A stretch of 64,000 nt of DNA from Picrophilus oshimae DSM 9789 (GTDB taxonomy: Archaea > Thermoplasmatota > Thermoplasmata > Thermoplasmatales > Thermoplasmataceae). The notes under the pieces were generated by a model. The model made no database searches and was not told the DNA's origin. It saw nothing but the letters and a program-made list of their open reading frames with translations. Position numbers and translations under genes: made by a program. This document shows positions 1-64,000 of the stretch, piece by piece (positions within the stretch are counted from its first letter, which is position 1; every line of letters begins with the position of its first letter). Where the stretch lies: NCBI RefSeq assembly GCF_900176435.1, contig NZ_FWYE01000001.1, positions 372,001 to 436,000 on the forward strand, read 5' to 3'.

Positions 1-821
1 AAGGCCCTGCCAAAATTGCCTTTATAAGCAAAAATGAATGCCGCAAGCATTATTATACCGTGAAGTGCTGTTGCCGTGTATGATATAAAGTATAATTTAT
101 AAACAATGTCTGCCGCAATGGCAAGGGATACAGATATTATTTGATTTATACCTGCAAATTTTAATGCCTTTTTGCCGAGAAGCACGGCAAAGCTGTGCAA
201 ATTGTTTTCACGATCATAGTCCATGTCAGGTATATGATTGTAAAGATCGAAGCCAAGGGCCCAGAATACAGTCGCAAAGACAAAAAGCCATGGTATTCTG
301 TATATTATATATAAAGGCCCATGGTTTCCAAGGACAGATATGGCACCTGCCATGACAGATAAACCCTGAATCGATGCTATTTGATAATTTGCAAATGATG
401 TATATCTTTTCATATACGGATAGCTCATTATCACGAGTGCACCTATTGGACTTAGTGCAAGTGCAACCTTGCTTATGAAAACAACGGATGCAAAATAGCC
501 TATTAAACCGATGATTATCATTGTGTATGCATCCTTAACGGTTATCACGCCTGTAACCATTGGCCTTGTCCTTGTCCTTGGATTCTTTGCATCAATGAAG
601 CGATCGGCAAGGTTGTCATTTGTCATCCCTGCTATTCTTATAAAGAATAATGCAACAAATATCAATAACAATAATCTTATTGATGGTATCCCCCTGGCCG
701 CAAGGAATGCGCCAAGATAGGCCATTGGCAGGCTGAATAATGTCTGCTCCAATCTAAGAAATCTAAGCGTAATATAGAACTTGCTCTGTTTATTCTTGAC
801 TCCACCAGGGTCCCAGTACAC
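1..821 (-). CDS. UbiA-family prenyltransferase (3' end outside window)
   Basis: Integral membrane prenyltransferase that would transfer an isoprenoid chain to an aromatic acceptor in quinone synthesis. Reading the minus strand gives about 273 residues with the two aspartate-rich UbiA motifs: NDNLADRFID near residue 68 and DLYNHIPDMDYDREN near residue 187, followed by LHSFAVLLGKK, which resembles the menaquinone/ubiquinone branch (MqnP/UbiA) rather than the ether-lipid branch. Hydrophobic helices lie between the motifs. The start is GTG at 821: an in-frame TGA sits two codons upstream, and LRFLRLEQTLFSLPMAYLGA is the expected N-terminal helix. The C-terminus runs off the window. Thermoplasmatales make menaquinone-type quinones, which fits; the exact acceptor cannot be read from the sequence. 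Confidence 0.85.
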   Translation of the reverse strand, partial: MYWDPGGVKNKQSKFYITLRFLRLEQTLFSLPMAYLGAFLAARGIPSIRLLLLIFVALFFIRIAGMTNDNLADRFIDAKNPRTRTRPMVTGVITVKDAYTMIIIGLIGYFASVVFISKVALALSPIGALVIMSYPYMKRYTSFANYQIASIQGLSVMAGAISVLGNHGPLYIIYRIPWLFVFATVFWALGFDLYNHIPDMDYDRENNLHSFAVLLGKKALKFAGINQIISVSLAIAADIVYKLYFISYTATALHGIIMLAAFIFAYKGNFGRA

Positions 822-962
822 GATTCAGGATTTTTTCACCCCTTATAAATATTGTTTAAAAAAGTTTGAAATATTACGCTTTATAATTATTTAAGACAAA
901 TTTTCAAAAATTATGATTTTAGGTTTACTGGTTTATTAAATTAAAAAAATAAATTAAAAAAT

Positions 963-1508
963 TTAGCTGTAATAGTTCAGTGCAAGGGCACCTGATCCTG
1001 TTGCGGTTCCTGAAAGCTCAAAGCTCACATAAAGTGTGTATGTGCTTGTTGATGATCCAGATAATTTTATTGGGGTTCCAAGAGTGTATGCAGTTGCATT
1101 TATAGACAATGTTGTTGATGATGCCGAGCCTGAAACTGTTGCGGGTGATGTTGTAATATATATCGTGACGCCTGATGGAAGCGTTCCATTTATGTACAGT
1201 GTGCCTGCAACCGTTGAATTTATGTAAAGCACGTTCAAAAGATAAACAGCACCAGCACCGGCAGTGGTATTAACATCAATTGTTGTACCGCTGGTTATGT
1301 TTAAGGGCGATCCTGTTACCGGTGCATATATAAAACCATCTGCATTTGCCGTATTATAATTTGGTCCCTGTGCCATATAAACAACTGGAGCCTCCCCTGA
1401 AACTGAAATCGCATGTGTGCTTGTAATAACAACGCTTGCGAAGACTGCTGTAGGAAGGAGTGCAACTATGATTATTGCAAATAATACATATAACCTCTTC
1501 TTGTTCAT
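963..1508 (-). CDS. Secreted Thr/Ser/Gly-rich protein of unknown function
   Basis: 181 residues. The first 24 form a typical Sec signal peptide: basic MNKKR, a hydrophobic core, and an AVFA-like end. The mature part is rich in Thr, Ser, Gly, Ala and Tyr, nearly free of charged residues, and predicted to be beta-rich. Several N-glycosylation sequons (NIT, NTT, NST, NGT, NAT) suggest an exported cell-surface glycoprotein. There is no C-terminal anchor. It stands alone, with AT-rich DNA on both sides. I do not recognise a family. A surface-layer accessory or pilin-like role is possible but unsupported, and no class III (pilin) signal is evident. Confidence 0.7.
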   Translation of the reverse strand: MNKKRLYVLFAIIIVALLPTAVFASVVITSTHAISVSGEAPVVYMAQGPNYNTANADGFIYAPVTGSPLNITSGTTIDVNTTAGAGAVYLLNVLYINSTVAGTLYINGTLPSGVTIYITTSPATVSGSASSTTLSINATAYTLGTPIKLSGSSTSTYTLYVSFELSGTATGSGALALNYYS

Positions 1509-1697
1509 GCTATCAGTGAGTAAATTTTGTCATCTATATAAATTTTTGTATAAATGATTTTAACAATTGAACGATAGAAAATATCATAATATAAATATTA
1601 TATATTGAATATATAATTTATAAACCGTAATTATATCAATTATAAAAAAGTATTTTAGATAATCTTTTATATTTACAATATATTATTATCGATTTAA

Positions 1698-2276
1698 ATG
1701 ATAGAGTTCTATTCGAAGGCAAGGCTGCCATCAAGGTTTGGCAGCTTCGAAATATACGTTTTCAAGAACGATGAGAACAAGGATCATGCGGTTATAGTTC
1801 ATGGTGATGTGAGAGGCAAAAGTGATGTTCCGGTTAGAATACACAGCGAGTGCCTAACCGGTGATGTCCTTGGCTCAATGAGGTGTGACTGCCGTGACCA
1901 GCTTATAGAATCACTAAAATACATAGGAAGCCAGCCATACGGCATGCTAATATACATGAGACAGGAGGGACGTGGCATAGGCCTTTTAAACAAGATAAGG
2001 GCATACAATTTACAGGATCAGGGACTTGACACAGTTGAGGCAAATCTTGAGCAGGGCCTTCCCGTGGATGAGAGAAAGTACGATTATGCCGTTGATGTAA
2101 TAAAGTACTTTAACATAGAGAGCATCCAGCTTATAACAAACAATCCTGAAAAACTAAAATACCTTGAGGAGCACGGCATAAAGATAACAAAGAGGATACC
2201 AATAATAATACCACCAACAAAGTTTGATGAATTTTATCTCGAGACAAAAAAGGAGAGGATGGGCCATCTATTTTGA
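1698..2276 (+). CDS. ribA: GTP cyclohydrolase II
   Basis: Converts GTP to 2,5-diamino-6-ribosylamino-pyrimidinone 5'-phosphate, formate and pyrophosphate, the first step of riboflavin synthesis, in the cytoplasm. At 192 residues it matches the stand-alone GCH II length; no DHBP synthase domain is fused. The zinc site and active-site block are visible: [19 protein letters not shown] (residues 48-66), then RQEGRGIGL with the catalytic arginine region, and [10 protein letters not shown] near the C-terminus. A TATA-like stretch about 25-30 bases upstream suggests leaderless transcription. Many archaea use the unrelated GCH III (ArfA), so the bacterial-type enzyme here is worth noting. It converges with the DUF763 gene and overlaps it by 9 bases. 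Confidence 0.95.
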
Positions 2277-3311
2277 GCTCAGCATAAAGCTTAACTCCGA
2301 AATTTTTTTTAGTGCATCATATGGTTTTTTTTCTATTGCATCTTTAAAAAAATCTATTGAAATGTCATAATCCCTTACATTTACAGGTTTTGGCACCCCA
2401 TCCTTTCCGCCAAGACAGAATGAAAACTTTACAGGGTCCTTATATGATGGTTTATCGCCGTATATTATCTCTGCAAGGTATGAGATGGCCCTTATCGTGG
2501 ATTTGCTGAGGCCCTTTATTTTTATGAAATCATCAAAGTTCTCTGGGTTGTAATCATATATCTTTTTAAGTTTCTTCCATTCTATTTTATAATTAAGGTC
2601 CAGTTCCGGTCTTTCATTGAAGTTGTCCAGGGTCCTCTGTTTATCATATTTTGGCATATCATGTATAACATCAATCATGTCCATCCTGTTTTTTTCGCTC
2701 TCAATTGATGATAGATCAAGAACATTTTTATTTTCATAGCCAGAGATACCGCTCCTTGAACCGTTGTAAAAATCATTTGGATTTATCCAGTGGTATCTTC
2801 TGGCAAGGCCGAGATCAGTGTTCATTCCCTGATTTATAACAGTATAATTTCCATGATAATCCATTATGATAAATTGTATGTATAGATCAAATGAATCCTG
2901 TAATAGCTTATTATCTGTTATTCCAGAGAGCCTTGATCCCTTCATTACCCTGTAAAGATCTTTATTATCTACATTGCCTGATCTTTCTATTTCATCGAAT
3001 TCGTTTTTAATATTTCTGATGTGGCGGCCCTTGCCACCAAGTATTATAATATCATCCTTTTTATTTAAATACTCCTTCATTGCGCCCAAGGTTGCTGTTG
3101 TTGTTCCACTTGAGTTCCAGTCAAAACCAATGGCAAGTGAAAATGAATGAAACCAGTACGGATCACTTAAATTTTCAAGAAGTTTCCTTGTTCCAAAATT
3201 ATCTATAATAATATCTGATAGTATTCCGGATAATTTAACCATCCTTTTATAAAGGTATTCAGGTGGATGGCCGTAGTGAAGTGGCATCACAGAGGTGCCT
3301 GTTCTATCCAT
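2268..3311 (-). CDS. DUF763 family protein
   Basis: 347 residues of a conserved archaeal/bacterial family of unknown function. Diagnostic blocks are the N-terminal [22 protein letters not shown], the segment [20 protein letters not shown] (residues 47-66) with [12 protein letters not shown] following, and the C-terminal [20 protein letters not shown] and [13 protein letters not shown]. The block [12 protein letters not shown] resembles a helix-hairpin-helix, so nucleic-acid binding is conceivable, but the activity is unknown. A TATA-like sequence on the minus strand near 3335 precedes the ATG. It is divergent from the geranylgeranyl reductase gene, sharing about 60 bases of promoter DNA with it. 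Confidence 0.85.
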
Positions 3312-3347
3312 ATAATAAATTATCTTCGATAAATAAAAGCTTTACTA

Positions 3348-3355
3348 TTTATATT
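3348..3355 (+). promoter_or_regulatory. TATA-like box for geranylgeranyl reductase gene
   Basis: TTTATATT is centred about 25 bases before GTG 3375, the spacing expected for a leaderless archaeal transcript. A TTG at 3360 is in frame but lies only about 9 bases from the box, so transcription starting at the normal distance would exclude it. Confidence 0.5.
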
Positions 3356-3374
3356 AAATTTGCATTTAACATCT

Positions 3375-4514
3375 GTGAGGGATGTTATAATTGTTGGTGC
3401 CGGTCCTGCGGGCTCATACGCTGCATATCTATTATCAAAAAAGGGCTTTGATGTGCTTCAGCTTGAGGAGCATAGGGAGATAGGAAAGCCGGTTGAATGC
3501 ACCGGGCTTGTATCAAAAAGGGTCTTTAGTATGGTAAGAAGCAGATCAATGATAAATAAGGTTCATGGCGCAAATGTCTACTTTCCAAATAATAAATATA
3601 TACATGTATCAAAGAATGAGGAAACAATAGTAATGTACAGGGATCAGTTTGACAAGGATGTTGCCGCCATGGCAATAGAAAATGGAACCGATCTGAGAAT
3701 AAATGCAAGGGCCATTGATGCATCTGTAAACGATGATTTTGCATCTGTTAAGTTCAGGGAGAATGGAAAAATACAGGAGGAGAAAACAAAAATCATTATA
3801 GGCGCTGACGGTGTGAACAGCACAGTAAGAAGGTTATTATCAAATGAGAGGCCGTCAAGGATAATATCAACATACCAGGTTGATTCATCTTATAAAATGG
3901 ATGACCAGGATGATGTAAACGTTTACCTTGGTTCATCCAGCAGCAGGGGATTTTTTGGCTGGGCCGTACCTTCAGGCGATATAACCAGAATAGGGGTTGG
4001 CGCCGATCATGATACCGCGATAAAATACTTTAAAAATATAAATAAAAATTTCAATGATAAAATTCTTGGAATAAACGGAAGCCCAATACCGATAAGATAT
4101 TTAAAGAAAACATACGGAAAAAGGTACATGCTTGTTGGCGATGCTGCCGGCATAGTAAAGCCGCTATCAGGTGGTGGAATATACACAGGAATGATCTCAG
4201 GAAAAAATGCGGCCATTGCAGCTGAATCAATAATTGACAGAGAGGACTTCTCAGAAAAATCCATGAGCCTTTATCAAAAACTCTGGAGATCAGAGATAGG
4301 CCGTGAGCTTTACATAGATTCAAAAATTCAGGACGTTTTTTCAAGACTTACTGTAAATGACAGGGCACTTAACAGGTTGTATGATATACTCAGCTCTGGA
4401 CCAATAATAAAGCAGATAAACAGGCTTGGAGACATAGACTATCCATCAAAAATAGCGATATCAATACTTTTGAGGAGGCCCCAGATATTTAGATATATAG
4501 TTGGATCACTTTAA
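3375..4514 (+). CDS. Digeranylgeranylglycerophospholipid reductase (geranylgeranyl reductase)
   Basis: FAD-dependent enzyme that saturates the geranylgeranyl chains of archaeal ether lipids, acting at the membrane. About 379 residues, standard for the family. The N-terminal dinucleotide fold is DVIIVGAGPAGSYAAYLLSK with the acidic end LQLEEH, followed by the family signature GKPVECTGLVS; the lipid-cavity motif GFFGWAVP lies near residue 200; and the second FAD motif LVGDAAGIVKPLSGGGIYTG is near residue 255. I prefer GTG 3375 as start because the TATA-like box fits it and the protein then begins directly at the nucleotide-binding strand; TTG 3360 is the alternative. A membrane-protein gene follows 26 bases downstream on the same strand. 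Confidence 0.92.
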   Translation: MRDVIIVGAGPAGSYAAYLLSKKGFDVLQLEEHREIGKPVECTGLVSKRVFSMVRSRSMINKVHGANVYFPNNKYIHVSKNEETIVMYRDQFDKDVAAMAIENGTDLRINARAIDASVNDDFASVKFRENGKIQEEKTKIIIGADGVNSTVRRLLSNERPSRIISTYQVDSSYKMDDQDDVNVYLGSSSSRGFFGWAVPSGDITRIGVGADHDTAIKYFKNINKNFNDKILGINGSPIPIRYLKKTYGKRYMLVGDAAGIVKPLSGGGIYTGMISGKNAAIAAESIIDREDFSEKSMSLYQKLWRSEIGRELYIDSKIQDVFSRLTVNDRALNRLYDILSSGPIIKQINRLGDIDYPSKIAISILLRRPQIFRYIVGSL

Positions 4515-4540
4515 TATATTATGTTTTCTTTCTTAATAGA

Positions 4541-5257
4541 ATGAACCAGTATATAAAAAAGAATAGAGGCCTCTTTTCAATAATATTCTCAGTCCTTCTT
4601 GGAGCTGGTGTATTCACGCTTTCAATATATGTTCCATACGCAGTTTACCTTGTTATATTATTGCCGGTATTCATATTTTTAATAATGCACTTTCTTGGTC
4701 TTTATAAATTAAGGCAAAGGCTGCTTGCAGGTGCAATAATAATTATACTTATAACCATGATCTTCGGTGGAATATATACAAACTATATTTACACGCTGGG
4801 CGGAACAGAAAAGGCAAATATAAACGGTACTGAGGTTGAAACGATCATAGTGCCATACTCAGGATACACAGGTTTACATAACATAACGGCATTAACAAGC
4901 TATAACGGTTCATTAAATAATTCATATCTAGAGATTATATCAGAGACGTCTAATTGCAGGTTTAATATTACATACAATTCAAGCAATGCAATATCCATTG
5001 ACGGCATGCGGGGTATGTATTACACTGTTAATCTTCCCAGGGGCCTATATTATGTTGTTTACAAGGTTAATAAGAATTATTACATAGACAGCGTTGGGCC
5101 TGTAAATACCAGTGAATCCTCACTTTATACATATGCAACGTATGCAATATTGATTAAATACCTGCTCATAGTGATAGTTCTTTACCTGATCGGTGTCTTC
5201 TTTGCAAGCTATATACAGAGATCTGCAAAAAGGAACGATATAAATAAGGACAGGTAA
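4541..5257 (+). CDS. Membrane protein with external glycosylation-rich domain, unknown function
   Basis: 238 residues. Three hydrophobic helices occupy residues 12-29, 31-52 and 57-80, and a fourth lies at about 203-228, followed by a short basic tail (IQRSAKRNDINKDR). The segment 81-200 should face outside; it is polar and holds many Asn-X-Ser/Thr sequons (NGT, NIT, NGS, NNS, NSS, NTS), as expected of a glycosylated surface domain in an acidophile. I recognise no family. It follows the geranylgeranyl reductase gene by 26 bases and may be co-transcribed with it, but that gives no clear hint of function. Confidence 0.65.
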   Translation: MNQYIKKNRGLFSIIFSVLLGAGVFTLSIYVPYAVYLVILLPVFIFLIMHFLGLYKLRQRLLAGAIIIILITMIFGGIYTNYIYTLGGTEKANINGTEVETIIVPYSGYTGLHNITALTSYNGSLNNSYLEIISETSNCRFNITYNSSNAISIDGMRGMYYTVNLPRGLYYVVYKVNKNYYIDSVGPVNTSESSLYTYATYAILIKYLLIVIVLYLIGVFFASYIQRSAKRNDINKDR

Positions 5258-5312
5258 CAATATAAACTATGTGAATAGATAAATAGATATATAAAATAAC
5301 ATTTTTCTATAT

Positions 5313-6275
5313 ATGGTATCAAGAAGGATTCAACTTACAGGCGGCTCAACCTACATAGTTTCGCTACCGTCAAAATGGATAAAGAAGAACAATTTGGGCA
5401 AGGGAGACGAGGTTTTTATAGATGAACAGGGAAATAGTATAACAATATACACAAAGACATCAAAAAAGGATGAAAAGATAAAAAAGCTGATAATAAACGG
5501 AATACCAAAGGATGAGGATATACAGAGATATTTGATCTCCGGATACATAGCCGGTTATGATTCAATGGTTATATCAAGCCCATTTTACATAAATGAAAAG
5601 GTAAGAAACTCAATAAAAAACTTTGCGAAGCTAGTCATAGGCATTGAGATCTTTGAGGAGGATTCAAACAGAATTGTTCTGCAAAATGTTGTTAAATCTG
5701 ATTCAATGCCGTTAAACAGGGCAATAAAGAGAATGTCATTAAATGTTGAATCAATGATAGGTGATGTTATAAAGGGTATAACAGATGATGATGAGAACCT
5801 TCTCAACAATGTAATAGCAAGGGATGATGAGATAGACAGGTTTCAATGGTACATATATAGAGAATCAAGGATCTCAATGGATGATGATAACATATTTTAT
5901 CTTTTGTTATCAAGGATAATGGAGAGAATAGCGGATCATGCGGTAAATCTTTGTTCAATATGGATAAACAGAAAAAGAAATATAGAAATACCAAAGGCAA
6001 AGATCGTTGAAAACCTTAAAGAGGCCTTTAATATCTTTCAGGAGGCCATATCAATGTTTTACTCAAATGAATACAAATCAATAAACAGTATTATATCGAA
6101 AAAACAGGAGATTTATAATTCCAGAAAGGATCTGCTCTTTCTGAGCAGCACACAGGACATCATGACCGTATCATTATCTGCCGAGGAGATATCAAGGATA
6201 GGCCTCTATGCAACCGACATAGCAGAGCTCTCACTTGATTCGGTCTTTTCATCCAGGGATGAGATCTCAATTTAA
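5313..6275 (+). CDS. AbrB/SpoVT-PhoU fusion, phosphate uptake regulator-like
   Basis: 320 residues. The N-terminal 45 residues form an AbrB/SpoVT-type DNA-binding swapped-hairpin domain (RRIQLTGGSTYIVSLPSKW, then LGKGDEVFIDEQGN). The rest is helical and matches the PhoU three-helix repeats, including RIADHAVNLCSIWI and the end EEISRIGLYATDIAE. In archaea this architecture is annotated as a phosphate uptake regulator; it probably combines DNA binding with sensing through PhoU. A TATA-like stretch (GATATATAAAAT) lies about 20-27 bases before the ATG. No Pst transporter is adjacent; the nearest candidate phosphate carrier is the MFS gene at 20156. It ends 3 bases from the convergent rpiA. Confidence 0.85.
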   Translation: MVSRRIQLTGGSTYIVSLPSKWIKKNNLGKGDEVFIDEQGNSITIYTKTSKKDEKIKKLIINGIPKDEDIQRYLISGYIAGYDSMVISSPFYINEKVRNSIKNFAKLVIGIEIFEEDSNRIVLQNVVKSDSMPLNRAIKRMSLNVESMIGDVIKGITDDDENLLNNVIARDDEIDRFQWYIYRESRISMDDDNIFYLLLSRIMERIADHAVNLCSIWINRKRNIEIPKAKIVENLKEAFNIFQEAISMFYSNEYKSINSIISKKQEIYNSRKDLLFLSSTQDIMTVSLSAEEISRIGLYATDIAELSLDSVFSSRDEISI

Positions 6276-6278
6276 ATA

Positions 6279-6935
6279 TTATTTAACATCTATTATTCTG
6301 CAGCCATCAATTGTTCCCTGAAAGATCTTTGTTGCAAGATGCCTGAATATTCCAACCTCAACAACGCCAGGTATCATCTTTATCTGTGATTCAAGCTCCG
6401 GGTCTGTATAACTAAAAACGCAGTCTATTATGTAATTGCCATTGTCGCTTATGAATTTTTTATCATCGCGGAATGATGCCCTGCATCCAAGCCTCTCTAT
6501 GTTTTCAAGGGTCTTTTCACTCATAAATGGAAGTACCTCCACGGGCAGCGGAAACTTATGAAGCCTTTCAGAGTACTTTGAATGGTCGACAAGAACGTAG
6601 AATTCCCTGCTGTTGTATGCAACGATCTTTTCACGCACAAGTGCGCCGCCACCACCCTTTATTAGGTTTCCATATGGATCGAATTCGTCTGCACCATCGA
6701 AGTCTATGTCTATATCCTTTATATTATAATCGACCGGTATATTGAATGATCTGCAGAGTTCCTCGCTCTTCTTCGATGTTGGAATTCCGGTTATCCTCAG
6801 GCCATTTTTAACAAGCTCTGATAAACCCTCAATGAAGTAGTATGCCGTTGAGCCTGTTCCTATACCTATGCGCATATCGTTCCTGACAAATTTCAGGGCC
6901 TCCATGGCGGCCATCCTTTTTTCATTTTCAAACAT
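6279..6935 (-). CDS. rpiA: Ribose-5-phosphate isomerase A
   Basis: Interconverts ribose 5-phosphate and ribulose 5-phosphate in pentose metabolism. 218 residues, the usual RpiA length. Visible motifs are the phosphate loop GIGTGSTAYYFIEGL (residues 23-37), the catalytic DIDFDGADEFDPYGNLIKGG region (residues 75-94) with the paired aspartates, and ALVREKIVA with the conserved lysine and glutamate. The C-terminal GVVEVGIFRHLA segment is also typical. It is a single gene converging on the PhoU-like gene. Identification is secure. Confidence 0.97.
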   Translation of the reverse strand: MFENEKRMAAMEALKFVRNDMRIGIGTGSTAYYFIEGLSELVKNGLRITGIPTSKKSEELCRSFNIPVDYNIKDIDIDFDGADEFDPYGNLIKGGGGALVREKIVAYNSREFYVLVDHSKYSERLHKFPLPVEVLPFMSEKTLENIERLGCRASFRDDKKFISDNGNYIIDCVFSYTDPELESQIKMIPGVVEVGIFRHLATKIFQGTIDGCRIIDVK

Positions 6936-7040
6936 GTTTGTTAATTATAATATTGGATAAGATTTTTGTTAATTATATAGTGCGATAATCAATAAGAAAA
7001 CTTTAAATAATCATTATTGCTAACACCTTAAGGAAAAGAG

Positions 7041-7988
7041 ATGAACGAAATAATCAGTTCACTTGAAGAGGAAAAGCCTCCAGGTAGTCCACTTTTATCA
7101 GGAGCCTACCTCAGAGGTATAATTGACAGTGATAGGGTTTTTGTTAAATATGAGGGTGCAAATCCAACTGGCACGCAGAAGGACAGAATTTCTGAGAACC
7201 ATGTTAAGAGGGCGCTGTCTCTTGGAATGAAAACTGTATCTGTTGCAACCTGCGGCAATTACGGGGCATCGATATCGTATTATTCAAGAAAGTATAACAT
7301 CGATGCTGTTATAGGAATACCTGAGTACTATTCAAATGTTAGATCAAAGGAGATGGTTGCAAACGGTTCAAGGGTAATAAAATATCCTTACAAGTACGAG
7401 GAGATCGTTGAATTGTTCCATAAGATCTCAGAGAGGAATGGATGGTATGATGCAAGCCCCGGTTCAAGGAATGATGTTTACGATATTATAGGATATTCAA
7501 TAATAGCAATAGAGATATATAAACAGCTTGGCCATTCCCCGGATTACATAGCCGTGCCCGTTGGCAATGGAACAACCCTTGCAGGCATATACTATGGCTT
7601 CAGGGCCCTTTACGATTATGGATACGCCTCAAATGTCCCGAGATTCATTGCAGCAAGCACCTCTGGCGGTAATCCAATAGTAGAATCATACATGAATGGT
7701 TCCAAAAAAATAATGGAATTAAGCGAGGAAAAAATAAGGGAAACAAACGTAAATGAGCCCCTGGTGGCTTACCGCTCATACGATGGGCAAAAGGCCCTTG
7801 ATGCACTCTATGATACGGACGGTTACGCATTCTATGTAAATGATGATGAAATGATAAATGCATCACATTTAATGAAGATGAATGGACTTTCTGTTTTGCC
7901 CGCATCGGCATCTGCGGCCGTTGCCGCGGCGAGGGTATTAAAAAATAACGATGAGTGTGTTATAGTTATAACAGGTCGTGATCACTAA
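7041..7988 (+). CDS. Threonine synthase-like PLP enzyme (fold type II)
   Basis: 315 residues of the tryptophan-synthase-beta/threonine-synthase superfamily. The Schiff-base lysine is in NPTGTQKDR (about K47), the substrate/PLP loop is TCGNYGASISYYSR, and the phosphate-binding glycine loop is VPVGNGTTLAGIYYG (residues 174-188). It is shorter than classical threonine synthase, lacking the N-terminal extension, so cysteate synthase, a dehydratase, or another beta-replacement or elimination enzyme is equally possible. A TATA-like TTTAAATAA lies near 7002, and AAGGA precedes the ATG. It is the first gene of a tight operon: its stop TAA shares one base with the ATG of the DUF1611 gene, and the MurL-like gene follows. 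The substrate is unknown. Confidence 0.8.
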   Translation: MNEIISSLEEEKPPGSPLLSGAYLRGIIDSDRVFVKYEGANPTGTQKDRISENHVKRALSLGMKTVSVATCGNYGASISYYSRKYNIDAVIGIPEYYSNVRSKEMVANGSRVIKYPYKYEEIVELFHKISERNGWYDASPGSRNDVYDIIGYSIIAIEIYKQLGHSPDYIAVPVGNGTTLAGIYYGFRALYDYGYASNVPRFIAASTSGGNPIVESYMNGSKKIMELSEEKIRETNVNEPLVAYRSYDGQKALDALYDTDGYAFYVNDDEMINASHLMKMNGLSVLPASASAAVAAARVLKNNDECVIVITGRDH

Positions 7989-9016
7989 TGGATAGGGCAA
8001 CTTTACTGGCTGAGGGTTTTTTTACAACAACCTATGGAAAGACCGCAAATGGTCTTGTAAGATACAGTAAAAGGTACGATATAACATCTGTTATAGATTC
8101 AAGGTACCATGGCATGGATGCCGGCATGCTTTTAATGGGCAGGCCAAATAATATTCCTGTTATATCATCAATAAAGGAGGCACACAACCTTGGATCGGAT
8201 ACAATGATAATAGGTGTTGCAACTGATGGCGGTTTTATACCAAACGAGTACAGAAAGTACATAAAAGAGGCAATATCAATGGGAATGAACATTGTAAGCG
8301 GACTGCATGAATACCTGAGCGATGACCCGGAGTTTAGAAAGCTTGCCAAGATATACAATGTTAAATTAATCGATGTAAGAAAGATGTTTGAATCATATAA
8401 ATACTCGTTCACCGGAAGAATAAAGGATGTAAAATCAAAAAAGATAGCGGTTCTTGGTACCGATAGCGCAATAGGAAAAAGAACGACTGCCATATACCTG
8501 AACGAGGCCATAAACAATGCAGGTAAAAAATCAGTAATGATAGGCACAGGGCAAACATCATGGATGCAGGGATTTAAGTACACCGTTGTTATGGACTCGA
8601 TAATAAACGATTTTGTTGCCGGCTCTCTTGAATACATAACATTAAAGGCCTGGGATGAGGAAAGGCCGGATTACATGTTCCTTGAGGGCCAGGGCTCGAT
8701 AATACATCCGGCTTATCCTGGAGGCTTTGAGATCATAGGTGCACTTAGACCGGATGCAATAATACTTCAGCATGCACCAAAGAGGAAATATTACGATGGC
8801 TTCCCGGAATTTGAGATACCGCCTCTTGAAAGATACATAAAGGTTCTTGAGTTAATATCAGATAAACCTGTTATAGCGATATCACTGAACAGGGAAAATA
8901 TGACAGACGATGAGGTCCAGTCTGAAAAGGAAAGCCTGGAAAAAAGGTATAATATACCGGTCTTTGATCCACTCAAAGAATTTGAGCGCATGAGAGAGGT
9001 AATTGCAAGCCTTTAA
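7988..9016 (+). CDS. DUF1611 P-loop protein (possible N-acyl amino acid metabolism)
   Basis: 342 residues. The N-terminal Rossmann-like half includes SRYHGMDAGMLLMGRPN and GVATDGGFIP. The C-terminal half is a P-loop domain with Walker A GTDSAIGKRTTAIYL near residue 157, then MIGTGQTSWMQGFKY and LEGQGSIIHPAYPGG, all typical of DUF1611. A bacterial DUF1611 member, DgcN, has been described as a D-glutamate N-acetyltransferase, and DUF1611 genes often sit beside dipeptide epimerases. That makes acyl-amino-acid or D-amino-acid metabolism plausible here, but the substrate is not determined by the sequence. The gene is one base into the preceding PLP-enzyme gene and 8 bases before the MurL-like gene. 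Confidence 0.82.
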   Translation: MDRATLLAEGFFTTTYGKTANGLVRYSKRYDITSVIDSRYHGMDAGMLLMGRPNNIPVISSIKEAHNLGSDTMIIGVATDGGFIPNEYRKYIKEAISMGMNIVSGLHEYLSDDPEFRKLAKIYNVKLIDVRKMFESYKYSFTGRIKDVKSKKIAVLGTDSAIGKRTTAIYLNEAINNAGKKSVMIGTGQTSWMQGFKYTVVMDSIINDFVAGSLEYITLKAWDEERPDYMFLEGQGSIIHPAYPGGFEIIGALRPDAIILQHAPKRKYYDGFPEFEIPPLERYIKVLELISDKPVIAISLNRENMTDDEVQSEKESLEKRYNIPVFDPLKEFERMREVIASL

Positions 9017-9024
9017 GTGTTTTT

Positions 9025-10437
9025 ATGTACGCTGAAAGTGTAATTTCTTTTAAAAATATCACTGTTTCCGTATTAAATATAACAAGTAGAAGGATATACG
9101 GAAGCATAGGCATAGAAAATGCTGATGGTTCAAGGGATGATTTTAAGATTATTTTTAGCTACGATGATGACATAGACGTTGATGAGTCAACAGCAGGGCT
9201 TATACTAACAATGCCTGTTATAAACTATGCCTACTTCTCAAGGGAAATCACATTGAACTTTGATTTGTCATACGAGGATAAAAGTTTAATAGAAAGATTC
9301 ATAAAAATAAACAATCATGAGGTTTTTATAAACAAAATTATAAACCGCAGGTATGATTTTATATTAAATGAATACATACCAGATGATTCTGATATAAATG
9401 AAAAGAATGCCAGTGGAATAACAGTTTTAAATGCAAATGCAAGGCCAAATAATAAGGGATTTGAAACCAATAAAAACAGGGTTGCCATAATGTCTTCTGG
9501 GGGCAAGGAAAGCCTTCTTGGCTATGGCATTTTAAACGAGATTGGTGCTGAAACCTACGCATTTTACTTTGAAGAATCCGGTTCACACTGGCTGACCGCA
9601 AAAACAGCCTATGATTACTATTCAAGGCATTTCAAGAACGTTTTTAAGATCTGGTCAAATGTGGATAGATTCTATAAGTTTATGAATCTAAAATTAAAAA
9701 TTATTGATAAATCAAAAATTAATATAAGGGCAGACGACTATCCAATACAGGTCTTTATATTTCCTGTATATATATTCTCGATGATACCATTTATGAAAAA
9801 ATACGGCATTGGAAACATAGTTATGGGGGATGAATTCGATGATCCCAGGCAGATGAAGTTATTCCACGGTATGAAGTATTACTATGGTATATTCGATCAA
9901 ACCGTTGATTTCAACGATATGATGACCGATTATTTTAAATTAACTGGCAAAGACATAGATGTTTATTCAATAGTTTATCCAATAACAGGAAGCCTTGAGG
10001 AAAAAATACTAATGGAAAGGTACCATGATCTGTTTTTGAACCAGAGATCATGCCATTCATGCCATATAAAGGACGGAAGGATAGTTCCATGCGGTAAATG
10101 CACAAAATGCCTTGGCATACTGCTCTTCATTCTTGCAAACAACGGCGACCCAGGGGAGATAGGGTATTCCAATAACGATATAAGATTGCTTCCAAGAAGG
10201 TTAAAAAAGGCAAGGCTGAGGCTTGATCCTGATGAGATAAAATATACAGAATCAAGAATAGGCATAATTAATGATAATGACTATAATCATGTTGCAGGCA
10301 TTCACATAATGCCATATGAAAATAGTATATTATCAAAGGTTCCAGAGATGTACAGGGATAATATATTTAAAATATTCAATGAGTACAGTTCAGGAATTTA
10401 CAAATTAAACAATAATAAATGGGAGAGGATATCCTAA
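9025..10437 (+). CDS. PP-loop ATPase of MurL-like type
   Basis: 470 residues. A PP-loop SSGGKESLLGYGIL lies at about residues 156-169, the ATP-pyrophosphatase signature. It is followed by FYFEESGSHWLTAKTAYDYY, then RADDYPIQVFIFPVYIFS and GNIVMGDEFDD, and a cysteine cluster CHSCHIKDGRIVPCGKCTKC near residue 346 that may bind a metal. The order resembles, from memory, the MurL family (ATP-dependent UDP-MurNAc-L-Ala-L-Glu epimerase). This organism lacks murein, so the substrate must differ; a glutamyl or peptide carboxylate activated with ATP is my inference. The first 150 residues are beta-rich and unrecognised. It is the last gene of the three-gene operon and overlaps the convergent tsr3 end by 4 bases. 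Confidence 0.72.
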   Translation: MYAESVISFKNITVSVLNITSRRIYGSIGIENADGSRDDFKIIFSYDDDIDVDESTAGLILTMPVINYAYFSREITLNFDLSYEDKSLIERFIKINNHEVFINKIINRRYDFILNEYIPDDSDINEKNASGITVLNANARPNNKGFETNKNRVAIMSSGGKESLLGYGILNEIGAETYAFYFEESGSHWLTAKTAYDYYSRHFKNVFKIWSNVDRFYKFMNLKLKIIDKSKINIRADDYPIQVFIFPVYIFSMIPFMKKYGIGNIVMGDEFDDPRQMKLFHGMKYYYGIFDQTVDFNDMMTDYFKLTGKDIDVYSIVYPITGSLEEKILMERYHDLFLNQRSCHSCHIKDGRIVPCGKCTKCLGILLFILANNGDPGEIGYSNNDIRLLPRRLKKARLRLDPDEIKYTESRIGIINDNDYNHVAGIHIMPYENSILSKVPEMYRDNIFKIFNEYSSGIYKLNNNKWERIS

Positions 10438-10940
10438 AAGTACATATCCTCTGTTTTTTTTATATCCTCCTGGGTTCTGCATCTTTCATAATCAGATAAT
10501 GGCATCATGTTTACACTTAAAAATGTCTGCGCCCATGAAAATTTTTCAAGAATCTTAGAAGCCTCATCATGCCTGCCAAGAATGTAAAGAGCGGCGGCAG
10601 CGGCCTCAACCGATGATAGTTTTCCAGGCCTTCCATAGTTCACGGGGTTTACAGGCAGCAGCAATGGGAGCCTTCTTGCATTCAATGGCCTTATTCTTGA
10701 TATATCATTTATTGAATTCCATGAGGTTTCAAGAATGCAGAGGCCATAGGCACTGTAAAGCCCTGAATCTTTGTTATTTAGATATATTTCGCTGTACGGT
10801 GTTAAAACGATCTTTTTACCGATTGCTTTTAATGGTATGTGCCTTGCGAGGCTAAAGCGCTCAAGCTTCCTCATTGTTGCCTTTTTTGGATCGTCCATGT
10901 GGAAATCCACGTAATATATCACGGTATTCAAATATGTCAT
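10434..10940 (-). CDS. tsr3: Small-subunit rRNA aminocarboxypropyltransferase Tsr3
   Basis: Transfers the 3-amino-3-carboxypropyl group of S-adenosylmethionine to a modified uridine in helix 31 of the small-subunit rRNA, a ribosome maturation step shared by archaea and eukaryotes. 168 residues. Conserved blocks are ILETSWNSI (the family's D/E-C/T-SWN site), ARRLPLLLPVNPVNYGRPGK, LSSVEAAAAALYILG and FSWAQTFLSVN. Length and block order match the Tsr3/DUF367 family. It lies between the MurL-like operon (convergent) and divergent pyrG. The start ATG at 10940 looks right. Confidence 0.93.
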   Translation of the reverse strand: MTYLNTVIYYVDFHMDDPKKATMRKLERFSLARHIPLKAIGKKIVLTPYSEIYLNNKDSGLYSAYGLCILETSWNSINDISRIRPLNARRLPLLLPVNPVNYGRPGKLSSVEAAAAALYILGRHDEASKILEKFSWAQTFLSVNMMPLSDYERCRTQEDIKKTEDMYF

Positions 10941-11006
10941 TGTATATAAATTCAGTGTTTATAATTTAATACTCCATGGATAATATTTTATAAATCAATG
11001 AAAACA

Positions 11007-11013
11007 TTTATTA
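11007..11013 (+). promoter_or_regulatory. TATA-like box for pyrG
   Basis: TTTATTA, with purines AAAAC just upstream as a possible BRE, is centred about 25 bases before ATG 11035. This is the spacing expected for a leaderless transcript of the pyrG-SCP2-polC operon. Confidence 0.4.
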
Positions 11014-11034
11014 AAACATTTTTACTTTATAACA

Positions 11035-12639
11035 ATGCATTATATAGTTATAACCGGTGGTGTTATATCAGGGCTTGGCAAGGGTACGATCACCTCAAGC
11101 CTTTCATATCTTTTAAAGAATAGCGGCTTTAAGGTAACAAACATAAAGATAGACCCGTACATAAATTACGATGCAGGCACAATGAACCCATACCAGCATG
11201 GAGAGGTCTTTGTCCTTGACGATGGCAGCGAGGTCGATCTCGACCTTGGCAACTATGAGAGGTTCCTTGATACTGATCTAACAGGTAATAATAACATAAC
11301 AACAGGAAAGATTTACAAAAGCGTTATAGAAAGGGAAAGGCATGGCGATTATCTTGGAAAAACTGTTCAGATAATACCGCATATAACCAATGAAATAAAG
11401 GAAAGAATTAAAAAGGCATCCAGCGGCTATGATATAGCATTAATAGAGGTCGGTGGAACCGTCGGTGACATAGAATCAATGCCATTCATAGAGGCTGTAA
11501 GGCAGTTAAGGTCAACGGATGACGTTATATACAGCCACGTAACTTTGGTTCCCGAGATAAACGGTGAGCAGAAAACAAAGCCAACACAGCACAGTGTTAA
11601 GGAATTAAGATCCCTTGGCATATCTCCTGATATACTATTCTGCAGATCTGAAAAGCCCCTTGGAAAGGACGTTATTGAAAAGATCTCGCTGTTCACGGAC
11701 GTCCCTGCAAGCGGAATAATAAGCATGTACAATGTAAAAAATGTGTACATGATCCCTGAAATAATGATGCGCCAGGGTATTTTAGAATACATAAAGAAGA
11801 GAACCGGGACATCGAATCATAATTTAGATTACACATGGAGGAACTTTGTTGAGAATATAAAGAATCCGGCAGAATCGGTTGACATTGCAATAGTTGGCAA
11901 GTACATAGAGCTCCAGGATGCATATATAAGCCACAAGGAGGCATTTTCACATGTAACAGGAAACACTGGAATATCGGTTAACATACACTGGGTTGATGCT
12001 GATAAGCTCTTAAACAGTACACATGATCTTAAAAATGTTGATGGCATACTTGTCCCGGGCGGCTTCGGCTACCGCGGTGTTGAGGGAAAGATCATAGCCG
12101 CAAGGTATGCCAGGGAGAATAGAATACCATATTTAGGCATATGCCTTGGATTCCAGGTTTCTGTAATAGAAATATCAAGGTCATTGCTTGGATTAAAGGG
12201 TGCAAACAGCACAGAATTTGATAATAATACCGATTATCCTGTAATAGATATACTTCCGGAGCAGAGCAATATAAGCGATCTTGGCGGCACAATGCGCCTT
12301 GGCTCAAAAAAGGTATTAATAAAAGATGGAACCCTCGCAAAAAACATTTATAAATCAGATATAATATACGAGAGGCACAGGCACAGGTACGAGGTAAACC
12401 CGGATTACATAGAAAGACTGGAGGATTCAGGTGTGATATTCTCCGGAACAGACGATGAAAAGATACGCATGGAGATACTCGAGTTATCAGACCGTGATAA
12501 TTACATAGCAACACAGTACCATGCAGAGTTTAAATCCAGACCATTGAACCCATCGAAAGTGCACATGCACCTTGTGCTGAAGGCCCTCGAATACAGGAGG
12601 AATATTTATGAAAGAAACACTTCAGGAATTAGTAGATAA
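11035..12639 (+). CDS. pyrG: CTP synthase
   Basis: Converts UTP to CTP with ATP and glutamine. 534 residues, full length. The N-terminal synthetase domain opens with [20 protein letters not shown] (residues 3-22), which holds the P-loop, and continues with [20 protein letters not shown]. The C-terminal class I glutamine amidotransferase domain has [11 protein letters not shown], the nucleophile in YLGICLGFQ (about C369), and the His/Glu pair in [10 protein letters not shown] near residue 490. The gene starts an operon: its last 32 bases overlap the SCP2 gene, and DNA polymerase DP2 follows. Confidence 0.98.
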
Positions 12640-12937
12640 GGCAAATAATAAGATAAAGGATGACCCAAAGTACGCTGATAAGCTTAAAAATGTAAATAAA
12701 ACAATAACAATAACATTCGATGATAAGGAAACATACCATTTTAAGGTTGAGAACGGCCATATAACAAACCCGGAGGAGGGAAAGGTCCCTGCGGACATTG
12801 AGGTAAGTGTCTCATCAGAGAACTTTAAAAAGATATTAAACAAGGAAATGAATGCAATGGATGCATATTTAAATAAAAAGATTATAATAAAATCGTCTCT
12901 AATGGATAAGTTATTATTAAGTGATCTATTAAAGTAG
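12608..12937 (+). CDS. SCP2 sterol-carrier-like domain protein
   Basis: 109 residues forming a stand-alone SCP2 (sterol carrier protein 2-like) lipid-binding fold: [20 protein letters not shown], then [20 protein letters not shown], and the end [13 protein letters not shown]. Such small archaeal proteins are thought to bind hydrophobic ligands; the ligand is unknown. The start is well supported by AGGAGGA at 12595-12601, about 6 bases before ATG 12608, inside the pyrG 3' end, so translation is probably coupled to pyrG. The stop TAG at 12935-12937 runs straight into the polC start. Confidence 0.82.
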
Positions 12938-12939
12938 TG

Positions 12940-15900
12940 ATGATAGATCACTCCCTTTTTGATTACAATGAAAGATTAAGAAAGGAAACATATGAATGCT
13001 ATGAAATAGCAAAAAAGGCAAGGGCCATGGGCCTTGATGTCTCAGATGAGGTTGAGATACCCATTGCAAATGACATGGCCGAACGCGTTGAGGAATTAAT
13101 ACATATAAGCGGCATTGCAGGTGAGATTAGAGAGCTTTCAAAATCCATGTCCAGGGAGGAATTATCTCTTCATATATCAAAAAAGGTTGCATCACTTTTA
13201 AAGGATAACAGGGTTGAGGCACTTGACAAGGCTGTCCGTGTTGGTCTTGCGATTTTAACAGAGGGCATACTTGTGGCCCCACTTGAGGGCATAAAGGATG
13301 TAAAGATAAATAAAAATGATGACGGGACAGAATACGTTTCAATTGTTTATTCAGGACCGATAAGAAGTGCCGGCGGCACGGCGCAGGCATTAAGCGTGCT
13401 TATCGCAGATATAGTTAGAAGGGAATTAAACATAGGATCATTTTCGCCCACAGATGATGAGATTGAGAGATACATAGAGGAAGTAGAGGCATACAATAGA
13501 TTAAAGCATCTGCAATACATGCCAACACCTGATGAGATAAGACTTGTTTTAAAGAATTCTCCTGTAATGATAGATGGCGAGGGCAGCGAGGAAGAAGAGG
13601 TATCAGGCCACAGGGATATGAAGAGGATAACAACGAACAGGATAAGGGGTGGCATGTGCCTTGTACTCTGCGAGGGTTTAATACAGAAGGCAAAAAAGGT
13701 GCTAAAATACACAAATGTAATGCATCTAAATGAATGGAATATCCTTGAGAACATAGGAAAGAATAAAAGCGATGAGAAAACAGAGAACAAGTCCGAGAAA
13801 TACTTAAAGGATATTATAGCCGGCAGGCCCGTCTTCGGTTACCCGAACAGGCCAGGTGGCTTCAGATTAAGATATGGCCGTTCAAGGATTTCAGGACTTG
13901 CAGCTGCTTCGATAAATCCTGTTACCATGAAGGTTCTAAACGATTTTATTGCCATAGGGTCCCAGATAAAGGTTGAGCTGCCAGGAAAGGCCGCGGCTAT
14001 AACACCATGCGATTCAATAAATGGCCCGATGGTCTTAACAAGATCCGGGGATCATATAAAGGTAAAAAGCATTGAGCAGGCGGAGAAGATAAAAAACGAT
14101 ATAGAAAGAATAACAGATCTTGGCGAGATATTAATTGCATACGGAGACTTTCTTGAAAACAATAGAAACCTCGATTTATCTCCGTTTACAAGGGAGTGGT
14201 GGGAGTACTATTTAAATGATGAGCTGTCAATTTATAAAAGCAGGGATCCGGACCAGTTCGATGCGGTTAATATATCAAGGAAATATAAGATACCAATGTT
14301 TCCAGGATACGATTACTTCTGGCATGATATCACAATGGAGGAGCTTAATTTATTAATAAATGCAATAGCAAATGGAATTATAAATGATGATTCCATGATG
14401 CTTGATGCCTCAGTCTCCGAGATATTAATAAAGCTCGGCATTGAATTTAAAAAGCATAATAATAAATTAATTCTGCATGAGTACTATCCATTAATTGTAT
14501 CCTGCGGCTTTGATTTAATCAATGAAAAAATTGTAAAGGTAAGTGATGAAAGGAAAAACGACGTTTTAGGCACAGTTAATGCCCTTTCAGGCATTGAGAT
14601 AAAGCCAAGGGCTCCGGTGCGTGTTGGTGCCAGGCTTGGAAGGCCGGAAAAGGCCGGAGATAGAAAGATGAAGCCAAAGGTTCATGGACTGTTTCCATTA
14701 ATGAACTATGGCGGTTCGACAAGATCAATAATAAACGCCGCAAGATCCGGCTCAATCATGGATATCGAGCTCGGTGCAAGGATATGCAGGGTATGCGGCA
14801 CCGAGACCCCATTCGTAAGATGCCCGAAATGTGGCATGCCAACAGAGGATTCTGATTCAGAGAAAAAATTTAAGATAGACATATCAAAGGCTCTTGATGA
14901 TGCAGCCTTAAGGGTTTCCACGGACATTGGCACCATAAAGGAATTAAAGGGCGTTAAAAAGTTAATGTCAAGGAGATCAGTAATTGAACCACTGGAAAAG
15001 GCCATATTAAGGGCAAAGCACGGCATATCAATAAATAAGGATGGAACATGCCGCTATGATATGTCAGATATACCTATAACACATTTCAAATACAATGAGA
15101 TATCATTAACAAGGCAAAGGCTCATGGAGCTTGGATACAGTGATTCTGATATAAATGAGATATATCCACAGGATATAATCATACCAAGGGACGCTGCCTC
15201 ATACCTTTTAAATGTTTCAAAGTTTATCGACGATCTGCTTGTCAATTATTATGGCCTTGGACCTTATTACATGTGCAACAGCGAGGATGACCTCATAGGC
15301 CATCTTGTAATAGGGCTTGCGCCTCACACATCTGGAGGTATAGTTGGCAGAATCATAGGATTTTCGGATGTTAATGGTTGCTATGCACATCCATTCTTCC
15401 ATGCTGCAAAGAGAAGGAACTGCGATGGTGATGAGGATAGCATAATGCTGCTTTTGGATGGATTATTAAACTTTTCAAAGAAGTACCTGCCATCAACAAC
15501 AGGCGGCCTTATGGATGCACCGCTGGTTCTAACGCTCATACTTGATCCAGAGGAGATCGATAAGGAGGCACTAAACGTTGACACACTGCAAAGGTATCCT
15601 CTCGATTTTTATATTGCCACTGAGAAGAATGCACCTCCGGCAAGCATAGAAAACATGATGAAGACCATGAAAGTTTTGATAAGGGATGGAAGGTACACAG
15701 GGATTTCATATTCCTTTGATACAGGTGATATATCATCCGGTACCAGGCTTTCAGCATATAAAACAATAGGCTCAATGGAGGAAAAGATAGAAAAGCAGCT
15801 GGGCCTTGCAAGGATATTAAGATCTGTTGATGAAAACGATGTTGCAGCCCGTGTGCTATCATCACATTTCCTTCCTGATATATATGGAAATTTCAGAAGC

Positions 15901-16182
15901 TTCTTTACCCAGGAATTTAGATGCACAAAATGCAATGCCAAGTACCGCAGGGTTCCCCTCTCAGGAAGATGCCTGAGATGTGGTTCATCGAATATAATAT
16001 TAACAATACATCACGGCAGCATAGTAAAGTACCTTAATGAAACAAAGAAGGTAATGAACGAATATAAATTGCCTGATTACCTGGTTTTTAGAATAAACAG
16101 GTTATTGGAGCAGATAGAGAGCACATTTGACATTGAAAATGGCAATGACACTACCCTTGATGCATTAATTGAAAATGAATAG
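12940..16182 (+). CDS. polC: DNA polymerase D large subunit DP2
   Basis: Catalytic subunit of the euryarchaeal replicative family D polymerase; it works with DP1, not seen here. About 1,080 residues and intein-free. Conserved features are SGPIRSAGGTAQALSVLIAD near residue 130, GRPVFGYPNRPGGFRLRYGR, the catalytic acidic motif NCDGDEDSIMLLLDG near residue 828, and two zinc modules: CRVCGTETPFVRCPKCGMP near residue 612 and CTKCNAKYRRVPLSGRCLRC near residue 996. GTG 12937 is in frame, but ATG 12940 directly after the SCP2 stop is the likelier start. The end of the pyrG operon is 34 bases before the HTH gene, which has its own TATA-like box. Confidence 0.97.
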   Translation: MIDHSLFDYNERLRKETYECYEIAKKARAMGLDVSDEVEIPIANDMAERVEELIHISGIAGEIRELSKSMSREELSLHISKKVASLLKDNRVEALDKAVRVGLAILTEGILVAPLEGIKDVKINKNDDGTEYVSIVYSGPIRSAGGTAQALSVLIADIVRRELNIGSFSPTDDEIERYIEEVEAYNRLKHLQYMPTPDEIRLVLKNSPVMIDGEGSEEEEVSGHRDMKRITTNRIRGGMCLVLCEGLIQKAKKVLKYTNVMHLNEWNILENIGKNKSDEKTENKSEKYLKDIIAGRPVFGYPNRPGGFRLRYGRSRISGLAAASINPVTMKVLNDFIAIGSQIKVELPGKAAAITPCDSINGPMVLTRSGDHIKVKSIEQAEKIKNDIERITDLGEILIAYGDFLENNRNLDLSPFTREWWEYYLNDELSIYKSRDPDQFDAVNISRKYKIPMFPGYDYFWHDITMEELNLLINAIANGIINDDSMMLDASVSEILIKLGIEFKKHNNKLILHEYYPLIVSCGFDLINEKIVKVSDERKNDVLGTVNALSGIEIKPRAPVRVGARLGRPEKAGDRKMKPKVHGLFPLMNYGGSTRSIINAARSGSIMDIELGARICRVCGTETPFVRCPKCGMPTEDSDSEKKFKIDISKALDDAALRVSTDIGTIKELKGVKKLMSRRSVIEPLEKAILRAKHGISINKDGTCRYDMSDIPITHFKYNEISLTRQRLMELGYSDSDINEIYPQDIIIPRDAASYLLNVSKFIDDLLVNYYGLGPYYMCNSEDDLIGHLVIGLAPHTSGGIVGRIIGFSDVNGCYAHPFFHAAKRRNCDGDEDSIMLLLDGLLNFSKKYLPSTTGGLMDAPLVLTLILDPEEIDKEALNVDTLQRYPLDFYIATEKNAPPASIENMMKTMKVLIRDGRYTGISYSFDTGDISSGTRLSAYKTIGSMEEKIEKQLGLARILRSVDENDVAARVLSSHFLPDIYGNFRSFFTQEFRCTKCNAKYRRVPLSGRCLRCGSSNIILTIHHGSIVKYLNETKKVMNEYKLPDYLVFRINRLLEQIESTFDIENGNDTTLDALIENE

Positions 16183-16216
16183 AAATATTTATATAACAAT
16201 TTATTTATTTTAGATT

Positions 16217-17152
16217 GTGGATTACAGGCATGATTTGATCATAAAGCTTTACGATGCGCTCATAAAGAATGGTTTTAATGTATCAGAGCCTGATTTATAC
16301 GGCCTTGTTACCTTTGATCTAATATGCAGGCGTAATGATGAAAAGTACATAATAAAGGTTTTATATAATATAGACACGTTCAGCAGGCTTAGCATATCAT
16401 CTTTAATGGCCATGGCCAGCGTTACAAAATCAAGCATAATAGTAATAGGTGAAAAGAGCGGTAGCGGGAGGCTTGAGGATGGAATACTATATTACAGGCA
16501 TCATATACCAATAATGTCATTTAAAACGTTTATTGATTACATAAACGGTGAGAGCCCATATATATATTCTGCGCCAGGTGGATACTATGTATCCATAGAC
16601 GGGGATAAGATGAGAAGGATAAGGGAGTTAAAGGGTTACTCTGTTGGATATTTATCATCAAAGCTTGGCATATCAAGGAGATCAATATCACTTTACGAAT
16701 CAGGAAGCTCTGCAACCATAGACATCTATTTAAAGCTTGAGGAAACACTTGGCGAGGATCTGACAAAGGACATAGATATAAGAAACGAAAAATATGATTA
16801 TAATATAAAGGACGATATAAAGGATGTTTTTATAAGGGAAACGTTCCAGATGCTTTCAGCACTTGGCTATTCCTATGAATACATAAAGAAATCCCCATTT
16901 GATGGATTTTCATATGATCCTGAAACCATGTTCATGCTTGGTATATTTAATAATTACATGGAAAATGAGAGGATAATCTCAATAAAAAAGATCAGCCAGG
17001 TTTTAAATAACATACCATTGATTATACAAAAGGAGTATACTGAAAAGGAGAATATCTATGGATGCCCTGTTGTCTCAATATCTGAGTTAAGGAGCATGGG
17101 CAGCATGTCCGCATTTAAAAAATTAATAGAGAAGAGATACAGTTACGATTAA
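16217..17152 (+). CDS. Archaeal HTH-type transcriptional regulator
   Basis: 311 residues. The N-terminal ~115 residues look like a restriction-endonuclease-like or sensor fold (DLICRRNDEKYIIKVLYNID). A Cro/C1-type helix-turn-helix follows at about residues 132-190: IRELKGYSVGYLSSKLGISR then RSISLYESGSS. This architecture matches the conserved archaeal family annotated as putative HTH-type transcriptional regulatory protein. Start is GTG 16217, with TTTATATA at 16188-16195 about 25 bases upstream, so probably leaderless. Only one base separates its stop from the next gene, so the two are co-expressed. Targets are unknown. Confidence 0.83.
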   Translation: MDYRHDLIIKLYDALIKNGFNVSEPDLYGLVTFDLICRRNDEKYIIKVLYNIDTFSRLSISSLMAMASVTKSSIIVIGEKSGSGRLEDGILYYRHHIPIMSFKTFIDYINGESPYIYSAPGGYYVSIDGDKMRRIRELKGYSVGYLSSKLGISRRSISLYESGSSATIDIYLKLEETLGEDLTKDIDIRNEKYDYNIKDDIKDVFIRETFQMLSALGYSYEYIKKSPFDGFSYDPETMFMLGIFNNYMENERIISIKKISQVLNNIPLIIQKEYTEKENIYGCPVVSISELRSMGSMSAFKKLIEKRYSYD

Positions 17153-17153
17153 T

Positions 17154-17765
17154 ATGGCCAGGGAGGATTATATAAGAAACAATGTCCTGCTCTTTGCGGG
17201 CATAAAGGGATTGATTGAGGATGGAAACGAATTAAGGAAGGATCTGCTGTTCTTCAGGCCAGAGATTATATATATAACGCTATCAAAAGAGGAGATAGAT
17301 GGCCTGAGATACTTTATTAAAAATCCCTTTGAGATGACCCTTTCAGATTACGAGATATTATACGGTGTTAATTTATCAAGATACGGCGAGGTTATGACGC
17401 CGCCACCGACATACATAGAGGCCGTTAAATATGCCGATGAAAATGATATAGAAATAGAACCCTTGGATATGAATGAGGAATTATATGAAAGGGAGTACTC
17501 AAACAGCATTAAAACGTTTGATTTAATAATGCATTCTTTAAGAAAGCGCAGGATAAAGAACAAGATATTCAGGGCAGACAGTGCCGAGGAATTCGTTGAT
17601 CTATGGAACAGCTATGTTGATTTGCATGGGTTTAAAAGGCTTTACATGAAAAGGCTTGATTATATAAGAACCGGTATAGACAATGCATTAAAAAACTCTG
17701 ATAAAAGGATAATGATAATCATTGATTATGATTTCTATAAAGACATTAAAAAATCTTATATGTAA
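17154..17765 (+). CDS. Uncharacterised protein, possibly degenerate TraB-like
   Basis: 203 residues with no transmembrane helix or signal peptide. Its block order recalls the TraB/PrgY domain: an N-terminal strand VLLFAGIKGLIEDGNELRKD where TraB proteins carry a GTxH motif, then FRPEIIYITLSKEEIDGLRY in place of the VVELDxxR strand, YGEVMTPPPTYIEAVKYADE with EIEPLDMNEE, and a C-terminal RTGIDNAL...RIMIIIDYDF. The catalytic-looking GTxH and ELD residues are missing, so any relationship is distant and the protein may be inactive. It sits one base after the HTH regulator and its end overlaps the convergent ABCE1 gene by 10 bases. Function is unknown. Confidence 0.55.
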   Translation: MAREDYIRNNVLLFAGIKGLIEDGNELRKDLLFFRPEIIYITLSKEEIDGLRYFIKNPFEMTLSDYEILYGVNLSRYGEVMTPPPTYIEAVKYADENDIEIEPLDMNEELYEREYSNSIKTFDLIMHSLRKRRIKNKIFRADSAEEFVDLWNSYVDLHGFKRLYMKRLDYIRTGIDNALKNSDKRIMIIIDYDFYKDIKKSYM

Positions 17766-19522
17766 TAGTATTCACCCTTTTCCTTCTGCTCCCTGTCCAG
17801 TGCACTGTCCGTTTTGTTTATTCTTGGCCTCTTGGTTATCTCGTCCCTTCTAAATGTAACGCCTATGTCCTTTAAAAATAAATTCATGCCGGATCTCATG
17901 TCCATCGGGCCAAATGACTCGCCGCTCCTTCCAGGGGAGCCCTTAAAAACGATCAGTGCGTCTGATATGAGATCGATTAGATATATATCATGATCGACAA
18001 CTATTGCACTTTTTTTGCTGTTTTCTATTGCACGCCTTATAATCTTTGCAACGTTGATTCTATAAGATGCATCAAGATGCGCGGAGGGCTCGTCTATTAG
18101 ATAAAGATCGGCGTCCAGTGATAGCGTTAACGCTATGGAAAGCCTTTGCAGCTCGCCGCCTGAAAGATCGCTGACGTTCTTCTCGTGAAGCTCCTCTATG
18201 TTTAACGGAAACATGATCTCGTTTATTATAAATGGATCCGAAAGCCTCTCCTTTAATGTGTTTGAAAGCATCTCGTAAACTGTGCCATCGTAATCAGATG
18301 ATATGTACTGTGGTTTGTATGCAACTTTTACCTGTTTATTCACAGATCCATTATCAGGGGTTACAACACCTGCAAGCATCTTAACAAACGTGGTCTTTCC
18401 AAGTGCGTTTTCACCAAGAATGCCTATAATTTCCTCACGGTTAATGAATCCTGGGTTTATTCTTAGCTCAAAGGTCTTGTATCTTTTATAAAGCGATTCC
18501 CATGATGATGCCTGAACTGAGACATTTGTCCTCTTGCTTGATTTTACCGAGAACTCTATACTGTAAGGCCTTATTCTTACATTTTCTTCCTTTAAATAGC
18601 CCTCCAAAAATGAGTTTATCGCCTTTGATGGCGATTTCTGCTGCGTTATTACACCGTAGGCACCTGGCTCACCATAGACAAGGTGTATTTCATCTGCTAT
18701 CTTATCAAGTATTGCAAGATCGTGCTCAACAATCATTACAATCTTGCTTTCTGATAGCCTTTTTACTATGTTTGAAACCCTGAGCCTCTCACCTATGTCA
18801 AGATATGACGTCATCTCATCAAAGAGATATATATCGCCGTCCTTCATTAATGACCTTGCTATTGCCAGCTTTTGCAGCTCACCGCCTGAAAGATCCCTAA
18901 CATCATGGTCAAGATAGTTCTCCATTGCCAGCTCTGAAACGATTTCGTCCATGTTTCCATGGTTTGTTTCATTGAGTATGTCACGAACAGTGCCGGATAC
19001 AACCCTTGGTATCATATCAACATACTGGCTTTTCAAGACAGCCTTTTTATTGCCATTATAAAGATCCTTAAAGTACTGGCCCATAACACTTTTTGAAAAG
19101 TATTCTATAACACCGTCCTTATCAGGCTTTTTATTGTAATTCCCAAAATTTGGTATTATTATTCCAGATAGTATATTTAATGTTGTTGTTTTCCCCAGGG
19201 CGTTCTGTCCAAGTATCGCCGATACCTTACCTTTTGAAAGCATCGGTATTGAGTAAAGCCGGAATGTATCAAGGCCGTATTGATGAAGTATCTTTTTATT
19301 TAATTCATCAGGTATTGTAACAATCTTTATCGCATTGAATGGGCATCGCCTGACACAGATGCCACAGCCTATGCACAGGTTTTCTGTTATAACAGGCTGT
19401 GCATCCACGTCTGGAAATTCTATTGTCTTTGATCCGCTCCTCACCGGCGGGCAGTAGTAACGACACTCATGATTGCATTTTTTAGGATGACACCTGTCAC
19501 GGTCAAGAATGGCTATATGCAT
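17756..19522 (-). CDS. ABCE1/Rli1 ribosome recycling ATPase
   Basis: Splits post-termination ribosomes into subunits together with aRF1/aPelota. 588 residues in the standard layout. An N-terminal iron-sulfur domain has CHPKKCNHECRYYCP (residues 11-25) and CIGCGICVRRCP (residues 50-61). The first ABC ATPase has LGQNALGKTTTLNIL and LSGGELQKLAIAR with FDEMTSYLD; the second has LGENALGKTTFVKML, LSGGELQRLSIAL and IDEPSAHLD. All Walker A, signature and Walker B elements are intact. It is a single gene on the minus strand, with the small Thermoplasmata protein gene 26 bases upstream. Confidence 0.97.
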   Translation of the reverse strand: MHIAILDRDRCHPKKCNHECRYYCPPVRSGSKTIEFPDVDAQPVITENLCIGCGICVRRCPFNAIKIVTIPDELNKKILHQYGLDTFRLYSIPMLSKGKVSAILGQNALGKTTTLNILSGIIIPNFGNYNKKPDKDGVIEYFSKSVMGQYFKDLYNGNKKAVLKSQYVDMIPRVVSGTVRDILNETNHGNMDEIVSELAMENYLDHDVRDLSGGELQKLAIARSLMKDGDIYLFDEMTSYLDIGERLRVSNIVKRLSESKIVMIVEHDLAILDKIADEIHLVYGEPGAYGVITQQKSPSKAINSFLEGYLKEENVRIRPYSIEFSVKSSKRTNVSVQASSWESLYKRYKTFELRINPGFINREEIIGILGENALGKTTFVKMLAGVVTPDNGSVNKQVKVAYKPQYISSDYDGTVYEMLSNTLKERLSDPFIINEIMFPLNIEELHEKNVSDLSGGELQRLSIALTLSLDADLYLIDEPSAHLDASYRINVAKIIRRAIENSKKSAIVVDHDIYLIDLISDALIVFKGSPGRSGESFGPMDMRSGMNLFLKDIGVTFRRDEITKRPRINKTDSALDREQKEKGEYYYI

Positions 19523-19548
19523 AATCTCTCCATTAAATGATCTTTAAT

Positions 19549-19980
19549 TTAGTTTTCCAGTTTCCAGTATTCCTCCGGGATATCATTGTAAATATCATAC
19601 TTTGATGAATCGTCATCTATTGTTTCACTAATGTCCATGTTTGCAAGCTCAATAACACGGTTTACATTAAGTATCCAGTAATGAATGCGCCATTCACGGC
19701 CATCAAAAAGTGTTGTTTCCTCGCGCTCTGTTTCAAGAATGCCAATATCCTCCATTGTATAAAATGCATCACGATCCTCGGGCTCAAGCATGTTGTCAAT
19801 AACACGGGTTCCATAACCAAAAAAATTAATAATATGCTCTGCAGATGACTCCGCCTCCTCCTTGCTCATCTTCCGCTGCTGAAGGCTCAAACCCTTGCTT
19901 ATTGCGGCTGATAGCTCGTCCATCCTAACATAATTCCTCTGGTTTTTCATATTACCATTGACCTGAAATACATTTTCCAT
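19549..19980 (-). CDS. Small Thermoplasmata protein (possibly DUF6015)
   Basis: About 143 acidic residues, no membrane segment. The core MSKEEAESSAEHIINFFGYG, then DNMLEPEDRDAFYTMEDIGI and EREETTLFDGREWRIHYWIL, looks like a wTH-type or helical bundle with a beta hairpin. I believe it matches the Thermoplasmatales-restricted DUF6015 family, but this is from memory. The start is taken at ATG 19980 because GGTGAT at 19985-19990 precedes it by 4 bases; GTG 19989 and ATG 19986 are upstream alternatives inside that ribosome-binding site. It is followed by ABCE1 on the same strand, so a translation-linked role is possible. Function is unknown. Confidence 0.65.
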   Translation of the reverse strand: MENVFQVNGNMKNQRNYVRMDELSAAISKGLSLQQRKMSKEEAESSAEHIINFFGYGTRVIDNMLEPEDRDAFYTMEDIGILETEREETTLFDGREWRIHYWILNVNRVIELANMDISETIDDDSSKYDIYNDIPEEYWKLEN

Positions 19981-20155
19981 TAACATCACCTATGTTAAAC
20001 ATACCTTATTACATCTCGTTTTATAAGGTTATTTAATTTAGTATAATATATATATTTTATATTGTATAAAAACTTTTTCTTAATTATAAAAAATATATAT
20101 TATATATAGTATATATGGATAATATTTAAAATATTTATAAAGATGAACATTCATA

Positions 20156-21547
20156 ATGAATAGTATTGATTCAGCTCTTGAAAATGCCGGGAATTCAAAG
20201 TTCCATTACAGGGTTGTTTTCATATCAGGTCTCGGTTTCTTTACGGATGCCTATGACCTTTTCATCATTGGTGTTGTTATAAATTTGCTGCCGCTGTCTG
20301 GATGGCATTTAAGCATACAGGAAAGGGCAATACTGGACTCAACGTCCCTGCTTGCAGCTGTTTTTGGTGCCCTGCTTTACGGCAGGCTCCTTGATTTTCT
20401 TGGAAGGAAGGCTGTTTACGGCAGCGAGATTATAATTCTTGTCATAGGAGCCATTGGTAGCGCCGTTGCAACGCCATATAATAATGTAATTGCACTGATA
20501 ATATGGAGATTCCTACTTGGCTTTGGCATAGGCGGCGACTATTCGACAAGCTCGACAATAATGACGGAGTACTCAAACAGAAAATCCAGGGGAAGATTCA
20601 TAGGCATGGTTTTTTCAATGCAGAGTATAGGTCTTGTTGCGGGCCCATTGATAACGATATTATTTTTAACATCAAGCATACCTGTTTATATTACATGGAG
20701 GGCACTGCTTTTCATAGGTGCAATACCGGCAATGCTTGTTATATACTTTAGAAGGACAATGCCTGAGCCACCAAGGTACACCGCAAGCGTCCGTGGTGAT
20801 TTTAAAAGGGCATCTGAAAATCTTAAAAAGTTCGCCGGCATAGATTCAGAGGCAACAGGCAGAATTGTATCAATAAGATGGACACGGCTTTTCATGGATA
20901 AAAGGTTTTTTATAACGTTGATTGGAACCAGTGTTACATGGTTCCTTATGGACTGGGCCTTGTATGGAAATTCAATAATGTCAAATGAAATATTATCATA
21001 TATTGTTCCTTCGTATATCACAGGTATACAAAGCATAATAAGAACTTCAGAGTACTCAGCAATGATCTTCGGTATTGCTGCCTTTCCCGGATACTGGGCT
21101 GCTGCATTTTTAATAGATAAAATTGGCAGAAGGTTAATACAGATACTTGGGTTTTCCATTATGGGGCTGTCATATATATTAATAGCGCTAACAGGCATAG
21201 CCTCTGCATCTTACATATCATATTTTCTTCTGGTCTATGGATTAAGCTACTTCTTCATAGAGTTTGGGCCGAACATGACAACCTTTGTTTATCCACCGGA
21301 GCTGTTTCCAATAACAACAAGGGGTCTTGGAACGGGAATATCAGCTGCAGGCGGTAAGATAGGGGCCTTTGCTGGAACATTAACCGATACCATAATACTG
21401 GCATTTTACAATGTAAATTATTTAATGATTATACTTGCATTCCTTTCATTTGCGGGTGCTGTAATAACCTTTGCACTGCTTCCTGAAACAAAGAGAAAAC
21501 CGCTTAGCGAGACCTCTGGTGAGAGAAGATATTCAATTGCAAAATAG
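20156..21547 (+). CDS. MFS transporter, phosphate:H+ symporter type
   Basis: 463 residues with 12 predicted membrane helices. The N-terminal GLGFFTDAYDLFIIGVVINL and the loop 2-3 motif GRLLDFLGRKAVYG are characteristic of the PHS (phosphate:H+ symporter) branch, as is FLLGFGIGGDYSTSSTIMTE in helix 4. The second half repeats the motif as LIDKIGRRLIQILG and ends with FPITTRGLGTGISAAGGKIG. Other substrates of this branch, such as organic acids or other anions, cannot be excluded. The gene has a long AT-rich upstream region and converges with another MFS gene 2 bases away. An external pH near 0-2 would make proton symport strongly favourable. Confidence 0.85.
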   Translation: MNSIDSALENAGNSKFHYRVVFISGLGFFTDAYDLFIIGVVINLLPLSGWHLSIQERAILDSTSLLAAVFGALLYGRLLDFLGRKAVYGSEIIILVIGAIGSAVATPYNNVIALIIWRFLLGFGIGGDYSTSSTIMTEYSNRKSRGRFIGMVFSMQSIGLVAGPLITILFLTSSIPVYITWRALLFIGAIPAMLVIYFRRTMPEPPRYTASVRGDFKRASENLKKFAGIDSEATGRIVSIRWTRLFMDKRFFITLIGTSVTWFLMDWALYGNSIMSNEILSYIVPSYITGIQSIIRTSEYSAMIFGIAAFPGYWAAAFLIDKIGRRLIQILGFSIMGLSYILIALTGIASASYISYFLLVYGLSYFFIEFGPNMTTFVYPPELFPITTRGLGTGISAAGGKIGAFAGTLTDTIILAFYNVNYLMIILAFLSFAGAVITFALLPETKRKPLSETSGERRYSIAK

Positions 21548-21549
21548 AA

Positions 21550-22728
21550 TTAATTTGATGTTGCACTTATATTTGGTATTCTTTTAAATGTTATAAAGGT
21601 CAATGCCATCAGGATTATTATCAATGGTGCTATGTAAATAAACAATGTTCTAAAGCCAATGTACTTTATTATAAATCCACCAAGCACAGGCATTACTATT
21701 CCTATCGACATCATAACGGAGAAAAAATAGCTGTTTGCAAGATTTCTTGATGATTCATCGAATGACCTGCTTATCGATATTATTGATGTAGGATATGTAA
21801 CACCGTGCGGAATTCCAAGTATAATATATGCAATTAAATAAATAATGAGATCACTGCTTAAGAATATTAGAATTGATCCCATGAAGGTTATCATCATGGC
21901 TGTTCCAAGATAGTGCCATAGATTGCTTGGTGGCCTAAATGACATGTACAGCCTTGATGCAAAGGAAAATAAAAAGAATAATGCGAAGATTGCGTTTGCA
22001 ACTGAAAGCGAAACGTGAAGATCTGACCTTGCAAAGATACCGCCAAAAGCAGTAAGCAGTGCAAATATTATATTATATGATAGTATTCCAAAGACAGCTG
22101 CCATGAATCCCGGATTTGAAAAGACCCTTGTGCTAACATTTGATCTTTTCTCATCGGGGAACTTTAAAAATGGTGATAAAACCGTTGATGCAATGCCAAA
22201 CGGTATAAAAAAGAAGAATGCATCGCCTATTGGAAAGTATTTTAATATATATGATGCTATTGACGGCCCGAGTATTAAACTAATGCTTAATGATATTGTG
22301 TAAATACCAAGAACCCTTTCACGTGTTCTCCTGTCAGGAAACAGGCTTGCTGCAGTTATTATGTTTGGCATTATCAGCCCGAATGAAAAGCCAGAGATTA
22401 ATATAACAGGCCATATCGTTAAATAGCTTGAAAAATGTATCAGGGCAAGCATTATTGTGTAACCTATGTTTGCTGATATAAATAGATACCTCCTTGTATG
22501 CGTGCCTGCCCTTGAATTTATAAATGCTGTTGTGAAAAACGTTCCAAAGGCAAGAACGGATTCCAGAAGTCCAACCTGAAACTGGCTGAAATTTAATACG
22601 TATCTTCCAAACAGGGATATATCCGTCATTATCATATTGTTTGATGACCTTACAGAAATGGTTATAACAAGTATTATCGAGATTGCATAAACAAAGCTGC
22701 TGTAAATAGATAACCTTGATCTATCCAT
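21550..22728 (-). CDS. MFS transporter, substrate unknown
   Basis: 392 residues with about 12 hydrophobic helices and a short N-terminus (MDRSRLSIYSS). The fold and features such as ISGFSFGLIMPNIITAASLF (helix 4-5 region) and the loop PDRRTRERVLGIYTISLSI support a major facilitator protein. No substrate signature is recognisable; it differs from the neighbouring phosphate-type carrier and resembles another MFS gene at 49509-50582 in style. It converges with the phosphate-type gene and diverges from the dihydropteroate synthase gene across 78 bases. Export of a drug or metabolite is as likely as uptake. Confidence 0.75.
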   Translation of the reverse strand: MDRSRLSIYSSFVYAISIILVITISVRSSNNMIMTDISLFGRYVLNFSQFQVGLLESVLAFGTFFTTAFINSRAGTHTRRYLFISANIGYTIMLALIHFSSYLTIWPVILISGFSFGLIMPNIITAASLFPDRRTRERVLGIYTISLSISLILGPSIASYILKYFPIGDAFFFFIPFGIASTVLSPFLKFPDEKRSNVSTRVFSNPGFMAAVFGILSYNIIFALLTAFGGIFARSDLHVSLSVANAIFALFFLFSFASRLYMSFRPPSNLWHYLGTAMMITFMGSILIFLSSDLIIYLIAYIILGIPHGVTYPTSIISISRSFDESSRNLANSYFFSVMMSIGIVMPVLGGFIIKYIGFRTLFIYIAPLIIILMALTFITFKRIPNISATSN

Positions 22729-22806
22729 GTTAATAGATAAATTATTTATCTATAAATAGTTTCTTTAAAAGCGTTAAAATTAAAAACGTTAAAAAGCTTA
22801 TCTTTC

Positions 22807-23775
22807 ATGACGTTTTACACGGATCCGGACGATGATAGATATATACTTTTTTATCATATAAACGGCGAGCCATTAATAAGAAATAAAAAAATAGTTCCGG
22901 AGAGGCTGGAAAAAAACGTTGAAAATGTATCAATGATAATAGAAAATTACGATTTTCTATCGCCCTTTAAGGATATTATAATAAAAAACATTTTTGGTAA
23001 AAGGGAAACAAAGATCATGGGAATATTAAATGCAACACCGGACTCATTCTTCCCGGGATCAAGGGTAGGCAGTGATGATAAAATATATGAGATGCTTGAA
23101 GAAAAGCCGGATATTATAGATATAGGTGGTGAAAGCACCAGACCCGGCAGCTCAGAGGTTGACCCGGAAACAGAGATAAAAAGACTCGAAGGTGTTCTAA
23201 ACATATTGAAATCATATAATATAAAGATTTCTATAGATTCAAGGCATTACAGGGTCATAGAAGCACTATTAAAAAGATATGACATAGATTACATAAACGA
23301 TATTTCCGGCTTTATCGATAAAAGAATGATAAAGATAGCCTCTGAGTATAAAAAAAAGTGCATAGTTATGCACATGCGTGGTGAGCCACAGAACATGAAC
23401 AAATTCACAGATTATGATGATATATTCTTTGAGATAAATGCCTTTTTCTTTGATAGAATAAAAAACATGATAAATTCTGGAATAGAGCCTGAAAATATAA
23501 TAATTGACCCCGGAATTGGCTTTTCAAAGAATTATGAGCAAAATATAAAACTGATTAAAAGCCCGTGGTCATTTGCCTTTGGCTTTAAAACCCTGTATGG
23601 TACATCTAGAAAGAGATTCATAGGTAAAATAACCGGAAACGACGTTAATAAAAGACTTGGCGGCACCATTGCAACATCAATATACCTTGCAATGAACAAT
23701 GTGGACATATTAAGGGTTCATGATGTTTCAGAGAACAGGTCTGCAATAGAATTATATAAAATGCTTGTTACGTGA
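22807..23775 (+). CDS. folP: Dihydropteroate synthase
   Basis: Condenses p-aminobenzoate with a pterin pyrophosphate to make a folate-type precursor. 322 residues: an N-terminal extension of about 65 residues, then a complete TIM-barrel pterin-binding domain with IMGILNATPDSFFPGS (residues 76-91), DIGGESTRPGSSEV near residue 105, ISIDSRHY, INDISGFID, CIVMHMRGEP, IIDPGIGFSKNYEQN, LYGTSRKRFIG and RVHDVSENR at the end. All ligand-contact motifs are present. Archaea commonly build modified folates, so the true substrate could be a modified pterin. The extension is unassigned. The lipA gene starts about 65 bases downstream with its own promoter. Confidence 0.9.
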   Translation: MTFYTDPDDDRYILFYHINGEPLIRNKKIVPERLEKNVENVSMIIENYDFLSPFKDIIIKNIFGKRETKIMGILNATPDSFFPGSRVGSDDKIYEMLEEKPDIIDIGGESTRPGSSEVDPETEIKRLEGVLNILKSYNIKISIDSRHYRVIEALLKRYDIDYINDISGFIDKRMIKIASEYKKKCIVMHMRGEPQNMNKFTDYDDIFFEINAFFFDRIKNMINSGIEPENIIIDPGIGFSKNYEQNIKLIKSPWSFAFGFKTLYGTSRKRFIGKITGNDVNKRLGGTIATSIYLAMNNVDILRVHDVSENRSAIELYKMLVT

Positions 23776-23810
23776 AATGGCTAAATGGTATTTTTCTTTT
23801 TTACGCAAAT

Positions 23811-23818
23811 TTTTAATA
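23811..23818 (+). promoter_or_regulatory. TATA-like box for the lipA-2-oxoacid dehydrogenase operon
   Basis: TTTTAATA is centred about 25 bases before ATG 23840. It argues for a leaderless transcript and for ATG 23840, rather than the upstream in-frame codon at 23765, as the lipA start. It probably drives all six genes to 29736. Confidence 0.5.
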
Positions 23819-23839
23819 ATCACAGAAAATATAGAAATA

Positions 23840-24700
23840 ATGAATGCAGGTCCAATAAACTACAAGGTTAAACTGCCCTCCGGGGAAAGGTATACTTTTA
23901 TCAAGAGTACATTATCGGCAAGAAACCTTTACACTGTCTGCGAGGAGGCGCACTGCCCAAACATAGCCGAATGCTGGGAAAGCGGTACTGCAACCTTTAT
24001 GATAATGGGTTCAAACTGCTCCAGGGGATGCAGGTTCTGTGCCGTCACCCATGGAAGGATGCTGCCCCTGGATCCAATGGAGCCTGAGAAGGTTTACGAG
24101 TCAGTAAAAATGATGAATCTTGATTATGTTGTTATTACATCGGTAGATCGTGATGATCTTCCGGATAAGGGTTCATCACACTTCGCAGCGGTAATAAGAA
24201 GGTTAAAAGACCTTAAAATAAAAATAGAGGTTTTGATCCCGGACTTCAGCGGCGTTCATAAATTTATTGACAAAATTATAGATGAAAGACCTGATGTGAT
24301 AGCACATAACATTGAAACGGTTCGCAGGCTTACAAAAACTGTCAGGGATCCAAGGGCCGGATATGATCAGAGTCTTAACGTTCTAAGGTATGTGAAGTCC
24401 AGGTCAAACATCATAACAAAATCGTCTATAATGCTTGGCCTTGGAGAGACCGATGATGAGGTTATCGAAACACTGCACGACCTGCATGATGCTGGTGTTG
24501 ACATTGTAACGATTGGACAATACCTCAGACCAACAAAGAAGCAGCTTGAGGTTAAGGAGTATTCCCCAATGGAAAGATTTAAAAATCTTGAGGAGTCCGC
24601 CTATAGCATAGGTTTTTCCTTTGTGGCCTCGGGTCCGCTTGTAAGGACATCTTACAGGGCGGCTGAGGCTTTTGTCAAGGGGGGTTTTAAAAATGATTGA
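23840..24700 (+). CDS. lipA: Lipoyl synthase
   Basis: Radical SAM enzyme that inserts two sulfurs into protein-bound octanoyl groups to form lipoate. From ATG 23840 it is 286 residues. The auxiliary cluster motif CEEAHCPNIAEC (about residues 34-45) and the radical SAM motif CSRGCRFC (about residues 61-68) are intact, as are VVITSVDRDDLPDKGSSHFA and the C-terminal GPLVRTSYRA with the R-S-S-Y-type serine ligand region. The upstream in-frame start at 23765 would add 25 unconserved residues and overlap folP; the TATA-like box supports 23840. Its end overlaps the E1 alpha start by 8 bases. It is the first gene of a complex-plus-cofactor operon. Confidence 0.95.
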   Translation: MNAGPINYKVKLPSGERYTFIKSTLSARNLYTVCEEAHCPNIAECWESGTATFMIMGSNCSRGCRFCAVTHGRMLPLDPMEPEKVYESVKMMNLDYVVITSVDRDDLPDKGSSHFAAVIRRLKDLKIKIEVLIPDFSGVHKFIDKIIDERPDVIAHNIETVRRLTKTVRDPRAGYDQSLNVLRYVKSRSNIITKSSIMLGLGETDDEVIETLHDLHDAGVDIVTIGQYLRPTKKQLEVKEYSPMERFKNLEESAYSIGFSFVASGPLVRTSYRAAEAFVKGGFKND

Positions 24701-25694
24701 AGAAGATATTAGTAAAGAGGATATTATTAGTGCATACAGAAACATGGTTTTGGAAAGGTTTCTTGATAAAAAACTGCTTGGAATAAACAGACAGGGATTT
24801 TTGCCATTTTATATACCAAACATTGGACATGAGGCTTTGCATGCCGCGATAGGCATGGCCATAAGGGATGATGATTTCTTCTATCCATATTACAGGGACC
24901 TTGGATCGGACATAGCCAGGGTTGGACTTGATTTTGTGCTTGCCCAGATGTTCTCAACTGAAATGGACAACGAGCTTGGGCGTGATATGCCGTTGCATAT
25001 ATCAAATAAGGCCAAAAAGGTTGGCCCGGTTATAACCACCGTCGGCGGGCATCTTATGGCTGCAACCGGTGTTGCATACTCATACAAATATCAGAAAAAG
25101 CCGGGCATAGTTATTACAACGTTTGGTGATGGTGCAACATCAACGCCGGATTTCCATGTTTCAATGAATTTCGCAGCGGTTTATTCGCTTCCGGTACTTT
25201 TTATATGTGAGAACAACCAGTGGGCGATATCATATCCTGTTGAGGAGCAAACAAAGGTTGAGATATCAAAAAAGGCAGAGGCCTATGGTTTTACAGGCAT
25301 AAAGATCGATGGCAATAACTTCATAGAGGCATATCACGCAATAAGAAATGCCATTAAAGATGTTGAAAAAAATAAAATGCCATTGTTAATAGATGCTGTA
25401 ACATACAGAATGGGGCCGCATACAACGGCGGATGATCCAAATAAATACAGAAAAACCATAATAAATGAGGGTGATCCCCTTGATCCGCTGTCCATCATTG
25501 AGGATGATATAAAAAAGATGAAGATACTCAACGATGAGGAGATATCAAATATAAAAAACGAGATAAATAACATGGTATCAAAGGAGGTTGAAAGATACGA
25601 GAAGATGAACAAGCCTGGAAAGGAAACGCTGTTTAAAAACATCTATGAAAACGAGCCATGGTATATAACAGAGGAAAGGGGTGAGATAGAATGA
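24693..25694 (+). CDS. 2-oxoacid dehydrogenase E1 component, alpha subunit
   Basis: Thiamine diphosphate-binding half of the E1 heterotetramer that decarboxylates a 2-oxoacid. About 333 residues. The ThDP/Mg motif begins at FGDGATSTPDFHVSMNFAAV and ends with ICENNQWAIS (GDG...NN spacing is normal). Also present are GQ/FLPFYIPNIGHEALHAA-like N-terminal substrate segment and the phosphorylation-loop region YRMGPHTTADDPNKYR. ATG 24693 is chosen because a GGGG-rich ribosome-binding site precedes it and it overlaps the lipA stop (ATGATTGA). In the related Thermoplasma acidophilum complex branched-chain 2-oxoacids and pyruvate have been reported as substrates, so specificity here is open. Confidence 0.93.
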   Translation: MIEEDISKEDIISAYRNMVLERFLDKKLLGINRQGFLPFYIPNIGHEALHAAIGMAIRDDDFFYPYYRDLGSDIARVGLDFVLAQMFSTEMDNELGRDMPLHISNKAKKVGPVITTVGGHLMAATGVAYSYKYQKKPGIVITTFGDGATSTPDFHVSMNFAAVYSLPVLFICENNQWAISYPVEEQTKVEISKKAEAYGFTGIKIDGNNFIEAYHAIRNAIKDVEKNKMPLLIDAVTYRMGPHTTADDPNKYRKTIINEGDPLDPLSIIEDDIKKMKILNDEEISNIKNEINNMVSKEVERYEKMNKPGKETLFKNIYENEPWYITEERGEIE

Positions 25695-26656
25695 CCGAGA
25701 TGAATATGGTAAAGGCGCTTAACAGCGCACTTGATACAATGCTTGAAAGGGATAAAAACGTCATACTTCTTGGAGAGGATATAGCCAAGGACGGTGGTGT
25801 TTTCAGAGTTACAGACGGTCTTTATGCAAAGTACGGTGGGGAGCGTGTTATAAGCACACCACTCTCAGAACTTGGCATAGTTGGCATGGGCATCGGCATG
25901 GCAATGGATGGCCTGAGGCCCGTGCCTGAGATCCAGTTTCTGGATTTTATATACACTGCAATGGATCAAATAGTGAGCCAGATGGCAAAGATAAGGTACA
26001 GAACAAATGGCGATTACACCCTGCCAATGGTTCTTAGAACACCATATGGCGGTGGCGTTTCAGGCGGGCCTTATCATTCACAGAGCAGCGAGGCATACTT
26101 TGCACATACTGCAGGTCTTGTTGTTGTCACGCCATCAAATCCATACGATGCAAAGGGCCTTTTAATATCTGCAATAGAAAGCAATGATCCTGTTATGTTT
26201 TTGGAGCCCAAGAGGATTTACTATTCAATAAAGAACGATGTGCCTGACAATTATTATAAGGTTGATATAGGAAGGGCCAAAAGGATCCTTGAGGGTGATG
26301 ATGTTACCTTAATAACATATGGCCCGATGGTTCCACTGGTAAAATCTGTTGTTCAGAAAAACAATGTAAATGCCGATGTCATAGATCTAATAACATTAAA
26401 TCCATTTGATGTGAATTCTATAATAAACTCTGTTAAGAGAACGGGCCGCGCGGTAATTGTCCATGAGGCGCCAAAGATGTTTGGTGCCGGTGCTGAAATA
26501 GCAGCAACAATAGCTGAAAAGGCCATAGATTACCTTCAGGCACCTATTTTAAGGGTTACAGGCATGGACATACCTGTTCCTTTTATACTTGAGGATTACT
26601 ATGTTCCAAATGAGAAGAGAATTATGAATGCTATAAATAAGGTTATAAATTATTAG
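25691..26656 (+). CDS. 2-oxoacid dehydrogenase E1 component, beta subunit
   Basis: Second E1 subunit, 321 residues, full length. It opens with MVKALNSALDTMLERDKNVI and GEDIAKDGGVFRVTDGL; the cofactor-contact blocks STPLSELGIVGMGIGMAMDG and RTPYGGGVSGGPYHSQSSEA (with the conserved histidine near residue 130) are intact, and the C-terminal transketolase domain has VIVHEAPKMFGAGAEIAATI and RVTGMDIPVPF. Its ATG overlaps the E1 alpha stop by 4 bases (ATGA), so translation is coupled. It pairs with the upstream alpha subunit to make the active sites. Confidence 0.94.
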   Translation: MTEMNMVKALNSALDTMLERDKNVILLGEDIAKDGGVFRVTDGLYAKYGGERVISTPLSELGIVGMGIGMAMDGLRPVPEIQFLDFIYTAMDQIVSQMAKIRYRTNGDYTLPMVLRTPYGGGVSGGPYHSQSSEAYFAHTAGLVVVTPSNPYDAKGLLISAIESNDPVMFLEPKRIYYSIKNDVPDNYYKVDIGRAKRILEGDDVTLITYGPMVPLVKSVVQKNNVNADVIDLITLNPFDVNSIINSVKRTGRAVIVHEAPKMFGAGAEIAATIAEKAIDYLQAPILRVTGMDIPVPFILEDYYVPNEKRIMNAINKVINY

Positions 26657-26665
26657 GTGAGATTG

Positions 26666-27826
26666 ATGTACACGTTGAAGGTTCCACCAATAGGAGAGGG
26701 CGTCAGTGAGGGCGAGATAGTAAAATGGAATGTAAAGGAGGGCGACACAATAGAAAAGGATCAGGAGATCGTTGAGATAATGACTGATAAGATAACAATA
26801 AAGATTCCATCCCCGGTCAGCGGAAAGGTATTAAAATTGATTGAGCCAGAGGGAAAAACCGTCAAGGTCGGTGACAGCATAGCAACAATAGATTCGCAGG
26901 AGGGCAATGAAGAAATTAACAATGAGAACAATGCCCAGGAATCAAAGGAAATTAAAATAGAAAACAAAAATTATGGGAGTAATGTAAAAAACGTTGAGCT
27001 GGTAAAGGCAACACCCGCTGTGAGGGCATACGCAAGGCAGAAGGGAATAGATCTTTCAAATGTAAGGCCGTCCAGACCTGATGGCAGGATAAGAAAAGAG
27101 GATATAGACAACTATATATCAATGAAGAATAAAACTGTTCAGGAAAATGTCGAGATACAAAACGATGAGGTATATAAACCATCAGGCATAAGAAAGATCA
27201 TCTTCGACAAGATGACGAAATCAAAGCAGATCATACCACATTTTACAATAACAGATTTTATATCAACGGAGAATATTGAAAAGGCCATTGATTATTATTC
27301 AAAGAAGGGCTATGTTAGCTTTACATCATTCTTTGCAAAGGCATGCACAATAGCATTTAAGGAGTTCCCAAAGATGAATGCCTTATATAATGATGATGGC
27401 ACATACACAATAAAGAAGAGGTATAATATTGGAATAGCCGTTGATTCTCCATATGGATTAACCGTTGTTGTTGTAAAGGACGTTGATAAGAAGAGCATCT
27501 TTGAGATATCAATGGAAATAAGGGAGCTCGCCGAAAAGGCAAGATCAAACAAACTCGAAATGGATGATGTTAGGGACTCGACGTTTTCAGTAACAAACAT
27601 AGGGGCAATAGGCGGAATATATTCAACACCGATAATAAACTATCCTGAAGTCGCAATTCTTGCTGTTAACACAAGGACAAATGCATTTATAGATGGTTCA
27701 ATGAGAAGCGGCGTCTATGTTACACTCGCCTGCGACCACAGATTAATAGATGGTGCCGAGGCTGCAAGGTTTATAAAAAAGATAAAGGAGATCATAGAGC
27801 AGCCAATGCTTTACATTGGTGATTAA
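26666..27826 (+). CDS. 2-oxoacid dehydrogenase E2 (dihydrolipoamide acyltransferase)
   Basis: Core of the complex: it carries the lipoyl arm and transfers the acyl group to CoA. About 386 residues in three parts. The lipoyl domain (residues 1-77) has the modified lysine in EIMTDKITIKIPSP; a flexible Asn/Glu-rich linker follows; the peripheral-subunit-binding domain is TPAVRAYARQKGIDLSNVRP with GRIRKEDI (about 112-150); and the catalytic domain has YSTPIINYPEVAILAV and the active-site TLACDHRLIDGAEAARF. ATG 26666 is preferred, 5 bases after AGGTGA; GTG 26657 is in frame but lies inside that site. Confidence 0.95.
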   Translation: MYTLKVPPIGEGVSEGEIVKWNVKEGDTIEKDQEIVEIMTDKITIKIPSPVSGKVLKLIEPEGKTVKVGDSIATIDSQEGNEEINNENNAQESKEIKIENKNYGSNVKNVELVKATPAVRAYARQKGIDLSNVRPSRPDGRIRKEDIDNYISMKNKTVQENVEIQNDEVYKPSGIRKIIFDKMTKSKQIIPHFTITDFISTENIEKAIDYYSKKGYVSFTSFFAKACTIAFKEFPKMNALYNDDGTYTIKKRYNIGIAVDSPYGLTVVVVKDVDKKSIFEISMEIRELAEKARSNKLEMDDVRDSTFSVTNIGAIGGIYSTPIINYPEVAILAVNTRTNAFIDGSMRSGVYVTLACDHRLIDGAEAARFIKKIKEIIEQPMLYIGD

Positions 27827-27827
27827 C

Positions 27828-29108
27828 ATGGATTACGATGTCATTATCCTTGGGGCCGGTGCTGGTGGATATAAAGCTGCTGTTCATCTTCTAAAAAATA
27901 AAAAAAGAGTATTAATGATAGAAAAGGAGAAATTCGGCGGTGAGTGCCTTAACTACGGATGCATACCATCAAAGGCATTAATAGAGATGAGTGAGAGTAT
28001 TTACTACCTGAAGAACATGCCGGGCATTTCAATGGAATATAAAATAGATATGAAGGCATGGCAGGACTGGAAGAATAGTATGGTTGCAAGGATAACTGGA
28101 AACGCAGAGAGGCAGTGCAAATCACTTGGTGCTGATATATTATATGGCTTTGGAACATTAAAGGATAAAAACACCGTTAATGTCAATGGAAAGGATTACA
28201 CTGCGGAAAACATTATAATAGACACGGGATCATCGCCGGCAAGGATACCTGGAATAGACAATGTTTATTATAACAGGGAAATACTTGGCATTGATCATAT
28301 ACCGGAGAGCATTGCAATCATAGGCGGCGGTTACATAGGCGTTGAGATAGGAACGGCAATGGCAAAGCTTGGTTCAGATGTTTACATTATAGAGGCAAAG
28401 GAGAGAATACTTCCAGAGGTCAGCAGCGAGCTTTCAAATGCCGTTGATAAAAAATTAAGATCCATCGGCGTAAAAATAATGACGTCCAGCAAGGTAATCT
28501 CTGTATCAAAAGATAAATATTACACTGTGAAAACAGAGAACGATGAGATAAAATCTGAAATGGTTCTGATGTCTGTTGGAAGGATACCAAACACAAAAAA
28601 TATAGGGCTTGAGAATCTTAAAATTGAAATGGATGGAAGATTTATAAAAACCGATGAGCATAGAAGGACAAATGTAAAAAATATATACGCGATAGGCGAT
28701 GTCACAACAGGACCGATGCTGGCACATAAGGCATTTTATGATGCATACATTGCATCAGAGAATATTCTCGGCAATGACGTAATAATAGACTATAAAGCAA
28801 TGCCATATGTGATATATACAGATCCTGAGATATCGTTCACAGGTAGTGTATCAAACAATTCAAAGAAGATTATGACATCGGCAGTTCCAAGGGCACTTAC
28901 AATGAATGAGGGCGATGGCTTCTTCAGGATTTACTACAATGATGATGGAACAGTAACAGGAGCGGCCATCGCCGCGCCAAGATCATCAGAGATTATAACA
29001 GAGATAAGCCTTGCCGTTGAATCTTATTTAAATATAAATGATCTGCTGCTTACGATACATCCACATCCAACAATAGCCGAGGGGATACATGATGACTTCG
29101 AAAATTAA
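27828..29108 (+). CDS. Dihydrolipoamide dehydrogenase (E3)
   Basis: Flavoprotein that re-oxidises dihydrolipoamide with NAD+. About 426 residues. The FAD-binding start is [18 protein letters not shown], the redox disulfide is in [18 protein letters not shown] (about C40/C45), the NAD motif is [20 protein letters not shown], the second FAD motif is [19 protein letters not shown], and the catalytic C-terminal [14 protein letters not shown] holds the active-site histidine. The tail after this motif is very short. GGTGAT three bases before ATG 27828 sets the start. Its 3' end overlaps lipB by 20 bases. The gene family also includes mercuric and other disulfide reductases, but the operon context decides for E3. 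Confidence 0.94.
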
Positions 29109-29736
29109 TTATTATATTGATCTTAAAAGATTTGATTACAAAAAATGCCTTGACATACAGTACAGGCTTGTCTCAATGAGAAAGAACGATTTAATAGGTA
29201 ATACAATAATTTTCGTTGAGCACGATCCTGTTTACACAATAGGCAGAAAGGCTGACCCAAGGAACTATTCAAACGTAAATGTTATAAGAACAGACCGCGG
29301 TGGTGATATAACATATCACGGCCCCGGCCAGCTGGTTTCTTACTTTATCTTTGATGTAAGAATAAATGGTAAAAAGGAGGTAAAAACCTTTCTTAATAAT
29401 ATAGAAAACGTCTACATAAATCTACTAAAGAATCTTGGATACAGTGCATCAACAGGTGATGAACCGGGCATCTGGATAGAAAAAAACGGTAAATTAAAAA
29501 AGGTTGCTTCCATAGGCATGGCCATAGATGATTATGTATCATATCATGGTGTTGCACTTAACATAAACAAGGAGGTTTTAAACGGATTTATAAAAATAAA
29601 CCCATGCGGGCTCCCGCCGGCCGTTATGGATTACATAGATATTAAGAGAGATGATGCCATTGATTTAATAATAAAGGAGATTGAAAAAATATATGGTAAA
29701 TTCAATAAAATAGAATATGAGGGCCTGATCTCATGA
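29089..29736 (+). CDS. lipB: Octanoyl-protein transferase
   Basis: Moves an octanoyl group onto the E2 lipoyl domain, the substrate for LipA. 215 residues, normal for LipB. Family motifs are [16 protein letters not shown], the signature [20 protein letters not shown], the catalytic lysine in KKVASIGMA and the catalytic cysteine in [11 protein letters not shown]. Both dyad residues are present, so this is LipB rather than a lipoate ligase. Start ATG 29089 (or the next ATG, 29092) lies inside the E3 gene. It closes the lipA/E1/E1/E2/E3 operon. Archaea lack classical acyl carrier protein-based fatty acid synthesis, so the octanoyl donor is uncertain. Confidence 0.93.
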
Positions 29737-30264
29737 TTCACGCCTTATGTCCCAGATTCTTTCATCTATACCAAGCCTTTTATTTGAAACCAGGGCATGC
29801 ATGAAAAGCAGCGATGAAAGCCTGTTCAGGTATATTAATATGTATTTATTCACCTGTGTCTGCTTTGATAGATAAACTGCAATACGCTCGGAACGCCTTG
29901 CGACTGATCTTGCAACATGGAGCGTTGCTGCCTCCTGGCTTCCGCCTGGTATTACAAAAAGTTTTATCTTGCCTATTTCCCTGCGATAATCAAAAACCCT
30001 TGATTCAAGCCATTTAACACGATCCTCTGATATTGTCCTGTGTGTGCCCATGGCCGTTACATCCTCGCCAATCAAAAAGATATCGTTCTGTATAAGGTCA
30101 AGATCATTCTTTATATCATCCCATTTTGATGTTACAATGGCAAGACCTATGAATGAATTTAATTCATCCAGTGTACCCTGAAACTCAACAAGTGGGGAAT
30201 CCTTTCCTATTCTTACCCTTAAACCGGTGTCTGTCTCTCCGGCATCACCACGCCTGGTAAACAT
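29731..30264 (-). CDS. Corrinoid adenosyltransferase (PduO type)
   Basis: Transfers the adenosyl group of ATP to cob(I)alamin, giving adenosylcobalamin. 177 residues, the standard single-domain PduO/MMAB size. The N-terminal ATP-binding motif is [12 protein letters not shown] (residues 3-14), the central helix has [13 protein letters not shown], and the C-terminal helices have [20 protein letters not shown] and INRLSS-like [13 protein letters not shown]. Its 3' end overlaps lipB by 6 bases, on the opposite strand. It implies that the cell uses an adenosylcobalamin enzyme such as class II ribonucleotide reductase or methylmalonyl-CoA mutase, none seen here. Confidence 0.94.
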
Positions 30265-30327
30265 ATTTAACTAATGTAAAATATGATTTAATCTTTTGTA
30301 TGCTTTACAGCAAAAGCATGAAAAAAA

Positions 30328-30501
30328 TTATTGATTTCTTTTTATTGTTATTGGTATAACATTATTTTCAAATTCTATCATTGCTATATCTATTGGATCT
30401 ATGATATCCGGGGAAATATCTATAATCACCGGTGCGCCCATTGCAATCTGCAGGGCCCTTGCTCCAATAATCCTCGCCTTTTCAAATTTCGTCAATATCA
30501 T
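30328..30501 (-). CDS. rpoK: DNA-directed RNA polymerase subunit K (Rpo6)
   Basis: Small RNA polymerase subunit, homologue of eukaryotic Rpb6 and bacterial omega, which stabilises the assembly of the large subunit. 57 residues. The family core [20 protein letters not shown] is followed by [27 protein letters not shown]. The codon ATG 30501 is preferred over ATG 30510 because TATATTAAA at 30522-30530 (minus-strand TTTAATATA) is centred about 25 bases upstream of it. It is a single gene between the adenosyltransferase and metG, both on the same strand. Confidence 0.93.
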
Positions 30502-30521
30502 AAAAATCATGCAAACAAACC

Positions 30522-30530
30522 TATATTAAA
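30522..30530 (-). promoter_or_regulatory. TATA-like box for rpoK
   Basis: Minus-strand TTTAATATA centred about 25 bases from ATG 30501, which it helps select as the start over ATG 30510 (16 bases away). Confidence 0.45.
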
Positions 30531-30557
30531 AGGTTGTTAATAAAATTTTCTTATAGA

Positions 30558-32630
30558 TTAAAGCACGATACTTGAACCATCCGGTGCATTTATTTTTAAT
30601 GGTTTTCCGTTTTCTGTTATAATAAATCTTGAGTTATTGTATTCAAGAACCAGCTCGTTTTTATCAACAATGAATTTGTACCTTTTGATTTCATCCATTG
30701 ATATTATATCACCATTGAAGTCAAAGCCATCTATTTTCATCCTGGAACCGTCATCTGCATTCACCTCTGGAATGATTATTCTTTCACCATGCTGTACTGC
30801 TATTATAATTGCCTCTGATTTTATGCCGCGTATCGTTGCAGGTTTTACATTCCTTATTAAAAGGATTCTCCTGCCCTGGAGATTCTCCGGTGTTAAATAC
30901 TTTTTTATATTCGAAACAATGGTAATATCCCTGTCAGCATGAACGCCCAAAACGTATAGATTATCCGCATTTGGATGGTCATTTACATATTTTACGGTAC
31001 CGGCCATGAGATCTATGTTTATCTTTTTGTCAGCAATTTCCAGCTTCTTAAATGGCGGTTCTCCCTTCAAAGGTCTGAAATCATCAAAACCCAACATATC
31101 ATCAAATTTATAATTAACAGTTTTAAAACCAAGTGATGAAAGGATTTCAGATGAGGCGGATGGCACATATGGATAGAGCATTGCCGTTAAATACATAGAG
31201 ATTTTAAGCGATGTAAAAAGCACCTGATTTAATCTCTCAGGGTCATTTATATTCCATGGGGCCTCGCTGTTGAAATAGTTATTTGCAAGCGTGACTGCCT
31301 CAAGCCAGATCTGAAGCCCGTTCTTTATTTTTATGTTTTTTATTGATTCAGAATATTCATCAAAAAATCTTTTGAATTCGTTTATAATTGAATCCGGTTC
31401 GCATTTTTTTATATTTATCTTCCTGTTTGATATAAAACCCAGAACCCTGTATATAAAATTGCCATATTTATCTATGAGTTCGCTGTTTACCCTGCTGACA
31501 AGCTCGTTTAATGAAAAGCTTGAATCCCCGGTTTCAGGCATTATCGAGGCCATATAGTATCTTAAATAATTCTTGTTTACCAATGAAAGGGCCTCGTTAA
31601 CTGTGTATCCAATACCACGGCTTTTTGAAAACTGGGCACCCTCGAATCTTAAATATTCATTTGCAGGCACGTTGTATGGTAGATTATAATCTCCATGCGC
31701 AATGAGCATCGCAGGCCATATAATTGTATGAAACGGGATATTATCCTTGCCTATGAAATAATAAGATTTAACATTTTTATCAAGCCAGAATTTTTTCCAG
31801 TAATCATCATCTTTTATATTCTTTGAGTAAACCCTTGCACCTGTTATGTATCCTATAAGAGCCTCAAACCAGACATAGATCCTTTTGCCTTCAAAGCCAT
31901 TTAATGGTATCGGAACTCCCCAGTCGATATCCCTTGTTATTGGCCTGGGCCTTAACCCCTCATTTATTATTGATCTTGTGAAGTTTATTACGTTTGGCTT
32001 CCAGTTCTCCCTTGTATTTAAATAATTCAGGAGCTCATCTGATAGCAGATCAAGCCTTAAAAAGAAGTGTTCTGTTGCAATAAACAGTGGCTCCTCATTG
32101 GATGATGTACACCTTGGATTTATAAGCTCTATTGGATCCAGTGTTCTTCCGCATTCATCGCACTGATCGCCACGTGCATCGTTAAAACCGCAGTATGGGC
32201 ATGTGCCATGTATGTAGCGATCTGGCATAAACTTCCCTGTTGATTTGCAGTATGGAGATACCATGTATCTCTTTTCAAGATAATTTTTGTTTAAAAGATT
32301 AATGAAGAATTCATCAACGTCCTTTACATGCTCAGGATCTGTTGTCCTTGTAAATATGTCAAATACTATATCAAGATTTTTAAAGGTTTGCTCATGTTCT
32401 CTGTGGTAAATATCAGCCACATTCTGGGGCGATGTTTTATTCTTCTCGGCCGTTATTGTTATCGGGGTTCCATACTCATCACTGCCTGAAACAAATAAAA
32501 CCTCGTTACCATTTAATCTATTAAACCTTACAAAGATATCTGCTGCCAGATATGCACCAGCAATATGACCAAGATGGAGTGGGCCATTTGCATAGGGCAA
32601 TGCACAGTTTACAAGTATTCTTTCACTCAT
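30558..32630 (-). CDS. metG: Methionyl-tRNA synthetase
   Basis: Charges tRNA-Met. About 690 residues. The catalytic domain has ANGPLHLGHIAGAYLAAD (HIGH-type motif), a zinc knuckle CPYCGFNDARGDQCDECG near residue 145, and FSKSRGIGYTVNEAL (KMSKS-type, here FSKSR) near residue 330. The anticodon-binding helical domain follows, and a C-terminal OB-fold tRNA-binding domain of the Trbp111/MetRS-beta type: AGTVKYVNDHPNADNLYVLG and NVKPATIRGIKSEAII. ATG 32630 (MSERIL) is preferred to the in-frame TTG 32636. Some archaea encode the OB domain separately; here it is fused. Confidence 0.97.
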   Translation of the reverse strand: MSERILVNCALPYANGPLHLGHIAGAYLAADIFVRFNRLNGNEVLFVSGSDEYGTPITITAEKNKTSPQNVADIYHREHEQTFKNLDIVFDIFTRTTDPEHVKDVDEFFINLLNKNYLEKRYMVSPYCKSTGKFMPDRYIHGTCPYCGFNDARGDQCDECGRTLDPIELINPRCTSSNEEPLFIATEHFFLRLDLLSDELLNYLNTRENWKPNVINFTRSIINEGLRPRPITRDIDWGVPIPLNGFEGKRIYVWFEALIGYITGARVYSKNIKDDDYWKKFWLDKNVKSYYFIGKDNIPFHTIIWPAMLIAHGDYNLPYNVPANEYLRFEGAQFSKSRGIGYTVNEALSLVNKNYLRYYMASIMPETGDSSFSLNELVSRVNSELIDKYGNFIYRVLGFISNRKINIKKCEPDSIINEFKRFFDEYSESIKNIKIKNGLQIWLEAVTLANNYFNSEAPWNINDPERLNQVLFTSLKISMYLTAMLYPYVPSASSEILSSLGFKTVNYKFDDMLGFDDFRPLKGEPPFKKLEIADKKINIDLMAGTVKYVNDHPNADNLYVLGVHADRDITIVSNIKKYLTPENLQGRRILLIRNVKPATIRGIKSEAIIIAVQHGERIIIPEVNADDGSRMKIDGFDFNGDIISMDEIKRYKFIVDKNELVLEYNNSRFIITENGKPLKINAPDGSSIVL

Positions 32631-32662
32631 TGGCAAGGTATTATAAATATAAATTTAAAGTT

Positions 32663-33592
32663 TTAATACTGTTTTAATATTTCAGAGACTGCCAGTCTAA
32701 CGCTTTGATCGCTGTCATATTTGTTCCTATAGCCTAATGACTCCATCTTTTCTATGGATAGCTCTGCATACTTTATATCACCCTTCCATCCACGGCCGTT
32801 GTATCCCCCGGTGTAATTATATCTAACGTTTTCAAGATTCATTGCGGATGTAACATAATCTGCTATGGTTTTTACAGATGTTGTTCCATGGTTTCCAAGA
32901 TTAATTACATCAGTTTTTTGAATCCTTTCATGTATTAGCAGCATTGCATTTATGCAGTCTGAAACGTGTATGTATGATTTCCTCTGCGTTCCGTCTCCAA
33001 GTATTTCAAGCTCGTTTGGATTGTTTTTTAATTTCATTATAAAATCATGGATAACGCCATGTGTTGAATTTTTACCAACAACGTTTGCAAATCTAAACAT
33101 TGAGGCCTTAATACCATAGTAATGCGAATATGCTGATATAAAAGCCTCATTGGCAAGCTTTGATGAGCCGTATGATGATATTGGCATGCATGGTCCGTAG
33201 CTTTCTGGTGTTGGCATTATTGATGCCTCACCATAAACCGTTGATGATGATGAAAAGATCATTTCATTAACATCGTATCTTCTCATGTATTCAAGTAAAT
33301 TTTGGGTTAAAACAACGTTTTCATTGAAATCCAGCATCGGATCATTTGATCCGGATCTTACATCCGAGTTTGCGGCAAGGTGTATTATAATATCAAATTT
33401 ATCCTTAATTTCATATTTTAGAAGATCATTATTAATAAAATGGAAGTTCTTATTATGAAGGAAATCCTTTATGTATTTAATATTGTCTGTAAAATCTATT
33501 ACCGTTACATCATTGTCATTTACAAGCCTTTCAACCATGTTTGATCCTATAAAGCCCGCACCACCAGTTATTAATATCTTTTTTCCTTTCAT
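32663..33592 (-). CDS. NAD-dependent sugar-nucleotide epimerase/dehydratase (UDP-glucose 4-epimerase-like)
   Basis: 309 residues of the extended short-chain dehydrogenase family. The NAD fold is KKILITGGAGFIGSNMVERL (residues 4-23), the catalytic Ser/Thr region is IFSSSSTVYGEA, and the catalytic YxxxK is SSYGSSKLANEAF (Y148/K152 region). The substrate segment includes ANVVGKNSTHGVIHDFIM and DGTQRKSYIHVSDCINAMLL, typical of GalE-like and dTDP-glucose dehydratase-like enzymes. It probably makes an activated sugar for protein or lipid glycosylation; the exact substrate cannot be assigned. A CBS-domain gene lies upstream on the same strand. Confidence 0.85.
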   Translation of the reverse strand: MKGKKILITGGAGFIGSNMVERLVNDNDVTVIDFTDNIKYIKDFLHNKNFHFINNDLLKYEIKDKFDIIIHLAANSDVRSGSNDPMLDFNENVVLTQNLLEYMRRYDVNEMIFSSSSTVYGEASIMPTPESYGPCMPISSYGSSKLANEAFISAYSHYYGIKASMFRFANVVGKNSTHGVIHDFIMKLKNNPNELEILGDGTQRKSYIHVSDCINAMLLIHERIQKTDVINLGNHGTTSVKTIADYVTSAMNLENVRYNYTGGYNGRGWKGDIKYAELSIEKMESLGYRNKYDSDQSVRLAVSEILKQY

Positions 33593-33626
33593 GATTATGT
33601 TATTATAAACATTAAATAAATGTTGT

Positions 33627-34049
33627 TTATCTTATGCCAAATTTTGATGCAATATCGACAACATCCTTAACATAATCATGGAAGAACCTCAGTATATCAC
33701 GTGATGTGATCACCCCAAGGAATTTGCCATTTTCTATAACCAGTAAACGCCTTATGCCGTTGATTGCCATGATGTCTGCTATCTTGTCCATTGGCGTCTT
33801 GGATGAGACCGAGATTAGATTTGTGCTCATTATCTCCTTTAATTTTATGCCTTCTGGATTTATGTTCCTTGCAAGCACCTTGTTTATCAGATCCCATTCG
33901 GTTATTATGCCCTCTGGCTTTCCATTTTTTCCTATTATTATATAGCCGTGGCGCTCATCTGACATTATTTTTGATGCGGTGAGGCAGTCAGTATCCGGAT
34001 CGTATACCCTGTTGTCCCTATGCATTATATCCTCTGCGTAAAGTACCAT
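33627..34049 (-). CDS. Tandem CBS-domain protein
   Basis: 140 residues made almost entirely of two CBS motifs forming one Bateman module: DIMHRDNRVYDPDTDCLTAS to GIITEWDLINKVLA (residues 7-70), then MSTNLISVSSKTPMDKIADI to GVITSRDILRFFHD (residues 73-130). Such proteins bind adenine nucleotides or S-adenosylmethionine and regulate a partner. No partner domain is fused, and the neighbouring epimerase gene, 35 bases downstream, is the only contextual lead. Identification of the domain is secure, the role is not. Confidence 0.9.
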   Translation of the reverse strand: MVLYAEDIMHRDNRVYDPDTDCLTASKIMSDERHGYIIIGKNGKPEGIITEWDLINKVLARNINPEGIKLKEIMSTNLISVSSKTPMDKIADIMAINGIRRLLVIENGKFLGVITSRDILRFFHDYVKDVVDIASKFGIR

Positions 34050-34091
34050 AAGAATATATGCAATAAAAATAGATAAATTAATCTAAAATGA

Positions 34092-34129
34092 TAATAATTG
34101 TGTCATATATAGTAATAATTATATCATAT
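34092..34129. repeat. Paired 17-base direct repeat, operator-like
   Basis: TAATAATTGTGTCATAT at 34092-34108 and TAATAATTATATCATAT at 34113-34129 match at 15 of 17 positions and start exactly 21 bases apart, two turns of B-DNA. Each also has a partly palindromic ATATGATATAATTAT-like character. They lie about 45 bases upstream of the CBS gene start and far upstream of the SQR gene, so a regulator could bind both copies on one face. AT-rich DNA produces such matches by chance fairly easily. Confidence 0.4.
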
Positions 34130-34492
34130 GTATTGATCTATAAATTGAAAATTCATTAATTTGTAATTAATTATAACAGATGTTGAATAAATAATTGTAT
34201 TTAATATATTATGAAAAAAATTTTAATTATTTAAAACTTTGAAATAAATACATACAACAAAAATCTTTAAATATAGAGAATATTAAATTTTTGTTTTTAT
34301 TCTTTTATTAATCGATATATTACAGTATATGAAATAAAACATAAATAAAATTAAAGATTAAGGTATTAAATAACTTTATATTTTAATATCAAATGTAAAA
34401 AGTTATAGAATTTATGAATTTTTTGTGAATAATCCTCATATTAATTGCACCTTGATTGATATAGTAATAAAAAAATCAAAAAACATGAAAAA

Positions 34493-34501
34493 TTTAATAT
34501 A
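34493..34501 (+). promoter_or_regulatory. TATA-like box for the SQR-DUF1641 operon
   Basis: TTTAATATA is centred 28 bases upstream of ATG 34525, consistent with a leaderless transcript. Purine-rich AAAAA just upstream could serve as a BRE. Confidence 0.5.
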
Positions 34502-34521
34502 CAATTAATGCATAGATATAA

Positions 34522-35760
<1,239 letters not shown>

Positions 35761-35766
35761 TGTGAA

Positions 35767-36420
35767 ATGATGACAGAGGACGAGGCAATAGAGAAGCTGT
35801 TGACGCCTGACACAATGAACAGCATCAACAGGCTGATGGAAGTAGTGAAGAAGCTGGACAAGATGGGATTCCTTGATGTAATATCTGGAATCCTTGACGA
35901 CGAGGAAACCCTAAAAATGATAATGGGCATTCTAACAAGCGATGAGGTCTTAATGCTGTTCACAAAGAAGGACTCACTGCTATCCATGCTTTCCATTATA
36001 TCAGAAAAGAAGAATGTAAATGCACTGTCGAATCTCCTTGAAATGCTTGGAACATTGCAAAACAAGGGAATGCTTGATCCTGTCATGGGTATATTAAACG
36101 ACGATGAGGCCCTTGGAACATTGATGGGACTACTATCAAATGATTTTACAATGAACTTTTTAATGAACTATAAAACAATACTTAATGCCCTTGGAACCCT
36201 GGATCTAAGCGTTGCACCGCACTATGTAAACTTCATAAAGGCCATTGAGAATGCAATAAAAACCGAGACCGTTACACCTGTTGGTGGCATGATGGGAACG
36301 CTGCATGCAATGAAGGACGAGGATACACAGAGGGGACTTGGAATAGTCTTTTCCATACTCAAAAGCCTCGGCAAAACATGCTTTTCAGATTTTAACTGCA
36401 ATGCAGGAAATAAAAAATAA
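35767..36420 (+). CDS. DUF1641 protein, SQR partner
   Basis: 217 residues, helical, made of short repeats rich in Leu, Met and Asp (LLTPDTMNSINRLMEVVKKL, LDVISGILDDEETLKMIMGI, LDPVMGILNDDEALGTLMGL), which is the DUF1641 pattern. Genes of this family recur next to sulfide:quinone oxidoreductases and some formate dehydrogenases; the role is unknown, possibly docking the flavoprotein at the membrane. It overlaps no neighbour and starts 6 bases after the SQR stop, with GTGATG as a possible ribosome-binding site. It converges with the ubiquitin-like gene 10 bases away. Confidence 0.85.
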   Translation: MMTEDEAIEKLLTPDTMNSINRLMEVVKKLDKMGFLDVISGILDDEETLKMIMGILTSDEVLMLFTKKDSLLSMLSIISEKKNVNALSNLLEMLGTLQNKGMLDPVMGILNDDEALGTLMGLLSNDFTMNFLMNYKTILNALGTLDLSVAPHYVNFIKAIENAIKTETVTPVGGMMGTLHAMKDEDTQRGLGIVFSILKSLGKTCFSDFNCNAGNKK

Positions 36421-36430
36421 AAATATTTTT

Positions 36431-36625
36431 TTATCCACCTGAAAATACCTCTAAAAACAATAAATCATCTTCTGGTCTTACGTTTTCATCCTCTGTTGCA
36501 GGGCTTCCATTAAGTATAATTGCATATCTTTCTGCATCTATTTTATATTGTTTTATAATGTCATTTATTGTGAGCTCATGATCCATTTCTATTGTTTTAT
36601 TTTCTGATCCTTTTATTCTAATCAT
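36431..36625 (-). CDS. MoaD/ThiS/SAMP-like small ubiquitin-like protein
   Basis: 64 residues with a beta-grasp pattern: MIRIKGSENKTIEMDHELTI, then DIIKQYKIDAERYAIILNG, and the end LLFLEVFSGG with the terminal diglycine that is adenylated by an E1-like enzyme. It could be a sulfur carrier (molybdopterin, thiamine, or tRNA thiolation) or a SAMP-type protein modifier. A longer ORF reading begins inside the tRNA, but ATG 36625 is the sensible start. It lies only one base beyond the 3' end of tRNA-Gln, with no room for a promoter. A candidate activating E1 is at 52588-53346. Confidence 0.85.
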   Translation of the reverse strand: MIRIKGSENKTIEMDHELTINDIIKQYKIDAERYAIILNGSPATEDENVRPEDDLLFLEVFSGG

Positions 36626-36626
36626 A

Positions 36627-36699
36627 TAGCTCCGGGCAGATTCGAACTGCCGTCGTCGGATCCAAAGTCCGAAATGCTTGTCCACTACACCACGGAGCT
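36627..36699 (-). tRNA. tRNA-Gln (anticodon TTG)
   Basis: 73 bases on the minus strand. Acceptor stem AGCTCCG pairs with CGGAGCT, discriminator A, no encoded CCA. The anticodon stem TCGGA/TCCGA encloses CTTTGGA, giving anticodon TTG for glutamine (CAA codons). The T arm is GGCAG-TTCGAAT-CTGCC. No intron. A TATA-like box at 36723-36731 lies about 28 bases upstream of its 5' end. The ubiquitin-like protein's ATG follows its 3' end after one base. Confidence 0.96.
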
Positions 36700-36722
36700 T
36701 TATTACTTTATTCCAAATTCAT

Positions 36723-36731
36723 ATTTTAAAT
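36723..36731 (-). promoter_or_regulatory. TATA-like box for tRNA-Gln and probably the ubiquitin-like gene
   Basis: Minus-strand ATTTAAAAT is centred about 28 bases upstream of the tRNA 5' end at 36699, the normal archaeal promoter spacing. It is the only plausible promoter for the downstream gene at 36431-36625, since the region 26 bases before that ATG is the GC-rich T arm and variable loop of the tRNA. Confidence 0.5.
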
Positions 36732-36857
36732 TTTTTTATACATTAAGCCAGCAATCTTAATAATACAATAAGATGCCAAGTCCTGTAATCTTATAATTAT
36801 GTTCACGAAGTTTAACCAACATAAAAAAATTTAAATTTTTATAAAATATATTAAAAA

Positions 36858-38831
36858 ATGCTTGATAAATTATTTAAACCAAAAAGCATAGCCGTGGTTG
36901 GCGCATCAACAAACAAGGAAAAGATAGGAAATATTATATTAAGAAATATCATATCAACGTTCTCGGGTAAAATATATCCTGTAAACAATAAATCAGACAA
37001 CGTTGAGGGCTATAAATCATACAAAAGCCTTAAGGATATAAATGAAACTGTTGACCTTGCAATAGTGGCCGTACCAAGGGATTCTGTTCCTGATGTTATT
37101 CAGGATGCAATAGATTCAGGGACCGGTGCGGCAATAATCATAACCTCCGGTTTTAAGGAAACGGATCAGCATGGTGCAGAGCTTGAGGAAAAGATAAAAT
37201 CAATGGCATCAGGATCTGGCCTCAGGTTCCTTGGGCCAAACACAATAGGCATAATAACACCATCATTTAACGGAACGTTCGCATTTTCAGACAATATAAA
37301 AGGCGGTGCCGCACTTGTTGCGCAGAGCGGTGGTCTTGGTGTTTACATGCTCAACTGGGCCCAGAAAACAAGAACCGGAATAAGCTACTTTGTAAGCCTT
37401 GGAAACCAGACAGATATAAAGGAATCTGACATCTTTGAATTTCTGGCCAATGATGTTGAAACAAAGGCCATTTTTTCATACCTTGAAGGGGTATCAGATG
37501 GCGATGCATTTTTAAATACCGTTCCGGAGGTTACAAAGAAGAAGCCGCTGATATTCTTGAAGGGCGGTACCGGTAAATCAGGAACTGCTGCAATAAAAAC
37601 ACATACCGGCAGTGTTGCAGGCTCTGTCGATATTTTTAAGGCCGCTGTAAGGGCATGCGGCGGTATCTTTGTTGAATCGCTTGAGGATATGCTTAACATA
37701 GCAAAACTTGTTTCATCAAGCGAGAGTGTTTCAAGGGACATACTTGTAATAACAAACTCGGGCGGTCATGGTGTTTTGACAAGCGATGCAATAGAATCAT
37801 ATAATTTAAACGAGATCGAGATACCTGACAGAATAAAGGAAAATTTAAAGAAGGTGCTTCCTGATCAGAGTGTGCCAAGGAATCCTCTTGATCTGTCAGG
37901 TGATGCGGACTCTGAGAGATACAAAGGTGCAATAGAGCTTACAAAGGATCTTGACTGCACAAAACTTGTTATAGTTCAATCACTGCCCATGGTAAGCTGC
38001 ACTGATGTTGCCAGGGCCATGATAAGATACCGCGGCAAGAGCCTTGTCGGTGTTACAATGGGTCTGGATGAGGATGCGGCCTCCAGGATTTTAGAATCAG
38101 CATACATACCTGCATTTAAATTCCCAGAGGATGCCGTTAAGGCAATAAAGTACATGACCGATAGAATGGAGCCTGTCAGGAAGATAAGAATACCACAGCC
38201 CGTATCTGAGGCCTGGAAGATCGTTTCAGGAAAGTCATACATAAGGGACTTCGAGGCTTTAAAGATCATGGAATTATATGGAATAAAAACACCGAGGTAT
38301 GGCATAGCCATGGATGCTGAAACGGCACAGAAGGTTGCGGACGACATAGGCTATCCGGTTGTCATGAAGATCTCTGGAGATGAACCATTGCATAAAACCG
38401 AGATGAACGGCGTTTATTTAAACGTTGAAAGGGACATGGTTAAGGACGTCTTTAACAGGCTTAATTACAAAAGAGTTTTAATAGAGGAGCAATTAAACGG
38501 GGCCGAGATCTTTATAGGCGGTATAAAGGATCCTGTATTCGGCCATACTGTTGTTGCAGGCATAGGAGGAATATACGTTGAGGTTTTGAAAAGGCTTGCG
38601 TATGCTCTTTCACCTGTTTCCGAGGAGGAGGCGGAGTACCTTTTGAACGAGAGTAATATATCAAAAATTATAACTGCAAGGAAGAGAAACTACGATAAGA
38701 ACAGCATAATAAGGGCAATTTCAAACGTTTCAAGGATGATTGTTGATCTGAATATCAGCCAGCTCGATATAAATCCATTGATTGTAAACGAAACCGGGGC
38801 ATACGCTGTTGATGTTAGAATGATCATTTAA
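36858..38831 (+). CDS. ADP-forming acyl-CoA synthetase (fused alpha-beta)
   Basis: Converts an acyl-CoA, ADP and phosphate to the acid, CoA and ATP. 657 residues. The N-terminal CoA-binding Rossmann domain starts FKPKSIAVVGASTNKEKIGN; the two ligase-CoA domains follow, with the phosphohistidine loop KTHTGSVAGSVDIFKA near residue 250; the C-terminal part is the ATP-grasp beta domain from DFEALKIMELYGIKTPRYGI to QLDINPLIVNETGAYAVDVR. Alpha and beta parts are in one chain, as in several archaea. Acetyl-CoA is the usual substrate, but aromatic or branched acyl-CoAs are equally possible. A TATA-like TTTAAATTTTT at 36830-36840 precedes ATG 36858. Confidence 0.92.
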   Translation: MLDKLFKPKSIAVVGASTNKEKIGNIILRNIISTFSGKIYPVNNKSDNVEGYKSYKSLKDINETVDLAIVAVPRDSVPDVIQDAIDSGTGAAIIITSGFKETDQHGAELEEKIKSMASGSGLRFLGPNTIGIITPSFNGTFAFSDNIKGGAALVAQSGGLGVYMLNWAQKTRTGISYFVSLGNQTDIKESDIFEFLANDVETKAIFSYLEGVSDGDAFLNTVPEVTKKKPLIFLKGGTGKSGTAAIKTHTGSVAGSVDIFKAAVRACGGIFVESLEDMLNIAKLVSSSESVSRDILVITNSGGHGVLTSDAIESYNLNEIEIPDRIKENLKKVLPDQSVPRNPLDLSGDADSERYKGAIELTKDLDCTKLVIVQSLPMVSCTDVARAMIRYRGKSLVGVTMGLDEDAASRILESAYIPAFKFPEDAVKAIKYMTDRMEPVRKIRIPQPVSEAWKIVSGKSYIRDFEALKIMELYGIKTPRYGIAMDAETAQKVADDIGYPVVMKISGDEPLHKTEMNGVYLNVERDMVKDVFNRLNYKRVLIEEQLNGAEIFIGGIKDPVFGHTVVAGIGGIYVEVLKRLAYALSPVSEEEAEYLLNESNISKIITARKRNYDKNSIIRAISNVSRMIVDLNISQLDINPLIVNETGAYAVDVRMII

Positions 38832-40111
38832 TGGAAGATATCTTTTGAAAAGAATTTTTTTACAACATTAAAATGTGAATTATTGTATTTTATTATTTTT
38901 ATCCCATCCTTTAATTTGTTTAGGTTTTTTCCTATATCCATTTTTTCTAATTCAAGATTCAATGCATCGTAAAAGCTTTTTATCCTTGTTTCGGAATCGA
39001 CATATAATCTATCCCTTTCTATATATGGCCCGCGCAGGGCCCTGTCCTTCCAGACGTTTATAAAGTTTATCGATTCATCACTGTCAACGGGCGGGCCGGC
39101 ATGCTTTGATACATCAGGTAACACATCACGCTGTAACTCTATAAGTATCTCTATGTTATTATCAACATTTATTTCTGATGAAACAGGCATGAAACCATAA
39201 CGGTCCGCTATGTTAAATATCTGTCTTTCAAATCTAAAGACCTGCGGATATATAATATCATCTATTATATCTGGCCTTTTCAATGTTATTATGTAAATGC
39301 ATGTGCCCCTTTTATGGTACCTTGGACTTATCTCCCTTGGATAAAAAAACGATTCGTTTTTATTCAATAAAAAGAGTTTTGATGCAATCTTCATCCTTGA
39401 AAGGTTTTCCAGGCTTACAGCAGCCCCGGCATTCCTTGTTGGATCGACAGGATCAACGATAACAACCGGCTCCTGGAATTTTTTCCAGGAATTTTCAGGT
39501 ATTATTAACCTTCCCTTAAGTTTTGAGAAATATTTTATCACGGCATCAAAGGATTTAAGGTTTATAACCAAAATCTCGCAAAGATAACCTGAAAAACCTG
39601 CCTTTGAGACCTCTGAACCGTAAACGTTGTTTGCCTTCATGAATATTTTTAATAATCTTATATCATTTCTCAGATTTTCATCCGTGTTTTCTATAACGTA
39701 CTTTGTGTGCAGTGGTGTCCTGTCAACAGTGCTCACTATTCTCTGTCCAGGTTCTATTTTATATGCTGGAACTATATCAATCTTTACATTTTCAATGTAA
39801 CCTGAAACATATGGATGCTCGGCATATTTCTCGACGCCGTTTTCAAGAATGTAATGGCCAAGGGAAAGCCCAATTGATTCCATCTCATTTTTTGGGTATT
39901 TTTTTGAAAAGACTATAAATATATCAAGATCGCTGTTTTTTAGGTTTGTTCCCTTTGAATACGAACCAACGGAAACGGGCTCTGCATCTATATTCCTTGA
40001 TGATATTATATCATTTAATTTTTTGATTATACCATTCTCTATGCACTTTAAACGAAGGCTCTCCTCATAATCAGGGGTGTAATCGCCAAGTATTTTTTTA
40101 TAATCTATCAT
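38828..40111 (-). CDS. cca: CCA tRNA nucleotidyltransferase, archaeal class I
   Basis: Adds CCA to tRNA 3' ends, which is needed because tRNA genes such as tRNA-Gln here lack an encoded CCA. 427 residues, in the normal range. The nucleotidyltransferase active-site block is SVGSYSKGTNLKNSDLDIFI (residues 47-66) with the catalytic GS and DxD; the third carboxylate lies in VKIDIVPAYKI. Later blocks include STVDRTPLHTKYVI and SKAGFSGYLCEILVI, then VDPVDPTRNAGAAVS. The start overlaps the NAC stop by 4 bases (ATGA), so the two are translationally coupled. Confidence 0.96.
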   Translation of the reverse strand: MIDYKKILGDYTPDYEESLRLKCIENGIIKKLNDIISSRNIDAEPVSVGSYSKGTNLKNSDLDIFIVFSKKYPKNEMESIGLSLGHYILENGVEKYAEHPYVSGYIENVKIDIVPAYKIEPGQRIVSTVDRTPLHTKYVIENTDENLRNDIRLLKIFMKANNVYGSEVSKAGFSGYLCEILVINLKSFDAVIKYFSKLKGRLIIPENSWKKFQEPVVIVDPVDPTRNAGAAVSLENLSRMKIASKLFLLNKNESFFYPREISPRYHKRGTCIYIITLKRPDIIDDIIYPQVFRFERQIFNIADRYGFMPVSSEINVDNNIEILIELQRDVLPDVSKHAGPPVDSDESINFINVWKDRALRGPYIERDRLYVDSETRIKSFYDALNLELEKMDIGKNLNKLKDGIKIIKYNNSHFNVVKKFFSKDIFH

Positions 40112-40434
40112 GAGGTTAAATTTAATATGGCCTGTGCAGGCTCACCGTTTGCAGCCTTCAATGCCTCTATTGCCTTTTCCCTTGTGACCTTTGCCTGCTC
40201 CATAACAAGCTTTATATCATCCTCGCTGTACTGTTCAACCTCCTTTTTTACCTCCCTGAGATTGCCAAGAACCTGGAACGTTTTCTGGCCCTGTGCCTCT
40301 ATCATTGTTACAGATGCATTGTCGATTATGTAATCCTTATCCTTTCCCTTGAATATGACCTGTTTTACATCGCTCATTTCAGTCGATTTTATACCCATCT
40401 GCGCCATCATGCGCCTTATCTCTCTTGGATTCAT
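40108..40434 (-). CDS. nac: Nascent polypeptide-associated complex protein (archaeal NAC)
   Basis: Ribosome-associated chaperone, forming a homodimer in archaea. 108 residues. The N-terminal PREIRRMMAQMGIKSTEMSD leads into the NAC dimerisation beta-barrel (KQVIFKGKDKDYIIDNASVT to KTFQVLG), and the C-terminal UBA domain is SEDDIKLVMEQAKVTREKAI with ALKAANGEPAQAILNL. Start ATG 40434 gives the conserved N-terminus. It is first in a two-gene operon with cca and diverges from glnA across 224 bases of AT-rich DNA. Confidence 0.96.
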   Translation of the reverse strand: MNPREIRRMMAQMGIKSTEMSDVKQVIFKGKDKDYIIDNASVTMIEAQGQKTFQVLGNLREVKKEVEQYSEDDIKLVMEQAKVTREKAIEALKAANGEPAQAILNLTS

Positions 40435-40629
40435 ACCAATATGAATTCATTATTATTTTATTAATTTTTATCTTTGTATTACCTGAATAAAATTTTTACC
40501 ATTATGATTTGATATTTTTATTGATTTTTATCGATAAACATAAATTCTAATTTATAAAAAACATAATTCTTCATTATGATATGAATATATTTAAGTACTA
40601 AGGCAAAAATTTATAAATTTTATATAAAA

Positions 40630-40637
40630 ATATATAT
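40630..40637 (+). promoter_or_regulatory. TATA-like box for glnA
   Basis: ATATATAT is centred about 25 bases before ATG 40659, so a leaderless transcript is likely. The 224-base divergent region to NAC also holds a second TATA-like TTTATAAAT at 40610-40618 and the palindromic AAAATTTATAAATTTT around it; a PII- or NrpR-type operator is possible but not identifiable by eye. Confidence 0.35.
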
Positions 40638-40658
40638 CCAATCTATGTATACGTTGCT

Positions 40659-41981
40659 ATGCAGGAAGATGAGGGTTTTTACCTTGAGAGATTAAAGGCA
40701 GACAAAATTGACTTTTTGCAGATCCAGTTCACTGACATTACAGGTCATTTAAAATCCCTGACTGTCCCAAAGAATAGGTTTGAGGATGTTTTATATGATG
40801 GCATAACTTTTGATGGCAGTTCAATACCTGGATTTAAACCAATAGAAAATTCCGATATGAAGGCAATGCCTGACCTTTCAACGTATACAATAATATCACA
40901 GAATTCCCTTGGAAAAACTGCAAGATTCATATCAAAGATATTTAATCCAGATGGAACAAGGTTTGATGGAGACCCAAGATACGTACTTGAGAGACAGATT
41001 GATAGATTAAAAAAGGAGAATAAGCATTTTTACATAGGCCCTGAAATAGAGTATTTCATCTTTAAAAGAGATGATAAAAACAGGCCGACTGTTATTCCAT
41101 CTGACCAGGGTGTTTACTTTGATAAAAACACAGATTCATCGATACTTTTGAAGGAGGAGATAGTAAAGAGGCTTGAGGATATAGATTATTACCCTGAGGC
41201 ATCACATCATGAGGTTGCACCAGGCCAGCACGAGATAGATGTAAAGTATGCTGATGCAATAACAATGGCTGATAGATTAATAGTAATAAAGAGCATAGTC
41301 AAGGATGTTGCCGCAAAGCACGGCTATTACGCAACATTTATGCCAAAACCCATAAAGGGTATCAACGGTTCCGGCATGCATGTACATCAAAGCATATTCA
41401 ATGGCGATAACAACGCTTTCTACGATGAGAACAACAGGTATGGACTGAGCAAATATGCACTTTCGTACATAGCAGGAATTTTAAAGAACATAAAGGGTGC
41501 GTCGCCTATACTTGCGCCTCTTGTGAATTCATATAAAAGGCTTGTTCCTGGATATGAGGCACCTGTTTACATATGCTGGGCAAACAGGAACAGGAGCGCA
41601 CTTGTAAGGGTTCCGGCACCGTCAGGAAAGGCAAAGAGGATAGAGTTAAGATTTCCTGATTCAACAGGAAACCACTACCTGCAGTTTGCCGTTATGCTTG
41701 GCATGGGGCTTGATGGTATAGAAAATAAGGCAGAGATACCAGATCCAGTTGAGAGGAATGTCTTTGAAATGCCATTAAATGAGAGGGCGGAGCTTGGCAT
41801 AGAAACCATGCCCGGATCACTTGGGGAGGCAATAAAGGAGATGGAGAGAAGCGAGACAATAAAGGAGATACTTGGAGAGCATATCTTTGAAAATTACATA
41901 AAATTAAAAAGGATGGAATGGGAGGATTATACAACATACGTTACCGACTGGGAGATAAATAGATATCTTGAGGTTTACTGA
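40659..41981 (+). CDS. glnA: Glutamine synthetase, type I alpha
   Basis: ATP-dependent synthesis of glutamine from glutamate and ammonia. 440 residues. The N-terminal beta-grasp domain has FTDITGHLKSLTVPKN and DGSSIPGFKPIENSDM; the catalytic domain has GPEIEYFIFKRDD, PKPIKGINGSGMHVHQS (metal and ammonia site) and RNRSALVRVPAP. The region that in GSI-beta enzymes carries the adenylylated tyrosine reads ERNVFEMPLNER, with Phe in place of Tyr, so regulation by adenylylation is not expected. The TATA-like stretch at 40630-40637 lies about 25 bases before the ATG. Its end overlaps valS by 7 bases. Confidence 0.97.
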   Translation: MQEDEGFYLERLKADKIDFLQIQFTDITGHLKSLTVPKNRFEDVLYDGITFDGSSIPGFKPIENSDMKAMPDLSTYTIISQNSLGKTARFISKIFNPDGTRFDGDPRYVLERQIDRLKKENKHFYIGPEIEYFIFKRDDKNRPTVIPSDQGVYFDKNTDSSILLKEEIVKRLEDIDYYPEASHHEVAPGQHEIDVKYADAITMADRLIVIKSIVKDVAAKHGYYATFMPKPIKGINGSGMHVHQSIFNGDNNAFYDENNRYGLSKYALSYIAGILKNIKGASPILAPLVNSYKRLVPGYEAPVYICWANRNRSALVRVPAPSGKAKRIELRFPDSTGNHYLQFAVMLGMGLDGIENKAEIPDPVERNVFEMPLNERAELGIETMPGSLGEAIKEMERSETIKEILGEHIFENYIKLKRMEWEDYTTYVTDWEINRYLEVY

Positions 41982-44281
41982 ACCTCAATTTCTATATTAT
42001 CACTGTTTGATATTTTTAGATTTTCCACATGCATGACCGATTTTATTATTTCTGCTGAATCATTTATGATCTTTTCATTGCCCTTTAATGATATTGATAT
42101 CGGTGCCGCCATGGACATCTTCATGTTGCTTTTAATGGCCCTGATTTTATTTATTATATCTATTATATAATCAAAGTCCTCGGCACCGTCAAAGATGTAA
42201 TCCTCATTGTATTCAGGGTATTTTTCAAGTGAAACGCTTAGCGAATCCTTATTGAATTCGTGGTATAATTCCTCTGTTATGAATGGCATTATTGGTGAAT
42301 ACATCTTTATTATATTCTCCATAAGAAACCTTGAGACCGCGGCCGTTTCCTCAGGATACCTTTTTATCTCGCTTTTTATGATTTCAAGGTAGTTGTCACA
42401 GAATATATTCCAGAAGAAGTTATCAAGTTCAGATCTGGCCCTTGAGAAGTAATAGCCGTCCATTAGTTCTGTAACGTTTTTTAATGTTTTTTCAAACTTT
42501 GTTAGTATCCATCTATTTACCTGGCTTATTATATTATCCATGCTGCCCTTAATATTATCCGATAACATTAAAACAAGCCTTGCAGAGTTGTATAATTTTA
42601 TAACAGTTTTTCTTCCACGGACCAGATCCTGCTCCCTTATCTTTATGTTCTCTCCTGGCATGGTTGTTGATGCCCAGAACCTCAGGGCATCCGCACCGTA
42701 CTTTTCTATTATCGTTGACGGCTCTATTATATTTCCCTTGCTCTTGCTCATCTTTTCGCCATATGGATCGTAAACATTACCACTTATGAAGATCTTCTTC
42801 CATGGAACATCCCTGTAATGCAGGTATGATCTAAGTATCGTTGTAAATGCCCATGAGGTTATTATATCGTGCCCCTGGAACCTTACATCGGCAGGATAAA
42901 GATTCATGCTGTTTATATGCATTAAATATAATGTCACGCTTATTGATGATGTTGCCCATGTATCCATAACGTCTGTTTCAGGCTCGAGATTGCCCGAGCC
43001 GCAGCTGCACCTTTTATTGGTACCTGAGAGCCTTGGATCCACTGGAAGCTCTGATTTATCAGCCAGTACTATGCCACCGCAGTCCTTGCAGTACCATACA
43101 GGAAATGGTATTCCATAGTATCTCTGCCTTGATATGCACCAGTCCCATTTAAGACCTGAAACCCAGTTTTGATACCTTGTTTTCATGTAATCAGGTATCC
43201 ATTCTATCCTATTTCCAAGCTCTAATAGCTCATCCTTTATATCAAGATCCTTTATGTACCACTGCTTGCTTATTATTATTTCAACTGGCGTTCCGCATCT
43301 TTCGTGTGTATTCACTGAATGCTTTATCCTTTCTGTTTTTATTAAATAGTTATTTTCCTTTAATTTTTTTATTATCTCCTTTCTTGCCTCTTTTACAGAA
43401 AGGCCTTTTATTATAATTCCATCATCAATTAAATCGTTCTTTATTATTATCCTTGTCCCGGGATTGTATTTTCTCCATAGCTCAAGGTCATGCTGATCAC
43501 CAAAGGTACACAGCATCTCGGCACCTGTTCCAAAGTTCATGTCTATGGAATCGTCTGAGATGATCCTTACAGTGTAATTGTATAATGGCACAACCACCTC
43601 ACTGTTTATTATTTTTTTATACCTTGGATCGTTTGGATTCACAACCAAAGCAACACATGCACCCAGTAGCTCGGGCCTGGTTGTTGCTATCTCAATGCCA
43701 GAAAAGTTTATGTAAACAAGATCCGTGTCTATCTCTGTATCCTTCATGTCTATCTGCGATATTGCAGTATTGCATGTCGGGCACCTTATAACCGGAGCCT
43801 CGGCGCGATATGCCCTGTTATTTAGCACAAGGTCTATAAAAAGCTCCTGTGATATCCTTGTGGAAAAATCTGATGATGTCTCAATATAATTCTTAAAATC
43901 GCAGCTCAGGCCAAGATCGTACCAGTTTTTTAACAGTATTTTTTCAGCATCCCTGCTTGCCTCCCTGCATATCTTTATATACTCATCAAGTGGTGTGTTC
44001 CTTATTGTTACATGCCTCTCCTTTTCAACGTACCTCTCCGTAGGCAGACCATTATCATCAAAGCCCCATGGGTAATATACGCTAAAGCCCTTCATTCTCA
44101 TGTACCTGGCCATAAAATCCTGGTGTGGATATGAATATGCATGTCCCATGTGCATTTTTCCAGATACTGTTGGTGGTGGTGTATCTATTATAAATATTTT
44201 GTTACCGGGTCTGAATTTAAAAACATCGTTATTGAACCAGTAATCTTTCCATTTATTTTCCATTTCATTTATATCAAGCAT
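41975..44281 (-). CDS. valS: Valyl-tRNA synthetase
   Basis: Charges tRNA-Val and edits threonine. 768 residues. The HIGH-type motif is TPPPTVSGKMHMGHAYSYPH (residues 34-53), the CP1 editing domain starts at ATTRPELLGACVALVVNP, and the KMSKS motif is YGEKMSKSKGNIIEPSTI. Zinc-binding cysteines are in CPTCNTA and CKDCGG/CSCGSG. The anticodon-binding domain ends around residue 700 with a short helical tail; the long C-terminal coiled coil of bacterial ValRS is absent, as is common in the archaeal branch. It converges with glnA by a 7-base overlap and argH lies 24 bases upstream. Confidence 0.97.
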   Translation of the reverse strand: MLDINEMENKWKDYWFNNDVFKFRPGNKIFIIDTPPPTVSGKMHMGHAYSYPHQDFMARYMRMKGFSVYYPWGFDDNGLPTERYVEKERHVTIRNTPLDEYIKICREASRDAEKILLKNWYDLGLSCDFKNYIETSSDFSTRISQELFIDLVLNNRAYRAEAPVIRCPTCNTAISQIDMKDTEIDTDLVYINFSGIEIATTRPELLGACVALVVNPNDPRYKKIINSEVVVPLYNYTVRIISDDSIDMNFGTGAEMLCTFGDQHDLELWRKYNPGTRIIIKNDLIDDGIIIKGLSVKEARKEIIKKLKENNYLIKTERIKHSVNTHERCGTPVEIIISKQWYIKDLDIKDELLELGNRIEWIPDYMKTRYQNWVSGLKWDWCISRQRYYGIPFPVWYCKDCGGIVLADKSELPVDPRLSGTNKRCSCGSGNLEPETDVMDTWATSSISVTLYLMHINSMNLYPADVRFQGHDIITSWAFTTILRSYLHYRDVPWKKIFISGNVYDPYGEKMSKSKGNIIEPSTIIEKYGADALRFWASTTMPGENIKIREQDLVRGRKTVIKLYNSARLVLMLSDNIKGSMDNIISQVNRWILTKFEKTLKNVTELMDGYYFSRARSELDNFFWNIFCDNYLEIIKSEIKRYPEETAAVSRFLMENIIKMYSPIMPFITEELYHEFNKDSLSVSLEKYPEYNEDYIFDGAEDFDYIIDIINKIRAIKSNMKMSMAAPISISLKGNEKIINDSAEIIKSVMHVENLKISNSDNIEIEVQ

Positions 44282-44305
44282 GATATGAGTAAATATTTAA
44301 TTGTT

Positions 44306-45568
44306 TTATATATTTTTGCAGAGGTTCTCGGCATAAGCTATAAGTTTCTCCCTTGGCTCTATAAAAATTTTTATGTTATGGTTCAACCTTTTATTTAATT
44401 CATTAACGTCTATGTAATCTGTTAAATCCCCGGGCTGGTACTCATCGAGAACCTCACCATTTTTTATTTTGTTTCCTGCATACGAATACGCTGACTTCCA
44501 GTCCATGCCGTTTTTAAACGCAAGCCATGCATTGTATGTTGCATAAACATCATTTTTTATGTTCTTTTCATTGAATTTAATATTATATAATAGATCCTTC
44601 AGTCCAAGCATGATCCTTTCAAAGTTATTAATAAAGGATATTGTTCTATCCTTTACGATCTGAAAATCCCTGTGGTATCCGGTTGTTTTATTTAATTCAG
44701 ATTGCATAATAAATGAAAGCATTGATATGGATTCAGCAGAAATACCCTGAAACAGCTCAAGATAATCCGGGTTTATCTTGTTTGGCATTAGTGAACTGCC
44801 CGTTGTGTATTCTGGAGGTATTGTTATAATATCATTCTCAGAGTATATTATTATATCCTGGCATATCCTTGAAATGTCAACTGCAAGACTGGAGATTAAA
44901 TAAACAATATTTTCAATATTTTTTATGTACCTTAATGATGAGTAAACCGGATTTTTAATGTTCTTTTCCATGTTTAATAGATTTGAGACCTGATTGAAAT
45001 CGACCGGCGAGAATGAGCCGTAGCCAGAGCCATAGCCAAGTGGCATCTCCCTTAAATCCATTAGGAAACTGTCCAGATTATTAAAATGATGGTAAAATAT
45101 GCTTTTTATGTAATTTATATATGTGTTTACTGACATTGGCATTGCCTGCCTGTAATGTGTATAGCCAGGAATCCTTCCATTAAAGCCTGGAATGACCTTT
45201 ATTATTTCATAAAGGATTTTCTCAATTTCAATGATTTTATCAATTATAAAGAGGTTTAAATCACTGTGCACCTGCTCGTTTCTTGAAAGGAACATCCTGA
45301 AGTTTTTAAAGCCGGTCCTTCTTATTATAAAATCCTCTATGTTGCCGTGGACATCCTCAAGATCCAATTTAAGCTCAATGCCGTTTTTATATATATCCAG
45401 AAGGGCCTTTATAACACTGCATGGGGCCTTCATTGCAACGTTGTAGGCAAGCATGTTTATTATCTCGTATTTTATCATATTTTTATCCGCATCGATGTCA
45501 TCCCTTATTATATTATCATAGAATTTGTTTTCAAGCTCCTCTCCTGCACTTCCAGACCAGATCTTCAA
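44306..45568 (-). CDS. argH: Argininosuccinate lyase
   Basis: Cleaves argininosuccinate to arginine and fumarate. 420 residues. The fumarase/aspartase superfamily signature is GSSLMPNKINPDYLELFQG near residue 251, holding the catalytic serine loop. PGYTHYRQAMPMSVNTYINY near residue 154 is the second conserved region, and PCSVIKALLDIYKN stands in the first. It is somewhat divergent but complete and in operon with argG: its ATG overlaps the argG stop by 4 bases (ATGA). Confidence 0.95.
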   Translation of the reverse strand: MKIWSGSAGEELENKFYDNIIRDDIDADKNMIKYEIINMLAYNVAMKAPCSVIKALLDIYKNGIELKLDLEDVHGNIEDFIIRRTGFKNFRMFLSRNEQVHSDLNLFIIDKIIEIEKILYEIIKVIPGFNGRIPGYTHYRQAMPMSVNTYINYIKSIFYHHFNNLDSFLMDLREMPLGYGSGYGSFSPVDFNQVSNLLNMEKNIKNPVYSSLRYIKNIENIVYLISSLAVDISRICQDIIIYSENDIITIPPEYTTGSSLMPNKINPDYLELFQGISAESISMLSFIMQSELNKTTGYHRDFQIVKDRTISFINNFERIMLGLKDLLYNIKFNEKNIKNDVYATYNAWLAFKNGMDWKSAYSYAGNKIKNGEVLDEYQPGDLTDYIDVNELNKRLNHNIKIFIEPREKLIAYAENLCKNI

Positions 45569-46752
45569 TGTATCACCGTTAATGCCTTTTTAACCCTGTT
45601 TGACCTTACGGTTTCATTTTTGTATATATCTATAAAGCCCTTTGATGAGCCCTGATCAAATACACCGGTCTCATAGTTTATTGTGTTATAATCGTATAGA
45701 GAGTACGGGCTCTCAATGCCTTCCAGGATCATGTTTCCCTTGTAAAGTCTTAAATTTACGCTTCCGGTTATGTACTGATTTGAGCTTTTCTCGAATTGGT
45801 TCATGTGCTCCATTGACGGATCAAACCATAATCCATTGTAAACCATGTTTGACCAGAAATTATCTATGTAATTCTTCACAGAAAGTTCGTTTTTGTTTAG
45901 TATTAAATTCTCAAGATATTTGTGTGCTTTTAATATAACAGATGCGGCAGGGCATTCATAGACCTCGTGGCTCTTGAGACCTATGAGCCTCGATTCTATC
46001 ATGTTTATTATACCTATACCGTTCCTGCCTGCAATAATGTTAAGATTTTTTATTATGCTCAAAAGATCCATGCTTTTACCATTTAATGATGATGGCAGCC
46101 CTTTATAGAATTCAATTGAAACCGGTTCGCCTGAACCGCAGTATTGGGGCGGTGTTACCCATTCAAAGGCATCATCATTAACGGGTTCGTTAATATTTTC
46201 TATGGATGATCCCTCTATTGACCTACCCCATATATTTTCATCAACGGAGTATTTGCCATCAGATTTTACATATATATTATTCATTTTTGCATATTCAAGT
46301 TCATCTGCCCTGGTCATATTCCATTCCCTTACAGGCGCAATCACCTTTATGTTATTATCAAGTGCGTTTATTGAGACCTCAAACCTTACCTGGTCATTTC
46401 CCTTTCCAGTGGAACCATGGGCTATGAACTTTATATCGTTTTCATTGGCAACCGAGACGGCCTTCTCGGCCATAAGCGGCCTTGCAAGTGCTGTTGATAG
46501 CGGGTATTCACCGTAAAGGCCGTTGGCATGTATCTCCCTTGATATATAGTTATCAGCGAATTCCTTTTTAACATCAAGCGTTATTGCATCAATGGCCCCC
46601 AGCTTTAAGGCCTTCTCTTTTATTTCTTCAAGATCAGAGTTACCTATGTCAAGTGTTAATGTTACAACGTCCATGTTCATTTTTTCTTTTATCCACCTGA
46701 CCATAACGGATGTATCCAGTCCACCAGAGTATAATAATAATGCCTTTTCCAT
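45565..46752 (-). CDS. argG: Argininosuccinate synthase
   Basis: Condenses citrulline and aspartate using ATP. About 395 residues. The PP-loop is ALLLYSGGLDTSVMVRWI (residues 4-21); AHGSTGKGNDQVRFEVSIN near residue 115 and FEWVTPPQYCGSGEPVSIEF near residue 198 are family blocks. ATG 46752 (MEKALLL) is preferred; an in-frame TTG at 46761 adds three residues only and lies in the leader. A TATA-like box on the minus strand at 46769-46777 precedes it. It diverges from the HTH/ACT-like gene, which may be its regulator. Confidence 0.96.
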   Translation of the reverse strand: MEKALLLYSGGLDTSVMVRWIKEKMNMDVVTLTLDIGNSDLEEIKEKALKLGAIDAITLDVKKEFADNYISREIHANGLYGEYPLSTALARPLMAEKAVSVANENDIKFIAHGSTGKGNDQVRFEVSINALDNNIKVIAPVREWNMTRADELEYAKMNNIYVKSDGKYSVDENIWGRSIEGSSIENINEPVNDDAFEWVTPPQYCGSGEPVSIEFYKGLPSSLNGKSMDLLSIIKNLNIIAGRNGIGIINMIESRLIGLKSHEVYECPAASVILKAHKYLENLILNKNELSVKNYIDNFWSNMVYNGLWFDPSMEHMNQFEKSSNQYITGSVNLRLYKGNMILEGIESPYSLYDYNTINYETGVFDQGSSKGFIDIYKNETVRSNRVKKALTVIH

Positions 46753-46768
46753 GATGGACAAAAATCTG

Positions 46769-46777
46769 TTTATATAT
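46769..46777 (-). promoter_or_regulatory. TATA-like box for argGH
   Basis: Minus-strand ATATATAAA is centred about 21 bases upstream of ATG 46752. This is a little short for the usual 25-28 spacing, so the true start may be a nearby AT-rich site. Confidence 0.35.
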
Positions 46778-46812
46778 TATTTTTTTCATTATTCTTATCA
46801 TTTTTGATTTTA

Positions 46813-46827
46813 ATTATTTAAAATAAT
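46813..46827. promoter_or_regulatory. 7-base inverted repeat between argG and its divergent neighbour
   Basis: ATTATTT-A-AAATAAT is a perfect palindrome of 7-base arms around one base, in the 120-base region shared by argG (minus) and the HTH gene (plus). It sits between the two TATA-like boxes (46769-46777 and 46845-46852). An operator bound by the adjacent HTH protein is an inference; AT-rich DNA readily forms such palindromes. Confidence 0.3.
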
Positions 46828-46872
46828 CAGTTAAAATGTAAAAATTTATATTAAATATGTAATTTCAGTAAC

Positions 46873-47457
46873 ATGGTTATAAGGGGTAATGTCGAGAAGG
46901 CCGTAAATGATTACATAAAGATGCATCCCGAGATAATAAATGCAATGAAATACGATATACTTAACATGAGCAAGCTGTCCAGAAGGATCTCAAGGGAGCT
47001 TAACTATAACGAGATCTCTGTCAGATCCTCTTTAAATAAGTTGCTAAATCAAAAGAAGAACCAGGATTATACATCAAAAATAGATATTCTTTTGAAGAAC
47101 AGCAAGATAACACTCCAGGACAAAATCACGGTGGTTACAACAAATTCAAAGATAGACGGCATAAATTTTATATCCGCAACGTATCTAACAGATTCAATAG
47201 TTTATATAATAGATGAGACAAAAAATGAGAATCTAAAGTTCAAACCGTCAGTTTCACTTGAAAGGGATGTTAGTGCAATACACATATTTTCATCCATGGA
47301 GATAGTGAATACCCCGGGCTTTGTCATGAAGATCAATGAAAAGCTCTTTGCCTTTGATATAAACGTGCTTCAGCTAATATCATGCTCAAACGAGACAATA
47401 ATAATCGTCAGGAGGGATGATGCAATAAAAGCCTATGAGGCCCTTGCCGGAAAATAA
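46873..47457 (+). CDS. HTH protein with ACT-like C-terminal domain, candidate argGH regulator
   Basis: 194 residues. The N-terminal 65 residues (ILNMSKLSRRISRELNYNEI then SVRSSLNKLLNQKK) look like a winged or tri-helical HTH. The C-terminal part alternates beta strands and helices (DKITVVTTNSKIDGINFISA to VIKIN-like MKINEKLFAFDINVLQLISC), compatible with an ACT-type amino-acid-binding fold ending in IIIVRRDDAIKAYEAL. A TATA-like box at 46845-46852 precedes it. Because it diverges from argGH over 120 bases, an arginine-responsive autoregulator is a natural guess. It is unrelated to bacterial ArgR as far as I can see. Function is unproven. Confidence 0.6.
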   Translation: MVIRGNVEKAVNDYIKMHPEIINAMKYDILNMSKLSRRISRELNYNEISVRSSLNKLLNQKKNQDYTSKIDILLKNSKITLQDKITVVTTNSKIDGINFISATYLTDSIVYIIDETKNENLKFKPSVSLERDVSAIHIFSSMEIVNTPGFVMKINEKLFAFDINVLQLISCSNETIIIVRRDDAIKAYEALAGK

Positions 47458-47472
47458 AAATAATTTAAAAAT

Positions 47473-47910
47473 TTAGGACGGATTTATCTTTATTGCAAGT
47501 GTCGGGCAAACGCTCTCACATGCCATGCAGAATATACATTCATTTTCCCTGACAGGATCGCACTTGTCAGTCCTGTACTTGTCGTAGTTTTCCTTATCAT
47601 CCGGTGATATCTTTTTGTCGTTGCCTGTACCTGAGTTGCCCGGATTGAGTGCCCACTCAAATAATGAAACAGGGCATACATCCATGCAGCCACCATCAGC
47701 TATGCATGCCTCCCAGTCAACTGCGACTATTGAGCCGTGTATGCCGTTCTTTGTTGGGTATGGCTTTCCCTCCGCATCCATCCTCTGCACTCCACCGGCC
47801 CTTACCTTGTGGCCGTTGTGCTCACCAGTGACCGGGTAATGCTCCTCATCGCTGAGGAAGTTCTGGTCTATTGGTTTTGGCTTGTAATCAAGTGATTCTA
47901 ACTTAACCAA
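47473..47910 (-). CDS. zfx: Zinc-containing ferredoxin
   Basis: Soluble electron carrier known from Thermoplasma and Sulfolobus; likely acceptor for 2-oxoacid:ferredoxin oxidoreductase. 145 residues. An N-terminal extension of about 70 residues holds the structural zinc site candidates (HYPVTGEHNGHKVRAG with three histidines). Cluster 1 is CIADGGCMDVCPV and cluster 2 is CIFCMACESVCPT, separated by the loop typical of these proteins. Start is the codon TTG 47910: an in-frame TGA lies 3 codons upstream, no ATG is available, and GGTGAG lies 5 bases before it. The TTG start of an abundant protein is unusual. Confidence 0.95.
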   Translation of the reverse strand: MVKLESLDYKPKPIDQNFLSDEEHYPVTGEHNGHKVRAGGVQRMDAEGKPYPTKNGIHGSIVAVDWEACIADGGCMDVCPVSLFEWALNPGNSGTGNDKKISPDDKENYDKYRTDKCDPVRENECIFCMACESVCPTLAIKINPS

Positions 47911-47977
47911 ATCTGCTCACCCTCACATGATAAATACATTTTTATTAAAAATATTTTGTGATTATCTAAAATGTAAC

Positions 47978-48721
47978 CTAAATATTTACATCAGAAGGTT
48001 TTACAAAACCATTCTCATTTATATAATAATCAATGAGATCCGGTGGTGTGTAATCAAAAAATCTGTTTATGTATGGAATGTCTATATTCCAGTCATGATT
48101 TTTTATATTTTTATATGATGATTCGAGAAAATTTCTGTTTATCTTTTCGCTTATTGTAATGGAATAAAATGGCTTTTTAAAATATTTCATTGAAAGGGCC
48201 ATTGGATATGTTCCGTTTTTATGTATTAATCCGCCATTGTATGCAACTGTATCAGAGCCAACAATGCAGAAATCAACATTTAATGATAATTCATATATTG
48301 ATGCATCATGGAGTAAAACCACATCGATGCCATTTTTAACAAGCAGCGATGCGAAATCAATGCCTTCGCGCTCAGGCATGCTTTCAAGAATATATACCCT
48401 TTTTATTTTTTCCCTGTTTGAAATAAATGCCTTTAATACCTGTGATGAAAAACTTATTGTGCCTATAACAGAATCATTAAACAATGGTTTTGCATGCTCT
48501 ATGGCCATTTTATCGTGTTTTTCTATGCCTTCCTTTAAATTCTTTTTCCTGCCGGAAATAATGCTATCGCAAACGTAATTTATTAAGCCTATGCCAAAAT
48601 AGTATTTTTTTAGATCTTTAATAATATTTTCATCTATATCATTATGACTAAAAAAATCAATAATTTTGAAGGCAACTGCCGTTCCAGACGCTTTATTATC
48701 GTATAGATCTTTTACATTCAT
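47978..48721 (-). CDS. eIF2B-like (IF-2B family) protein
   Basis: 247 residues, shorter than classical IF-2B/MtnA proteins (about 300-350). The family core is clear: VDFCIVGSDTVAYNGGLIHK and YPMALSMKYFKKPFYSITIS, then INRFFDYTPPDLIDYYI near the C-terminus. The fold covers eIF2B alpha/beta/delta, methylthioribose-1-phosphate isomerase and archaeal ribose-1,5-bisphosphate isomerase. The N-terminal region is compressed, so the catalytic role of the isomerases cannot be confirmed. Its ATG overlaps the stop of the preceding NifX-like gene by 4 bases. Confidence 0.78.
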   Translation of the reverse strand: MNVKDLYDNKASGTAVAFKIIDFFSHNDIDENIIKDLKKYYFGIGLINYVCDSIISGRKKNLKEGIEKHDKMAIEHAKPLFNDSVIGTISFSSQVLKAFISNREKIKRVYILESMPEREGIDFASLLVKNGIDVVLLHDASIYELSLNVDFCIVGSDTVAYNGGLIHKNGTYPMALSMKYFKKPFYSITISEKINRNFLESSYKNIKNHDWNIDIPYINRFFDYTPPDLIDYYINENGFVKPSDVNI

Positions 48722-49068
48722 TCCCTGTACATTATTGGTTCAAGCTCTGAAACAGCGCTTTTCTCTATTTTATCTATGTTTTTTATAACATCACTGATGT
48801 TAACCTCATCCATAACTGCATATTTTACATTGCCAAGGCTCATTGAGTATGATCCAGGGCAGAGTGAGTTTGGTGTTACAATAAATATATCCGGCTTTAA
48901 TGATAGAATTGCGGCCATTGCCATCTCCCTGCCACCGTGCATTGATCCAAAGCCAGGGTTCTCGTATTCCTCTATCTGTTTTGTCTCACTGTCTATAAGA
49001 AATATCGTGCTTCCAAACTGGAGCGGTGCAAGGACGTTTTCCTCATCAACAACACAAGCTATTTTCAT
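48718..49068 (-). CDS. Small NifX/NifB-like (RNase H-like fold) protein
   Basis: 116 residues: strand MKIACVVDEENVLAPLQFGS, then FGSMHGGREMAMAAILSLKP, DIFIVTPNSLCPGSYSMSLG and NVKYAVMDEVNISDVIKNID. This arrangement recalls the dinitrogenase iron-molybdenum cofactor (NifX/NifB C-terminal) fold, which binds metal clusters in nitrogenase systems but occurs widely in archaea without nitrogenase. The one cysteine and several conserved Gly/His residues could be ligands. It is translationally coupled (ATGA) to the eIF2B-like gene. Homology is inferred from pattern, and the role is unknown. Confidence 0.6.
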   Translation of the reverse strand: MKIACVVDEENVLAPLQFGSTIFLIDSETKQIEEYENPGFGSMHGGREMAMAAILSLKPDIFIVTPNSLCPGSYSMSLGNVKYAVMDEVNISDVIKNIDKIEKSAVSELEPIMYRE

Positions 49069-49140
49069 AATTGAGAATAATATAAACGTGAATTTAAGCT
49101 AAATCATGCAGTAGCAGTTACAATAATTTTAAATATTAAT

Positions 49141-49479
49141 TTAAAGTGTTTTCTTTATTATATCCTCTATCTCCTTTTGAAACGTGTTTATAAAATCGTT
49201 TATGGCCTGTTCCTTAACGTCTGATGGCGCACTTATCAATCCGATCTTTGCGGTCAGCTTTGTCATCTTGGCAACGGAATCGTATTCCTTGAGCTTTGCC
49301 TCCATGTATTCCTTTAAAACGCTTGATATCTCCTTTTTTATCTCATCGTTGCTGTTTATCCTCTTTTTTATGTATTCCTTGATTAGATCCTTTAACACCT
49401 CCCTAAATGCCTCTATGTAAAGTTCCTCGGTCGGCAATGCACTGAAAATATTTTTTAGATATTTGTCTATATCATCCAC
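49141..49479 (-). CDS. Small helical protein of unknown function
   Basis: 112 residues, very rich in Lys, Glu, Ile and Leu, with long amphipathic helices (ELYIEAFREVLKDLIKEYIK and EIKKEISSVLKEYMEAKLKE), so a coiled-coil or helical bundle is likely. There is no signal peptide or membrane span, and no recognisable motif. It has short gaps on both sides (29 bases to the MFS gene; 72 bases to the NifX-like gene) and the coding character looks genuine. No function can be assigned. Confidence 0.55.
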   Translation of the reverse strand: MDDIDKYLKNIFSALPTEELYIEAFREVLKDLIKEYIKKRINSNDEIKKEISSVLKEYMEAKLKEYDSVAKMTKLTAKIGLISAPSDVKEQAINDFINTFQKEIEDIIKKTL

Positions 49480-49508
49480 AGTTCAATAGAATTTCATGGT
49501 AAATAAAT

Positions 49509-50582
49509 TTAATTATGATGGTGTCTTGTAATTGTATTTTTTGAATATGAGATTTTAAAGCCGTTTGTGCCTATAAACAGAATTAAAATAACCAGTGCAA
49601 GGCCAAGCATTAATGAGGAGTTCAATGATACATTGCCAATTGTTATTAAAACAGGTATCATAAAACCTATAATTGATGAGAAGTTCATGCTTGGGCCTAT
49701 CTTCTTTGGATCTATGTTAAGGGATCTTGAAACAACGGGCAATATTGAGTTTATTCCAAGTCCAACGGCCGTGAAAAGAATTGCAATGTATATATTATAT
49801 GTTGAAAATAATAGTATTCCAGATAGTGCCGCCATTGATATTGATACATATGCAACGTTCCTTATGCCGAAGCGATTTATCATAAATGGTATCATTACAT
49901 AGACCGGGACGGCAATGCTGTATGCTATTATTGATTCAATGCTTGAATCAGGCAGATATGTCGGCACAATTTCAAGTATGTATGCAGGTGTAAAGCCAAG
50001 AAAGAAGACCAGAAAGGCCTTTATAGAAAAATCCATTTTATATTTTTTCACGTGTGGTGATATAACATTTAACTTCTTTGAGAAAAACACCGATGGAAGG
50101 AAAACCGAGCCCGCAAGTGATATATAAAATACCGAGCCAAGGATGGTGTAAAGCACGGCTGCCAGTGTCCAGCCAATGGCCCAGCCGCCCATGGTCAATC
50201 CCATTAATATTTTATTGCCTGAGACTGCAGATACCTCAACGGCGGCAGAGGTTGCAAGGCCAAAGAATATGCCTGTCAGCAGCCTGAATATAAGCAAAAT
50301 TGAAAAGGCATGTGTAAACGCCTCAAATATGGAGAATAAAGACATAATGGATATTGATAGCATGGCCAGCCTGTGAACGCCAATTTTGGAGAAATTTGAG
50401 TAAAGAAATGGCGTGAAAGCCCTGCCAATAAACGGCGAGCCAAGAAGTATAAATGATTCAATATAGCTGAAATGATATGTTTTCACAAGTTCCGGAATAA
50501 AGAATGCAAAATTCATCAAAAAGAATGTTGATATTGAATATGCAAAGACCGGTATGAACCTTGAACTGTTATTAAATGACAT
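49509..50582 (-). CDS. MFS transporter, substrate unknown
   Basis: 357 residues with 11-12 predicted helices. The N-terminal half has FLMNFAFFIPELVKTYHFSY and RLLTGIFFGLATSAAVEVSA (helix 4/5), and MGGWAIGWTLAAVLYTILGS. The central cytoplasmic loop is short (KKLNVISPHVKKYKMDFS). The motif between helices 2 and 3 is weak. No substrate can be read from it. The 182-base AT-rich gap upstream separates it from the Gfo/Idh/MocA gene. Confidence 0.75.
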   Translation of the reverse strand: MSFNNSSRFIPVFAYSISTFFLMNFAFFIPELVKTYHFSYIESFILLGSPFIGRAFTPFLYSNFSKIGVHRLAMLSISIMSLFSIFEAFTHAFSILLIFRLLTGIFFGLATSAAVEVSAVSGNKILMGLTMGGWAIGWTLAAVLYTILGSVFYISLAGSVFLPSVFFSKKLNVISPHVKKYKMDFSIKAFLVFFLGFTPAYILEIVPTYLPDSSIESIIAYSIAVPVYVMIPFMINRFGIRNVAYVSISMAALSGILLFSTYNIYIAILFTAVGLGINSILPVVSRSLNIDPKKIGPSMNFSSIIGFMIPVLITIGNVSLNSSLMLGLALVILILFIGTNGFKISYSKNTITRHHHN

Positions 50583-50764
50583 GGTTTTTGAATTTCATGT
50601 CTATATTAATATGTTTTCAATTATAAAATTATTTATATAGTTCGTTTTTTTCTTTTATTCAATATGCATATTATTTAATTTAGTATTCATTTTTCAAAAC
50701 ATATTTATATACTTTTTGATATATTTTTTTATTAAGACCTGGAAAAACGGGAAAAATTAATATA

Positions 50765-51721
50765 TTAAAAATTTGCATTTTTATATATGTCCAGAACGGC
50801 CTTAAGATCCCTTAGCTCCAGCTCCGGACTGAATGGTACGTCATTATCATTTTCAATGCTCTCTGCAAATGATGATATCTCCTTTTCAAATATATCATAT
50901 GGCCTTACATCAACCTTTTTACCGTTCATTATTAATCCACCGTAGGCTGTTCTTATTCCGGAATCCCATGATATTTTACTGGATGAATCCTCGTACATGG
51001 AGCCATTTTCGCCTATAATCTCAAAGGCGGGCAATCTGGGCGAAAACCTGTATGCCCATGAGTAAAAGAAAAGGCCGGCTGCACCATTTTTGAATTTAAA
51101 GAGCGCATTTATATTATCCTCGCCCTCAAGATCAGTGCCACCATGGTTTATAATTGAGCGCACGTCCGAATAATCACCGGCGAAATTTAAAAGCGTATCT
51201 ATAAAATGTATGCCGCCGTCTATCAATGCACCACCACCCATGGATTCCCTGTTTAATCTCCAGCCACCATGATCAAAGAACCTTTGATCCCTGACGATCA
51301 CGGTTTTTACATCACCAATGGCATTGTTTTGTATTAGCCTCCTGGCCTCGGTGGCATATGGATCAAAGAAGTACTGTTCTGCAACCATGAATTTCACCCT
51401 GTTCTTTCTCGAGACATCAATCATGGCTTTGCCGTCATCAAGCGTTGTTGCTATTGGCTTTTCCACAAGCACGTGTTTTTTATGCTCCATGGCCTTTATG
51501 GCAAGATCCCTGTGAAGGTTATGTGGAACCACAAGATCCACTATGTCTGCATCAGAGTTCAATGCCTCATTGTAATCGTTAAAAACCCTTTTTATATCAT
51601 ACCTGGATTTTGCCTCAGCTATGACGTTTTCCTTTCTTTCCATTACATATATGTCCATGTTTTTAATCGCGCTTAGATGTCTCATTCCAAAACCGTTTAT
51701 ACCAACAACAAGTATTTTCAT
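50765..51721 (-). CDS. Gfo/Idh/MocA-family NAD(P)-dependent oxidoreductase
   Basis: 318 residues. The N-terminal Rossmann domain is KILVVGINGFGMRHLSAIKN (residues 2-21); LVVPHNLHRDLAIKAMEHKK then HVLVEKPIATTLDDGKAMID contains the catalytic-lysine EKP motif near residue 93. The C-terminal domain has MGGGALIDGGIHFIDTLLNF with the histidine of this family (GGxHxxD). The likely substrate is a sugar, cyclitol or similar polyol; no neighbour narrows it. It stands alone, divergent from the TauE/SafE gene by 111 bases. Confidence 0.85.
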   Translation of the reverse strand: MKILVVGINGFGMRHLSAIKNMDIYVMERKENVIAEAKSRYDIKRVFNDYNEALNSDADIVDLVVPHNLHRDLAIKAMEHKKHVLVEKPIATTLDDGKAMIDVSRKNRVKFMVAEQYFFDPYATEARRLIQNNAIGDVKTVIVRDQRFFDHGGWRLNRESMGGGALIDGGIHFIDTLLNFAGDYSDVRSIINHGGTDLEGEDNINALFKFKNGAAGLFFYSWAYRFSPRLPAFEIIGENGSMYEDSSSKISWDSGIRTAYGGLIMNGKKVDVRPYDIFEKEISSFAESIENDNDVPFSPELELRDLKAVLDIYKNANF

Positions 51722-51832
51722 AATTTATATAATAATAATTAGTATTAAAAAACTGTTAAAAACCCTAAAATATGGTATTTAATTTTTGATGCAAAAATGA
51801 AATTATAAATCCTGTTTATGGATATTGAATAA

Positions 51833-52591
51833 ATGATTTATCTATACATAATCATAGCACTTATAGGCATAGGCGTTGGGGCACTTACAGGGATAACCGG
51901 AAGCAGTGGCGTTTTAATAGTTGTTCCTGCCCTTTCAATAATGGGGCTTGGATTTAAAACTGCCGTTGGCTCAAGCCTTCTGGTTGATGTGATAACAACA
52001 ACCATAGTAATATACGTTTATTTCAAGGACAAAACTCTTGATATTTACACAGGTCTCTTTATGGGTGTTGGTGCCGTAATAGGGGCCCAGATAGGAACAT
52101 ACATAGCATCAATGATAGATGCATTTCCACTGGAGCTGGCATTTATATTCATGACCGGGTACATGTCATATTACAGCATGAAGCGCTCGTTTAAAAAGAC
52201 GAATATAGCAAAAAGAAACATAGAAAGGAAAAAGGCCCTGCCAGTGGCCATGCTTTTAAGCATTCCAATAGGCATATTAACCGGAACAATAGGCACAAGC
52301 GGCGGGGTCATGTTTGTTTTTATAACAATGCTGCTTTTTAACATATCGGCACAGAAGATGGTTGGAACTGCAACACTGGCAATGCTTTTCTCCGCATTGA
52401 GCGGTGTTGGTGGATACATAAGAATAGGGCATATAGATTTTTTATACTCTATAATAATAGGTGGAATAGCGCTGATCTCCGGTTACTATTTTTCAGTGTT
52501 TGCACACAGGATAGATGAAAAGTACATATACAGGTCTCTATCTTTTATATTCATGGCAGTAATTATAACAGAATCAATAAAGATAGTTTAG
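51833..52591 (+). CDS. TauE/SafE-family membrane transporter
   Basis: 252 residues with about 8 hydrophobic helices. Two internal repeats each start with a glycine-rich motif: LIGIGVGALTGITGSSGVLI (residues 10-29) and IPIGILTGTIGTSGGVMFVF (about 142-161), the hallmark of the TauE/SafE family, which moves sulfite, sulfonates or other organic anions. The substrate is unknown, though sulfur chemistry would suit an organism with an SQR. It converges with the E1-like gene with a 4-base overlap. Confidence 0.85.
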   Translation: MIYLYIIIALIGIGVGALTGITGSSGVLIVVPALSIMGLGFKTAVGSSLLVDVITTTIVIYVYFKDKTLDIYTGLFMGVGAVIGAQIGTYIASMIDAFPLELAFIFMTGYMSYYSMKRSFKKTNIAKRNIERKKALPVAMLLSIPIGILTGTIGTSGGVMFVFITMLLFNISAQKMVGTATLAMLFSALSGVGGYIRIGHIDFLYSIIIGGIALISGYYFSVFAHRIDEKYIYRSLSFIFMAVIITESIKIV

Positions 52592-53346
52592 GGTATAATG
52601 CCCTTTAAATTTGAATAGTATCTGCCAAGGTATTTATAATCATGCAGTGAGCATGATCTGCATTTTTCATTTTTGTTTATTTTTATTTTTTCAATTGACA
52701 TGTTTAATGAGTCTATTAATAAAAGATCTTCATCGGTATTTCCAAGGATGAACTTAACGGCAGTGTTCACGGCAAGGGATGAAACAATTGATGCTGTTGT
52801 TGCAACAATGCCTGTAACATCGCAGTTTGGTATCTCGCCAGGATCCCTGTTATAGCATGCAAAGCATGCAGTAATTCCCGGATTTATTAATTTCACCTGA
52901 CCGTAAAATTCAGAAACCGCCATGAAAACCCATGGGATTCGAAATTTATCACATGCATCATTTATAATCATTCTTGTTGTTATATTATCAGTGCAGTCAA
53001 AAACAATATCAAAATCCCTTACAATTTCATAATTTGATGAATCGAATCTTGATGTTTCATATGATATGTTTACCAAGCTGTTTATCTTTTTTATTCTTTT
53101 AAATATGGTTTCTGCCTTGTAGCTTCCAAGATCGTCTTCATTGTAAAGGGCCTGCCTGTTTAAATTTGTGATCTCTATTTTATCGTCATCGATCACGTGT
53201 ATTCTGCCAAAGCCAAGCATTGCAAGACTCATAATTGTATATGATCCGGTTCCACCGGCACCTATTACAAGGGCCCTGGTTTTTCTTATTTTTTCCTGGC
53301 CGTTTTTACCAATAAATTTTATGATCTCCTGTCTTGAATACCTCAT
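52588..53346 (-). CDS. E1-like activating enzyme (ThiF/MoeB/UbaA family)
   Basis: Adenylates the C-terminal Gly of a ubiquitin-like protein. 252 residues. The ATP-binding Rossmann domain is ALVIGAGGTGSYTIMSLAML (residues 25-44) with IDDDKIEITNLNRQALYNED; the second conserved part is DIVFDCTDNITTRMIINDAC. Zinc ligands are CFACYNRDPGEIPNC and CRSC, and CDVTGIVATTASI holds the cysteine region that follows in this family. The only obvious partner in the window is the diglycine protein at 36431. UbaA, MoeB and ThiF cannot be told apart from this sequence; one enzyme may serve several carriers. Confidence 0.92.
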   Translation of the reverse strand: MRYSRQEIIKFIGKNGQEKIRKTRALVIGAGGTGSYTIMSLAMLGFGRIHVIDDDKIEITNLNRQALYNEDDLGSYKAETIFKRIKKINSLVNISYETSRFDSSNYEIVRDFDIVFDCTDNITTRMIINDACDKFRIPWVFMAVSEFYGQVKLINPGITACFACYNRDPGEIPNCDVTGIVATTASIVSSLAVNTAVKFILGNTDEDLLLIDSLNMSIEKIKINKNEKCRSCSLHDYKYLGRYYSNLKGIIP

Positions 53347-53422
53347 TTATATTTAATTTTAATTTCATTATTAAGCTTTAATGATTGAATTGTATTTATA
53401 TTAAATTGCCATATTTAAAATC

Positions 53423-53881
53423 ATGTTTGTTATTGATACATCTGCAATACTTTCAAGAAGGATAAGCATTGCCGATGATAATTATATATTCACGCCTGGC
53501 GTAATCTCAGAGATTAAAAAGGGTAAGTTGAAGATTATACTTGACTCCGTGCCTTTAAATATTAAAATGCCGGGGATTGATTCAATTAATGCTGTTATAA
53601 AGGCCGCAAATGAAACAGGCGATTTGCATGTTCTAAGCAATGTTGATATAGAGGTCATAGCAATGGCCTACGAGATTCACGGGATTATAATAAGCGATGA
53701 TTATGCAATACAGAACGTGGCAAGGCACATGCACATAAAATACGAGGGCGCAGATTTAAAAACGATAGATAAAAAATTGAAATGGAGGTATCGCTGCACA
53801 GGCTGCCGCAGGGTATACAACGATTACATAGAAACCTGCCCGGTATGCGGCCATAAAACCAAAAGGTTCACATATAAATAA
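53423..53881 (+). CDS. nob1: rRNA maturation endonuclease Nob1
   Basis: PIN-domain endonuclease that trims the 3' end of 16S rRNA. 152 residues, the compact archaeal length. The PIN active-site acids are in FVIDTSAIL (D5), VISEIKKG (Glu), and IIISDDYAIQNVAR (Asp pair). The C-terminal zinc ribbon is CTGCRRVYNDYIETCPVCGH (residues 126-145). A TATA-like ATTTATATT at 53394-53402 is centred about 25 bases before ATG 53423. It diverges from the E1-like gene. Confidence 0.94.
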   Translation: MFVIDTSAILSRRISIADDNYIFTPGVISEIKKGKLKIILDSVPLNIKMPGIDSINAVIKAANETGDLHVLSNVDIEVIAMAYEIHGIIISDDYAIQNVARHMHIKYEGADLKTIDKKLKWRYRCTGCRRVYNDYIETCPVCGHKTKRFTYK

Positions 53882-54035
53882 ATATCTTTAAATGAATGGT
53901 AAGTTTATATTCATTGAATTTTGTTTTGTTCTGGACGGTGTTTTTAGAATTTAATTAACAACAAATATAAAATTCATAGAGATTTATATTATATAAATAA
54001 TAATGTGGTCTTCCCTTTGATATCACAAAAAAATC

Positions 54036-54043
54036 TTTTATAA
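54036..54043 (+). promoter_or_regulatory. TATA-like box for the GTPase-like/endA pair
   Basis: TTTTATAA is centred about 25 bases before ATG 54065, predicting a leaderless transcript that also covers endA, 24 bases downstream of the first gene. Confidence 0.4.
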
Positions 54044-54064
54044 TTGAACTTAATAAAGCAGTAA

Positions 54065-54541
54065 ATGATGCACAAATTCATCTGGAAGGTGATATTAACA
54101 GGTGCCGGCGATAGGAGGTACCTTATGTCAAAGATTGCATACAATTCAGATGTACCGGCAACGTCAAAAATACTTAGAAAAAGGATAAGGATAAACAACA
54201 GCAGCGATGTTTATAATATAGATCTAATGCTTAATGATATAGATCCTGGTGAGATCAATGATTCCATTGCAAAAACCGCAGCATTCATCATTGTTGCAGC
54301 AAACATAACGGATAAAAGCACGCTTGATGAGTCAATAAGAATTATAAAGAGTTTAAATGGAAAGAACGTTTATATAATAGCCCTTGGGGATGATGAAAAA
54401 TACAGGGCAGAGTTTTATGACAGGGAGCTTGAAAAGTTAAATAATATGGTTTCAGGCTATTATATAACAAGTCTTAAATATGATATAGAACCTGTTATAG
54501 AAAGGATTGTAAACAATACAATAGAAAGAATGAATATATAA
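54065..54541 (+). CDS. Ras-like GTPase-fold protein without a functional P-loop
   Basis: 158 residues with an alternating beta/alpha pattern resembling a small GTPase: FIWKVILTGAGDRRYLMSKI as strand 1, INIDLMLND-like VYNIDLMLNDIDPGEIND for the switch region, AAFIIVAANITDKSTLDESI for strand 4 and VYIIALGDDEKYRAEFY for the G4-type strand. The GxxxxGK[S/T] loop is missing (GAGDRR) and the NKxD motif is absent (GDDEKY), so nucleotide binding is doubtful. It precedes endA by 24 bases in an apparent two-gene operon. An MglA/Rab-like scaffolding role is speculation. Confidence 0.55.
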   Translation: MMHKFIWKVILTGAGDRRYLMSKIAYNSDVPATSKILRKRIRINNSSDVYNIDLMLNDIDPGEINDSIAKTAAFIIVAANITDKSTLDESIRIIKSLNGKNVYIIALGDDEKYRAEFYDRELEKLNNMVSGYYITSLKYDIEPVIERIVNNTIERMNI

Positions 54542-54565
54542 ATATTAATAAATAATAATGCAGCA

Positions 54566-55420
54566 ATGGATTACATCATAGAGGATGGTTTTCATTTTGA
54601 TATAAAAAACGGAAAGAGCCCATCGTATTTAATAAATAAATACAGAACCGGACATGTTATAGGAAATGTCTATTTATTAAATAAATATGAGGCATTTTAC
54701 CTTTATTTAAAGAATAAGATAAGCATAGATGATGAATTTTTTAATGGAAACATTAAATTCTACATGGCATATGAAAATTTGATCGGCTCCGGCCTTTACG
54801 TTAAAATTCTCAATGATTGCTTTATGTGCAGGAAAAGCAGGAATTCAAGGTATAAAAAGGTAAGATTCATGCCAGATGACATTTTACTATCATTTAAGGA
54901 TCTATACAGCGATGATTCTAATATATACATAACCGTTGATGAGGAATACGAATCTGTATATTACAGCATGGAGAGAATTGATATAAAAGGCTCTAGAAAA
55001 GATGATTTTTCAGCAGCATCCATTGATGTTTCCTCCGGTGCGTACTTTGGCATGAACTGCCCTGAATGGTTTGGAATAGATTTCCATGGAAAAAGGCTGT
55101 TAAATGACTATGAAATAAGATTTTTGAATAATGATGTAAAAAGCAATGTTGATGTAATATACAAAGACTTAATAAAAAGGGGATTTATAGTCAAGAGCGG
55201 ATTTAAGTATGGCTCAAATTTCAGAATATATAAAAATTCCATGAATGAGCATTCAGATTACCTTGTTAATTACATGGATCACGATCTCTGGTATGTAATA
55301 GCAAGGGCCGTTCGCCTGGCATCCAATGTAAGAAAAAGGCTTATAATATCAGGTATAATTGATAATGATCCGGTTTATATAAAAATAGAGAGAATTAAGG
55401 ATATAAAAACAATCCTTTAA
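54566..55420 (+). CDS. endA: tRNA-splicing endonuclease
   Basis: Cuts bulge-helix-bulge introns in pre-tRNA and pre-rRNA. 284 residues, i.e. the two-domain homodimer type made of an inactive and an active half. The catalytic half has FKYGSNFRIYKNSM (tyrosine), EHSDYLVNYMD (histidine in the SEH-like motif) and RAVRLASNVRKRLIISG (lysine). The first half (residues 1-150) is the degenerate repeat expected of the alpha2 form. Its end overlaps rpsB by 4 bases on the opposite strand. Confidence 0.94.
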   Translation: MDYIIEDGFHFDIKNGKSPSYLINKYRTGHVIGNVYLLNKYEAFYLYLKNKISIDDEFFNGNIKFYMAYENLIGSGLYVKILNDCFMCRKSRNSRYKKVRFMPDDILLSFKDLYSDDSNIYITVDEEYESVYYSMERIDIKGSRKDDFSAASIDVSSGAYFGMNCPEWFGIDFHGKRLLNDYEIRFLNNDVKSNVDVIYKDLIKRGFIVKSGFKYGSNFRIYKNSMNEHSDYLVNYMDHDLWYVIARAVRLASNVRKRLIISGIIDNDPVYIKIERIKDIKTIL

Positions 55421-56019
55421 ATCTGGACCTCAAAGTCGTCTATTGTCTGCTTAAACTCATCGTATGATTTTATATCGCCACGGTTCTTTAAAATCTCGCG
55501 TGCAAGAAGCCAGTAGATAACTGCGAGTGATCTCCTGCCTTTATTGTTTGTTGGTATTATAAGATCTACAAAGTCTGTTTTGTTGTTTGCATCGCACATT
55601 GCAATTATTGGTATGCCAACCTTTATTGCCTCCTTCATTGCCTGGGTATCAGCCAGTGGATCCGTAACAAGTATAATCTTTGCCTCCGAGTAATTTGGCA
55701 GTGCCGGATTTGTAAGCGTGCCTGGTATAAACCTGCCAATTATTGATTTCGAGCCAACGACCTCTGAGAACTTCGATACCGGCCTGAATGCGTACTGCCT
55801 CTGTGCAACGGCCAGTATCTGCTCAGGCCTGTACCTTGCAAGCATCTTGCCGGCAATGATTAGTGCGTGGTTTGTCTTTCTTATATCAAGTATGTAAAGT
55901 CCATCGTTTCTTATCTTGAATATGTATGGATCCATATCCTTTGATTTTATCTGTGTGCCTATATGAATACCTGATTTCTGGTATTCATCCTCTGGTATTA
56001 ACAGCTCCTCTTCCATCAT
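55417..56019 (-). CDS. rpsB: 30S ribosomal protein S2 (uS2)
   Basis: Small-subunit protein. 200 residues in the archaeal size range. Conserved blocks are SGIHIGTQIKSKDMDPYIFK, RNDGLYILDIRKTNHALIIA, PVSKFSEVVGSKSIIGRFIP, GTLTNPALPNYSEAKIILV, and IPIIAMCDANNKTDFVDLII with PTNNKGRRSLAVIYWLL. The start (MMEEELL) is a pair of ATGs; either is possible. It is not in the usual archaeal rpoK/eno cluster here. The guaAB gene is 57 bases upstream on the same strand. Confidence 0.97.
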   Translation of the reverse strand: MMEEELLIPEDEYQKSGIHIGTQIKSKDMDPYIFKIRNDGLYILDIRKTNHALIIAGKMLARYRPEQILAVAQRQYAFRPVSKFSEVVGSKSIIGRFIPGTLTNPALPNYSEAKIILVTDPLADTQAMKEAIKVGIPIIAMCDANNKTDFVDLIIPTNNKGRRSLAVIYWLLAREILKNRGDIKSYDEFKQTIDDFEVQI

Positions 56020-56076
56020 AATATCACTTTTAACCTTTTTATGTAATTATTTATTATTATATAATTGTTTTATTTC

Positions 56077-56994
56077 TTATTCCCATTCTATAGTTGCAGG
56101 CGGTTTGCTTGTTATATCATAAACAACACGGTTTATCTCTGGTATTTCATCTGTTATCCTGTTTGATATGTTCTCAAGAACTGACCAGTCAGGCCTTGAG
56201 AATGTGCCTGACATGCCATCAATTGTGTCTATGAACCTGATCGCAATGGTAAGCCCATAGGTTCTCTGATCCCCGTGGATTCCGGTTGTTCTTACAGGTA
56301 AAAGAACTGGAAAGTACTGCCATGGTTTATCATTTAGTTTTGATGATTCGTATTCAACAATGTCCGTTGCCCTCCTTAGTATGTTAAGCTTTTCCTCTGT
56401 AACCTCGCCTATGATGCGTATTGCAAGTCCTGGCCCCGGAAATGGCTGTACCTCAGGCAGGCCCAGGTACCTGGATACCTCGCGTACCTCGTCCTTGTAG
56501 AGATCCCTCAAAGGTTCAACAAGCCTTAAATTCATCTTTTCAGGAAGACCGCCAACATTATGGTGGCTCTTGATGGTATCCCTGGATCCGCCACCGCTCT
56601 CTATCCAGTCCGGTGCTATCGTTCCCTGGAGCAGTGATTCCGCACCATAGTTTTTTGCCTCCTCCTCAAAAACCTCAATAAAGGTCCTTCCAATGATCTT
56701 TCTCTTTTCCTCAGGGTCTGTTACATTTCTTAACCTTGATATAAAAAGCGATGATCTGTCCAGTATCCTTCCGTTGACGTTATAACTTGAGAATATTTCC
56801 TTTATTCTTTTAATATCATTGTTCCTTAATAAACCTGTGTCTATGAAAACTGTTAATATATCGGTCTTCGCCATGGATGATATTACAGCCAGAAGTGTAC
56901 TATCCTGGCCGCCAGAGCATGCAAGTATGCCCCTTTTAACGTTTTTTTCTATGAATGAAACCGAATCTTTTATAAATTTCTCCGGATCCAACAT
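56077..56994 (-). CDS. guaAB: GMP synthase, ATP-pyrophosphatase subunit B
   Basis: Aminates XMP to GMP with ATP and ammonia delivered by a separate glutaminase subunit (not in this window), as in many archaea. 305 residues. The PP-loop is [20 protein letters not shown] (residues 22-41), followed by [28 protein letters not shown] and the C-terminal [20 protein letters not shown] and [14 protein letters not shown], which are the GMP synthase dimerisation motifs. No glutamine amidotransferase domain is present. Confidence 0.95.
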
Positions 56995-57024
56995 AAAAAG
57001 TAATAAATGGATAATATATTTATT

Positions 57025-57324
57025 TTATGTCTTCATGATTGCACCAAGGAAGATTAGAAGCGCTATTAATATTCCTATTATTGATGCAATCAAATAGAAG
57101 ACCGTTGGCTCAAGCACAGAGTAAACAAAGCTGACACGGAATACATCGTATGATCCGAAGATTACGAATAGGCCAAAGATTATGCCTATAACCAGCAGAA
57201 TTATGCCAACGGCACGGCTCCTGCCGGTTCCAAAGTAGGATGTTAGTATTCCAAGTATAATCATGGAAAGGGCAAACAGTGCAAGCAAAACCAAAACAAA
57301 AACAATCCAGTTCCAGTGAAACAT
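57025..57324 (-). CDS. Small three-helix membrane protein, unknown function
   Basis: 99 residues with predicted helices at about 6-28, 38-59 and 72-95, the last ending in basic MKT. The N-terminus begins MFHWNWIVFVLVLLALFALS. The loops are tiny. No family recognised. It lies 10 bases downstream of the Lrp-like domain gene on the same strand, so the two may be co-transcribed. Confidence 0.6.
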   Translation of the reverse strand: MFHWNWIVFVLVLLALFALSMIILGILTSYFGTGRSRAVGIILLVIGIIFGLFVIFGSYDVFRVSFVYSVLEPTVFYLIASIIGILIALLIFLGAIMKT

Positions 57325-57334
57325 GTTTACACCC

Positions 57335-57562
57335 TTATAGTTTTATCTCCATAAGCGTTTTTGTGTCTATAACGCCTGCTATCGTCCTTATATTATCAAT
57401 AATGTATTTCCCTATGTCACCGTTAACTGTTAGCTTGGCTATCATATCGTACTCGCCAAGCAGCGGATGGACCTCGATTATCCCGTTTAATGATGATATC
57501 TTTTGGTAAACCTCGTACTCCTTGCCAGGGATTATGCTTATTAATATAAAGGCTGTATCCAT
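57335..57562 (-). CDS. Stand-alone Lrp/AsnC effector domain (RAM)
   Basis: 75 residues, an entire ferredoxin-like RAM (Lrp/AsnC C-terminal) domain: DTAFILISIIPGKEYEVYQK, then ISSLNGIIEVHPLLGEYDMI, AKLTVNGDIGKYIIDNIRTI and GVIDTKTLMEIKL. There is no DNA-binding HTH domain, so it is not by itself a repressor; such proteins in archaea form oligomers that bind amino acids or small ligands. It precedes the three-helix membrane gene. Confidence 0.85.
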   Translation of the reverse strand: MDTAFILISIIPGKEYEVYQKISSLNGIIEVHPLLGEYDMIAKLTVNGDIGKYIIDNIRTIAGVIDTKTLMEIKL

Positions 57563-57608
57563 TTGGTGCTAAAATCCTATAACAAATATAAATCTTTGCA
57601 AGAGTAAC

Positions 57609-58508
57609 CTAAGATTTTGGCATGCTTTTTGAGAGTTTTATTAGTATTTTAAGTATCTCGCTTCTTGGCGGCTCCTCATATGCACCCTTGCAGAGCGCCT
57701 CAACAACGATTACATAGCTGGTAAATGTTGTTTCATAGATTCTTACCTGCAGCCTTCCCTTTATAAAATCCAGTGATTTCAATGCATCATAGGCCCTTGG
57801 TATAAAAATGTCTGGATCTATGTCCTTTGAAACCTCGAATTTTGTTCTTACAAGCCTGGAATCATTGACACCATGGACAAAGATTGCGGACTGTATCATT
57901 ATGCTGTTTGGTATCTTCAAAGGAACGTTGTCATCTGTAAGCATGGATGTGTACATTAATGAGATGTTTGTAACAACGCCTGTATAACCAGGAATTAAAA
58001 AATCGTTTGAATAGAACTTCGGCGGGTATGCTGGTGCATCAAGACCGTACTGCCATGTTGATACTGTTATCCTGTCGCCAACCTTAAAGGGCCTTGATCC
58101 AACAACGGCTATACCACCAAATATGTTTGAAAGGACATCCTGTGATGCAAGACCAAGAACAAGGCCTGCAAAGCCACCGGCTGCAAGTGCGGCGCCTATA
58201 TCAATCTTTAAAATTGAGAAGAAAATAACTGCTGTTATTATATATCCGATTAATTTTATTGTAAAATTCATTGTACCGGCGGTTGATTGCCCTGCAAGAT
58301 TCCTTGTTGTCCTTGATAAAATATCCGCAGAGAAGTTTGTTATTAATACTCCGGCAATAGCTATTAATATTCCATAGAAAACCAGATGATATTCATCTGC
58401 TATCTGGTTATGAAATACAAATTGAAGGACCAGGAGCAGGACGAATAATACAATTACGCTAATTAAGGTTATTACAAGATAGGATATTGCCCTGGAGCGT
58501 TTTATCAT
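57609..58508 (-). CDS. MscS-family mechanosensitive channel
   Basis: 299 residues. Helices at about 10-31, 41-62 and 85-101 lead into the pore-lining helix with the Gly/Ala pattern IGAALAAGGFAGLVLGLASQ, followed by DVLSNIFGGIAVVGSRPFKV with GDRITV, the beginning of the cytoplasmic beta domain. The region then contains NISLMYTSMLTDDNVPLKIP and a C-terminal domain. It would open under osmotic downshock. The gene has no operon partner. Confidence 0.92.
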   Translation of the reverse strand: MIKRSRAISYLVITLISVIVLFVLLLVLQFVFHNQIADEYHLVFYGILIAIAGVLITNFSADILSRTTRNLAGQSTAGTMNFTIKLIGYIITAVIFFSILKIDIGAALAAGGFAGLVLGLASQDVLSNIFGGIAVVGSRPFKVGDRITVSTWQYGLDAPAYPPKFYSNDFLIPGYTGVVTNISLMYTSMLTDDNVPLKIPNSIMIQSAIFVHGVNDSRLVRTKFEVSKDIDPDIFIPRAYDALKSLDFIKGRLQVRIYETTFTSYVIVVEALCKGAYEEPPRSEILKILIKLSKSMPKS

Positions 58509-58619
58509 ATGATCACCTAAAATATTTGCTTATTTATCTATTTTATAAATAGGTATTGTTTAAATTATTTATAAGACATTTTCATGAAATACTTTTATAT
58601 TAAATAAAGATCAGCTATC

Positions 58620-58793
58620 ATGTACTATTTTAAATGCCGTGATCTTGGATGGGACTGCTCGTTTGAACATCATGCCAGTGTTAAGGAGGATCTTTTACCA
58701 AGGATAAGAACGCATTTTCATTATGCACACCGCATTGATGAGATTGATCCTGATATGGAAAAAAAGATCTTTTCTGTTGTAACAGAACAGTGA
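58620..58793 (+). CDS. DUF1059 small protein
   Basis: 57 residues. YYFKCRDLGWDCSFEHHASV with the paired cysteines (C6, C13), then LLPRIRTHFHYAHRIDEIDP, is the DUF1059 pattern: a short CxxxGxxCxF motif followed by an amphipathic helix with histidines; a small metal-binding protein is plausible. It is too short for common gene prediction cut-offs. Stop TGA 58793 lies 6 bases before the hisS ATG, so they are co-transcribed. Function is unknown. Confidence 0.8.
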   Translation: MYYFKCRDLGWDCSFEHHASVKEDLLPRIRTHFHYAHRIDEIDPDMEKKIFSVVTEQ

Positions 58794-58799
58794 TTTTTT

Positions 58800-60071
58800 A
58801 TGAAGATAGAGCGATTGAAGGGCTTCAGGGATCACTATCCGGATGATATGGAAATACGCTATGATTTCATTAAAAAGATGATGGATACTGCAATATCCTT
58901 TGGATATAAAATGATAGACTTTCCATCGCTGGAATCCATGGATCTTTACAGGCTTAAATCAGGAACGGAACTTGTTGAGCAGACGTTTTCATTTACAGAT
59001 AAGGGCGGCAGGGAGGTTACAATGATTCCAGAGGCAACACCATCAACTATGAGAATGCTCACATCAAGAAAGGATATTAAAATGCCGGCAAGATGGTTCT
59101 CAATACCAAAGGTCTGGCGCTACGAGGAGCCCCAGGAGGGCAGATACAGGGAGCATATACAGTTCAATGCAGACATGTTTGGTGCAGATTCACCAGAGGC
59201 TGATGCCGAGATAATAGGTCTGGCGGCAACGATACTTGATAACCTTGGCCTCTCCGGACAGTATGAAATAAACGTAAATGATAGGTATTTAATGGAGCTG
59301 ATTCTCAGGGATCTTGGCTCAAAGAATCCTGTTGATTTATTTCCAGTTATAGACAGATTTAAAAAGATGGATTTAACCGACTTCAAGAAAAGGCTGCTAA
59401 AAGATCTTGATGATGATGCATCAGAAAAACTAATATCTCTGCTTAAAGACAAGATTGATATAAATGATGTTGAAAGATTATTAAATGGCTATGCAAATGA
59501 TGTTATGGAAAGGGTAAAAAGGTTAAAGGATACCTTTGCGCTTACCTCGAAATATACAAAGAGTAAATTGAACATAGATTTGTCTGTTGTACGTGGCCTT
59601 TCATATTATACCGGCATAGTCTTCGAGGCCTTTGACATTTCAGGAGAGCTCAGGGCCATACTTGGTGGTGGCAGGTATGACAATTTATCGAACCTTTTTA
59701 TAAATGAGAGCATACCTGCTGTTGGCTTTGCAATAGGCGATGCTGTAATAGAGCTTTTATTAAAAAGGAACAACCTCTGGAATTATAAAGATAAAAGAAA
59801 GAGATATTACGTTGTTAATATCTCATCGAGTCCAGAAGCCCATATAGAGATATTAAACAAAATAAGAGGATCAGGCAACATTGCAATATCAGAGGTGAAT
59901 AAAAGAAAGATGCAAACGATAATAAAATACGCCGAGAGCATTAAATGCGACTTTTTAATAATCATTGGTGATAGGGAATTATCATCAAAAAAGATGACTA
60001 TAAAGAACCTAAGAACCCAGGAGCAGGCCGAGATAGATGTTGATGATTTTATTAATAATATAAATTCATAA
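58800..60071 (+). CDS. hisS: Histidyl-tRNA synthetase
   Basis: Charges tRNA-His. 423 residues, normal for HisRS. The N-terminal RLKGFRDHYPDDMEIRYDFI precedes motif 1; motif 2 is VWRYEEPQEGRYREHIQFNA; the histidine-specific RGLSYYTGIVFEAF and motif 3 GGGRYDNLSNLF ... VGFAIGDAVIEL follow, and the C-terminal anticodon-binding domain starts near KRYYVVNISSS. The N-terminal region of HisZ is absent, so it is not the regulatory paralogue. It follows the DUF1059 gene by 6 bases. Confidence 0.96.
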   Translation: MKIERLKGFRDHYPDDMEIRYDFIKKMMDTAISFGYKMIDFPSLESMDLYRLKSGTELVEQTFSFTDKGGREVTMIPEATPSTMRMLTSRKDIKMPARWFSIPKVWRYEEPQEGRYREHIQFNADMFGADSPEADAEIIGLAATILDNLGLSGQYEINVNDRYLMELILRDLGSKNPVDLFPVIDRFKKMDLTDFKKRLLKDLDDDASEKLISLLKDKIDINDVERLLNGYANDVMERVKRLKDTFALTSKYTKSKLNIDLSVVRGLSYYTGIVFEAFDISGELRAILGGGRYDNLSNLFINESIPAVGFAIGDAVIELLLKRNNLWNYKDKRKRYYVVNISSSPEAHIEILNKIRGSGNIAISEVNKRKMQTIIKYAESIKCDFLIIIGDRELSSKKMTIKNLRTQEQAEIDVDDFINNINS

Positions 60072-60114
60072 ATTTTTATGGAAAATATTATAACTAAATT
60101 AGTATTGTTTTTTT

Positions 60115-60435
60115 ATGATTTATGATTTAATTGATTTAAATGATCTTGAGGACGGGAAATTAAAAAAGGTTTCGTTAAATGATATAGAGGTTCTTTTATA
60201 CAGGGATGGTTCCAGTGTATATGCATACGAGCCGTACTGCACACACGAAAAGTACGATCTTTCCGAGGGTTTTATAGAGGATGGTTGCATAGTCTGCCCA
60301 AACCATTTTGCTTCATTTGAGATATCATCAGGAAATGTAAGAAGCGGACCTGAGGGCGATGATGAAAATATCAATAATTTAAGGATGTATAAGGTAATAT
60401 TGAAGAATGGAAGGGTAATGGTCGATATACCATGA
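60115..60435 (+). CDS. Rieske-type [2Fe-2S] protein
   Basis: 106 residues, soluble (no signal or anchor). The first cluster motif is CTHEKYD (Cys-x-His) at about residue 42, and the second is CIVCPNHFASFEI (Cys-x2-His) at about residue 62, the normal Rieske ligand set. Length matches small Rieske ferredoxins that serve as electron carriers in dioxygenases or nitrite reductase-like systems. Its stop overlaps the ATG of the ETF gene by 4 bases, so the two are translated together; this is the main hint at a redox partner. Confidence 0.9.
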   Translation: MIYDLIDLNDLEDGKLKKVSLNDIEVLLYRDGSSVYAYEPYCTHEKYDLSEGFIEDGCIVCPNHFASFEISSGNVRSGPEGDDENINNLRMYKVILKNGRVMVDIP

Positions 60436-62099
60436 TACTGGTCTTAATAAAGCAGGTTCCTGATGTTAATGAGATAAAATTTGATGAGAAAACAAGGAGA
60501 ATAGTAAGGGACAACGTTAAATTATTGATGAATTCCTTTGACAAGAAGGCCGTTGAGGAATCAATAAGGTTATCTGAAAGATATAACCTTGACACTGCCG
60601 TTGCAACGATGGGCCCGCCACAGGCAATAACAGTTCTTGAGGAGGCAATAAGGATGGGTGTTAACTCTGGATATTTAATATCAGATAGAAAGTTCGGTGG
60701 TGCTGATACCTGGGTTACCTCAAAGGTGCTTTCAGAGTTTATAAAGATGCTCCGGCCTGATATTGTATTAATGGGCAAGTATTCCCTTGATGGCGAGACT
60801 TCCCAGGTTCCACCTGAGACGGCATACATGGCAGGTTACAATTTTATATCATCGGTATCAAGGATAGATATAGAAAACGATGATGTTTATGTTAACAGGG
60901 ATGAGGACTACGGCATATCAAGGTACAGGATAAGGATGCCGCTGGTAATATCAGTAAGTGAGAAGATAAACAAGGCGAGGCAGGCAGGAAACATAAATGT
61001 TGAAAACAGAATAAAGGTCATAACGGCAGATGACATAAAAAACATCTCTGGATCTGATTCACTGACCGTTGTAACAAACACGTTTCAATCATCTATAAAA
61101 AGGAATAATAAATTCATTGGTTTTGATGAGTTTTTGTCATTAATAAATAATTTCCATGGAAGGCACGAATCTATTGAGAAAAAAATGTTAAAACCACCTG
61201 GTGATTCAATCTCACTTGGCCTGGCAGTTGATGATCCTGAAACATCAATGGAAATAGCATCAAAGATGGCATCCATTGGAAATTCCAGGATAGTTTTTAT
61301 AGGAAACATAGAGCCGGAGAGATTAAAAGGCATTCCATGCCATGAGTATATCTATTTAAAATCAGATACCTATGGATTCATAGATTATGCTACAGACTAT
61401 ATAAAAAAAATGAATCCATTGTATGTTCTTATACCATCGAATCTTAACGGCAGGGATATAGCGGCAAACATAGCAGCAAGGCTTTCTCTTGGGCTCACGG
61501 CGGATTGCATAGATATAAAATTCAATGGTAAAAAACTTGTACAGTACAAGCCATCCTTCGGCGGCGGCATAATAGCAGAGATAGAATCCAGAACAGAGCC
61601 CGCAATGGCAACAATAAGGCCAGGCATGTTCATTAACAACTATTACGGAAATCCAGAGGTAAAAATCATCGAGTACAAAAAGATGAACAGTTTTGAATTG
61701 CTTGAGTCAAGGACAATAAGCGAATCATATATAAATCTTGATAGGGATATTATATTTGGCATAGGCCGTGGACTTGATAAGGATATGATACCAAAGGTTC
61801 TTGAAATTGCAGATAAAATCAATGCCGGCGTTGGTGCAACCAGGAAGGTTGTTGACATAAATTTAATGCCAAGGCAGGTTCAGATAGGACTAACAGGCAG
61901 GTCGATATCCCCTGGAATATATATAGCACTGGGCATCTCCGGTTCGGATAACCATGTTGTTGGATTAAGATACGCAGGTAAGATAATAGCGGTTAACAAC
62001 AGCATTGATGCCAATATATTTAAATATTCTGACTACGGCATACTTATGGATGTCAACGACTTCGTAAGAAGGCTCCATGAAAAAGTTTTTAAAAATTAG
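60432..62099 (+). CDS. Electron transfer flavoprotein, beta and alpha subunits fused
   Basis: 555 residues. The first half (about 1-240) is ETF beta: MILVLIKQVPDVNEIKFDEK and SFDKKAVEESIRLSE, with an AMP-type loop LDGETSQVPPETAYMAG. The second half (about 250-555) is ETF alpha, ending in the FAD-binding domain QVQIGLTGRSISPGIYIALG, ISGSDNHVVGLRYAG and IIAVNNSIDANIFKYSDYGI. In most organisms these are two genes (fixA/fixB). FAD-binding motifs are intact, so it should be functional in accepting electrons from acyl-CoA dehydrogenases or related flavoproteins. The ATG overlaps the Rieske gene stop. Confidence 0.92.
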   Translation: MILVLIKQVPDVNEIKFDEKTRRIVRDNVKLLMNSFDKKAVEESIRLSERYNLDTAVATMGPPQAITVLEEAIRMGVNSGYLISDRKFGGADTWVTSKVLSEFIKMLRPDIVLMGKYSLDGETSQVPPETAYMAGYNFISSVSRIDIENDDVYVNRDEDYGISRYRIRMPLVISVSEKINKARQAGNINVENRIKVITADDIKNISGSDSLTVVTNTFQSSIKRNNKFIGFDEFLSLINNFHGRHESIEKKMLKPPGDSISLGLAVDDPETSMEIASKMASIGNSRIVFIGNIEPERLKGIPCHEYIYLKSDTYGFIDYATDYIKKMNPLYVLIPSNLNGRDIAANIAARLSLGLTADCIDIKFNGKKLVQYKPSFGGGIIAEIESRTEPAMATIRPGMFINNYYGNPEVKIIEYKKMNSFELLESRTISESYINLDRDIIFGIGRGLDKDMIPKVLEIADKINAGVGATRKVVDINLMPRQVQIGLTGRSISPGIYIALGISGSDNHVVGLRYAGKIIAVNNSIDANIFKYSDYGILMDVNDFVRRLHEKVFKN

Positions 62100-62142
62100 T
62101 ATTTTTTCTTAATATTTATATACATTTCAAAGTTATCTATTC

Positions 62143-63327
62143 ATGAAATACGAATTCTCGGACAATTTAAATTATATGAAATCATCCGCAATAAGGAATC
62201 TGTTAAAATACATACAGCAGCCTGGAATGATCTCATTTGGCGGCGGAATGCCAAACCCGGAGACCTTTCCAATAGATAAGATAATGGAGATCACAAATGA
62301 TGTTTTAAAAAATTATGGAAAGAGTGCATTGCAGTACGGTACAACAGACGGCCTCAAACTTTTAAGGGATGAGCTTGTTAAATTCATATTAAAGGATGAG
62401 AATATAAAATGTGGCCCTGAGAACATATTTATAACAACAGGATCACAGCAGGCACTGTACGCTCTTTCAAAGATCTTTGCAAATCCAGGCGATAAGGTAA
62501 TACTTGAAGCACCGACATACGTTGGTATGATATCATCTTTAAATGCCAATGCCGTGGATTCAGAATCAATAGGAATGGACGAAAACGGAATGATTGTTGA
62601 GAACCTCGAGGAAAAGATAAAATCAATGATAAAAGATGGTAAAAAGCCCAGGTTTATATATACAATACCAACATTTCAGAATCCTGCAGGTTATACAATG
62701 CCGCTGGACAGAAGAAAACATTTAATAGAGATATCAAAAAAATACGAGATACCTGTAATAGAGGATAATCCATATGGCGATTTAAGATACTCTGGAAGCA
62801 AGGTACCAACACTGAAAAGCCTTGATGATGATGTTATATACCTTGGAACGTTCTCAAAGGTCATGGCGCCCGGGTTGAGAACCGGATATGTAATAGCAAG
62901 TGAGGACGTTGCATCGAAGTTAAACCTTTTAAAACAGGCACTTGATCTTGCAGGCGATTCTTTCTCACAGTACATAGCCTATGAATACCTTAAAAACGGT
63001 ATAATATACGAGCAGATACCAAAAACCATAGAATTATATAAAAGAAAGAGAAATGTTATGCTTGAGGCACTGGACGAGCATGTTGACAATGCCGAGTGGT
63101 CAAAACCAGATGGTGGCATGTTCCTCTGGCTAAGGATAAAAAAGAACGTGGATTCAGAGAAACTCCTTGAAAAGGCCATAGAGAAAAAGGTTGCTTATGT
63201 TCCAGGCTCTGCGTTTTATCATAAAAACCCGGAATTAAATACAATGAGGCTGAATTTCACCTACGCAGATGATGATGATATAAAGGATGGTATAAAGAGG
63301 CTTGGCCAGGTGATAGCCGAGGCATAA
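62143..63327 (+). CDS. PLP-dependent aminotransferase, class I (2-aminoadipate/aromatic type)
   Basis: 394 residues. The PLP Schiff-base lysine is in YLGTFSKVMAPGLRTGYV (about K246). The N-terminal substrate region is PGMISFGGGMPNPETFPIDK with LQYGTTDGLKLLRDELVKF, and IEDNPYGDLRYSG precedes the lysine. GGG-PNPETFP is typical of the LysN-like / MocR-type subgroup, which acts on 2-aminoadipate, aromatic or branched-chain amino acids. No HTH domain is present. It stands alone. Confidence 0.9.
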   Translation: MKYEFSDNLNYMKSSAIRNLLKYIQQPGMISFGGGMPNPETFPIDKIMEITNDVLKNYGKSALQYGTTDGLKLLRDELVKFILKDENIKCGPENIFITTGSQQALYALSKIFANPGDKVILEAPTYVGMISSLNANAVDSESIGMDENGMIVENLEEKIKSMIKDGKKPRFIYTIPTFQNPAGYTMPLDRRKHLIEISKKYEIPVIEDNPYGDLRYSGSKVPTLKSLDDDVIYLGTFSKVMAPGLRTGYVIASEDVASKLNLLKQALDLAGDSFSQYIAYEYLKNGIIYEQIPKTIELYKRKRNVMLEALDEHVDNAEWSKPDGGMFLWLRIKKNVDSEKLLEKAIEKKVAYVPGSAFYHKNPELNTMRLNFTYADDDDIKDGIKRLGQVIAEA

Positions 63328-63384
63328 ATTCTATTTATAATTCTATTTATAAATTTATTAATAAGTATTCAACATTATGATTTA

Positions 63385-64000
63385 ATGATAACGCTCGTTG
63401 GTGGAACATTTAACTGTATTCATATAGGTCATAAGAGGCTTTTAAGGACTGCAATATCATTTAAAGACGATCTTATAATAGGTCTTACAAGCGATGATTA
63501 CACAAGGAAAAACAAGAGCTATAAAATACCATATGAAAAAAGAAAGATGGAGCTGGAAAGATTTATTTCAAAGTACACTGAAAGATTTATAATAAGGCCA
63601 ATTGATAGTCCATATGGAAGCACGCTTGAGGTAAATGAACCTGCAAGAATAGTTGTTTCGCCTGAGACCTATTTAAATGCATTAAAGATCAATGAGAGGC
63701 GTGCAGAGCTTGGGCTTATGCCAATAAATATTGTAAGAGTACCATTTGTTCTTGCCGAGGATTTATTTCCTGTTAGTTCAACAAGAATACTTAATAATGA
63801 GATAACAAAAACAGGAAAAAGAAAAAAAACAATAAAAATATCGATATCCACAGGAAATGATGTCAAGGAGCGTGCGCTTAAGGTCTTTTTGAGCAATCAC
63901 ATGAAAAATTTCAGGGTAACAAGAAACAGTGATTACAAACTGGAGGCCGAGCAACCATTTGGCAGTGATACTGAAAGATTTGCTGTTAAGAGGGCACTTT
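63385..64000 (+). CDS. coaD: Fused phosphopantetheine adenylyltransferase / DUF84 NTP phosphatase (3' end outside window)
   Basis: At least 205 residues, cut by the window end. Residues 1-145 are an archaeal phosphopantetheine adenylyltransferase: LVGGTFNCIHIGHKRLLRTA (HxGH nucleotidyl-transfer motif), IGLTSDDYTRKNK and the C-terminal LFPVSSTRILNNEI. From about residue 150 a second domain starts with IKISISTGNDVKERALKVFL and reaches EAEQPFGSDTERFAVKRAL, matching the DUF84 inosine/xanthosine triphosphatase family (canonical EQPxGxxE...GAxNRA). Bifunctional coaD-NTPase fusions have, I believe, been annotated in Thermoplasmatales. ATG 63385 is the only sensible start; an upstream ATG at 63377 meets a stop at once. 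Confidence 0.88.
   Translation, partial: MITLVGGTFNCIHIGHKRLLRTAISFKDDLIIGLTSDDYTRKNKSYKIPYEKRKMELERFISKYTERFIIRPIDSPYGSTLEVNEPARIVVSPETYLNALKINERRAELGLMPINIVRVPFVLAEDLFPVSSTRILNNEITKTGKRKKTIKISISTGNDVKERALKVFLSNHMKNFRVTRNSDYKLEAEQPFGSDTERFAVKRAL

Follow-up and report, generated by a model that had tools for sequence, protein, structure and literature searches.

MurL is a glutamate epimerase of the bacterial cell wall, and the route of DgcN and DgcA was reported by Yu et al. in 2023 (cited in PMC12363236) to run through N-acetyl-glutamate. MurL requires ATP and Mg and forms AMP (PMC5808125, PMC8788868). The DgcN-DgcA route converts D-glutamate to L-glutamate (PMC10845958), and the adenylation of a carboxylate by QueC and Cap9 leads to an amide (PMC13279940). 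Here, we describe a three-gene operon of the archaeon Picrophilus oshimae DSM 9789 in which a DgcN-like protein is encoded directly upstream of a PP-loop protein that, of three families tested, is nearest to MurL by profile.

The operon lies in a 64,000-nucleotide stretch of DNA (the window; NZ_FWYE01000001.1, positions 372,001 to 436,000), and the tight unit that was originally predicted is confirmed, with its reading frames as described. PALP, a fold-type II PLP enzyme and threonine-synthase-like paralog of the PRK06381 type (7041-7988, + strand; Pfam and NCBIfam matches), is followed by a DgcN-like DUF1611 protein, a putative amino-acid N-acyltransferase (7988-9016, + strand; Pfam and NCBIfam matches), and by gene 3, whose product is a PP-loop ATP-pyrophosphatase that resembles MurL and QueC but belongs to no named family (9025-10437, + strand; called from profiles and predicted fold). 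The PALP stop codon overlaps the DUF1611 start by 1 base (TAATG); between DUF1611 and gene 3 lie 8 bases (9017-9024). About 36 bases 5' of the PALP start codon, the sequence ACTTTAAATA (7000..7009, + strand) is a possible TATA element, placed as archaeal promoters typically are. Because rpiA on the 5' side and tsr3 on the 3' side are both on the other strand, the unit is limited to PALP, DUF1611, and gene 3, and RpiA and Tsr3 were rejected as operon members. The Tsr3 (DUF367) gene (10434-10940, opposite strand) shares 4 bases with the 3' end of gene 3 and is a conserved neighbor, convergent with gene 3 in 56 of 80 loci.

The gene order is widely conserved in wall-less acidophilic archaea and certain relatives. 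Gene 3 was present in 24 of the 150 Thermoplasmata genomes that made up our class sample; DUF1611 adjoined it upstream in all 24, and thus the grouping is not due to chance. PALP was adjacent in 23, the exception (G089) carrying PALP on another contig. When the scan was widened to one genome per species, 80 gene 3 loci emerged, among them those of Ferroplasma, Acidiplasma, Thermoplasma, Cuniculiplasma, Bathyarchaeota, and one Myxococcales bin. Of the 79 loci with sequence 5' of gene 3, 74 had DUF1611 immediately upstream (76 when two with overlapping predicted starts are counted); PALP came before DUF1611 in 57 of the 69 loci where this could be assessed. Every sampled genome of the window's own family carries gene 3, which also reaches other archaea, and several lineages have gene 3 with DUF1611 but without an adjacent PALP. 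Neighbor conservation among relatives, a check proposed at the outset, is seen. A gene 3 that belonged to another PP-loop family and kept this company in one genome only would speak against a common system; the fold is indeed QueC-like (see below), but the three genes co-occur widely, and the proposal is not refuted on these grounds. A D-aminoacyl-tRNA deacylase gene (PF04414) lies just 5' of PALP on the same strand in 39 loci and is not directly upstream of PALP in this window. One genome contains a partial, stop-ridden second copy of gene 3 (L025/L026, G148:C43), probably a pseudogene, in addition to an intact copy elsewhere. The Myxococcales bin (L095) carries gene 3 without DUF1611, convergent with a GNAT gene like one found beside archaeal copies, and represents either transfer to bacteria or mis-binning.

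The family to which gene 3 belongs had to be sought beyond standard models, as the protein matched nothing over any Pfam or NCBIfam cut-off, received no PADLOC family assignment, and gave no matches in PDB sequence searches; tblastn against plasmids returned only noise. An AlphaFold2 model computed from a 41-homolog alignment had a pLDDT of 93.8, and Foldseek matched it to QatC over its full length and then to Cap9 and QueC. We are confident from the model that gene 3 folds as a QueC/QatC-type PP-loop ATP-pyrophosphatase, with a Cys4 zinc site predicted from its motif, and MurL-like proteins appear to sit inside the same (QueC) clan. The homolog alignment places the PP-loop at SSGGKES (residues 157-163; 9493..9513, + strand), in which S158, G160, and K161 are invariant among the 41 homologs. 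Invariant too are C343, C356, C359, and C362 of QRSCHSC ... PCGKCTKC (10042..10110, + strand), a probable zinc site that includes a MurL-type CxxCxKC. GGK(D/E)S and CxxCxKC are common to gene 3 and MurL and absent from QueC and QatC, which have SGG(L/M)DS and CxxCxSC (or P/Q), although the contrast was drawn post hoc and two of six MurL sequences carry Arg instead of Lys.

Profile comparison gave a similar picture. The MurL reference set comprised the protein of Xanthomonas sacchari (encoded beside murD, and located via Myxococcota homologs and a plasmid record) and five relatives. By hhalign, gene 3 scored 58-74 against MurL, varying with column settings, 43-47 against QueC (8e-6, significant), and 35 against QatC; column-permuted controls reached no more than 29 for the MurL and QueC profiles and up to 27 for QatC, and the permuted null for the MurL score of 58-74 peaked at 22. 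Between references, QatC and QueC scored 90, and MurL and QueC scored 24-26. We conclude from these profiles that MurL is the nearest of the three families to gene 3. Profile kinship is confined to the PP-loop/zinc core, as the N- and C-terminal parts of gene 3 showed no profile similarity to MurL; an N-terminal resemblance seen by eye failed profile alignment and was dropped. Individual gene 3 homologs match the MurL model NF041275 at 6e-4 over the zinc region, the best at 18 bits against a curated cut-off of 700 and the 836 bits of a true MurL, and the window protein gave no match to that model. Nor does the locus contain murD2 or peptidoglycan-synthesis neighbors, the neighbors being PALP, DUF1611, and Tsr3. 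Thus, the predicted MurL resemblance holds for the PP-loop, the cysteine cluster, and the ranking of profiles, but gene 3 falls far short of MurL proper. The gathering score of QueC PF06508 was likewise not reached, with weak matches in 4 of 20 gene 3 members (best, 0.053). We note that MurL-like genes of 300-323 bits, annotated as hypothetical and with no mur genes adjacent, occur on Pseudonocardia plasmids (L113-L115).

DUF1611 offers a second line of evidence. The protein matches PF07755 (2.5e-63) and PF17396 (1.3e-29), both over the gathering score, and consists of a Rossmann-like N domain and a P-loop domain (GTDSAIGKRTT). Its predicted membership in the DgcN family is supported, yet it scores 179 bits against the DgcN model NF041892, below the cut-off of 480, and acyltransferase activity is therefore only assumed. 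DUF1611 was found in 83 of the 150 Thermoplasmata genomes, and we looked in the same sample for its DgcA-like partner, defined as a strong match to enolase-superfamily L-Ala-D/L-Glu epimerase or N-acetyl-Glu (DgcA-like) racemase. Such an epimerase was present in 53 of 59 genomes with DUF1611 and no gene 3 versus 6 of 24 with gene 3 (Fisher 1e-8), a value that overstates the evidence for replacement because few evolutionary events, with one gene 3-linked DUF1611 clade, underlie it. In the tree, that clade (100/99) is sister to a group containing epimerase-linked DUF1611s. Genomes lacking DUF1611 had the epimerase in 9 of 67 cases, and either gene 3 or the epimerase was found in 77 of 83 genomes with DUF1611 versus those same 9 of 67 without. 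Four of the gene 3-containing exceptions belong to the window's own family (f1), and their epimerases group apart from the others, in a clade shared with sequences of genomes that lack DUF1611; when these four are set aside, the enolase-type epimerase is kept in 2 of 24 gene 3 genomes, both of family f14.

Epimerase and DUF1611 are also neighbors in genomes that lack gene 3. In family f2, which belongs to the same taxonomic order but has no gene 3, and in several other families, DUF1611 lies near an enolase-superfamily epimerase, the distance being within ~3 kb in ~16 genomes; most of these pairs are convergent rather than operonic, often with one gene between. Family f9 genomes have a second DUF1611 copy that is convergent with an enolase-type epimerase, and the single gene between them is, by eye, of GHMP-kinase type. 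In P. oshimae, the DgcA-type partner is absent from the operon, and the genome's only close homolog sits in a murein-scavenging cluster. The glutamate racemase MurI was not found in gene 3 genomes. Because its distribution is complementary to that of the epimerases, gene 3 is probably a DgcA substitute, a candidate ATP-driven N-acyl-glutamate epimerase. The original prediction of a D-amino acid or N-acyl-glutamate pathway is in part strengthened, as the complementary pattern supports a role of the D/L-glutamate type.

It had also been argued that in archaea without murein both enzymes would act on another substrate, a premise that is weakened because this genome encodes the scavenging of murein fragments. 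Outside the window, a muropeptide-scavenging cluster (L176, G000:C4:20500-26500) contains genes for a beta-lactamase-type hydrolase, a NagZ-type GH3, an L-Ala-D/L-Glu epimerase, and a NamZ exo-muramidase. Comparable islands occur in three related genomes, where MurQ-like SIS, NlpC/P60, and S13 carboxypeptidase genes lie beside the epimerase. More generally, the epimerases of the four exceptional f1 genomes adjoin genes for NagZ-type GH3, NamZ, MurQ-like SIS, NlpC/P60, or D-Ala-D-Ala carboxypeptidase, and the genomes with NamZ are precisely these four plus three of family f11 with the same epimerase clade.

We tentatively favor an account in which the operon is an N-acyl-glutamate-type epimerization route with gene 3 in the place of DgcA. 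The substrate would be glutamate or a close relative, which the DgcN-like DUF1611 protein would N-acylate. Gene 3 would then adenylate the alpha-carboxylate with ATP, acidifying C-alpha such that the center could invert, and would hydrolyze the adenylate with release of AMP and PPi; it would thereby be the ATP-driven counterpart of DgcA, the enolase-type racemase of the DgcN-DgcA pathway. PALP may supply or consume a related amino acid; the part first suggested for it, a lyase at the start or end of the pathway, is conjectural, and some lineages lack PALP at the locus. The likelier direction would be the clearing of D-glutamate to L-glutamate, for example from scavenged bacterial murein, and synthesis of a D-compound is the alternative. 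Disposal is favored because a D-aminoacyl-tRNA deacylase gene often adjoins and because some genomes carry murein-scavenging genes, both circumstantial. The deacylase is common in archaea, and thus its neighborhood is weak evidence. Possible, but to be held with more reserve, is the wider claim that gene 3 represents a new archaeal family of ATP-dependent epimerases, sister to MurL in the QueC clan, that takes free N-acyl-glutamate, or an N-acyl amino acid like it, as substrate, has replaced DgcA beside a DgcN-like acyltransferase, and gives archaea without glutamate racemase an ATP-driven D/L-glutamate route. If gene 3 is an epimerase, MurL chemistry extends beyond the making of cell walls, and the DgcA racemase has an alternative that is driven by energy. 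Moreover, the link to murein scavenging makes it testable whether wall-less archaea feed on D-amino acids of bacterial walls.

The main rival to epimerization is amide ligation, in which gene 3, like QueC, would join its adenylated carboxylate to ammonia or an amine, giving for instance an N-acyl-glutamine-type product from substrate supplied by DUF1611 and PALP. Ligation fits the Foldseek ranking, with QatC, Cap9, and QueC as best matches, the significant hhalign alignment to QueC, and the chemistry of QueC and Cap9, which adenylate carboxylates to just this end (PMC13279940). MurL is nearer by profile score, however, the QueC/QatC motifs (SGGLDS and CxxCxSC or P/Q) differ from those of gene 3, and ligation leaves the complementary pattern with the epimerases unexplained. 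We therefore regard a ligase as doubtful.

Alternatively, PALP might define a small pathway on a substrate other than glutamate, perhaps related to threonine or a hydroxy-amino acid, with DUF1611 and gene 3 tailoring a carboxylate or an amine. In family f9 (L148-L155), the PALP subfamily is found in a cluster with a paralogous DUF1611 copy and a GNAT gene, without gene 3. Moreover, PALP (PF00291, 5e-51) scores 90 bits against the ThrC model TIGR00260, under the cut-off of 167, and another PALP-family gene of the genome scores 258 and is the canonical ThrC; PALP is thus, by sequence, a paralog distinct from the housekeeping threonine synthase. The occurrence of gene 3 and DUF1611 without an adjacent PALP in several lineages nonetheless indicates that PALP is not the core, and a PALP-defined pathway is unlikely. 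A further reading, that PALP is a true threonine synthase, the second of the genome, grouped with housekeeping genes that share no pathway, would agree with its NCBIfam label (NF004996, threonine synthase; 471 bits, cut-off 266) and with its nearest solved structures, which are threonine synthases, but the scores against TIGR00260 and the fact that the pair is conserved over long range in different families make a second synthase very unlikely. Finally, RNA modification by gene 3, whether thiolation or another tRNA modification, would suit the PP-loop fold and the weak Foldseek matches to TtuA, NcsA, and ThiI, but these have E > 0.02, the genome has a true QueC gene at another locus, and the link to metabolic genes is strict, such that this function is extremely unlikely.

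PALP meets the family cut-off of PRK06381-type threonine synthase but is not the canonical ThrC and is linked to DUF1611. Gene 3 shares with QueC, QatC, and Cap9 the overall predicted fold and the position of the zinc site, and QatC likewise has N- and C-terminal extensions; profile scores are lower, motif residues differ, and the operon contains neither 7-deazaguanine genes nor Qat partners. Gene 3 differs from MurL (NF041275) in lacking detectable kinship outside the core, a murD2 neighbor, murein synthesis, and a score near the cut-off, but resembles it in the GGK(D/E)S PP-loop, CxxCxKC, the core profile score (58-74), and length (MurL, 451 amino acids; gene 3, 470). Unlike the DgcN-DgcA pathway of D-glutamate catabolism, the operon has a putative ATP-dependent PP-loop protein for the enolase-type racemase, an extra PLP gene, and a DUF1611 protein below the DgcN cut-off. 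Like that pathway, however, it pairs a DUF1611 protein with a proposed N-acyl-glutamate epimerase, and related Thermoplasmata have DUF1611s that are linked to epimerases.

Follow-up and report, generated by a model that had tools for sequence, protein, structure and literature searches.

The gene for tRNA-Gln(UUG) of the acidophilic archaeon Picrophilus oshimae DSM 9789 ends one nucleotide before the start codon of a SAMP2-like ubiquitin-like protein (Ubl) on the same strand, and the pairing of these two genes is found in 18 of the 19 genera of the family. The tRNA and the SAMP2-type sulfur carrier probably form a two-gene unit driven by the tRNA promoter, in which an RNase Z cut after the discriminator base would generate the 3' end of the tRNA and the 5' end of the SAMP2 mRNA in one step. 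Judged from the arrangement of the sequence, co-transcription together with an mRNA end made by RNase Z is probable. Where the gap is 1-3 nt, as in this genome and the rest of its clade, the mRNA would be effectively leaderless (5'-U-AUG), while in the other genera the RNase Z product would carry a short, often SD-like leader. The window analysed is a 64,000-nt stretch of contig NZ_FWYE01000001.1 (positions 372,001 to 436,000), and the following features of it, all on the minus strand, make up the unit.

36723..36736, minus strand: BRE/TATA-like promoter for tRNA-Gln and SAMP2, scoring 10.9 bits and placed at -37 relative to the 5' end of the tRNA
36627..36699, minus strand: tRNA-Gln(UUG), anticodon ttg (ARAGORN; Rfam RF00005, 60.9 bits), without encoded CCA
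36630..36633, minus strand: GGAG in the 3' strand of the acceptor, an SD-like core with complementarity to the 16S tail and separated from the ATG by 4 nt
36626, minus strand: single T between discriminator and ATG in the sequence, with the predicted RNase Z cut between 36627 and 36626
36431..36625, minus strand: SAMP2-like ubiquitin-like protein, 64 aa, C-terminal FSGG (PF21965, PF02597, NF005028)
36408..36423, minus strand: T-rich stretch in the sequence just 3' of the SAMP2 stop

The first-pass annotation had placed the discriminator at 36627 and the Ubl ATG at 36625, both on the minus strand, and ARAGORN, RF00005, the ORF call and the sequence itself all agree with it; it had pointed out neither the recurrence of the pair in relatives nor the GGAG of the acceptor. 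The acceptor of the tRNA is AGCTCCG/CGGAGCT, the discriminator is an A, and one T separates the tRNA from the ATG. The residues MI at the Ubl start are invariant in 14 of 14 aligned sequences, and a GTG start at 36685, inside the tRNA, was ruled out, as the alignment puts the start of the relatives at the ATG of 36625 and the added residues would be encoded by the tRNA. As a control, the surroundings of all 43 other tRNAs of the genome (1.53 Mb in six contigs, with the handle G000; genera are given as g1 to g19) were inspected, these tRNAs having been found with RF00005. A same-strand ATG ORF of at least 50 aa starting no more than 20 nt downstream is present behind 3 of the 44 tRNAs, namely Gln-UUG (+1), Lys-UUU (+12) and Ser-UGA (+12), and four further candidate tRNA-ORF pairs appear when GTG and TTG starts are allowed. 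Since Lys-UUU and Ser-UGA also qualify, tRNA-mRNA units are not unique to the tRNA-Gln(UUG) locus; the 1-nt junction to an ATG is unique to tRNA-Gln(UUG) among the 44 tRNAs, and the pairing with Ubl is not a matter of chance because it recurs across the family.

The promoter was scored with a 14-column motif trained on the upstream regions of the 43 other tRNAs, the training median being 9.2 bits. The TATA-like box at 36723-36731 proposed from the first reading is real: the trained motif peaks at 36723-36736 with 10.9 bits and at the usual distance from the tRNA. Among the linked loci of the family, the median promoter score is 5.1 upstream of the tRNA compared with -8.3 inside it, and in 3 of 64 upstream regions the score does not exceed zero; for GC-rich relatives the values are conservative, because the motif comes from an AT-rich genome and may underrate their promoters. 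At the other end of the unit, the T-rich stretch at 36408..36423 is likely the shared terminator of tRNA-Gln and SAMP2. Behind tRNA-Gln(UUG) no T4 run occurs until +169, where the SAMP2 gene nears its end, while for the other tRNAs the first one occurs within 60 nt in 31 of 43 and as far as +169 in 2 of 43. The first T5 run was set aside as terminator evidence, being weaker than T4, since it lies as far or farther in 14 of the 43 other tRNAs; in the family, a T5 run precedes the SAMP2 stop in 18 of 64 loci.

Archaeal RNase Z cuts after the discriminator base. The genome encodes an RNase Z (TIGR02651, 350 bits, cut-off 293), and the start codon stands directly behind the tRNA with no promoter between them, the arrangement of a tRNA-punctuated mRNA. 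Of the 64 linked loci, 58 have a T and 6 a C right behind the discriminator, and one of these two bases also stands there in 42 of the 43 other tRNAs of G000; the tRNA-Gln/SAMP2 junction thus looks like the start of a normal 3' trailer. CCA is encoded in none of the 64 linked loci.

By search, Ubl was found in 88 of 117 genomes of the order. The family of the window comprises 77 genomes in 19 genera, and all of its 71 Ubl loci were fetched. ARAGORN places a same-strand tRNA-Gln(ttg) at a measurable distance upstream in 64 of these 71; by inspection, G102 has a tRNA interrupted by N with the same 3' end and an 11-nt leader, and G109 has the tRNA, a 7-nt leader and then an ORF broken by N. The upstream tRNA was not found by ARAGORN in five family loci, all from genus g15, and cmscan agrees. 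Between the discriminator and the ATG lie 1-3 nt in 15 of the 64 loci, 5-18 nt in 44 and 61-206 nt in 5. The 1-3 nt gaps belong to genera g1, g2 and g5, which form a single clade in a ValS tree (support 100/100), and some of the long-gap loci (L016, L010, L023, L037 and L041) have relatives of the same genus at 10-14 nt. In view of the five gaps above 60 nt and the five-genome exception of g15, the tight junction is not indispensable. The ValS tree was also used for the polarity of g15 (linkage lost versus never had), and it did not separate the deep forks of the family.

In the rest of the order, the pair occurs in 0 of 18 loci, G040 having a tRNA-Arg 73 nt upstream of a partial match, and among class-level relatives outside the order 0 of 20 hand-picked loci have tRNA-Gln upstream of Ubl. 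Three class-level loci (L133, L135 and L136, family f8) have a tRNA-Ser(CGA) upstream of Ubl on the opposite strand, and at L219 (G005, of the sister family) about 2.9 kb separates tRNA-Gln(UUG) from Ubl, which share a strand, with the intervening gene on the opposite one. Six genomes of the window's family are without a Ubl match and have tRNA-Gln(ctg) only, with no ttg, the block seemingly missing from the assemblies; loss of Ubl was not concluded for them because the UUG tRNA is likewise missing from the same assemblies. In addition, a contig scan for named relatives gave 13 loci, mostly from metagenome-assembled Thermoplasmata. No paper on a tRNA-Gln/SAMP2 dicistron was found in the literature, which is weak evidence as only open-licence full text was covered, and the main text of PMC2948915 has 0 occurrences of 'trna gene'.

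The translation start would differ among genera with the length of the leader. The 16S 3' tail is GGATCACCTCC. Of the 44 leaders of 5-18 nt, 26 contain an SD match spanning 4 nt or more, compared with a shuffled mean of 8.2 and maximum of 17 (2000 shuffles), and the 40 distinct leaders do so in 23 cases compared with a mean of 7.4 and maximum of 18, although these shuffle figures overstate the certainty because related loci are not independent. A 4-base match is lacking in the other 18 of the 44. Given these 26 matches, RNase Z would in many genera produce an mRNA whose short leader bears an SD close to the 5' end, and since a leader of 5-18 nt is present and often SD-like, the mRNA in most other genera would not be strictly leaderless. 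In the clade with 1-3 nt gaps there is no room for an SD in the leader, and leaderless initiation fits this genome: with starts chosen mechanically, 13 of 23 promoter-bearing genes of the window have the motif where a leaderless start needs it, and 10 of 20 operon-internal genes have an SD.

The assignment of Ubl as SAMP2-like is based on several comparisons. It passes the gathering scores of Pfam SAMP2 (PF21965, 29.8 bits, gathering score 27) and of Pfam ThiS (PF02597, 26.3 bits, gathering score 22.5), and among solved structures the closest to it in sequence are SAMP2 chains, with weak E-values of 0.015-0.02. The FSGG C-terminus is invariant in 14 of 14 aligned sequences, and both a Gly-Gly C-terminus and a partner E1-like enzyme are present in the genome. 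The NCBIfam equivalog for SAMP2 (NF041919) gives 22.5 bits against a cut-off of 70, and the top NCBIfam equivalog is the unnamed NF005028 'hypothetical protein' (126 bits). Because the NF041919 score is under its cut-off, the label SAMP2-like is used rather than SAMP2 equivalog.

The genome also carries candidate partners for sulfur transfer, and the E1-like enzyme is likely the activator of Ubl.

52588..53346, minus strand: E1-like (ThiF/MoeB/UbaA) enzyme, the sole PF00899 match in the genome, 16 kb from Ubl

One candidate NcsA/TtuA-type PP-loop thiolase is present, with the PP-loop (PF01171) and TtuA LIM (PF22082) domains over cut-off and both equivalog scores under cut-off (NF047749 NcsA, 218.7 of 500; NF049949 TtuA, 198.2 of 450). 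A second Ubl of the genome belongs to the ThiS family. Known relatives of the SAMP2-like Ubl act as sulfur carriers in tRNA thiolation. In the description of the Haloferax volcanii SAMP2/UbaA/NcsA system in PMC4048286, thiolation of the Lys-UUU, Glu-UUC and Gln-UUG tRNAs is proposed.

The neighbourhood of the pair was compared among genera. Downstream of and convergent to SAMP2 lies the CCA-adding enzyme, in 46 genomes and 14 of 19 genera, followed by NAC; the copy in the window is as follows.

38828..40111, minus strand: CCA-adding enzyme (PF09249, PF21133)

The genes upstream of tRNA-SAMP2 differ between genera. In g1, the genus of the window, the tRNA-SAMP2 unit appears inverted relative to its neighbours, with a 657-aa ORF between the unit and the CCA gene; this suggests that the pair moves as a unit. 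Part of the conservation of the pair may nevertheless be general synteny, because the other side of SAMP2 is conserved too, with the CCA-adding enzyme in those 14 genera. In g15, SAMP2 still adjoins the CCA gene but follows PAC2; an assignment of this preceding gene as prefoldin proved wrong, and PAC2 before Ubl is reported for Thermoplasma in the text of PMC2948915. The tRNA-Gln(UUG) of g15 lies elsewhere, and another ORF stands about 15 nt behind it with an SD-like GGTG between them (L166-L168, three genomes). This ORF is conserved, its N-terminus resembles a membrane anchor by eye, and one of the three, which was scanned, has no Pfam match.

Other tRNAs of these genomes are also followed closely by protein genes. 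At the tRNA-Gln(CTG) loci of relatives (L169-L176, L236-L244 and L246), a same-strand DUF1940 gene follows after 13-124 nt in 17 of the 19 family loci examined outside g15, while this pair is found in 0 of 3 g15 loci and is absent from the genome of the window. In G000, tRNA-Lys(UUU), which is also a proposed thiolation substrate, lies at C5:51712-51785 (L127); the 12 nt that separate it from rpoH (PF01191) contain an SD-like GGGTGGG. As well, the tRNA-Ser(UGA) of G000 at C1:86033-86114 (L094) begins 1 nt after the stop of an ORF, which we take to be ribosomal-protein-like, and a 215-aa ORF follows 12 nt later; this locus is a possible mRNA-tRNA-mRNA unit.

Other readings of the junction need to be weighed. 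The SAMP2 start might be read on the uncleaved RNA through the GGAG of the acceptor, which would make tRNA and protein mutually exclusive fates of a transcript. GGAG, an SD-like core complementary to the 16S tail GGATCACCTCC of this genome, precedes the ATG by 4-6 nt in 15 of the 15 loci whose gap is 1-3 nt, a spacing close to that of the SD-like leaders in other genera, and the UUG tRNA of the longer-gap loci has GGGG at this site (G096 has an odd acceptor). However, the strand is base-paired, with a mean pairing of 0.89-0.99 in seven folded short-gap RNAs, and GGAG would abut a folded tRNA; tRNA-Gln(CTG) also has CGGAGCT in g1, g2, g3, g5 and g7 without any Ubl, which marks GGAG as an ordinary tRNA-Gln variant; and in the ValS tree the short-gap genera group as a single clade, so that they possibly represent one event. 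Folding covered 17 loci, the true acceptor pairs of G070 having a mean probability of 0.21, and it supports pairing of the acceptor strand only, since the free-fold z-score of tRNA plus mRNA start is an unremarkable -0.63 and the predicted minimum is no clean cloverleaf. Being strongly paired and shared with the CTG acceptor, GGAG was ranked as a rival rather than as the main reading, and initiation on uncleaved RNA is improbable. It is still less credible, to the point of being nearly negligible, that SAMP2 has its own promoter and that its closeness to the tRNA reflects compact packing only. Short intergenic distances are common in archaeal genes, and five loci have gaps of 61-206 nt. Yet the first-pass annotation, which saw no plausible promoter inside the tRNA and named a strong internal TATA as what would speak against it, holds up on both points: the best internal score is -5.5 compared with 10.9 upstream, and in the 59 linked loci with gaps below 30 nt an internal score above 0 occurs in 0 of 59 (the motif may underrate GC-rich relatives), on which grounds an internal SAMP2 promoter was rejected. 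Even in the five long gaps, the added stretch scores just -0.1 to 5.1, at varied places, with no clear new promoter.

Co-transcription and processing at the tRNA end are thus set against these two readings, and a further one, compatible with such processing, concerns why the genes are linked. The pair may be co-transcribed and processed without any meaning for thiolation, SAMP2 having simply inherited a strong constitutive tRNA promoter, and we regard the balance for and against this as about even. The linkage need not concern thiolation, because tRNA-Gln(CTG) has a conserved partner of its own in DUF1940, and with two tRNA-Gln/partner pairs, both absent from g15, much is explained by a general tendency to make use of tRNA promoters. 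The tRNA-Lys(UUU)-rpoH and tRNA-Ser(UGA)-ORF pairs, the other ORF 15 nt behind tRNA-Gln(UUG) in g15 and the confinement of the linkage to the family (0 of 18 order loci and 0 of 20 class loci outside it) point the same way. Against this, tRNA and SAMP2 stay together while the upstream genes vary among genera, and the linked tRNA is one of those to which SAMP2 is proposed to donate sulfur in the account of PMC4048286. As Gln-UUG is among those tRNAs, the carrier would come from the transcript of one of its own proposed substrates; a role of the carrier in thiolating tRNA-Gln(UUG) as the reason why the linkage persists is a tentative suggestion, less likely than not. Under co-transcription and processing, it is conceivable, though rather doubtful, that each RNase Z cut would yield one tRNA to thiolate and one leaderless or minimally led donor mRNA with a 5'-monophosphate, such that processing sets the supply of the modifier, and that in the clade of the window the acceptor stem may double as an SD, with tRNA maturation and modifier synthesis competing.

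If the unit works as proposed, a leaderless mRNA would arise from tRNA processing itself, a prokaryotic parallel to tRNA punctuation in mitochondria, and the sulfur donor of tRNA thiolation would be linked to one of its proposed substrate tRNAs. The arrangement makes testable whether archaea translate 5'-monophosphate RNase Z products as leaderless mRNAs, as well as whether the supplies of a tRNA and its modifier are coupled through transcript architecture. Moreover, the SD-carrying and leaderless versions in related genera offer a natural comparison.

Several known systems resemble this unit in part. In the tRNA-tufB operon of E. coli, tRNA genes are likewise transcribed ahead of a translation-related protein gene, but the mRNA has its own leader and SD, and no start codon is known at the tRNA end. 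In animal mitochondria, an mRNA may have its 5' end at the start codon or close to it. The excision of tRNAs by RNase P and RNase Z is described as creating mRNA ends there (PMC8437803), and tRNA excision would similarly create an mRNA end here; unlike in mitochondria, the present case concerns a single dedicated pair of tRNA and mRNA, encoded on an archaeal chromosome and having a promoter of its own, and most relatives have a short, often SD-like leader. With the SAMP2/UbaA/NcsA system of Haloferax volcanii, the genome shares a SAMP2-family Ubl together with an E1-like enzyme and a candidate NcsA-like enzyme, while the description in PMC4048286 gives no tRNA linkage. An archaeal tRNA apparently co-transcribed with a downstream protein gene is also seen at TK0306 of Thermococcus kodakarensis, whose 159-nt 5'-UTR is reported in PMC4247193 to contain a tRNA-Lys; unlike at TK0306, the start codon here follows 1 nt after the tRNA, and the pairing is kept in 18 genera.
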